A stretch of 25,767 nt of DNA from a virus: the IMG/VR virus record IMGVR_UViG_3300001846_000125, positions 1-25,767 of that record; one strand, given 5' to 3'. The notes beneath the pieces were generated by a model. That model worked only from the letters and a program-made list of their open reading frames with translations. It was not told the DNA's origin and ran no database searches. The position numbers and the translations under genes are program-made. Below, piece after piece: positions 1 to 25,767 of this stretch; within the stretch, counting starts at the first letter, position 1, and the number at the start of each line of letters is the position of its first letter.

Positions 1-1
1 T

Positions 2-247
2 GACTCAACAGACCCAAGAAGCGAAGCAGAAATTAACCTACAAAAATGTTTAGACGTTTACGCAGGGAGAATTGGTTCAGATGTTGAAAGCTACTCAATC
101 GCCGGCCGCTCTCTTACAAAGCTCAAGCCCGAAGAGCTTCGCAAAGAAATTAATTACTGGCAGGGCAAGGTCAACCAGGAGCGCAACAAGGCTGCAATCA
201 AAGCCGGCAAAGCGTCTTCATCGACGATAAAGGCTAGATTCCTATGA
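2..247 (+). CDS. DUF6148-like small head protein, 3' part only
   Basis: This is the 3' part of a gene whose start lies before the window; 81 sense codons are visible, ending in TGA. The visible part contains a 'YSIAGRSLTKLKPEELRKEI' segment followed by 'NYWQGKV'. That is the pattern of the small phage proteins (DUF6148, functionally likened to lambda gpW) that sit between the large terminase and portal genes. Its TGA overlaps the portal ATG as ATGA, so the two are probably translationally coupled. A role in head completion or the head-tail joint is inferred from position and resemblance only. The C-terminus is basic and Ser/Ala-rich. Confidence 0.7.
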   Translation, partial: DSTDPRSEAEINLQKCLDVYAGRIGSDVESYSIAGRSLTKLKPEELRKEINYWQGKVNQERNKAAIKAGKASSSTIKARFL

Positions 248-1722
248 AGATCCCGTTTTTTAGCCGCAAAGAGAAGAAGGTGCAGAAGCGTTACTATCAG
301 GGCGCTCAAGTAGGCCGTCTCCTTGGCGGGATGTTTGGTTCTTCTGCGTCAGCAGATTCAACAATTAAGCCATCGCTAGGGAAACTGCGCGATAGAGCAC
401 GAGACTTAGAAAGAAACAATGAATATGTAGCTAGGGCGCTTGATCTAATGGAGATAGGCGTTGTCGGAGACAGAGGTTTTAATCTTCAGGTCAAAGGGGT
501 AAACCTAGACAATAGGCTTGATGTCCCAGCAAACGACTTAATTGAACGTAGATGGAAGCAGTGGGGCAAATACTCGACGACAGACGGATGCATGTCATTT
601 CGTGATCTCTGTGCGATGGCTATACGTGTTCTCAAGCGAGATGGCGAGTTCTTTGCACAGGTAGTTAAGAACTCAGCATATCAGGATGGGTTAGCCATTC
701 ACCCAATAGAAGCTGACCGTGTTGATGTTGATAAAAATGAGCTTATGCCTAGCGGAAGACGTATTCGAATGGGCGTTGAGCTTGATGAGTTCGAGCGTCC
801 AGTCGCTTACTGGGTTCTAAATTATCATCCTGGCGATTATGACTTCATGCAAAACAGGCCAGAGAAGAAGCACACTAGAATTCCTGCCGAAAACATTATC
901 CACGTATTCAAGAAAAAGAGAGCCGGACAGACTAGGGGTGAATCAGCTTTCGCTCCTGCAATCTTTGCTTTGAAGATGCTTGATGGATATAGGGATGCTG
1001 AGATTACAGCAGCTAGGGCAGCGGCCGCTAAGTTTGGTGTTTTGGTGTCTCCGGGAGGAGATGGTATAGCTGATTCTTATGATGGAGATATCCCAGAGCT
1101 AAATTATGAGGCAGGGACGATTCAGTCTTTGCCCCAAGGTTATGACCTGAAGATGATTGACCCAACGCACCCAACAAGTGCGTTCTCTGATTTCAATAAA
1201 GCTGTTTTGCGCGGCATCGCTTCTGGCTTAGGTCTTTCTTATGAGTCACTAAGTAACGATCTTGAGGGCACTTCTTACAGCTCTATCAGGCAGGGAGCTT
1301 TGTTAGAGAGAGATCAATTCAAATCTGACCAACAGTTCCTTATTGACCACTTCGTGGACAAGGTATTTAGAGCTTGGCTAAAGTGGAACATGGACACAAA
1401 TTCATTGGCATTGAACGGGTTTTCTATTGGCCCAGATAAGTACAATAAGTTTGCTGATGCAGCGCAGTGGAGAGGAAGGGGCTTCCAATGGGTAGATCCA
1501 TTGAAGGAAATGAACGCAGCCGTTGTTGGATTACAGAACGGCATACTGTCAATGCAAGATGTAGCTAATCATTATGGTAGAGATGTCGAAGAAACTTTCG
1601 CTCAAATCGAGCGAGATAAAGAAACCGCTACGCAATATAACATCCAAACATCGTTTGAACCGTTTGGCGCTCCGAAAGCTCCAGTTCAGCAAATCAACTT
1701 ATCCGACGAAGAGGAAGGCTGA
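244..1722 (+). CDS. Portal protein, lambda gpB type
   Basis: The 492-residue product matches the lambda-type portal family (Phage_portal_2), whose members are about 500 residues. The N-terminus is basic and carries the family 'R.RARDLERNNEYVARALD' stretch (about residues 50-67), followed by 'VVGDRGFNLQ'. Central parts include 'DGEFF' and 'RIPAENIIHVF', then 'GESAFAPAI' and the 'EGTSYSSIRQG' motif near residue 343. Portals form the dodecameric ring at one capsid vertex, through which DNA is packaged and to which the tail connects. The start overlaps the previous stop (ATGA). The stop overlaps the next start by one base, consistent with one structural transcript. Confidence 0.95.
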   Translation: MKIPFFSRKEKKVQKRYYQGAQVGRLLGGMFGSSASADSTIKPSLGKLRDRARDLERNNEYVARALDLMEIGVVGDRGFNLQVKGVNLDNRLDVPANDLIERRWKQWGKYSTTDGCMSFRDLCAMAIRVLKRDGEFFAQVVKNSAYQDGLAIHPIEADRVDVDKNELMPSGRRIRMGVELDEFERPVAYWVLNYHPGDYDFMQNRPEKKHTRIPAENIIHVFKKKRAGQTRGESAFAPAIFALKMLDGYRDAEITAARAAAAKFGVLVSPGGDGIADSYDGDIPELNYEAGTIQSLPQGYDLKMIDPTHPTSAFSDFNKAVLRGIASGLGLSYESLSNDLEGTSYSSIRQGALLERDQFKSDQQFLIDHFVDKVFRAWLKWNMDTNSLALNGFSIGPDKYNKFADAAQWRGRGFQWVDPLKEMNAAVVGLQNGILSMQDVANHYGRDVEETFAQIERDKETATQYNIQTSFEPFGAPKAPVQQINLSDEEEG

Positions 1723-3932
1723 TGAGTTACAAACCTACCGATGGGATGAAGTCAGAAGCGCAGAAGGGTCTTGACTGGAGAAAGGAGCATGGCAGGGGCG
1801 GAACAGAAGTTGGCATAGCACGTGCTAGGGACATTACTAACGGCAAAAACCTTAGTAATGATACAATCAAGCGCATGTACTCATTCTTCAGCCGTCATGA
1901 AGTTGACAAGAAGGCAGAAGGATTCCGCCCAGGAGAGGATGGTTATCCATCAAACGGGCGAATAGCTTGGGCCTTATGGGGCGGTGATGCAGGATTTAGT
2001 TGGAGTAAAAAGATTATGAACCAGTTAGATGATCGTAGTGTAGAAGAGGAAGGCATCGAAGCTTTAGACTATGAAGCTGAAGCTGAAGTGGATGTTTCTG
2101 AAGTTGCTGAAAGCGTTGATTCTGAAGAAGAAGTTATCGTAGACCTAGATGAAGAGTCTAGGGACGCTTCATTGGTTGATATCGTACATCGAGCAATAGA
2201 AGTCTCCGGTGACGACATCATCAATGAGGAGGAGCGCCGAGTACGCATCGTAATGTCAACAGAGAATCCTGTTGCTCGCGGCTACGGCAAAGAAGTTTTA
2301 GACCACCAGGCTGAGTCCATTGATATGTCATGGATTGCAACTGGTCGAGCGCCGCTGTTGTTAGACCATGATATGGCACAACAGATCGGTGTAATTGAAT
2401 CCGTGGAACTTGATTCAGAGGAGCGCAAGGTCCGCGCTTCAGTTCGCTTTGGTCGAGGCGAACTAGCTGAAGAGATCTTCCAGGATGTGAAGGACGGCAT
2501 TCGGCAGAACATTTCTGTTGGTTATGCAGTAAACAAGATGGAGCGTGAAGGCAAGGACACCTATCGCGTGAAATCCTGGCGTCCTATGGAAGCATCTGTA
2601 GTTTCTATCCCTGCCGACAGTCAATCGCGTGTGGGTCGAAGTGCTGACGCTCCTACTGAACCCGTAATAGAAACTTCTGAAATTAAGGAGACTGTAATGT
2701 CTGAAGAAGTAAATGTAGAGGCAGTAGCGGCTGACGCAGCACGTTCTGCCCAAAAAGAGGCAGCTCAAATCTTTGAGCTAGGCGCTCGCCACGGGATGAC
2801 TGAGAAGGCTGCTGAAGCCGTTCGCTCCGGTCAATCACTGGCTGAGTTCCGTGGTGTTGTGTTGGATTCTATCGGTGACAAGCCACTTGTTACTGAAGAT
2901 ATCGGCATGACTAACAGAGAAGTTAAGCGTTTCAGCTTGACACGTGCTATTCGCGCTTTGGCTAACCCTTCTGACCGCAAGGCTCAAGAAGAAGCGGCAT
3001 TTGAGTTCGAAGCTTCACGTGCCGCCGCTGATGCTTACGGTGTAACTGCACAAGGTATCATGATTCCTGCTGACGTTCTTCGTCAATGGGCTCAACGTGA
3101 CCTGAACACATCAGACGACGATTCACTTGTACCTGAAGACTTCCGCGCTGGCGACTTCATTGATGTCCTTCGCAATCAATCTTCAGTCATGCAAGCTGGT
3201 GCGCGTATGCTGCAAGGTCTGTCTGGAAACGTGGCTATTCCTAAGAAGGCAACTGCTGCCGCTGCGGGATGGATTGCAACAGAAGGCGCTGCCGCTGCTG
3301 AATCTGAAGCTACTTTCTCACAGGTGACAATGACACCTAAGACAGTCGGTGCGTTCACTGAAGTTACTCGACAGATGATGATTCAAGCATCACCAGACAT
3401 CGAGGCGCTTATTCGTGACGACCTAACTCAAGCTATTGCTTTGGCAATCGACTTGGGTGCGTTGCAGGGATCAGGAGCATCTGGTCAGCCAACAGGTATC
3501 AAGAATACTACTGGCATCAACGCTCCAACTAACTTTGCAGCCGCGAACCCAACATTCGCAGAAGTTGTTGCAATGGAAACTGCTGTAGCAGAAGACAACG
3601 CACTTCTTGGCAACTTGGCATACATTCTCCCTGCGAGCATGTACGGCGCGTTAAAGACTACTGAGAAGGCAACTAACACTGCCCAATTCGTAGTTGAGCC
3701 AGGTGGAACGATTAACGGTTACCGTGCAATCGTATCTAACCAAGTAACATCAGGTGATTTGTACTTCGGTAACTTCAATGACCTGTTAGTCGGTATGTAC
3801 GGCGGGCTCGACATTCTTGTCGATCCTTACACTTCATCTGCTTCTGGCACAGTGCGTGTACGCGCTCTACAGTCAGTGGATGTAGCTGTACGCCACGCTG
3901 TATCCTTCGCTGTCAACAATGACGGTGCATAA
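1722..3932 (+). CDS. Fused prohead protease and HK97-fold major capsid protein
   Basis: This 736-residue polyprotein has three parts. Residues 1-100 are a domain recurrent at the N-terminus of prohead proteases, with motifs 'GRGGTEVGIARARD', 'FFSRHEVDKK' and 'GRIAWALWGGDAG'. An acidic linker (about 102-150) follows. Residues about 170-310 are an HK97-family (S78) prohead protease; His216 in 'LLLDHD' and Ser265 in 'NISVGY' are the likely catalytic His and Ser. From about residue 326 the protein is a phage HK97-fold capsid protein with a delta/scaffold-like helical segment and core motifs such as 'GIMIPADVL', 'EVTRQMM' and 'GSGASGQPTGI'. No stop separates the parts. The protease would mature the prohead and free the capsid part. 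An in-frame internal start (separate entry) probably supplies extra capsid subunits. Confidence 0.93.
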   Translation: MSYKPTDGMKSEAQKGLDWRKEHGRGGTEVGIARARDITNGKNLSNDTIKRMYSFFSRHEVDKKAEGFRPGEDGYPSNGRIAWALWGGDAGFSWSKKIMNQLDDRSVEEEGIEALDYEAEAEVDVSEVAESVDSEEEVIVDLDEESRDASLVDIVHRAIEVSGDDIINEEERRVRIVMSTENPVARGYGKEVLDHQAESIDMSWIATGRAPLLLDHDMAQQIGVIESVELDSEERKVRASVRFGRGELAEEIFQDVKDGIRQNISVGYAVNKMEREGKDTYRVKSWRPMEASVVSIPADSQSRVGRSADAPTEPVIETSEIKETVMSEEVNVEAVAADAARSAQKEAAQIFELGARHGMTEKAAEAVRSGQSLAEFRGVVLDSIGDKPLVTEDIGMTNREVKRFSLTRAIRALANPSDRKAQEEAAFEFEASRAAADAYGVTAQGIMIPADVLRQWAQRDLNTSDDDSLVPEDFRAGDFIDVLRNQSSVMQAGARMLQGLSGNVAIPKKATAAAAGWIATEGAAAAESEATFSQVTMTPKTVGAFTEVTRQMMIQASPDIEALIRDDLTQAIALAIDLGALQGSGASGQPTGIKNTTGINAPTNFAAANPTFAEVVAMETAVAEDNALLGNLAYILPASMYGALKTTEKATNTAQFVVEPGGTINGYRAIVSNQVTSGDLYFGNFNDLLVGMYGGLDILVDPYTSSASGTVRVRALQSVDVAVRHAVSFAVNNDGA
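2685..2699 (+). promoter_or_regulatory. Internal ribosome binding site and start for capsid protein
   Basis: AAGGAG at 2685-2690, then six bases, then ATG at 2697, in frame with the surrounding fusion gene. It is a stronger site than the one in front of the fusion start at 1722. Confidence 0.7.
2697..3932 (+). CDS. Predicted free major capsid protein from an internal start
   Basis: Codon 326 of the fusion is ATG (2697-2699) and has AAGGAG at 2685-2690, six bases upstream, a near-ideal ribosome binding site inside coding sequence. Initiation here would give a 411-residue protein beginning MSEEVNVEAV, close to the usual length of an HK97-type major capsid precursor with its N-terminal delta domain. 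The boundary falls after the protease domain, in the flexible acidic linker. Inference: many copies of the capsid protein are made from the internal start and few copies of the fusion from 1722, which would fit capsid stoichiometry. Nested in-frame starts are known in lambda (C and Nu3). No experiment supports it here. Confidence 0.7.
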   Translation: MSEEVNVEAVAADAARSAQKEAAQIFELGARHGMTEKAAEAVRSGQSLAEFRGVVLDSIGDKPLVTEDIGMTNREVKRFSLTRAIRALANPSDRKAQEEAAFEFEASRAAADAYGVTAQGIMIPADVLRQWAQRDLNTSDDDSLVPEDFRAGDFIDVLRNQSSVMQAGARMLQGLSGNVAIPKKATAAAAGWIATEGAAAAESEATFSQVTMTPKTVGAFTEVTRQMMIQASPDIEALIRDDLTQAIALAIDLGALQGSGASGQPTGIKNTTGINAPTNFAAANPTFAEVVAMETAVAEDNALLGNLAYILPASMYGALKTTEKATNTAQFVVEPGGTINGYRAIVSNQVTSGDLYFGNFNDLLVGMYGGLDILVDPYTSSASGTVRVRALQSVDVAVRHAVSFAVNNDGA

Positions 3933-3943
3933 AAACTGAGGAT

Positions 3944-3959
3944 GGGGGCTTCGGCCCCC
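3944..3959 (+). other. UUCG-loop hairpin behind the capsid gene
   Basis: A perfect 6-bp stem GGGGGC / GCCCCC closes a TTCG loop 12 bases after the capsid stop codon. C(UUCG)G loops are exceptionally stable. There is no T run after it, so it is not a standard intrinsic terminator. A role in attenuating transcription or protecting the 3' end of abundant capsid mRNA is inferred. Confidence 0.6.
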
Positions 3960-3977
3960 TGACTCTACGGAGATACT

Positions 3978-4223
3978 ATGAATTACCGTGTTATCAGAGA
4001 TTGCAGAATTGGGGGAGCCCCAGCTAGAGTTGGCGATATTATCGTCTTAGACGATGAAACAGCTAGAGGACTGATGGCGATAGGTCGGGTTGTCCCTGAT
4101 ACTGGAATGCCTAATAACTCGGACAGACAAGTTAAAGAGGTAGAATCCCGTGAAACTGGAAGTAAAACTACTCAAAAAGTCAAACCACGGACAAGCAGGG
4201 GACGTAGTAAGTCTTCAGGATGA
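3978..4223 (+). CDS. Small phage head-region protein, DUF7210-like, copy 1
   Basis: The 81-residue product has GGAGA upstream of its ATG. The N-terminal half has the pattern 'GDIIVLDDETARGLMAIG', typical of small beta-rich phage proteins found between capsid and connector genes (resembling DUF7210). The C-terminal 35 residues are hydrophilic, Lys/Arg/Ser-rich and probably disordered. It occupies the place of lambda FI, so a head-maturation or connector role is possible but unproven. Its 3' end overlaps the next gene by 74 bases in another frame, and the next product has the same core motif, suggesting duplication. Confidence 0.6.
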   Translation: MNYRVIRDCRIGGAPARVGDIIVLDDETARGLMAIGRVVPDTGMPNNSDRQVKEVESRETGSKTTQKVKPRTSRGRSKSSG

Positions 4224-4353
4224 AACGGCAACTTTATTAATTAGCTTGGGGCTTGCTGAGATTGCCGGAGAACCAATATTTGAACCAGAAACGGAAGAGA
4301 TTGTAGAAGATGACAGTGGAAACGAGTCTGGAGAGGACGACATTACTGAGTGA
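4150..4353 (+). CDS. Small phage head-region protein, DUF7210-like, copy 2
   Basis: The 67-residue product starts with GTG at 4150, preceded by AAAGAGG at a suitable distance, inside the 3' end of the preceding gene. It begins 'MKLEVKLLKKSNHGQAGDVV' and continues 'SLQDETATLLISLGLAEIA'. The core G-D-[IV]-V-x-L-x-DETA-x-x-L-x-x-x-G matches that of the upstream product. The C-terminus is strongly acidic, the opposite of the basic tail on its neighbour. The GTG start is favoured because it brings in the 'MKLEVKLLKK' beta-strand usual for this family. Its function is not known. Confidence 0.6.
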   Translation: MKLEVKLLKKSNHGQAGDVVSLQDETATLLISLGLAEIAGEPIFEPETEEIVEDDSGNESGEDDITE

Positions 4354-4600
4354 CTTTGGGGTCGATATTGATATCGGAACTAAGGTTATTAAAGGCATCT
4401 TTGATAGTCCACATAATCCTTTGACAGTCGGAGCGGAGATGCAATTCTCTGTTCAAGAAACCTTCATACTTGTCCAAACATCTGATGTTTCTGGGGTCGG
4501 ATATGGCTCCACATTAACTATTGATAGTAAGAGCTATGTTGTTACGGACGTACAGCCTGATGGAACCGGAATGTCTACATTGATGTTGGAGTTGCAATGA
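4310..4600 (+). CDS. Head-tail joining protein, lambda FII-like
   Basis: The 96-residue product includes 'LLSDFGVDIDIG' and ends in a small beta-barrel-like region ('VGYGSTLTIDSKSYVVTDVQ', 'STLMLELQ'). This is the pattern of the Phage_attach/FII family that completes the head-tail interface. Position before a U-like tail terminator agrees. The start is uncertain: ATG 4310 lies inside the previous gene with only a weak ribosome binding site, while GGAGAGG at about 4330 lies well placed for a CTG near 4347 next to 'SDFGV'. The stop overlaps the next ATG (ATGA). Confidence 0.65.
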   Translation: MTVETSLERTTLLSDFGVDIDIGTKVIKGIFDSPHNPLTVGAEMQFSVQETFILVQTSDVSGVGYGSTLTIDSKSYVVTDVQPDGTGMSTLMLELQ

Positions 4601-5049
4601 GCCACGTTAGACAGCAGATCAGGGAATATTTTGAAGGTCATCTGAGGAGCCTTACTACCACTGGCACAAATGTATTTGCTAGCCGGGTCTATCCCATCGG
4701 TTCAGCGTCTCTTCCAGCTCTCTTGATCTACACCCAAAATGAGGTCATTGACGACTCATCTTTTGGGACATCTAGCTCAAGCAGAACTCAAAATAGGACG
4801 CTTACAGTTGTTGTTGAAGGGTATGTAAAAGCAACATCAGGGTTTGATGATACGCTTGATGATATCTGCAAAGAGGTTGAGACAGAGGTACTTGACGACC
4901 CTTCTCTGGGCGGCTTGGTCACAAACACTGAATTAGCATCAGCAGATGCAGACTACTCTGGTGAGGGGGATCAGCCTGTTGGCACGATCCGCCTAACTTT
5001 TGAGGTACAATATCGTACACTAACGGGGCAACCCGAAAACGCCATTTAA
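4597..5049 (+). CDS. Tail terminator, minor tail protein U-like
   Basis: The 150-residue product begins 'MSHVRQQIREYFEGHL', with later segments 'RVYPIGSASLPALLIYTQNE' and 'RTLTVVVEGYVK'. This matches the arrangement of Phage_tail_U / tail terminator proteins, which cap the tail tube and join it to the head. It contains a conserved-looking acidic stretch ('DDTLDDICKEVETEV') before the last strands. It starts within an ATGA overlap and precedes the tube gene, the order expected in lambda (U then V). Confidence 0.75.
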   Translation: MSHVRQQIREYFEGHLRSLTTTGTNVFASRVYPIGSASLPALLIYTQNEVIDDSSFGTSSSSRTQNRTLTVVVEGYVKATSGFDDTLDDICKEVETEVLDDPSLGGLVTNTELASADADYSGEGDQPVGTIRLTFEVQYRTLTGQPENAI

Positions 5050-5061
5050 GGAGGCTTCACA

Positions 5062-5451
5062 ATGGCTACAACGACCGCCGCTAATGGCGTAATTAAAGTG
5101 GGTTCAGCAGATGTCGCTGAGGTTACTGGATACTCTATTGAGTACCAAAGTGACACGGTAGAGGATACTGTGATTGGTGATACTGCGCGTACCTACAAAA
5201 GCACCCTAAAGAGCTTTACTGCTTCTTTGGATGTGCAGTGGGACCCAGCTACAGCTTCTAATCAGGATGACCTAGTTGTCGGAACTGAGATCACCTTCCA
5301 AATCTACCCAGAAGGCGAAACTGCTGGAGATACCTACTACACTGGTTCTGGTATTGTCACTGGACGTTCTGTAACATCATCAGTTGGAGAGATGGTTACT
5401 GCTAGCTTCACTGTTCAAGGTAGCGGCGACTTAACTACAACAACTGTATAA
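5062..5451 (+). CDS. Major tail tube protein
   Basis: The 129-residue product is Thr/Ser/Gly-rich and predicted all-beta ('YSIEYQSDTVEDTVIGDTAR', 'YKSTLKSFTASLDVQWD', 'EMVTASFTVQGSG'). It resembles tail tube proteins that stack as hexameric rings to form a siphovirus tail. It has the strong ribosome binding site AAGGAGG at 5048-5054, fitting a highly expressed structural protein. It lies directly between the tail terminator and tail-assembly chaperone genes, the standard place for the tube gene. Confidence 0.85.
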   Translation: MATTTAANGVIKVGSADVAEVTGYSIEYQSDTVEDTVIGDTARTYKSTLKSFTASLDVQWDPATASNQDDLVVGTEITFQIYPEGETAGDTYYTGSGIVTGRSVTSSVGEMVTASFTVQGSGDLTTTTV

Positions 5452-5459
5452 GGTGACTT

Positions 5460-5807
5460 ATGAGTCTACTTGATAAGCTAAAGGAAGCTATCGAGTTTGA
5501 CAGCATAGAAGTTGAAGTTCCTGCCTGGGGAGAGACGTTCTTTGTCACTCCCCTTTCAGTGCAGGAGCTTTCTAAGCTGCAAAAGCGATTCCCAGACTTC
5601 CTGATAAATAGTTCAGTGGAAGCCGCTGTTGAACTAATCATGATGAAAGCAATGACTAAGGACGGTGAGAAAGCATTCTCGCTTGAACACAAGCCTTTGC
5701 TACTGCGTCAACGCGCTACGATTATCATGCAATTTTACGGCGTACTTGTTGGGTCTGTTTTACAAGAGGACCCGGAAAAAAACTTAGAAACGACTCGCTC
5801 AGACTGA
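5460..5807 (+). CDS. Tail assembly chaperone, gpG-like (zero-frame product)
   Basis: The 115-residue zero-frame product begins 'MSLLDKLKEAIEFDSIEVEV' and has 'WGETFFVTPLSVQELSKLQK', typical of phage tail assembly chaperones that coat the tape measure protein during tail assembly. The gene lies between tube and tape measure genes. Near its 3' end is a -1 slippery heptamer (separate entry) that lets some ribosomes continue into the T frame. The zero-frame product ends with TGA at 5805, inside the loop of the predicted frameshift-stimulating hairpin. Confidence 0.88.
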   Translation: MSLLDKLKEAIEFDSIEVEVPAWGETFFVTPLSVQELSKLQKRFPDFLINSSVEAAVELIMMKAMTKDGEKAFSLEHKPLLLRQRATIIMQFYGVLVGSVLQEDPEKNLETTRSD

Positions 5808-5959
5808 GTTTATTTAGGCTAGCGAGTCATCTAGGCAAGACTGTATCTGAGATTGAGCGTATTCCATACTCAGAACTGTTAGAATGGATTGCATATTTTA
5901 GGATAGAAGGACAGGAAGATGGCAGCGGCAACCCAGAAGATCGTCATACACGCAGATGA
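5460..5959 (+). CDS. Tail assembly chaperone GT fusion via -1 frameshift
   Basis: This joined product reads 5460-5783 in frame 0 and then continues from 5783 in the -1 frame to TGA at 5957-5959, about 166 residues in all. The -1 extension adds 58 residues including 'RLASHLGKTVSEIERIPYSE' followed by 'LLEWIAYFRIE'. This is the classic T-domain pattern (A..lG.tv.ei....eL..W.ayf.iE) of lambda-like GT chaperones. The T part has no start or ribosome binding site of its own. The fusion overlaps the tape measure start by 41 bases. Lambda GT is known to be needed at a low ratio to G; the same is inferred here. Confidence 0.88.
5777..5783 (+). other. Programmed -1 ribosomal frameshift site A AAA AAC
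   Basis: In the gpG-like reading frame the codons are GAA AAA AAC, giving an in-phase X XXY YYZ heptamer A AAA AAC. Slipping by -1 here opens the T-domain frame. The neighbouring 0-frame stop follows 21 bases later. Confidence 0.9.
5792..5828 (+). other. Frameshift-stimulating hairpin
   Basis: GACTCGCT (5792-5799) is the exact reverse complement of AGCGAGTC (5821-5828), giving an 8-bp stem with a 21-base loop. It begins 8 bases after the slippery heptamer, the usual spacing for a stimulatory structure. The loop contains the 0-frame TGA. Confidence 0.8.
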
Positions 5960-7757
5960 TAGGACGGGTCCTGGTACTAACTCCGCTGTAAGAAACGCAA
6001 AAAAACTAGATCATCAGTTAAATAAAACTAACCAAGCTATGCGCGGAATGACCCGCCAGGGTCGAGCGCAGATGGCACAACTTGGTCATCAGATCCAAGA
6101 CGTTTCAGTTCAGATGCAAATGGGCATGAACCCATTAATGATTCTGGGTCAACAGGGTTCTCAGATAGCTTCGGTTTTTGGCACTAAAGGGCCAGTTATT
6201 GGTTCGATTATCGCTGTCGGCGCTGCACTTGCTTATTCATTCATCCCTTCATTAAATGAAACAAACGAGACTCTTGACAATCTATTAAAGAAGGCAGAGA
6301 GACTCGACACTAGCTTAAAAAAATTAATGCCTAGGGAGTATGAGAAGAGATTAGAAAAAGCCGAGCAAGCCGTAAGTGATGCAGCTAAGGCACATGGCGA
6401 TGCTGTAAACAAGCTGTTTGACTTAGAGGAGGCACAAACAAGAGCTGGGTATGCCGCTTTGGATATGCGCGAAAATGTTCTTTCTCAGGGGGCCGCACAA
6501 GAAAACTCTAGGTCCTTGGTCCAAGCGTTGTCTAGGGATATATCAGATCAGCAGGATAGGGTAGAAAAAGCAAAAGTAGCCTTGCTTTCTGCGAAGAAAG
6601 CTCTTGAAGAGTTCAAGAAAGAAACAGGGACTACTTCAAAAGAATTATCTGAAAGAGCTGAAGGTCTTGAAGCACTTATAGCTGCTGAAGAGGCTAGAAC
6701 AGCTATGCTGATGGACGCTCTGCCAGCAGAGAAAAAGTTTTTAAATGCTGTAAAAGAGATGAGGGCGGTTCTTGGAGATCCGAAGACCCCGCAAGAAGTC
6801 GAAGCCTATCGAGTACAAATAGAGAAACTGGCGCTTAAATATTTTGATGCTTCAGCGCAAGCTAGGAAGCTAGCTGCTGAACAGGCGCAGCAAGCCAAGG
6901 CTCAACGTGAGGCCGAACGTAAATTCAATGAGATTCTTCAAAATAGGCAGGAGCTTCAGGATATTCTTGACAAGAGGGCTCAAGCTTTAAGTCAGAAGAG
7001 GATTAGACTTCTTGATGAGGCAGTAGATCGCAATCAAAAATTGTATCAGCACTCTCTGATGTTGAAAAAAGTTCTTGTTGGACCGGATGGAATATGGCAG
7101 ACACACGAGTTACAAGCGTTTGCCTTCCACATGGAAAAACTTACAAATGAACTCTTCCCGGCTGTTGATAACAAAGTTAAGAGTTCGGCTGAGAAGATAG
7201 CCAAATTCAAGAATAATACAAAAGAGCTAACTGACTCCTTAATTGATGCTGGAGAGAATGGCTTAACCTCACTTGAGAATGGTTTGGTTGGCTTGAGCAT
7301 GGGCACAAAGACAGCGGCTCAAGCGTTCAAAGATATGGCTAGATCAATCATTGAGGACTTGATTAGAATCAACATCCAACAAAGTGTTACTCCTCTTTTC
7401 AGAGATATCTTTAGTTCAGCTATCGGCTTTGGTACAGGGACATCAAGTGCAGATATTGACGCTCAGTCGTCGGCGGCTGCTGATGCAGGGATTCCTAGGC
7501 GAGCTTTGGGCGGGCCAGTATCAGCCAGACAACCTTATATGGTTGGCGAAAGAGGGCCTGAGTTATTTATCCCTAGCGGGAACGGGAAGATAGTCTCAAA
7601 CCACAATTTAGGTGGCGGTGATACTGTTAATATATCGCTAAATATTTCCACAGGTGTTCCAGAAACAGTGAGAACTGAGCTTCAGTCAATGCTCCCTCAA
7701 ATTCAAGAGGTTGCTAAAACTGCTGTATTTAACGCCAAAGCTAGAGGATATGCGTAA
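5919..7757 (+). CDS. Tail tape measure protein
   Basis: The 612-residue product carries the lambda-type tape measure N-terminal motif ('GHQIQDVSVQMQMGMNPLMI' then 'LGQQGSQIASVFG', residues 56-88). A hydrophobic segment follows at about 92-110, then long coiled-coil stretches to about residue 360, rich in Ala, Glu, Lys and Gln. The C-terminal part has 'LENGLVGLSMGTKTAAQAFK' and the 'GGPV...PYMVGERGPELFIP' signature around residues 530-555. The protein sets tail length and reaches into the host envelope at ejection. At 612 residues it is short for the family (lambda H is 853), implying a short siphovirus tail. The start is inside the GT frameshift product. Confidence 0.93.
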   Translation: MAAATQKIVIHADDRTGPGTNSAVRNAKKLDHQLNKTNQAMRGMTRQGRAQMAQLGHQIQDVSVQMQMGMNPLMILGQQGSQIASVFGTKGPVIGSIIAVGAALAYSFIPSLNETNETLDNLLKKAERLDTSLKKLMPREYEKRLEKAEQAVSDAAKAHGDAVNKLFDLEEAQTRAGYAALDMRENVLSQGAAQENSRSLVQALSRDISDQQDRVEKAKVALLSAKKALEEFKKETGTTSKELSERAEGLEALIAAEEARTAMLMDALPAEKKFLNAVKEMRAVLGDPKTPQEVEAYRVQIEKLALKYFDASAQARKLAAEQAQQAKAQREAERKFNEILQNRQELQDILDKRAQALSQKRIRLLDEAVDRNQKLYQHSLMLKKVLVGPDGIWQTHELQAFAFHMEKLTNELFPAVDNKVKSSAEKIAKFKNNTKELTDSLIDAGENGLTSLENGLVGLSMGTKTAAQAFKDMARSIIEDLIRINIQQSVTPLFRDIFSSAIGFGTGTSSADIDAQSSAAADAGIPRRALGGPVSARQPYMVGERGPELFIPSGNGKIVSNHNLGGGDTVNISLNISTGVPETVRTELQSMLPQIQEVAKTAVFNAKARGYA

Positions 7758-7759
7758 AG

Positions 7760-8398
7760 ATGCCATCAGGACATATCACTTATCCAGTTACGCCCCCCAG
7801 TCGTCTAACAGATAATATTGTTTCTGTTACAGCAACGGCATCAAACACTGTTTCCATCAGCGAAAGCCCTTTCACCTACGCGCAGCAAGTATACGAATTT
7901 AGCGGTAAGAGGTGGGAGTTTGTTATAACTACAGCCCCTCTTAGCGGCTATGATGTTAGGTGGGTTGAAGCCTTCCTGTTGTCCTTGAACGGAATTCGCG
8001 GAACATTTGAGCTTGATATCGGGGGGATCATGGATGAAAGAATACTTGGCACCCATACGGGAACCGTGATAGTGGACGCAGGATATGTGCCTGGTGATAC
8101 AAACATTAGTCTTAACCAAGTATCTGGATCATTTTCATTAACTCAGGGTGAGTGGATCACTTTAACAGGATCAACCACACAGATTCCTAGGCTTCATAAA
8201 ACAGCTAGCATTCCTAGCGCGGGATATAGAGACGTTTCTATATTCCCTGGACTGAGGGAGAACTCAACTGATGAGACAATCACTCTCACTACGTCTACTC
8301 AAAAAGGGCTATTTCGCTTGATGGATAACGATATAAGATGGACAAAAACCACTAATGGTCTTACATCTTTGAGTTTTAATATTGTGGAGGTCTTATGA
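7760..8398 (+). CDS. Distal tail protein-like
   Basis: The 212-residue product shows the pattern of a family of minor or distal tail proteins: 'YEFSGKRWEFVITTAPLSGY', then 'RWVEAFLLSLNGIRGTFELD' near residues 55-80. Later come a 'GD.ISLNQVSG'-like insertion and a C-terminal 'GLFRLMDNDIRW' segment. These proteins form the ring between tube and tip complex. It directly follows the tape measure gene and its stop overlaps the next start (ATGA), as expected for tail-tip proteins. I recognise the pattern but cannot give an exact family name. Confidence 0.6.
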   Translation: MPSGHITYPVTPPSRLTDNIVSVTATASNTVSISESPFTYAQQVYEFSGKRWEFVITTAPLSGYDVRWVEAFLLSLNGIRGTFELDIGGIMDERILGTHTGTVIVDAGYVPGDTNISLNQVSGSFSLTQGEWITLTGSTTQIPRLHKTASIPSAGYRDVSIFPGLRENSTDETITLTTSTQKGLFRLMDNDIRWTKTTNGLTSLSFNIVEVL

Positions 8399-8982
8399 CT
8401 AGGGCTAGTAGTCCATCAGACTTTACATCAGATCATGTTAAGGTTTTCTTTGCTGTTAATTTTCAAGTTGATGAAGGGACAATAGGGTTTTGGACTGGAT
8501 ACGGGGACTTGACTTTTAATGGGGTAACCTATGACGGGGCCGGCGAGCTTTTGTCTTTTTCAGAGGTAAAAGAAGATAACCAGATTGGGGCAAACGGTAT
8601 CACCGTGGTTCTTGCTGGGCTAGATACAGAATCAGCAGACTTGGCACTAGACCAAAACTACCAATATAGGAAATCTGAATTATATGTTGGATCGTTAAAT
8701 AACTACCCAACAATTCAAAGCTATAAAATATTCTCAGGTTTTATTGACAAGATATCAATAAATGATGGCCCTAATGGGTCTACTGTATCTATTTTTGTAG
8801 AAAATAGATTAATTGATTTCGATAGACCTAGAGTTCTTCATTATACCCATGAAGAACAACAAGCTTTTTCTCCATCAAGGAGCAACCCTCCTAATTCTCC
8901 GCTTACTGGACCAATAATCCCAGCGGACACCGGATTGGAAAACATTGGATCAATACAAGATAAACAGATTGTCTGGAAGTAG
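8395..8982 (+). CDS. Tail hub/tip-associated minor tail protein
   Basis: The 195-residue product resembles phage minor tail proteins found just before the J-like gene. It has 'VKVFFAVNFQVDEGTIGFWT', 'LTFNGVTYDGAG', 'VVLAGLDTESADLAL', 'FSGFIDKISIND' and 'VENRLIDFDRPRVLHYTHEE'. The order of beta-strands and position suggest a hub domain that docks the central tip protein (the role of lambda L/M or baseplate hubs). It lacks the cysteine-rich iron-sulphur region of lambda gpL. Start and stop are tightly packed with its neighbours (ATGA upstream; five bases to the next ATG). Confidence 0.6.
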   Translation: MTRASSPSDFTSDHVKVFFAVNFQVDEGTIGFWTGYGDLTFNGVTYDGAGELLSFSEVKEDNQIGANGITVVLAGLDTESADLALDQNYQYRKSELYVGSLNNYPTIQSYKIFSGFIDKISINDGPNGSTVSIFVENRLIDFDRPRVLHYTHEEQQAFSPSRSNPPNSPLTGPIIPADTGLENIGSIQDKQIVWK

Positions 8983-8987
8983 ATGGA

Positions 8988-11441
8988 ATGGGTTTTTGGA
9001 GCAATTTAAAAAGAACGGTAAAGCAAACAGTAAAGGCTGTTGCAAACCCCAAAGCATTAGCAACCATTGCTCTAGTTGTTGCGACTGGCGGGGTTGCTTC
9101 TGCAATGTATGCGGGCGCGAGTTTCTCAGCAGCTTTATCATCTGTTGCGACCGCATCATTTTGGCAAGCTGCTGCCTTTAGAACGGCTATTGGGCTAGGA
9201 CTTAGCGCGGTAGCTGCATCTCTTGGCCCAACACCAGATAATTCAGGCGGAAGATCAATCCAGGATTTGGGAGCGCAAGGAGCAAAATTCCAGTTCAGAT
9301 CCCCTACCGCTGTTAGAGAAGTAGTTTATGGACAGACAAGAAAATCCGGCGTAATACTACACATGGATTCTAGCTCTTCTACTGGCTCTGCTACAGGAAC
9401 TCAATTTCTTCACATGATTGTCGGCATATCTGGAGCTAAAACAGATAGTGCTTACAAGGTATATTTGAATGATGTTGCCGTATCAACAGATCTCACTGCG
9501 TCAGACGGATTTATAGCAGCGGATAGTGGAACGACCCCAGACTACTCTTCTAAGGTTTCATTACAGTGGAAAGATGGCTCTTACCCACAAACATCTTTGA
9601 CAGAAAATTCTGGCCTTAATACCAATCCACCAGGATGGACATCTTCTCAAAGACTAGACGGTATATCTTACCTTTATGTGAGAATGCAGTATGACGCGAC
9701 ATTGTTTGAACAGGGCTTGCCTAATGTTTCAGTATTAGTAAAAGGGAAACCTGTTTACGATCCGAGAACATCAACTACTGCATATTCAAACAACCCCGCA
9801 TTATGCATAAGAGATTATTTGCTTGATATTGACTATGGTTTAGGTTGCGCTCTTGACGAGATTGATGAAGATTCTTTTGAAATAGCCGCTGATGTTTGTG
9901 ATGAAAATAGCAATCAGTACCAGCTAGACGGTGTGATTGATACATCTAAAAGCCCAAAAACAATTATTAGCGATATGCTAACCGCATGTTCTGGCGTTTT
10001 GTCATACTCAAACGGCAAGTTCCATTTAAGGGCAGCTAAATACGTAGCCCCATCAGTGACCATAACAGAAGATGATTTAATAGGTGAAGTTGCTATGCAA
10101 GCAACTAACTCAATGAGGGATCAGTTTAATACTGTTAAAGCCATCTATTACAGCTTGGCTCTTAACCAAGTCACGGATATGCCTGTTCAGGAAAACACAG
10201 ATCTTCTCTACATTGATAATGGGCAAAAGTCTTCAGTTGACCTCTCATTGCCTTTTACAACATCTGAAACACGAGCGACAAAATTAGCTGAACTTTCGCT
10301 TTTCAGATCAAGAAATCAAATGACTGTAAGTGTCCCAGTTAAGTTAAATAAGTTTAATTGTCAAATTGGTGACAATGTTTCCCTTACTTATCCAAGGCTA
10401 GGTTTTAACTCTAAAGTGTTTGAAGTTGTTTCTTGGTCATTTAGGTATTCGGGAGATGACCTTGGGATTAACCTTACTTTAAAGGAGAATGGACCAGATT
10501 CTTATACCGGAGGAACTGCGTTATCCTTAGATATCTCTAGGATCAAGAAGGGAGAGCTTGTTGCTTGGGACGTATCAGATACGTTTGGCACGGATTATAC
10601 GGCTGCAACAGATAAAGTTCTTATTATAGAAAAAGGCGTTAATATTTATGGTCGCCCAGCTAGCTCAGGGGTGAGCGCAAGTGAAGCATTAATTATCCCT
10701 ATCAGTCTTGGCGGAACTTTGACTATTAGAAATTATGGGAACATATATGGAGCTTCTGGCATTTTTGATGATAACTACGCATCCCGTCATGGAGGAGACG
10801 CAATATATATTGCGTCATCAGTAGCCTCGCAAGTCACGATTATAAATGATGGACTTATAGCTGGTGGCGGTGGCGGCGGCGGGAAAGGCGGAAACGCAGG
10901 ACCCGGCGAAATATATAGCGATGGGACTCTTCCTGGTTATACAGGTTACAGCGGCATACATGATTTTGGATATGTTCTTGGGGGAGATGGAGGCGATGGT
11001 GCAGGATGGGATGGCACTCAATTAATACTCCCAGGATCGCCTTTGAATGCAGGAGAAGATGGAGGCGGACCTACTGTACTAACTAGTTCTGATTACACCT
11101 ACATGGGTGCTCACTGGGAAACTGGTATTAATGGAACTTGGACGGCCCCAGGGCAGGAATTAAGAGCGGGGCAAGCTGGAGCGGGAGGTAATGGCGGCGG
11201 TTTCGCTGAAAGTGGAGAAGACGGGGAGGATGGAGAACTATCCGAAATCCATCTTCATAGTGGGATGTCAACTGACCCAGACCGATGGTTTGCCCCTCAT
11301 GACACTAACAGTTTTCAGCCTTTTAGGATAGCAAGCGCTTTGGCTACTTACTATCAAGCTGGTGACGGTGGGGCAGCAATTACAAATGGCACTAATGCTG
11401 AAATAATAAATCGTCAGACCATTCATGGTAGTATTACGTAA
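8988..11441 (+). CDS. J-like central tail tip protein with glycine-rich adhesin C-terminus
   Basis: The 817-residue product has an amphipathic or hydrophobic N-terminus (residues 22-80), then a J-family core with 'FRSPTAVREVVYGQTRKSG' and 'VLVKGKPVYDPR' followed by 'CIRDYLLDIDYGLGC'. A 'SDMLTACSGVLSYSNGKFHL' segment is typical of host-specificity tip proteins. After about residue 530 the protein changes character: 'TLTIRNYGNIYGASG' and 'VTIINDGLIAGGGGGGG' lead into a Gly/Asp/Glu-rich tail with 'GAGGNGGG' and 'GEDGEDGE' runs. That is the pattern of polyglycine-type phage adhesins. It is shorter than lambda J (1132 residues) and lacks obvious fibronectin repeats. The adhesin probably contacts the host receptor. 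Confidence 0.85.
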   Translation: MGFWSNLKRTVKQTVKAVANPKALATIALVVATGGVASAMYAGASFSAALSSVATASFWQAAAFRTAIGLGLSAVAASLGPTPDNSGGRSIQDLGAQGAKFQFRSPTAVREVVYGQTRKSGVILHMDSSSSTGSATGTQFLHMIVGISGAKTDSAYKVYLNDVAVSTDLTASDGFIAADSGTTPDYSSKVSLQWKDGSYPQTSLTENSGLNTNPPGWTSSQRLDGISYLYVRMQYDATLFEQGLPNVSVLVKGKPVYDPRTSTTAYSNNPALCIRDYLLDIDYGLGCALDEIDEDSFEIAADVCDENSNQYQLDGVIDTSKSPKTIISDMLTACSGVLSYSNGKFHLRAAKYVAPSVTITEDDLIGEVAMQATNSMRDQFNTVKAIYYSLALNQVTDMPVQENTDLLYIDNGQKSSVDLSLPFTTSETRATKLAELSLFRSRNQMTVSVPVKLNKFNCQIGDNVSLTYPRLGFNSKVFEVVSWSFRYSGDDLGINLTLKENGPDSYTGGTALSLDISRIKKGELVAWDVSDTFGTDYTAATDKVLIIEKGVNIYGRPASSGVSASEALIIPISLGGTLTIRNYGNIYGASGIFDDNYASRHGGDAIYIASSVASQVTIINDGLIAGGGGGGGKGGNAGPGEIYSDGTLPGYTGYSGIHDFGYVLGGDGGDGAGWDGTQLILPGSPLNAGEDGGGPTVLTSSDYTYMGAHWETGINGTWTAPGQELRAGQAGAGGNGGGFAESGEDGEDGELSEIHLHSGMSTDPDRWFAPHDTNSFQPFRIASALATYYQAGDGGAAITNGTNAEIINRQTIHGSIT

Positions 11442-11452
11442 AGGAGAACATC

Positions 11453-11791
11453 ATGGCCGAAGCACACAAATTAGTTCAGGGTGATACCGGCCCACAAGTC
11501 AAAGTCACGCTGACTCGATCAGAAACCGGCGATGCCATTGATCTGACTGAGGCTACAACATGCAAAATGCATTTCAGGAAGAAAAACAGTGATTCAGTGC
11601 TTTTCTCTTTATCTAATGCAAGCGATGTAACTAACCAGGGCAATGGCATTGCAATATTTGCATTCTCTGGGACACAACTAGACATTCCTCCTGGCGATTA
11701 TGAAGGCGAAGTAGAGATCGTATTCAATGATGGATCAAGAGAGACTGTTTACGAAACCATAGACTTTGTTGTACGCGCTGATTTCGCATGA
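11453..11791 (+). CDS. BppU N-terminal-domain-like tail protein
   Basis: The 112-residue product reads as one small beta-sandwich: 'LVQGDTGPQVKVTLTRSETG', 'IDLTEATTCKMHFRKKNSD', and 'PPGDYEGEVEIVFNDGSRET'. This matches the N-terminal domain of phage upper baseplate proteins (BppU_N), which attach receptor-binding parts to the tail tip. Here the domain stands alone, with no fibre region. AAAGGAG precedes the ATG. The stop overlaps the next start (ATGA), so it is probably co-translated with the repeat fibre and may anchor it. Confidence 0.65.
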   Translation: MAEAHKLVQGDTGPQVKVTLTRSETGDAIDLTEATTCKMHFRKKNSDSVLFSLSNASDVTNQGNGIAIFAFSGTQLDIPPGDYEGEVEIVFNDGSRETVYETIDFVVRADFA

Positions 11792-13128
11792 CTATAAAAC
11801 GGTCAATCACCTTTGCTCGATTATTATCGGCAATCAATTTTGGCCGAGCTAAATTTTCTGTTTTCTTTGATAGAGCCAAATCCTCTGTAATTGTATCAAG
11901 ACTTAAAGCATCGGCATCAGTTGCAAGACTGAAAGCAAGCTCGATACTTGGGTTCTTTATTCATTTGCTCCAGTTTGCAGACACACCTAGCGTATCTGAT
12001 TTGATTGCAAAGGTTTTTAACAAAACCACTTCTGATTCTGCAAACGTCAGTGATTCAGATAATAAAGACATTGGCAAAAGCCTGACCGATTATCGCCAAG
12101 TCAGAGAATCTCAAGAAAAATCTTTCGGGAAGGTTGTCACAGAACAATCAAGCGTTGATGAAAGCCATGCGGTTATTTTTGATAAGGTAGACGCTGATAG
12201 TGCTTCTGTTTCTGAGTCTCAGGCAGTATTAGCTGAAAAGAACAAGACAGACAACGCTTCTGCGTCAGATGCTCAAGTATATTCGGTCGGAAAGAATCAA
12301 TCAGACAATACATCTGTTTCAGATGAACATCTGCTGTCTGCTATAAAAAGAACGTCTGATCAGGCTGATTTTTCTGAGGCACACACTGCTGACATAACTA
12401 AGGCTGTATCTGATATAGCAACGGTCACTGACGACTTAGATGGTAGCGTCACGCCAGAAGATGATCATGATATAATTTTTACCAAGGTCAAATCGAATAC
12501 CGCATCAGCGACAGATGTATTTTCACGCACTGTTAATTACGTCAGAAACTTCACTGATACTCCATACTTTTTCGCGCAAGAATCATGGTCATATCTAGGG
12601 ATCGTATACTCACAACTTAGCGCGTTTGTTACTAAGCCGTTCAGCGATAATGCAGAAGCATCTGAGTCATTGAACTTTTCTGCAACAAAAGTAGTCACTG
12701 AAACGCCAAGCATTGCAGAGTCTTTGACTTCAAGTGTTATGAAATCTACGAGCGATTCTCTCGATGCATCAGAATCTATTTCCCTGCAATCGACAAAGCC
12801 ATTATCAGATCAATCAGACGTATCTGATAGCATTGACTCGATATATGTAATAAAAGGAATTGATGAGACTCCATCTCTGTCTGAGGCTATTGAGTTTTCA
12901 ATATCGGTAGTATTATCGGATAGTTCAGAAATCAGTGACAGCCCTGCATTTACAGTTTCGACAGTGCTGTCAAATAATGGCATAATTAGTGAAGCCGCAA
13001 GCTTGAGGCCGTTAAAGGTTGTTAGTGATTCGGCAGAATTTTCAACCAGTGGAGAGATTGTGAACCAGGGCTATTGTGACCTGACTTACTTCTCAGAGGA
13101 CTACGTAGGAACACGGAGAACAATTTAA
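11788..13128 (+). CDS. Repeat fibre protein with 18-residue units
   Basis: The 446-residue product is almost wholly repetitive. Residues 7-51 are five 9-residue units with core R-[LA]-K-x-S. Residues 61-427 are about 18 units, nearly all exactly 18 residues, with consensus K-x-x-[ST]-D-x-[AS]-x-[VA]-S-[ED]-S followed by six variable residues. Two longer insertions occur at about 187-214 and 233-264, the latter aromatic ('YFFAQESWSYLG'). The C-terminus ends 'GYCDLTYFSEDYVGTRRTI', a tail motif I associate with similar phage fibres. Regular beta-solenoid or trimeric fibre structure is inferred. It sits among adhesion genes, so a side fibre or spacer role is likely. Confidence 0.65.
   Translation: MTIKRSITFARLLSAINFGRAKFSVFFDRAKSSVIVSRLKASASVARLKASSILGFFIHLLQFADTPSVSDLIAKVFNKTTSDSANVSDSDNKDIGKSLTDYRQVRESQEKSFGKVVTEQSSVDESHAVIFDKVDADSASVSESQAVLAEKNKTDNASASDAQVYSVGKNQSDNTSVSDEHLLSAIKRTSDQADFSEAHTADITKAVSDIATVTDDLDGSVTPEDDHDIIFTKVKSNTASATDVFSRTVNYVRNFTDTPYFFAQESWSYLGIVYSQLSAFVTKPFSDNAEASESLNFSATKVVTETPSIAESLTSSVMKSTSDSLDASESISLQSTKPLSDQSDVSDSIDSIYVIKGIDETPSLSEAIEFSISVVLSDSSEISDSPAFTVSTVLSNNGIISEAASLRPLKVVSDSAEFSTSGEIVNQGYCDLTYFSEDYVGTRRTI
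11806..11940 (+). repeat. Five 9-residue coding repeats (27-nt period)
   Basis: Residues 7-51 of the repeat fibre align as five units: ITFARLLSA, INFGRAKFS, VFFDRAKSS, VIVSRLKAS and ASVARLKAS. Alternating hydrophobic residues with a central Arg and Lys give a strand-like pattern. Confidence 0.75.
11968..13068 (+). repeat. Tandem 18-residue coding repeats (54-nt period)
   Basis: About 18 tandem units read in frame, for example KVDADSASVSESQAVLAE, KNKTDNASASDAQVYSVG and KSTSDSLDASESISLQST. All but three are 18 residues long. The conservation is at protein level; the DNA copies have diverged. Confidence 0.85.
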
Positions 13129-13577
13129 TGTTGTCAGATAACCTCAAACTAAAAGGCGATGTTGCAATCAAGCTCTTTGATAAGGATGGCAACATTAAGC
13201 AAGAAGAGAACATCAAGAACTTAGTTGTTGATGCGGGACTTGATTTTATTGCTAGTCGAATGGTCGGAACATCATCAAGTATCATGTCTCATATGGGTAT
13301 TGGCTCTGGAACAACTTCGGCTGCGGCAGCGGATACTGATCTTGAATCGATTCTTGGGTCAAGAGTCACGCTAACTTCATCGACAGCAACCAATGAAGAA
13401 GTTCTTTATGTTGCGTCATTCGGGGCGGGTGTTAGCACTGGGGCGGTAACAGAGAGCGCAATTTTTAATGCTTCTACCGGCGGTGATATGTTGTGTAGAA
13501 CGACGTTCAGCGTGATCAACAAGTCGAGTGACGATACGCTTCAGATTAATTGGACGATTTCGCTGGCGGCGGCATAA
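13128..13577 (+). CDS. Small tail-fibre-region protein
   Basis: The 149-residue product starts one base inside the preceding stop (TAATG). It has 'LKLKGDVAIKLFDKDGNIKQ', 'VVDAGLDFIASRMVG', 'MGIGSGTTSAAAADTDLE' and a C-terminal 'TTFSVINKSSDDTLQINWTI'. The 'iGtGttaa...dT.Le.e' pattern is shared with small phage structural proteins found beside tail fibres. I do not recognise a named family. An accessory fibre or fibre-joining role is inferred from position. It is predicted to be all beta with no membrane segment. Confidence 0.55.
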   Translation: MLSDNLKLKGDVAIKLFDKDGNIKQEENIKNLVVDAGLDFIASRMVGTSSSIMSHMGIGSGTTSAAAADTDLESILGSRVTLTSSTATNEEVLYVASFGAGVSTGAVTESAIFNASTGGDMLCRTTFSVINKSSDDTLQINWTISLAAA

Positions 13578-13598
13578 CCTGACCAGAGGGGCTAGACG

Positions 13599-16500
13599 AT
13601 GGCTAGTATAACGCTACGGTCAAGCCTTTCTAGGGGTTTGACCAATAGTGAGGTTGATAGCAACTTCACTAACCTGAACAACGACAAAGCTGAGAACGGA
13701 GCCAATGCCGACATTACGTCCATGTCTGGCGTAACCGGCGAGATAGGTGATCCGACTCAGATACAGTTCGATCCCCAGTCTAGCCATCCTGCGTACTCAG
13801 AAGGCTTGCTATGGTATGACAGTATCCATAACACGCTGAACTATTATGGTGACGAGTCTGGCCTTGTTCATGAGATCGGATTAGAAGAACATCAAAAGGT
13901 CTATAACAATAGCGGGGTCACAATCGCCAAAGGCGAGCCTCTCTACTTCAGCGGCAACTTCAATGGCTATCCCACAGCCGCTAGAGCCAATGCAACGGAC
14001 GTAAACAAGTACAATGCTCAAGGCATTGCCGCCCACAGCATTGAGGACGGCACATACGGCTATGTTTGTACAGCCGGTCTTGTCGAAGGCGTTGACACAT
14101 CTGGGCTAACAGCAGGGGCTAACTTCTTTGTCGGTCTCACTGATGGGGCTGTACAGAACTCATCACCTACCTATCCTAACTTCCCTATGTGCTTAGGTTG
14201 GGTTGTAGCGTCAAACGCTACAACAGGCGTTCTTCTAGTAAATCAACAGAATCACTCAGTCAACTCTTTCAGGGTTCGCACAGATACGCATATTGGTGGT
14301 GACCTGATCATCGATGGTGACCTAACTGTTGTTGGGTCACAGACTGTTGCTTCCTCAACCAACGTAGAGACTGGCGCACCATTCCTGTATTTAAACTCAG
14401 GCGACACGATTGGTGAGGCCAACACTACGTTTACAGGTAGCGGACTTGATGATGCGTATTTCACCGGCCATTTTAGTGGGACGGCAAGCACAACCTATTA
14501 CGTCAAGATTGATGGCGTTGCTAGCAACCAAGACACTTTTGCTTGGTCAAAAGACAATTTTACGACGACTGAAGCATCCGGAATCAACATAACGGGCAGT
14601 GATCAAGCTCTTGATGACGGTATTAGTATCAGATTTGCGAGCGTCAAACAGCATACCCTAAATGATGTTTGGTCGGGCACGGGTGCTCCTGTTGATACGG
14701 ATACTGGCGTTTGGTCTAACAGAAACACGGGCGGTACTGGAGTTGGTTATACACACGTTGGTATGTTTTTTGATACGACAGATTCTAAGTTTAAATTCGT
14801 CGATGAGTACGATCCAGAGCCAACAGGGGCAATTAATACTGCTGACTCCTCATATAGTGCCGGTAGCTTGGTCGTTGACGGGTTAGAGGCTAGCTCTGCC
14901 ACTGTTGGAGGCAATACCGTCCTGACGACTGCTGATGAAGGTTCAGGTAATGGCATCGATGCCGACACGGTTGATGGGTTAGAAGCGAGTCAGTTTGTAC
15001 GCTCTGATGCCGATGATAACATATCTGGCACTCTTACTCTTAACGCTACAACACCACTGCGATTATCAAATTCGGCACAAGGCTTTACTTATTCAGCGTT
15101 AGAAAACGGCTCCGGTCAAAATAGATTTTTTATAAGAGTCGATAGAACAAACAACGGTTCTTACCCATACCTCACAAACAGAACGCCTTCAGGTGATGTC
15201 GCAATCTTTACTGGCGGATCAACAGCCGGTACTGAAAACGAAATCATTCGTTTCAAAGGCGGCAACGGAACTAGGGCTATTGAGCTAACTAATTCCTATA
15301 TCGACATGGGAACCAATGACATTACCGACACGAAGGTAGGTCAATGGGACACAGCCTATGGTTGGGGAGATCACTCTACTCAAGGCTATCTGACAAGCTA
15401 CACAGACACCAATACTACTTACTCTATTAGTGCTGAGACAGTAACTAATGGAGCTAACCTACGCCTTACAGATAGCGGATCAACAACTGATGAAGTCAGC
15501 ATCATTGGTGGCACGAATGTTACTGTGGCTCGCACAAACGCAGACACCATTACTATTTCTGCGACAGACACAGATACGACATACAGCAACGCTACACAGT
15601 CATCAAATGGTCTTATGTCAAGGAGTGACAAAATTAAGCTCGATGGCATCGAATCAGGTGCTACTGGTGATCAAACAGCGAGTGAGATACTCACGGAAAT
15701 TAAGACTGTTGATGGTGCAGGATCGGGGCTAGATGCAGATGTATTAGATGGTCAGCATGGATCGTATTATCAGAACGCTAGCAACCTAAATGCAGGAACA
15801 CTCGCAAGCGCAAGGTTAAGTTCTGCCTTAGCTACCTATTCGATTGACCCCGTTATTCCGAATGGAGATAGAAACAGTTTGAGTTCGCCAACATTATCAA
15901 TGGCGGCGTTAGTTGATCCTGCGGTTGAAAACAAGATGCAATTTGCTGTCCCTGATGTCATCGAAGGCAGTACAGATGGCGGTACCACATGGACTGACAT
16001 TACATCAAATTACAGCACCAATGATCTTAAAGACATGATGTCTGGCACTGGGACGTCAGGTGGTATAAATATTACTTCTCAGCAGTACGATAAGATCAGA
16101 ATCTATTGGAACTACTCTCAATATAATTATGGATATGTGTATCTAAATTACTTGCACATCTATCAGTCAGGCCGTTCAAATACAGCAACTATTCAGATTG
16201 AGAAAAAGGATTTTCAAACTCAAGTATGGTCAACGGTTGATACCACTGGATCACATGGCGGTTGGCCGACTCACGTATGGATACCTCATACCGCGATTCC
16301 ATATACGTCTTCAAACACGCGAAACGATTCTGTTAGGATTACTTATGATTTTACTTGGAGTACAAGTAATTCCCAAACTTTTAGTATTCATAAAATTAAC
16401 TGGTATGGCACTTACCCAGTAGCGCAACACAATCGTGTTTCTACGTGGGATCGAGATGGCAACTTCCAAGTACAAAACAACTTGCTAGTTCCGAATGGAA

Positions 16501-17357
16501 CCGTAGATGGTCGAGATATAGCGGCTGATGGCACAAAACTAGACGGTATTGAGGCTAACGCTACTGCTGATCAAACCGCTTCAGAAATAAAGACGGCTTA
16601 TGAAAGCAACAGCAACACAAATGCGTTTACAGATGCATTGCTAACAAAGCTCAATAATATAGAAACTGCCGCGACAGCAGATCAAACCAAAGCTGATATT
16701 GATGCTCTTGGTATTAACGCAGATCAATTAGATGGCATTGAGGCAACATCATTCCTAAGAAGCGATGTGACAGATACAGCAAACAATAATTTGATTTTTG
16801 GCAATGTGGTTACTTTCAATGGCTCGCAGACAGGCGGTTATCCAGTCATCAGGGTAACGTCAGGCCCTTCAAGCTACGGTCGAATTGAGTTTGGAACTGT
16901 GTCTGATGTTGATGAAGGAATAATTGCGTATTACCCATCGTCTAATCATTTCAATTTTACAGTCGGCACGGTCGAAAGATTCCGTATGGAAGGCGACGGC
17001 GACTTTCATGCTGACGGCGATGTTATCGCTTACTCAACAACGATCTCAGATCGTCGCTTAAAGACAGATATCAAGAACATTGATGATGCTGTCGAGAAGG
17101 TCAAGCAACTGAATGGATGCACATTTAAGCGTCACGATGGTCAAGTATCTGCCGGTGTAATCGCCCAGGATGTCGAGGCTGTTCTGCCAGAGGCTATCCG
17201 CGAGAAAGAGCTACCACTGCATCTAGCAAATGACACAACAACTTACAAACTGGTTGAGTACGACGCAATCATCGGATTATTGGTTGAGTCAGTCAAAGAG
17301 CTTACAGCACGAGTTGAGGAGCTAGAGAATGCCGCTTCAGACATCAGGAGAGATTAA
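13599..17357 (+). CDS. Long tail fibre with S74 intramolecular chaperone
   Basis: The 1252-residue product begins 'MASITLRSSLSRGLTNSEVD', a fibre N-terminus typical of marine phages. The shaft contains repeated 'DAD.VDGLEASQFVRSD' and 'KLDGIE...ATADQTASEI' units (around residues 450-480, 680-730, 975-1060). A beta-rich insert at about 760-960 may be the receptor-contact part. The C-terminus is a Peptidase_S74 / endosialidase-type chaperone: 'SDRRLKTDI' with Ser1150-Asp1151, then 'GVIAQDVEAVLPEA' and a coiled-coil ending. Such domains trimerise the fibre and cut themselves off. GAGGGG precedes the ATG. The last 29 bases overlap the next gene. Confidence 0.9.
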   Translation: MASITLRSSLSRGLTNSEVDSNFTNLNNDKAENGANADITSMSGVTGEIGDPTQIQFDPQSSHPAYSEGLLWYDSIHNTLNYYGDESGLVHEIGLEEHQKVYNNSGVTIAKGEPLYFSGNFNGYPTAARANATDVNKYNAQGIAAHSIEDGTYGYVCTAGLVEGVDTSGLTAGANFFVGLTDGAVQNSSPTYPNFPMCLGWVVASNATTGVLLVNQQNHSVNSFRVRTDTHIGGDLIIDGDLTVVGSQTVASSTNVETGAPFLYLNSGDTIGEANTTFTGSGLDDAYFTGHFSGTASTTYYVKIDGVASNQDTFAWSKDNFTTTEASGINITGSDQALDDGISIRFASVKQHTLNDVWSGTGAPVDTDTGVWSNRNTGGTGVGYTHVGMFFDTTDSKFKFVDEYDPEPTGAINTADSSYSAGSLVVDGLEASSATVGGNTVLTTADEGSGNGIDADTVDGLEASQFVRSDADDNISGTLTLNATTPLRLSNSAQGFTYSALENGSGQNRFFIRVDRTNNGSYPYLTNRTPSGDVAIFTGGSTAGTENEIIRFKGGNGTRAIELTNSYIDMGTNDITDTKVGQWDTAYGWGDHSTQGYLTSYTDTNTTYSISAETVTNGANLRLTDSGSTTDEVSIIGGTNVTVARTNADTITISATDTDTTYSNATQSSNGLMSRSDKIKLDGIESGATGDQTASEILTEIKTVDGAGSGLDADVLDGQHGSYYQNASNLNAGTLASARLSSALATYSIDPVIPNGDRNSLSSPTLSMAALVDPAVENKMQFAVPDVIEGSTDGGTTWTDITSNYSTNDLKDMMSGTGTSGGINITSQQYDKIRIYWNYSQYNYGYVYLNYLHIYQSGRSNTATIQIEKKDFQTQVWSTVDTTGSHGGWPTHVWIPHTAIPYTSSNTRNDSVRITYDFTWSTSNSQTFSIHKINWYGTYPVAQHNRVSTWDRDGNFQVQNNLLVPNGTVDGRDIAADGTKLDGIEANATADQTASEIKTAYESNSNTNAFTDALLTKLNNIETAATADQTKADIDALGINADQLDGIEATSFLRSDVTDTANNNLIFGNVVTFNGSQTGGYPVIRVTSGPSSYGRIEFGTVSDVDEGIIAYYPSSNHFNFTVGTVERFRMEGDGDFHADGDVIAYSTTISDRRLKTDIKNIDDAVEKVKQLNGCTFKRHDGQVSAGVIAQDVEAVLPEAIREKELPLHLANDTTTYKLVEYDAIIGLLVESVKELTARVEELENAASDIRRD

Positions 17358-18600
17358 GCTCAGTCAAATAGCGACTGAGTTTACTGATGCCGCACCGCAT
17401 GAATTATCAGAATTTTATAGCGCGGCTACTGGAGTCCCGACATCTGGTGAAATCAGTATCTCTGATTTTTACGGTAAAGGAGCATTTCAGACTATTGAGC
17501 ATACACCTGTATTTCAAGCAGGAGGATACGCTACGTATGGCAACCCCACATCTTCAAAATCACCAACGATTTTAGAATATGCTTGCAGGATACATGGAGT
17601 TCACGGCCCGCAAGAGCAATCATCTGAATTTACAACCGCATATACATCAAGCGATTCTTCAGCACAGTATGAAAATCTAATAGAGGTTCCTTTGCCTGAT
17701 GGAACTAATTTCATAACTTTTGTCGGGGAAGACAATACAAACAATCAAGGAACGGCAATAAGCGGGCAATACAATTTTGCCTCGTCAAGTGACAATCTGG
17801 ACAGATTGGGGGTTCGTTATCCATTAGTATTTCTGGTAGGTGGCTACGTTGGTAGCGGAGACCTAAGCAGTACAGTAAAACCTTGGATTTCCAACTGGAC
17901 AAGCGTGTACGATTCTTGGAAAAACTTGATGGTCAACCCTAACAGTTACAACTTCAAGATCAGGAATATTTCAGGCAGCAATGGGGCCATAGAAATGTGT
18001 TGGGATTGGGAATTGGACTGGGACAATTTTTACGATTTCTACACCATCATGGATAATAGCGGGTCTACTTCAGGAACAATAACGATAGGCGGGACAAGCT
18101 ATACCCGTATCAGAAGCCGTGTAGATGCTTGGAGATTAAGTCAAACAAGAAATACAGCCGCATTTGATGAGCCTAGTAGAGCGGATGGGCCAACATATAA
18201 ACTTGGGATGAGGGTGTTTGCATTAGAAACAAATAATGCATTTAATGGGTTTTATCAAGCGGGAACTGCAAGTACAAATATAGCTCCTTACTCAAGAGAT
18301 ATTTTTACTCAATTTACTGGGGGGACCTATCCTTTTCCTAGCTCAACCTCAGTTTATAATTACGTCGCTTTGTTTTTAGCTTTATGTCCAGAAGGGGTAG
18401 GAACAACGAATGCAACTTGGAAGTCCAATTTTGATGCAAATCATGTTTCCTCAACAGTAGGATTTACAGCTCAACCTTTTTCAACCAGTTACTACGCCTC
18501 AAACGGCTTGCAATTAACAAATGATATCACCATGACTTCTGGGACAAATTTTGTTAGTGCTTATGGATTTAGAGATACCGCCGATGAGGGAGGTTATTAA
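17329..18600 (+). CDS. Putative tail fibre protein with paired SGEI modules
   Basis: The 423-residue product begins with two copies of a short module: 'TSGEIKLSQIATEF' (residues 5-18) and 'TSGEISISDFYGKGAF' (about 38-53). This N-terminus is frequent in fibre proteins of marine phages and probably docks to the tail or another fibre. The rest is a Ser/Thr/Asn/aromatic-rich region with no motif I recognise, including 'CWDWELDWDNFYDFYTIMD' and 'PSRADGPTYKLGMRVFALE'. It may be the receptor-binding globular domain. The ATG lies inside the last codons of the S74 fibre gene, in another frame. Confidence 0.65.
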   Translation: MPLQTSGEIKLSQIATEFTDAAPHELSEFYSAATGVPTSGEISISDFYGKGAFQTIEHTPVFQAGGYATYGNPTSSKSPTILEYACRIHGVHGPQEQSSEFTTAYTSSDSSAQYENLIEVPLPDGTNFITFVGEDNTNNQGTAISGQYNFASSSDNLDRLGVRYPLVFLVGGYVGSGDLSSTVKPWISNWTSVYDSWKNLMVNPNSYNFKIRNISGSNGAIEMCWDWELDWDNFYDFYTIMDNSGSTSGTITIGGTSYTRIRSRVDAWRLSQTRNTAAFDEPSRADGPTYKLGMRVFALETNNAFNGFYQAGTASTNIAPYSRDIFTQFTGGTYPFPSSTSVYNYVALFLALCPEGVGTTNATWKSNFDANHVSSTVGFTAQPFSTSYYASNGLQLTNDITMTSGTNFVSAYGFRDTADEGGY

Positions 18601-19193
18601 TGAATTCATTCGAATCAAATCCTCATACTGACTTCATCAAAGCTAAGTATACTGGGCGAATCCTTCACGCTCACAAGATCGTAAACACCTCAGACACTCC
18701 TATCACTAACATATCTGGTGGTGAAAAATTTGATCAATGGAATGATCAGCATATTGCCATATTCTGCGAAACGGGCGGGTTTACTGTTTACACTAAAGCA
18801 GGGATCAATAAAAGAAGAGTGGAGACAATATCTGAGGCTGATCGTGGGATATTATTTGATAACTACGGTTTTGGATGGACCCCAAAACAGTGGCCTCCTG
18901 AAAGGCTATATTTATATTGGGATGTCGGTTCTGTGTATTATTGTGCCGCTCCGATAGAAGTGACAGATATGATCAAACCAATCAATTTTGATCTGTTTTA
19001 TAGTTGGCAAAAAATATCTTCTGAAGAAGGTGCGTCCTATGAATTGCGCTCAAAGCAAGAAGCATTCTTGGCGATGGGTAGTGGCGCTATCAATGGCGAA
19101 TCTGCCGAAGGGCCATGCGTTATTCCATCAGGTTCTACATTTGAGGCTGAAGGGTCGCACCACATCGCAATACTCACTGATAAAAGGGCGTGA
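18600..19193 (+). CDS. Unrecognised protein at the end of the fibre block
   Basis: The 197-residue product is not recognised. It starts one base inside the preceding stop (TAATG) with GGGAGG upstream, so it is probably co-translated with the fibre gene. It is soluble, has Trp/Tyr-rich segments ('YGFGWTPKQWPPERLYLYWD') and a C-terminal 'CVIPSGSTFEAEGSHHIAIL' strand pattern like a small cupin or beta-barrel. It could be a fibre chaperone, a fibre-tip adhesin or a bound accessory protein; sequence alone does not decide. Its TGA forms part of an extended -10 promoter for the following genes. Confidence 0.55.
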   Translation: MNSFESNPHTDFIKAKYTGRILHAHKIVNTSDTPITNISGGEKFDQWNDQHIAIFCETGGFTVYTKAGINKRRVETISEADRGILFDNYGFGWTPKQWPPERLYLYWDVGSVYYCAAPIEVTDMIKPINFDLFYSWQKISSEEGASYELRSKQEAFLAMGSGAINGESAEGPCVIPSGSTFEAEGSHHIAILTDKRA

Positions 19194-19199
19194 TATAAT
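19191..19199 (+). promoter_or_regulatory. Extended -10 promoter for the lysis cassette
   Basis: TGATATAAT gives a perfect TATAAT at 19194-19199 with TGN directly before it. No good -35 lies 16-18 bases upstream (TACTCA at 19171), which extended -10 promoters can do without. Predicted start of transcription is about 19206. The TGA of the fibre-block gene is the TGN element. Confidence 0.6.
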
Positions 19200-19230
19200 T
19201 TAACCCGAAACCATCCTGGGAGTAGGGACT

Positions 19231-19419
19231 GTGCAGCACACCACAGAGGCCACAAAGACGATTGTAGATGCTGCGGCAGTATTTACTGTTATTGGTACGT
19301 TATCAGAAATTATGCCGCCATTAGCGGCTGTATTCACAATCACCTGGACCGCTATCAGGATCTACGAGACTGACACGGTTCAGAAAGCAATCGGCAAGAT
19401 CAAAGCAGACGAGTCATGA
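19231..19419 (+). CDS. Small membrane protein, holin-like candidate
   Basis: The 62-residue product starts with GTG behind GGGAGTAGGG. Two hydrophobic stretches (about 11-24 and 28-45) are split by 'SEIMPP', and a charged tail follows ('RIYETDTVQKAIGKIKADES'). It resembles small phage inner-membrane proteins found at the head of lysis cassettes, sometimes annotated as holins. It is the first gene after the predicted promoter and its stop overlaps the next ATG. A pore or accessory lysis role is inferred. A more typical holin lies downstream, so this one may be an accessory or antiholin. Confidence 0.55.
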   Translation: MQHTTEATKTIVDAAAVFTVIGTLSEIMPPLAAVFTITWTAIRIYETDTVQKAIGKIKADES

Positions 19420-19871
19420 TCTTTGAGGCAATTGCAGTCGGTAAGGTCGCCTTAGAAGCCCTGCAAACTGTCAAAGGCTTATTGGAAGAAGGCAAGGGAA
19501 TTGCTGAAGCCGGTAGAGATCTCGGTAAATTCTTCGACGCAAAAGAAGAAGTACAAAAAAAGATTGATTCCGGTCGAGCCGATGATGCTGACTTTTGGGA
19601 AATGGAGAAAATCAAGCAAGCCGAGCATCAATTTTTTGAGCAACTGGCTTGGTATGGTCGCCCAGGACTCAAAGACGATTATTTGAGGTGGCAGAAAACT
19701 AGGAAAGAGCTGAGAGAGAAAGCAGAAAAACGTGAAAAAGCTAAGAGATTGGCTAAGAAAAAAGCCATCAAGAACGGACTTATTTATACTGCTGCTATAC
19801 TTGCTGGCTGTTTGGTCGTCGGTCTAGGTATATGGCTATTGCTTGCGATCATTGCAGCCAAGGGGAGATGA
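19416..19871 (+). CDS. Membrane-anchored coiled-coil protein of the lysis region
   Basis: The 151-residue product has an N-terminal amphipathic part (1-60), a central 'FFEQLAWYGRPGLKDDYLRW' segment, a strongly basic helix (about 95-119) and one C-terminal transmembrane segment (about 121-147). The Lys/Arg-rich helix just before the membrane predicts a cytoplasmic N-terminus. No catalytic motif is visible. The C-terminal anchor is unlike a canonical spanin, which is N-terminally anchored or a lipoprotein. The function is unknown. It is translationally coupled by ATGA to the upstream membrane protein. Confidence 0.55.
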   Translation: MIFEAIAVGKVALEALQTVKGLLEEGKGIAEAGRDLGKFFDAKEEVQKKIDSGRADDADFWEMEKIKQAEHQFFEQLAWYGRPGLKDDYLRWQKTRKELREKAEKREKAKRLAKKKAIKNGLIYTAAILAGCLVVGLGIWLLLAIIAAKGR

Positions 19872-19880
19872 TGCTATGGA

Positions 19881-20084
19881 ATGGCAAAATTGGGCTCAAT
19901 GATGTGGCTAGTATACGGAATCATCACGATTGCAATACAGCCTGGAGTCTTGCAGATCGTCGAAAGAAAGGAATACGCAAATCCTCAAGATTGTTTTAAG
20001 GATGCAATGGTCTTGATGGCTGATTCTGAAGATCCACGGGGAATGGCTTGTGTGCCAATCCCAAGCGACAAGAAAGGTACTTAA
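19881..20084 (+). CDS. Small exported or membrane protein with two cysteines
   Basis: The 67-residue product has an N-terminal hydrophobic segment (about 6-26) like an uncleaved signal anchor. A short domain follows with two cysteines ('NPQDCFKDAM' and 'GMACVPIP') that could form a disulphide in the periplasm. GGGGAG precedes the start. A nearby in-frame ATG is not available closer to the ribosome binding site. A role in envelope disruption or superinfection control is possible from its place in the lysis cassette. I do not recognise a family. Confidence 0.5.
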   Translation: MAKLGSMMWLVYGIITIAIQPGVLQIVERKEYANPQDCFKDAMVLMADSEDPRGMACVPIPSDKKGT

Positions 20085-20402
20085 ATGACTGATTTAGAGA
20101 AATATGACCTTAACGGGAACGGAGAGCTAGACCCAGAAGAGCGGGAGCTAATGCTTGAAGACCGTAGAAGGCGGCTAGAAGACGAAGACCTCAATCGCAA
20201 TTCTGTTAGGGCGATGGCTTGGTTCGCACTTTTGGGGTTGCTCCTATATCCACTGGGGATCTTCTTGGCTGACCTACTCTCTATGGGTACAGCAGCTCAA
20301 CTGATTGCGGACATCGCGCCCACTTACTTCGCCTCGATTGCAGTCTTGGTCAGCGCATTCTTCACTACGTCAGTAATCAAGGCAAAGGTGGATAAGAAAT
20401 AA
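20085..20402 (+). CDS. EF-hand membrane protein of the lysis cassette
   Basis: The 105-residue product begins with a complete EF-hand loop at residues 8-19: D-L-N-G-N-G-E-L-D-P-E-E, with the Ca-ligand positions 1, 3, 5, 9 and 12 all acceptable and Gly at position 6. A charged helix (20-40) and two transmembrane segments (about 43-66 and 76-98) follow, then a basic C-terminus. The N-terminus is negatively charged. Holin-like topology together with a calcium-binding loop suggests a regulated lysis or membrane protein; this is inference. The ATG directly follows the preceding stop, and the TAA overlaps the start of the next tiny gene. Confidence 0.6.
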   Translation: MTDLEKYDLNGNGELDPEERELMLEDRRRRLEDEDLNRNSVRAMAWFALLGLLLYPLGIFLADLLSMGTAAQLIADIAPTYFASIAVLVSAFFTTSVIKAKVDKK

Positions 20403-20479
20403 TGCTTAGTTTAGCCGATATTCAATTCATCATAGTGGCGGCTGCTGTCGCTTTCTTTATGGGCTACTTACTAGGGTAG
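20402..20479 (+). CDS. 25-residue membrane peptide
   Basis: This reading frame is only 25 codons and starts in a TAATG overlap with the EF-hand gene. It encodes M-L-S-L-A-D then a single hydrophobic helix ('IQFIIVAAAVAFFMGYLLG') that ends directly at the stop. Such single-helix peptides occur in phage lysis cassettes. Support is the coupling, the tight packing (seven bases to the next ATG) and the clean membrane-helix composition. It has no ribosome binding site of its own beyond the coupling. A non-coding gap remains possible. Confidence 0.5.
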   Translation: MLSLADIQFIIVAAAVAFFMGYLLG

Positions 20480-20486
20480 ATGACTT

Positions 20487-20864
20487 ATGATACAAGCGTT
20501 ACTCCCAATCATTAGCGATGTCGCCGGCAACTGGATCAAGGGCAAGACCGAAGAGAAGGCTGCTGCGTCCAAGCTAAAGATCGCTAAAGCAGAAGCCGAA
20601 GCAGAGGTCATGAAGGTCGCCGCAACCCATGAAGCGGGTTGGGAAAAGATAATGGCTCAGAACTCCCAGGATTCGTGGAAAGACGAGGCATGGACCGTTT
20701 GCTTCATTATTATCATCAGCATGTGCTTTATCCCACACACGCAGCCATATGTGGCGCGTGGGTTTGAGGTACTATCAACAACACCAGACTGGTTCCAGTG
20801 GGCAGTGTATGCGTCCATTGCTGCCAGTTTCGGCTTACGTGGAATGAAGGGGTTAAAGAAATGA
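20487..20864 (+). CDS. Holin, GTA_holin_3TM-like
   Basis: The 125-residue product matches the holin family with a helical Ala/Glu/Lys-rich N-terminal half ('KLKIAKAEAEAEVMKVAATH', residues 29-48) and the motif 'DSWKDEAWTVCF', followed by membrane helices at about 69-83 and 102-118 with 'FIPHTQPYVARGFEVL' and 'ASFGLRGM'. Family members (called GTA_holin_3TM) permeabilise the inner membrane so the endolysin can reach the cell wall. It lies next to the endolysin and its stop overlaps the endolysin ATG (ATGA), a strong contextual match. Confidence 0.8.
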   Translation: MIQALLPIISDVAGNWIKGKTEEKAAASKLKIAKAEAEAEVMKVAATHEAGWEKIMAQNSQDSWKDEAWTVCFIIIISMCFIPHTQPYVARGFEVLSTTPDWFQWAVYASIAASFGLRGMKGLKK

Positions 20865-21241
20865 CATGGAGTTCACCATTCTTTACTGAGGAAGAGATGC
20901 GATGCCAATGTGGGTGCGGTGCGGACGGCATGAACAGCGAATTTATGGAGAAACTGACAAGCCTGAGAGCGGACTGGGGCCAGCCGATGGTGGTGACAAG
21001 CGCGTACCGTTGTCCGAATCATCCCATAGAGGCAAAGAAGGCCAAGCCAGGCGCTCACGCAAGCGGAAGGGCGGTTGATATCGCTGTCCAGGGCGAAGAC
21101 GCATACAAGCTTTTATGCGCGGTCCTAGGGCATGGTTTCACCGGAGTAGGCGTACAACAAAAAGGTTCAGGGCGTTTCATCCATATTGATGATCTAACCA
21201 GGGAGGAAGGTTGGCCTAGACCAACGATCTGGTCCTACTAA
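20861..21241 (+). CDS. Endolysin, M15-family peptidase
   Basis: The 126-residue product is a Peptidase_M15-type peptidoglycan endopeptidase. Zinc-ligand motif 'GAHASGRAVDIAV' gives His66 and Asp73, and the C-terminal 'RFIHIDD' gives His109. 'SAYRCPNHP' (47-55) is the other conserved block. The N-terminus 'FFTEEEMRCQCGCG' is characteristic of these small phage endolysins. There is no signal peptide or SAR segment, so release should depend on the holin. The start at 20861 is chosen over an upstream in-frame ATG at 20798: it has AAGGGG upstream, overlaps the holin stop as ATGA, and removes a non-conserved extension. Confidence 0.92.
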   Translation: MTWSSPFFTEEEMRCQCGCGADGMNSEFMEKLTSLRADWGQPMVVTSAYRCPNHPIEAKKAKPGAHASGRAVDIAVQGEDAYKLLCAVLGHGFTGVGVQQKGSGRFIHIDDLTREEGWPRPTIWSY

Positions 21242-21253
21242 GGATCATGGACG

Positions 21254-21811
21254 ATGGAGAAAAGGAAATTTCCAGCGTCCCAAAGAGAGGCGCTAAGACA
21301 AGGTGTCACATATTACTTCAATGGCAAGCCATGTAAGCACGGGCATGTTGTCGAGCGATTCGCTTCGAACAAGAACTGTTGCGAATGCAGCCGAATACGC
21401 AACCGCAAACGAACTGAAGCAAAAGACTACTGGGTCGGCTACGGAGACGAGGCGTACAGAGATCGAAAGAGAGAGTACGCTAAATCGTACTATAGAAAGC
21501 ACAAACACAGACACAAAGAGGGTGTCAGGAAACGCAGAAGAATTGAAAAGTCGGCTAGCGTGGCAACAAAGAAAGGCGCTATTGAGCTACGAAGGATCAG
21601 GCTTAAAGCCCAGATGCTATCTATCGATACTGGCATAAAGCACGAAGTAGATCACATTATCCCATTGATACATAAAAAGATTTGCGGGCTCAACGTGCCA
21701 GCAAACGTGCAGATATTGACCAAGCAGAAAAATAGGGCAAAAGCCTCTAGGTTATGCACTAAAACGCAAGAGAGAGAACTTATGGAAATGCTGAAAAAAA
21801 AGCCCTCATAA
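21254..21811 (+). CDS. HNH endonuclease
   Basis: The 185-residue product is very basic. The N-terminal part has Cys/His groups ('CKHGH' near residue 27 and 'NCCECSR' near 41) typical of a zinc-binding lead domain in phage HNH proteins. The C-terminal catalytic core 'HEVDHIIPLIHKKICGLNVP' followed by 'ANVQILTKQKNRAK' provides the His-Asp-His-Asn-His/Lys arrangement of HNH nucleases. It lies at the end of the lysis operon, outside the core head-gene HNH position, so it may be a free-standing homing endonuclease. Its stop codon lies in the loop of the leftward terminator. Confidence 0.8.
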   Translation: MEKRKFPASQREALRQGVTYYFNGKPCKHGHVVERFASNKNCCECSRIRNRKRTEAKDYWVGYGDEAYRDRKREYAKSYYRKHKHRHKEGVRKRRRIEKSASVATKKGAIELRRIRLKAQMLSIDTGIKHEVDHIIPLIHKKICGLNVPANVQILTKQKNRAKASRLCTKTQERELMEMLKKKPS

Positions 21812-21818
21812 GAGGGCT
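21794..21818 (-). terminator. Intrinsic terminator of the leftward early operon
   Basis: On the minus strand AGCCCTC, a four-base loop TTAT and GAGGGCT form a 7-bp stem followed by a run of eight T. On the plus strand the same stem is preceded by A's and followed by no T run, so only leftward transcription should stop here. The element overlaps the last codons of the HNH gene. Confidence 0.88.
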
Positions 21819-21889
21819 AATGGTTGTCTACATAGGGGGGTAGACGAGGGAAAAAGCTCTGTGATGAACTTGTCTGAAGGATATGACAA
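21812..21889. other. Convergent intergenic spacer
   Basis: These 78 bases separate the rightward lysis block from the leftward early operon. Apart from the terminator arm at its left end I see no promoter, reading frame or repeat in it. Confidence 0.6.
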
Positions 21890-22834
21890 CTATGACCTTA
21901 TTTGCAATGTTTTTAGCCTTATTGTCCTAGAATCTTTGGCAGGGGTTACTTTTTCTGGTTGTGCTTTGTAATGTCTAACGGGCCATTGCACAACAAAAGG
22001 TCCAACTTTTGCGACTTCATGGTCTTGCATTTCTGACATAATTTTGGTTTGCAGTTGTTCGATCTCGCTGTCGATGCCTTTAGCATCCTGGCGTAGTTTG
22101 ACCAATCTCTCCACATCATCAGCGAGGCTTGGGAGTTCAACAGGATCAGAATCCCCTCCTTTATGCGTCTTGATACAGTCATCTACACTCACCGGCCGAT
22201 AATATGTTTCTGTGTTCACTCTATCACGGAATTCAATAGCAAGATCGCCTAATTGCTGTTGCATCAATGGGTCGCACTTGTAGATCTTGTAGTGCCTGAG
22301 ATTGCCCCGATGGACGGTAGCTAATATCCCAAATTTTGCGTCCAATGCCATCATTTGCATCTGTAGTTGGACTGGGCCCCTATACAGCGGGACTTTGCCC
22401 GTAAAGTGGTCACCAGTAGTCTTGACCTCAATCGGGATCGGCCCCTCTAGTGCGATCGATGAGATATCTCCCTCGATCTCCACCAGGTCGCTAGCAAATA
22501 CAATAATAGGCTGAGGAACTTGGACGAAAGCGTCCAGTGAGCATTGCCAGCTTCTGTCTGGCGCTTCGTACACTGGTGGAGAAAGCACTGGTTCACCTAG
22601 TCCTAGGCTATCGCAAACGTCCTTGACGATAGTGCCCTCAAATAGATTGCCACAATATGCGGGTTCGCTATGAGGTTGCTCTGGTCTTGGCTCCCCATTC
22701 TTCGCAGCGATAGATCTGCGTAGCTCATCGTTTGGCGTTGAGTAAGGGTGCGCTTCCCTGGCAATCAACCAACAATAGAACACCGGCATACGCGATGCCG
22801 AAGCTAGGCGGTCATCTGAAAGTTTACCTACCAT
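21890..22834 (-). CDS. YqaJ-like PD-(D/E)XK exonuclease
   Basis: The 314-residue product matches phage YqaJ/lambda-Exo-type nucleases. Visible catalytic elements are Glu66 in 'GNLFEGTIV', Asp101 in 'CSLDAFV', Glu136 and Lys138 in 'PIEVKTTGD', and Gln156 in 'PVQLQMQMMALD'. The C-terminal third contains a coiled coil ('VERLVKLRQDAKGIDSEIEQ') and a beta-rich end. Lambda-Exo relatives resect double-stranded ends for single-strand annealing recombination. Likely partners are the Sak4-like ATPase and the DUF669-like binding protein on the opposite strand; the pairing is inferred. AAGGAG precedes the ATG. It is the last gene before the leftward terminator. Confidence 0.82.
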   Translation of the reverse strand: MVGKLSDDRLASASRMPVFYCWLIAREAHPYSTPNDELRRSIAAKNGEPRPEQPHSEPAYCGNLFEGTIVKDVCDSLGLGEPVLSPPVYEAPDRSWQCSLDAFVQVPQPIIVFASDLVEIEGDISSIALEGPIPIEVKTTGDHFTGKVPLYRGPVQLQMQMMALDAKFGILATVHRGNLRHYKIYKCDPLMQQQLGDLAIEFRDRVNTETYYRPVSVDDCIKTHKGGDSDPVELPSLADDVERLVKLRQDAKGIDSEIEQLQTKIMSEMQDHEVAKVGPFVVQWPVRHYKAQPEKVTPAKDSRTIRLKTLQIRS

Positions 22835-22836
22835 GT

Positions 22837-23040
22837 TTATCTCCTTACCTCGATTATCACCGTCCCTTCATGACTAAGACTAGAAAGTATAGAAGCTTGC
22901 TTTTCGTGGTATGAAATAGCTTGTTTCTGTGAAACCCTTGGTCCAGCTTCACCCGGAATGAAGACAGATCCCTCATGGATGATTGCCTCCAAAATTTCTA
23001 ATTGCTTTTTTGTTAGCTCAATTTTCCTTACGTATGTCAT
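22837..23040 (-). CDS. Small unrecognised early protein
   Basis: The 67-residue product is not recognised. It is a helical-looking, soluble protein ('KKQLEILEAIIHEGSVFIPG', 'KQAISYHEKQASILSSLSHE'). Its ATG overlaps the stop of the upstream basic peptide gene (ATGA) with AGAGGA upstream, and two bases separate it from the exonuclease start. It therefore belongs to the leftward operon. An accessory role to the nuclease is possible. Confidence 0.6.
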   Translation of the reverse strand: MTYVRKIELTKKQLEILEAIIHEGSVFIPGEAGPRVSQKQAISYHEKQASILSSLSHEGTVIIEVRR

Positions 23041-23165
23041 TTTTTCTTCCTCTTATTCTTCATTCCCTTCTTGTTCCCTGCGTGTTTACTGATTATGTTG
23101 GCGCTTCCAAAACGCTTTAACGCTGTTCCAAGAGTAGTACCGCTGACTGCTTTCTTGAATTTCAT
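23037..23165 (-). CDS. 42-residue highly basic early peptide
   Basis: Read on the minus strand this frame starts ATG AAA TTC and ends at TGA, 42 residues. Both ends overlap neighbours as ATGA, tying it into the operon. The peptide has many Lys and Arg and ends 'NKKGMKNKRKKK', with no acidic residues that I can see. Such a charge suggests RNA or DNA binding, or contact with an acidic partner. GGGGAG lies upstream of its start. It was recovered from its phase and overlaps rather than from any family match. Confidence 0.6.
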   Translation of the reverse strand: MKFKKAVSGTTLGTALKRFGSANIISKHAGNKKGMKNKRKKK

Positions 23166-23401
23166 AGTTTGAACTCCCCTAGTTCAGTTTTTATTACAAC
23201 AGGAGCCTTGGTCTCTATCCAGACCTTGGCTCCACAATCGAGAGGCTTATCAGGGCTGTACACCAATTCGCACGGTCCATCGACTCTCAGCTTGTTTGTC
23301 TTCACATTCCCTTTGTATGTTTTAACTGTGAAGATCGGAAGATCAGCACCTTTCGCGTTAGCACGAACATTGTGCTGATTCACATGGATTCTTTTCTTCA
23401 T
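23162..23401 (-). CDS. Small unrecognised first gene of the leftward operon
   Basis: The 79-residue product is not recognised. It is basic and beta-rich ('VKTYKGNVKTNKLRVDGPCE', 'KVWIETKAPVVIKTELGEFK'), with two cysteines. GGGG lies upstream of its ATG. It is the first gene after the predicted leftward promoter, so it would be made earliest. Early small phage proteins at this place often target host functions, but nothing in the sequence shows that here. Confidence 0.6.
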   Translation of the reverse strand: MKKRIHVNQHNVRANAKGADLPIFTVKTYKGNVKTNKLRVDGPCELVYSPDKPLDCGAKVWIETKAPVVIKTELGEFKL

Positions 23402-23421
23402 TTCTATTCCCCTATGTCTAA

Positions 23422-23464
23422 TTAGTTGACACCAGAATAATCCAGGGTTAATTTAGTTGTCAAC
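23422..23464. promoter_or_regulatory. Interleaved divergent early promoters with paired operators
   Basis: Rightward: TTGACA at 23426-23431, 17-base spacer, TAATTT at 23449-23454 (the TA...T positions kept), start about 23461. Leftward: TTGACA read from 23463 to 23458, 18-base spacer, TATTCT read from 23439 to 23434, start about 23428. Each promoter spans the other. TTAGTTGACACC (23422-23433) and TTAGTTGTCAAC (23453-23464) match at 10 of 12 positions, centred on GTTG-N-CAAC, 31 bp apart (about three helical turns). They are the likely Cro operators. Confidence 0.7.
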
Positions 23465-23475
23465 AAGGAGGAGGT

Positions 23476-23649
23476 ATGAATCTTGAAGAAGTTCTCCGTT
23501 ATTACGGAAGCGTTAAAAACATGGCTAATGACCTTGGTGTCACCCGCCAGACGATCTACTTGTGGAAAGGCAAGAATAGAATCCCCTATTCGCGCCAAGC
23601 CCAAATTGAGCTATCAACAAAAGGAAAGCTAAAAGCGAGGCAGCCATGA
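23476..23649 (+). CDS. cro: Cro-type repressor, P22 Cro family
   Basis: The 57-residue product has a helix-turn-helix 'KNMANDLGVTRQTIYLWKGK' (residues 14-33) preceded by 'VLRYYGS' and followed by 'RIPYSRQAQIELSTKGKLKA', the full pattern of P22-type Cro proteins. The length is normal for the family. The ATG lies seven bases after AAGGAGGAGG, a very strong ribosome binding site, only about 15 bases from the predicted transcription start. It heads the rightward operon and should bind the two operator elements in front of it. No divergent CI gene is next to it; an early recombination operon stands there instead. Confidence 0.82.
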   Translation: MNLEEVLRYYGSVKNMANDLGVTRQTIYLWKGKNRIPYSRQAQIELSTKGKLKARQP

Positions 23650-23810
23650 CAGAGAAAGGCTTAGAGCATGTTATCTACGTGCTCACAGAATGTCGAACTA
23701 AGATGATGCACAAACCAGAGCCTATGGCTATGGAACGAATACAAGAAGCAATCACATTGTGCAGGGAAGCCATCGCAAGGAAAAGGGATGCCAATCAACA
23801 GCAGAAATAA
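23646..23810 (+). CDS. Small unrecognised protein after Cro
   Basis: The 54-residue product starts in an ATGA overlap with cro and ends inside the next gene (23-base overlap). It is helical-looking and basic, with 'EKGLEHVIYVLTECRTKMMH' and 'EPMAMERIQEAITLCREAIA'. No family was recognised. The two overlaps make translation likely. It may be an early regulatory or accessory protein. Confidence 0.55.
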   Translation: MTEKGLEHVIYVLTECRTKMMHKPEPMAMERIQEAITLCREAIARKRDANQQQK

Positions 23811-24177
23811 AGGAGCATCTGGAGAGCGTGAATGCATTAAAGCAATTTACGACCTCACTGGCATCGAGCTAAAGCGCAATTATTCACAAACCGCCTGGGG
23901 TGGTCACGATCTAATCGGATTAGACCATTGGGCTATTGAAGTGAAACGCTATGCTGTGGCAGAAACAGCATCTAAAAAGATCTGGTGGCAACAGGCTGTT
24001 AAGCAAGCCAAAAGAGTAGGCAAGCAACCTGTAGTCATATTCAGAGCCGACCGTCAACCTTGGCGGTGCATCGTGCAGTATCCGCTGCACATAGAGCTGT
24101 ACGACATCGAAGACTTTCGTTGTACGTGCGAAGTAGACCTTGAGCTATTCTGTGGATGGCTTAGGGAACAAATGTAA
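23788..24177 (+). CDS. Holliday-junction-resolvase-like PD-(D/E)XK nuclease
   Basis: The 129-residue product carries a compact PD-(D/E)XK signature: Glu13 or Glu15 in 'GASGERECIKAI', Asp41 in 'TAWGGHDLIGLD', and Glu51-Val-Lys53 in 'AIEVKRYA'. The 'GREKERNYSQT...GGHD' spacing and the size match archaeal-type Hjc and related phage resolvases. It would cut branched recombination or replication intermediates before packaging. The motif order also fits other small PD-(D/E)XK nucleases. The start lies inside the previous gene, with AAAAGGG directly upstream. Confidence 0.65.
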   Translation: MPINSRNKGASGERECIKAIYDLTGIELKRNYSQTAWGGHDLIGLDHWAIEVKRYAVAETASKKIWWQQAVKQAKRVGKQPVVIFRADRQPWRCIVQYPLHIELYDIEDFRCTCEVDLELFCGWLREQM

Positions 24178-24186
24178 GGAAAAGTT

Positions 24187-24573
24187 ATGAACTTAAACGA
24201 AGTAAATACACGGCTCCCTATGATGGGATATGCAAACACGAATCAGGCTAGGTTTGATTCAGTCAGAGCGGCATTGTCTATGCTCGATCAAGAAGGCATT
24301 AAGTATCTCTATAAGTGTCAAGAGACAGGGCTATTGAAGGGGAGCTTGGACTTAGACGAGCTACCCAAGCAAAGGACTCTCAGAGAGTTTGTGTTTGCGA
24401 AGATTGAGCCAATGAAGATTGGCGAATCCTACGCAATATCTGGAGAATCTGGAATTAACAAGAGTTCCGTTTCTTCTGCTATCAACTATGTGGTGAGCGA
24501 AGACTTCCCCGATAGGAAGTACAAGCTTCTTACATGTTCTGATGGTGGTTGCACAATCGTACGCACTCAATAG
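24187..24573 (+). CDS. Unrecognised early protein
   Basis: The 128-residue product starts with AAGGA upstream and nine bases after the nuclease stop. It has a helical N-terminal half ('QARFDSVRAALSMLDQEGIK') and a C-terminal 'SGESGINKSSVSSAINYVVS' segment that could be a short helix-turn-helix. It ends with a beta-like 'KLLTCSDGGCTIVRTQ' containing two cysteines. DNA binding is possible but not shown. Its position between a nuclease and a recombinase points to a replication or recombination accessory. Confidence 0.5.
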   Translation: MNLNEVNTRLPMMGYANTNQARFDSVRAALSMLDQEGIKYLYKCQETGLLKGSLDLDELPKQRTLREFVFAKIEPMKIGESYAISGESGINKSSVSSAINYVVSEDFPDRKYKLLTCSDGGCTIVRTQ

Positions 24574-24581
24574 AGGGATTT

Positions 24582-25334
24582 ATGGATTTAACACAAGTTA
24601 GCAAGGGCGGCAAAATGAAGCCGCCAAGGATTCTGATCTATGGACAGGCAGGAATTGGAAAGACGACTTTTGGGGCGGCAGCGCCGCGCCCTATCTTCCT
24701 CCCTATCGAGGACGGACTGGGCAAGATCGAAGCAGATGCTTTCCCATGTCCCAAGTCATACACGGATGTGCGAGACTCTCTCGACGCTCTCATTAAAGAG
24801 GAACACAACTACAAAACCGTAGTGGTTGATTCTCTTGACTGGCTAGAGCCACTAATATGGGAGCACACCTGTAGCGCCAATGGCTATAAGACCATTGAGC
24901 AACCTGGGTACGGCCGTGGTTACGTTGAGGCGCTGAAGTATTGGCGTGAGTTCTTAGATAGGCTGAACTATCTGCGTGACATGAAGTCGATGCAAACCAT
25001 CTTGGTTGGTCACTCGATCATCCGTGAGTTCAAGTCGCCTGACACTGACAGCTTTGATCGTTATCAGATCAAGCTTCAGCAGAAGGCGGCTGACCTTGTT
25101 TGCGAACACTCTGACGCGATTCTTTTTGCCAACTACAAGAAGTCAATCATGAAGTCGGAGAGCCGTGGTGGTCAGCGCACCCGTGCTATTGGAACAGGCG
25201 AGCGAATTCTGTACACAGAAGAGCGTCCTGCATGGTTGGCAAAAAATAGATATGGTTTGCCCCCAGAAATAGAGCTTGACTATGAAGCATTTATCAATGA
25301 ACTAAAACCGAAAAAGGAAAACTCTGATGTTTGA
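24582..25334 (+). CDS. Sak4-like RecA-fold ATPase
   Basis: The 250-residue product is a P-loop ATPase. Walker A is GQAGIGKT (residues 21-28) and Walker B 'TVVVDSLD' (79-86); 'QTILVGHSIIREF' is a further core strand. This matches phage AAA_24/Sak4-type proteins, which act in single-strand annealing or strand exchange, usually beside a single-strand binding protein, as here. The start at 24582 is chosen over the in-frame ATG at 24549: GAGGG precedes it and it removes a segment overlapping the previous gene. The stop overlaps the next start. Confidence 0.78.
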   Translation: MDLTQVSKGGKMKPPRILIYGQAGIGKTTFGAAAPRPIFLPIEDGLGKIEADAFPCPKSYTDVRDSLDALIKEEHNYKTVVVDSLDWLEPLIWEHTCSANGYKTIEQPGYGRGYVEALKYWREFLDRLNYLRDMKSMQTILVGHSIIREFKSPDTDSFDRYQIKLQQKAADLVCEHSDAILFANYKKSIMKSESRGGQRTRAIGTGERILYTEERPAWLAKNRYGLPPEIELDYEAFINELKPKKENSDV

Positions 25335-25767
25335 TGCAACTCAGTATGTGACGCAGGACACTAATTCTGCACCAAAGGATTTCTCCCCAATCCCTGAAGG
25401 GAAGTATGTGGCGAGGATGACTAACTTCGAGCGTAAGCTAACCCAGAAGGGCGGAGAAAGGCTCAATGTCGAATTCACAGTGGACGTAGGTTCTGCCGCA
25501 CGTAAGTGTTGGCATAACTTCAACATGGTCAACGCCAACCCCAAAGCAGTAGAGATTGCAATGCAACAGCTAGGCAATTTCTGTATCGCTTGTGGGTACA
25601 ATTCGATCCAAGACCCCTGGAGTCCTGCTGAACTGATGGAGAAAGACATCGAGGTGTATATCTCCGTCGATGGTGATTACAACAACATCAAGGGGTTCTA
25701 CAAGAAGGAGATGACTCCGCTTGAGCAAGGACAGGCAGTCTACGGGCAACAGCCTCAGACGCAACAG
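25327..25767 (+). CDS. DUF669-like single-strand DNA binding protein, 5' part
   Basis: An open frame of 147 codons runs off the window. It has 'PIPEGKYVARMTNFERKLTQ' followed by 'KGGERLNVEFTV' and later 'KCWHNFNMVNANPKAVEIAM', the pattern of the DUF669 phage proteins thought to bind single-stranded DNA. The visible end is Gln/Pro-rich ('PLEQGQAVYGQQPQTQQ'), like the flexible tails of SSB proteins. The start overlaps the ATPase stop, so the two are co-translated, which fits the known pairing of Sak4-like ATPases with a single-strand binding partner. The 3' end is missing. Confidence 0.75.
   Translation, partial: MFDATQYVTQDTNSAPKDFSPIPEGKYVARMTNFERKLTQKGGERLNVEFTVDVGSAARKCWHNFNMVNANPKAVEIAMQQLGNFCIACGYNSIQDPWSPAELMEKDIEVYISVDGDYNNIKGFYKKEMTPLEQGQAVYGQQPQTQQ

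Follow-up and report, generated by a model that had tools for sequence, protein, structure and literature searches.

The window spans 25,767 bases of a virus record that is incomplete and, in IMG/VR, linear. Its plus strand carries, at 1722–3932, an ORF of 736 codons that is open throughout, and the stop codon of the portal gene before it overlaps the start of this ORF as TGATG, as read from the sequence. The features of the region are as follows.

244–1722, plus strand: portal protein gene (phrog_21 match, E 2e-100)
1711–1718, plus strand: SD-like (Shine-Dalgarno-like) GAGGAAGG of the fusion's own start, lying within the portal gene (sequence; RBS model dG +0.04 kcal/mol)
1722–3932, plus strand: full-length fusion of N-domain, S78 protease, linker, delta and HK97-fold capsid (ORF, Pfam, PHROG, AF2)
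1722–2036, plus strand: N-terminal helical domain, residues 1–105, PHROG_2859 (phrog_2859 at 5–101; AF2 helices 7–111 with high pLDDT)
2016–2018, plus strand: another, weaker in-frame ATG, codon 99, where the N-domain ends (ranked second among internal starts, dG +0.94)
2190–2636, plus strand: S78 prohead protease region, residues ~157–305 (PF04586, E 2e-8; PHROG_617 from 157)
2634–2714, plus strand: hypervariable linker, predicted to be disordered, residues 305–331 (pLDDT <50 at 305–331; low identity)
2685–2690, plus strand: internal SD AAGGAG (TAAGGAG at 2684–2690; an SD-like motif is present here in 81/81 close sequences)
2697–2699, plus strand: internal in-frame start ATG, codon 326 (sequence; conservation; best of 39 in-frame internal starts)
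2697–3932, plus strand: putative nested delta-capsid cistron, 411 aa (sequence, conservation, permutation null, RBS model)
2715–3083, plus strand: delta/scaffold-like helical segment, residues 332–454 (AF2 helices; upstream of the mature start of the homologue R4C, 8gta)
3117–3929, plus strand: predicted mature capsid protein, HK97 fold, from about residue 466 (phmmer to 8gta, E 2e-56; R4C chain boundary; Foldseek to 8gta and HK97)

The fusion gene and its internal start

An earlier note, made from the sequence alone, had described this gene as a 736-codon fusion of an HK97-type protease and a major capsid protein. Pfam bears this out, with Peptidase_S78 (PF04586) at residues 209–305 and Phage_capsid (PF05065) at 469–731 of the one ORF; PHROG_617 ('major head protein') spans residues 157–733 (E 2e-152), and Foldseek agrees with an HK97-fold capsid domain in frame with the protease. 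Both domains are thus present as described, and the description needs to be extended by the separate N-domain. An AlphaFold2 model of the fusion, built from a 28-sequence alignment, had a mean pLDDT of 71 and a pTM of 0.43, so its domain arrangement is unreliable; residues 305–331 are disordered in it and the delta helices begin at 332, which places the ATG of codon 326 inside the linker. Among the named phages of the INPHARED set, CRP-811, a Roseobacter phage, was closest (69% identity).

The closest solved structure is that of phage R4C (8gta), whose 268-residue chain corresponds to residues 362–629 of a 629-aa fusion. As 8gta aligns to the window protein from residue 469, the mature protein of the window would start near residue 466, downstream of the helical segment 332–454. 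The 411 residues that follow the internal start would then consist of about 140 of delta and about 270 of shell protein. The length given in the earlier note for a free capsid protein, 411 residues, therefore stands, with the correction that the first ~140 are delta/scaffold-like and would lie outside the mature shell.

The PHROG_2859 N-domain was also seen on non-fusion proteins, for example in Vibrio phage 1.214.O (L103:2983-4962) and PaBG, and some of these are annotated as DNA-binding. Relatives of 850–930 aa (e.g. L006:553-3348) carry a variable central module of ~200 residues with a weak DUF5824 match between the N-domain and the protease; neither the window nor its shortest relatives have this module.

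At the domain boundary AAGGAG (2685–2690) is followed by ACTGTA and then the in-frame ATG, so that the six-base spacing reported earlier is exact. The pattern AAGGAG-N5–8-ATG occurs five times on the two strands of the window against 1.08 expected, and three of the other four sites are starts of listed ORFs (5062, 11453 and, on the minus strand, 22834); the phage thus seems to employ this signal. In a simplified RBS energy model the ATG at 2697 scored −2.4 kcal/mol, the best of 39 in-frame ATG, GTG and TTG codons inside the gene, with the next at +0.9 and the fusion start at +0.04. The GGAG before the second-best start, ATG 2016, is spelled by conserved W-S residues and may be incidental. The RNA around the internal start is unremarkable (80 nt fold, −13.3 kcal/mol, z −0.47).

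A promoter scan of 1500–4200 found no sigma-70-like site on the plus strand and three matches on the minus strand (2.7 expected). A separate capsid transcript is therefore unsupported, there being no plus-strand site between the end of the portal gene and the internal start, and the choice between starts would be translational. Elsewhere in the window, a slippery heptamer, A AAA AAC, lies at 5777–5783 near the end of ORF 5460–5807 (putative tail assembly chaperone) and before the tape measure gene; presumably it serves the usual G/GT −1 frameshift.

Conservation of the linker start

From 229 related viral contigs the best 80 were taken, which with the window gave a close set of 81 sequences. 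In 81/81 of them protease and capsid share one frame and the linker has no stop, and in 81/81 the linker contains an in-frame start preceded by 4 nt or more of SD-like sequence: 80 are ATG and one, in L073, is GTG behind GAGGTGA. Homologous fusions with start-less linkers, which the earlier note had named beforehand as evidence against its reading, are not found among these 81.

The linker itself is the least constrained part of the region. It ranges from 11 to 35 residues in length, and the mean pairwise identity of 22 cluster representatives is 24% in the linker, compared with 56% in the last 80 protease residues and 50% in 80 delta residues. The SD is spelled by different residues, namely KE (AAGGAG), EV (GAGGTN), KVK (AAGGTGA), RGD (AGAGGTGAT) and RS (AGGAGC), and all three codon registers are represented among the positions of its GG (19, 2 and 1 of the 22 clusters of the window's group). 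A nucleotide signal that is kept while the protein drifts is the pattern predicted for a used start site. Since the frame stays open while the linker varies freely, the full fusion and the free capsid protein both appear to be selected. Judged by these comparisons the linker start is not a chance site, and its conservation is the strongest evidence.

Such a site might also be a relic, if protease and capsid genes had recently been fused by loss of a stop codon and the old capsid RBS persisted without function. Some relatives do have separate genes (Dulem virus 34, with two CDS, and, by its feature names, FP_Epona). A relic would decay, however, and the site is kept in groups only 36–44% identical to the window protein while the linker around it has been rewritten; the linker also remains free of frame breaks, and the SD and the start codon already show purifying selection here. 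This explanation is very improbable.

For a wider comparison 375 sequences (the window, L001–L080 and L082–L375) were clustered at 80% identity into 154 clusters and sorted by group: A, the window group; B, relatives in S-CBS cyanophages; C, Jilinvirus-like; D, Cronusvirus; E, Hapunavirus; and F, Phage_capsid_4. The permutation and start-strength tests used the clusters with an S78-end motif and enough capsid left (83 or 84 of 154); even with a widened motif expression the S78-end motif was missing in 96/375 loci. Shuffling synonymous codons gave p ≤0.05 in 5/22 group A clusters and p 0.15 for the window, a weak test, since KE, EE and similar residues are apt to encode an SD. As these shuffles have little power, linker codons were permuted instead, which keeps the composition of the linker. 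The results, in which all P values take clusters as independent although they are related, are given by group.

Group A, 22 clusters: mean best SD match 5.14 nt, permuted 1.10, reached by 0/200 permutations; linker ATG with an SD of at least 4 nt in 21/22; internal start predicted stronger than fusion start in 16/21
Group B: linker ATG with such an SD in 0/13; internal start stronger in 0/10
Group C, 15 clusters: mean 3.13 nt, permuted 1.28, P 0/200; linker ATG with SD in 11/15; internal start stronger in 7/14
Group D, 2 clusters: mean 4.50 nt, permuted 1.61, P 0.045; linker ATG with SD in 2/2; internal start stronger in 1/2
Group E, 2 clusters: mean 5.00 nt, permuted 1.57, P 0.005; linker ATG with SD in 2/2; internal start stronger in 1/1
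Group F (with S78-end motif), 30 clusters: mean 3.53 nt, permuted 1.39, P 0/200; linker ATG with SD in 23/30; internal start stronger in 15/22

Among other in-frame ATGs, 14.5–21% across the groups have an SD of at least 4 nt (20% of the 451 in the same genes of group A, where the 22nd cluster is the GTG case). By the RBS energy model, 45/70 clusters from groups A, C, D, E and F have their best internal start in the linker, against 5.8 expected (nominal P 2e-31).

These results bear on the possibility that the gene encodes a polyprotein only, with all capsid protein released by proteolysis of the 736-aa fusion and AAGGAG-ATG a by-product of an acidic, lysine-rich linker. The tendency of KE and EE to spell an SD, and synonymous shuffles that often equal the natural sequence, as in the window, would fit this, as would the solved R4C chain, which is a fusion trimmed to a 268-aa mature protein. 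Permutation that keeps the composition nevertheless fails to reproduce the signal (0/200 in A, C and F), unrelated residues spell the SD, and a start codon stands at the right spacing throughout, with a swap to GTG once in group A and in 9/78 cyanophage loci. A polyprotein would also supply one protease per capsid subunit, far above what PMC12749128 gives for HK97 (capsid to protease about 415:60) and for D3, in which one Prohead 1 holds about 90 copies of the protease. We consider a polyprotein alone unlikely.

The fusion start used in the strength comparison was approximated as the best start in codons 1–45 of the open frame, and against it the internal start is often predicted to be the stronger. 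This would be expected if only the nested capsid were translated, the upstream part being a separate or weakly used gene and the fusion accidental. An unselected fusion would gather stops and frameshifts, however, and the close set (best 80 of 229 plus the window) has a single frame and no linker stop in 81/81, at linker lengths from 11 to 35; we regard this account as highly improbable. On the present evidence, which is that of sequence comparison, it is very probable that the fusion gene yields the free shell protein too, from the conserved second start.

Exceptions and a second class of fusion

The conservation of AAGGAG-ATG that the earlier note proposed to look for holds in the close relatives and does not extend to the SD of the cyanophage group (0/13 clusters) or of the Foxunavirus-like representatives L089 (FoX3) and L119, in which no SD-like match was found at the linker start. 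The Acinetobacter prophages L378 and L379 have a linker ATG with no 4-nt SD match, and in Shewanella phage 1/44 and Vibrio phage 1.050.O nothing beyond GGGGAC is present at that place. In the cyanophage loci the start position is ATG in 69/78 and GTG in 9/78, with no other valine codon in a search that covered Met and Val only. The bases upstream of it are C/A-rich in L085 and in the cyanophage loci L297–L375. SD-independent starts are common in cyanobacteria, and the cyanophage linker start may either initiate without an SD or have lost its function. The same loci bear on a proposal that the SD-like sequence is a pause site, giving the protease time to fold before capsid synthesis. Slowing of ribosomes has been proposed for SD-like sequences inside genes, but a pause would not need a start codon at fixed spacing, and the cyanophage group retains the start codon though the SD is gone; a role in pausing rather than initiation is extremely improbable.

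The layout of the window recurs in CRP-811, CRP-821, CRP-406, Arya, ep3, RcCronus, R4C, VP882, phiHAP-1, S1 (AGGAG) and PY223, and in Psul1 (AAGGAG), RcBaka (AAGGA), MD8 (AGGAG), and mEp043 and Ayreon (both GAGGA). In l5 of Lactococcus phage c2, AAAGGAG precedes ATG 131 by 11 bases, and the mature start is at codon 206. A scan of viral sequences with R4C as query gave no match. PV211010 (L082:1489-3939) and similar records annotate the fusion start at MRVMM, a position within the portal gene and without an SD; translation more likely begins further on in the frame, at an MSYKPTEGM-like start.

In group F the capsid belongs to another family, PF25209 (related to Mu gpT), and is joined to S78 or ClpP proteases; 9/9 of the members scanned with Pfam had CLP_protease with Phage_capsid_4. 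Of the phages named above, S1, PY223, Psul1, RcBaka, MD8, mEp043 and Ayreon exemplify this second class. The 'tripartite capsid gene' of Gifsy-2 is reportedly a protease-capsid fusion; the window protein has Peptidase_S78 and not CLP_protease by Pfam, and so falls outside this ClpP-capsid class. The ClpP test set comprised 54 clusters without the S78-end motif whose ORF was complete at both termini and had 600 codons or more; clusters that were truncated or fell short of this length were dropped. The best internal start lies 430–500 codons from the C terminus in 23/24 ClpP-like and 25/30 other clusters (1.7 and 2.2 expected), an interval chosen after the data were seen, so that its P values are optimistic. 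The ClpP-like label came from a loose regular expression and undercounts, as L235 and L236 were labelled non-ClpP and have CLP_protease by Pfam.

Two probable head proteins from one gene

We consider it highly likely that one mRNA yields two co-terminal head proteins, a minor fusion and a major delta-capsid, which co-assemble before delta is cleaved. Ribosomes starting at 1722, in the TGATG overlap with the portal gene, would make a minority 736-aa N-domain-protease-delta-capsid protein, and independent initiation at 2697 behind the strong SD would make the majority 411-aa delta-capsid, the equivalent of HK97 gp5. With delta and capsid common to both forms, the long form would co-assemble with the short one and so bring the protease into the prohead, tethered to a minority of the subunits. 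Cleavage by the protease would then follow after delta, near residue 466, and long and short subunits would leave an identical mature shell protein. The site, its conservation, the open frame and the domain layout support this scheme by comparative analysis; from them we infer start use, product ratio, co-assembly and cleavage near 466.

In the λ C/Nu3 and Mu I/Z systems an in-frame internal start in the protease gene gives a second, co-terminal head protein in larger amount. The window resembles these in its conserved in-frame internal start with an SD inside a protease gene (81/81 close sequences; permutation null); the nested co-terminal product would likewise be in excess, and the protease would enter the prohead via the common domain. 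λ C is described as the protease and Nu3 as the scaffold in the accessible literature. Whereas Nu3 is a separate scaffold and the λ capsid gene lies elsewhere, no separate scaffold product is encoded at the window's nested start: the nested frame contains the whole Phage_capsid domain by Pfam, and its product would be scaffold domain and major capsid protein together. With HK97 gp4/gp5 the window shares an S78-type protease, a delta domain at the capsid N terminus and the HK97 fold, and the 411 aa of the nested product are comparable to the 385 aa of HK97 gp5 (3qpr). The protease and capsid genes of HK97 and D3, according to PMC12749128, are separate and adjacent, whereas those of the window form one reading frame.

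R4C has a homologous fusion with an internal GGAGG-ATG at residue 189 of 629 and, unlike the window, has no N-domain of this type; the part of PMC10276861 available gives 415 capsid subunits and does not mention a head protease or protease part. RcBaka is annotated as a 'major capsid and protease fusion protein', Psul1 is also annotated as a fusion, and fusions are described in Paracoccus (PMC6536676, in its accessible part). The c2 l5, Paracoccus and RcBaka genes belong to the same class, and the annotations and accessible passages describe them as fusions only, with no internal start mentioned. No description of an internal start in a protease-capsid fusion was found in the full-text literature, which is weak evidence of absence as subscription papers lie mostly outside its coverage. 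The nested-start principle and protease-capsid fusions are both known; the window differs from λ C/Nu3 in that the nested product would be the shell protein itself.

A further start may precede the protease module, the head of which is marked by an RH[IV] motif. An ATG with an SD of at least 4 nt lies within 12 codons upstream of this motif in 14 of the 16 group A clusters that have it (3.3 expected), and the group mean was reached by 0/300 permutations; eight other query-group clusters have no such motif, and the window, itself without the module, is represented in the count by a longer member of its cluster, L007. Loci with this second SD-ATG are L006, L007, L030–L084 and similar longer marine relatives (e.g. 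L064:1819-4395). In L065:4001-6306 the N-domain is in a different frame from the protease-capsid part, apparently through an indel, and the second internal start is intact; the frame break is possibly an assembly error. If used, the second start would yield a protease-capsid product without the N-domain. It is plausible, though we would stop a little short of calling it probable, that nested starts are general for phage protease-capsid fusions, having been arrived at with two or more unrelated proteases (S78 and ClpP) and two capsid families (PF05065 and PF25209), and that the marine gene is three-tiered, giving full-length, protease-capsid and delta-capsid products in rising abundance, governed solely by how strong each start is.

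Fused protease-capsid genes are common, and annotations give each of them as one 'major capsid protein' gene. With a 1:1 fusion the shell would be overloaded with protease, and a conserved nested start would resolve this problem of stoichiometry: one gene would supply few proteases and many shell subunits, and the route of the protease into the prohead would be explained. Because cleavage would leave an identical mature protein from both forms, ordinary virion proteomics would be blind to the nested product, which may be the reason why the nested start has gone unremarked. Annotations of the capsid precursor should place its start at the linker, on the model of HK97 gp5. This gives a simple, testable rule for many cultured phages, including laboratory phages of E. 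coli and Rhodobacter.

Follow-up and report, generated by a model that had tools for sequence, protein, structure and literature searches.

We analysed a 25.8-kb virus record (the window, as we call this whole stretch of DNA) and found two overlapping frames between the genes of the major tail protein and the tape-measure protein, the second frame being -1 relative to the first. The genes and signals of this tail region lie on the plus strand. The gene directly upstream (5062-5451) was assigned to a major tail (tube) protein (PHROG 10528 major tail protein, E 1e-10). The first frame, G (5460-5807), is an ORF of 115 aa assigned to the zero-frame tail assembly chaperone. The second, T (5783-5959), comprises 58 codons and a TGA, has no start codon of its own and overlaps the start of the tape-measure gene, which follows directly at 5919-7757 (PF06791, E 6e-9; PF09718, E 5e-6; PHROG 1538, E 2.5e-31). 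No phage record matched the region at the nucleotide level. Elsewhere in the window we observed a 736-aa ORF (1722-3932) in which a head maturation protease and a major capsid protein are apparently fused (PHROG 617, 80 and 4523), and a 446-aa ORF of degenerate repeats (DSANVSD or SESL-like; 11788-13128) that lies between two tail- or appendage-like ORFs and had no Pfam match.

In its zero frame, G has the codons ...GAG GAC CCG GAA AAA AAC TTA GAA ACG ACT CGC TCA GAC TGA and holds the slippery heptamer A AAA AAC at 5777-5783 in X_XXY_YYZ phase, exactly where the original prediction had placed it within GAA AAA AAC. From 5783, the -1 frame translates as LRNDSLRLSLFRLASHLGKTVSEIERIPYSELLEWIAYF... 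and stays open for 58 codons until the TGA at 5957-5959; reading it back to the preceding stop, we found no ATG, GTG or TTG, in agreement with the predicted T frame devoid of a start. In total, 21 in-phase heptamers were present in the 24 ORFs of the window, and the one at 5777-5783 was the only one combined with a long -1 ORF and a nearby zero-frame stop. Another in-phase heptamer, A AAA AAG at 21796-21802, lies two codons before the stop of ORF 21254-21811; its -1 frame is open for 13 codons only, and it is possibly a chance occurrence.

The proposal that these are tail chaperone frames was supported by the protein comparisons. G matched PHROG 344 (tail assembly chaperone; E 9.7e-7), a family that was also matched by 22 of the 27 relatives in the G family alignment, while a Pfam match was absent for G of the window phage. 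Its AlphaFold model (mean pLDDT 83) had the HK97 tail assembly chaperone 2OB9 as best match among solved structures (Foldseek E 9.5e-4), and the two were superposed over 100 residues with Z 8.7 and rmsd 3.6. Direct sequence comparison of G with lambda G gave nothing reliable (hhalign probability 1.1%, 12 columns). In the relatives, the protein equivalent to G has as its last residue 108, the Asn encoded within the heptamer. The T frame matched PHROG 337 (tail protein; E 2.2e-8), and its similarity to lambda T was weak, both with PF06223 Phage_tail_T (16.9 bits, E 0.009, for a curated cutoff of 25.9) and by hhalign (P 0.01 over 29 columns). The T protein was 46-82% identical to those of the relatives, starting at the first codon after the heptamer.

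Using G and T as queries against viral contigs, both as single sequences and in aligned form, we recovered 93 distinct cassettes, each defined as a G-like frame followed by an A/G-type heptamer and a -1 T frame. A scan of genome contigs with the G alignment gave one weak match only. The heptamer was A AAA AAC in 81 cassettes, A AAA AAG in 6, G GGA AAC in 4, and A AAA AAA and A AAA AAT in 1 each, counts that are conditional on a search requiring an AAA/GGG-AAA-N heptamer. Among these cassettes, none breaks the heptamer without compensation: A AAA AAC was invariant in 14 out of 14 cassettes of the window clade, and the other valid heptamers (A AAA AAG, G GGA AAC) were confined to more distant relatives. 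In 14 out of the 93 cassettes, the -1 frame was closed by a stop immediately before the heptamer; where a zero-frame stop also follows just after it, the change of frame is possible only at the heptamer. Among 15 distant T-domain loci, L022, L024, L025 and L028 had no heptamer of the AAA/GGG type (L022 and L024 carry an in-phase CCCTTTC instead), so these distant relatives may shift at other sites.

The zero-frame stop was the next codon after the heptamer in 81 of the 93 cassettes and came one codon later in 8 more. In the window phage, and in an identical twin contig, a TAA has become TTA (5784-5786) at the place where nearly all relatives have TAA, TGA or TAG, and G runs on for 7 codons into the hairpin loop described below, to the TGA at 5805-5807. 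The earlier observation that the stem holds the zero-frame stop in its loop is therefore true of this DNA, but it does not extend to the relatives, which stop directly after the heptamer; judged from the cassettes, a stop inside the loop is peculiar to this phage. T begins with a Leu, for which 69 of 78 cassettes, themselves picked by stop position, use CTA; in the same G genes, CTA makes up 14% of the Leu codons. This preference fits with selection for the overlapping TAA. In the frameshift genes of SEA-PHAGES, the distance from slippery site to stop is 26 nt on average (PMC10885494). In the relatives, ribosomes that do not shift would terminate 8-9 nt short of the stem, without any need to cross it. 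In the window phage, they would pass through the 5' arm up to the TGA in the loop, so that the next ribosome, if close behind, may find the stem open, which we regard as a prediction.

Upstream of the heptamer, we identified a Shine-Dalgarno (SD)-like GAGGA (5766-5770, 6 nt before the heptamer), a candidate pausing or stimulatory element that the original prediction, right about the heptamer and the stem, had overlooked. In 72 out of 74 relatives, Glu is encoded by GAG at the codon that starts at 5766 (11 nt before the heptamer); at the remaining Glu columns of these genes, the fraction of GAG is 0-0.60. With GAG almost invariable at this Glu, GAGGA is kept at a fixed place, and we found it at the same offset in 54 of the 61 distinct upstream sequences. 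The spacing between SD and heptamer in dnaX is about 10 nt; the 6-nt spacing here is shorter, which makes the stimulatory direction of GAGGA uncertain, and we read it, with moderate confidence, as a putative pausing element. Upstream SD-like sequences are known stimulators of -1 frameshifting in bacteria, thought to act by pausing and tension (PMC4066793).

Downstream, after a spacer of 8 nt (5784-5791), the heptamer is followed by an 8-bp stem. Its 5' arm, GACTCGCT (5792-5799), pairs base for base with the 3' arm, AGCGAGTC (5821-5828), as had been claimed, and the stem was also present in the predicted RNA fold. That fold combines the stem with an upper extension by a second small helix and reaches -22.4 kcal/mol (z -2.2 versus dinucleotide shuffles). 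When we recoded the region keeping the T protein, the minimum free energy was matched in 0.2% of the draws (p = 0.002) and the perfect stem appeared in 0.014% (p = 1.4e-4), about once in 7,000 draws. The stem is more than a chance pairing.

No gaps were needed to align the cassettes that share the distance to the T motif, and the eight pairs then correspond to offsets 9-16 with 45-38 after the heptamer (the register-54 stem). All eight pairs were present in 14 out of 14 members of the window clade and in 28 out of 34 relatives with the LADR motif, and all the other cassettes had at most 6. Across 48 sequences, 93.2% of the cells paired, compared with at most 48.9% when the register was slid. 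In the same 48 sequences both sides had changed in 25 cells versus a shuffled mean of 9.1; since the sequences are related, the p-values for covariation, like those for the codons, overstate independence, and the slid-register and other-Glu-column controls are more reliable. Within the window clade alone every cell pairs. The alignment thus did reveal compensatory changes at a fixed register, the covariation that the original prediction had proposed looking for; for example, CCG/GCG has become TTG/GCA. Synonymous third positions on one arm were tied to second positions on the opposite one, as with Asp, where the choice of GAC or GAT largely follows a G or an A at the second place of the partner codon (Gly or Ser/Asp). 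The distance between stem and heptamer was constant at 7-8 nt. Fold statistics and the tree were based on 78 cassettes, limited to A AAA AAC/T with a zero-frame stop at +0 or +7. Compared with protein-preserving recodings, the mean folding z was -3.5 for the window clade (12 sequences), -4.1 for the LADR group and +0.05 for the LAEL/LAEH type. Comparison with the relatives thus shows selection maintaining the hairpin together with two signals next to it.

A sister clade keeps the heptamer and the stop and has no such stem. When the residues encoded by the stem were left out of tree building, the 35 stem-less cassettes (the outlier L023 apart) formed one supported clade. This tree was made by a quick method, contains some long branches (L023, L057, L139, L140 and L142) and tentatively suggests that the stem was lost once, or gained once depending on the root. 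As the stem is absent there while the rest of the cassette is present, it is not strictly required, and it is probably a booster that is not essential to the cassette. In the stem-less clade of the LAEL/LAEH type, we found no replacement structure, with mean z from -0.73 to +0.17 in the other folding windows. A short hairpin of another kind, CAGGT-TTA-ACCTG, was present in the LASH subset (4-36 window, z -3.2). In L106, L115, L117 and L119, which belong to the clade devoid of the register-54 stem, the fold was better than that of synonymous recodings (z -2 to -7) via a different helix, possibly a replacement stimulator. The stem-less clade includes the cultured roseophages CRP-406, CRP-811, CRP-823, CRP-831 and CRP-821 (L035-L039). 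In their five records, only G is annotated, in some cases as hypothetical, and the -1 T frame lying between it and the tape measure carries no annotation; the paper that describes these phages (PMC12629253) nowhere uses the word 'frameshift'.

The distribution of stem and stop could also be read differently, with GAGGA, A AAA AAC and an immediate stop as the conserved unit and the hairpin as an exchangeable booster that was lost once in the sister clade. The stop would then either take part in the slip, a ribosome awaiting termination sliding back with tRNAs in its P and E sites, or protect the stem, by keeping ribosomes that do not shift from melting it. We consider this arrangement unlikely; if it were true, the window phage, having no adjacent stop, would be a natural test of the role of the stop.

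The sister clade bears on another reading as well, in which the frameshift is real and the stem is a by-product of the T protein sequence or of mRNA stability, with no role in frameshifting. Both the existence of relatives with the same heptamer and stop and no stem, and the fact that the two arms encode conserved T residues, would be expected under it. However, recodings that keep the protein almost never form the stem (1.4e-4), changes at third positions go together with changes at second positions of the opposite arm, and the distance to the heptamer stays at 7-8 nt, which together make a by-product distinctly improbable.

Taken together, the frames, the heptamer, the covarying stem and the chaperone fold support the lambda-type programmed -1 frameshift with a stimulating stem that had been predicted, and the locus is very probably a lambda-type G/GT tail assembly chaperone cassette that uses it. 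SD-like element, heptamer and stem-loop would make up an IS911/dnaX-like set of stimulators. We infer the occurrence of frameshifting from sequence comparison, and likewise its efficiency and the roles of the stem, GAGGA and the stop. Most ribosomes would translate G and then stop. In a minority, with the AAA tRNA in the P site and the AAC tRNA in the A site of A AAA AAC, the two tRNAs would slip back by one base and pair anew, and these ribosomes would read on in the -1 frame, giving a GT product of 166 aa with the junction ...EDPEKN/LRNDSLRL. The stem 8 nt downstream would stall or pull on the ribosome, and the upstream GAGGA would probably add a pause; bacterial -1 frameshifting is known to be stimulated both by a structure located 5-8 nt downstream of the heptamer and by an SD upstream of it (PMC4066793). 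Counting against this reading, A AAA AAC is reported to perform poorly as a heptamer in E. coli (PMC4066793), T resembles lambda T only weakly, and G gave no sequence match to lambda G. As in lambda, G would be in excess and should bind the tape-measure protein in many copies, and the rarer GT should link the tape-measure protein to the tail-tube protein.

Slippage of RNA polymerase on the run of seven A could also produce the fusion, through mRNAs with one extra A (or two fewer) and no ribosomal frameshift involved. The run, GAAAAAAAC, is indeed 7 A long here and in most relatives. However, some relatives interrupt its context (GCA, GTA, CTA or ACA before AAA AAC), distant ones have in the same phase G GGA AAC, a poor substrate for slippage, the stem sits at ribosome distance and covaries, and the efficient bacterial case was shown with runs of 9 (PMC5009743), so that we regard polymerase slippage as very unlikely. 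Separate production of T by re-initiation or internal initiation after termination of G (translational coupling), for which the G stop is close to the beginning of the T frame and GAGGA could in principle serve as ribosome-binding site, is hardly credible given that the T frame has no ATG, GTG or TTG, that conservation of its protein sets in with the codon right after the heptamer, and that coupling needs neither an in-phase heptamer nor a stem in that register.

We compared the programmed frameshift proposed here with known systems. The order tail tube, G, T and tape measure is the same in lambda, where the -1 shift also occurs near the end of G and T lies in the -1 frame; lambda T aligned weakly with T of the window phage at LA..G and [E/D]..W positions, and no sequence similarity between the two G proteins was detectable. 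In lambda, the heptamer is G GGA AAG, the stop comes 5 codons later and there is no comparable hairpin, in contrast to A AAA AAC, stem and GAGGA here; the immediate stop of the relatives of this phage also differs from lambda. The gpG:gpGT ratio in lambda is about 30:1 (PMC5009743). HK97 2OB9 shares the predicted fold of G, with only 14-18% sequence identity. The CRP-822-type roseophages listed above (PMC12629253) have a homologous G (33-41% identity) and A AAA AAC TAA followed by a homologous -1 T frame; they have 3-5 of the 8 pairs of the register-54 stem, whereas the window phage has 8 out of 8. The Moraxella phage Mcat21 combines A AAA AAC, a zero-frame stop one codon later and a homologous T domain with a strong hairpin right after the heptamer (CCGACG/CGTCGG), which differs from the stem here in position and sequence and thus probably arose independently. 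In the Pelagibacter phage HTVC026P, A AAA AAC is likewise followed by a zero-frame stop at a distance of 0-1 codon, and there is no strong hairpin. Compared by heptamer, the g-t frameshift of the haloarchaeal virus HCTV-2 is reported to use the same A_AAA_AAC in an archaeal host (PMC5009743).

An upstream SD-like element, an A-rich heptamer and a downstream stem-loop are combined in IS911 and E. coli dnaX as they are here (PMC4066793), although the heptamer there is A AAA AAG, the SD spacing is shorter in our case, and genes and purpose differ. The principle is already known from the lambda G/GT frameshift, from A AAA AAC in a haloarchaeal G/T pair and from the stem-loops of IS911 and dnaX. 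With our results, the G/GT frameshift would also cover a lineage of marine phages, in which the five cultured CRP members are annotated without the T half. They also provide a comparative set of related genes, in which the same heptamer occurs with and without the stem and with and without the adjacent stop, and which could separate the contributions of stem, stop and SD-like element to the G:GT ratio with A AAA AAC.
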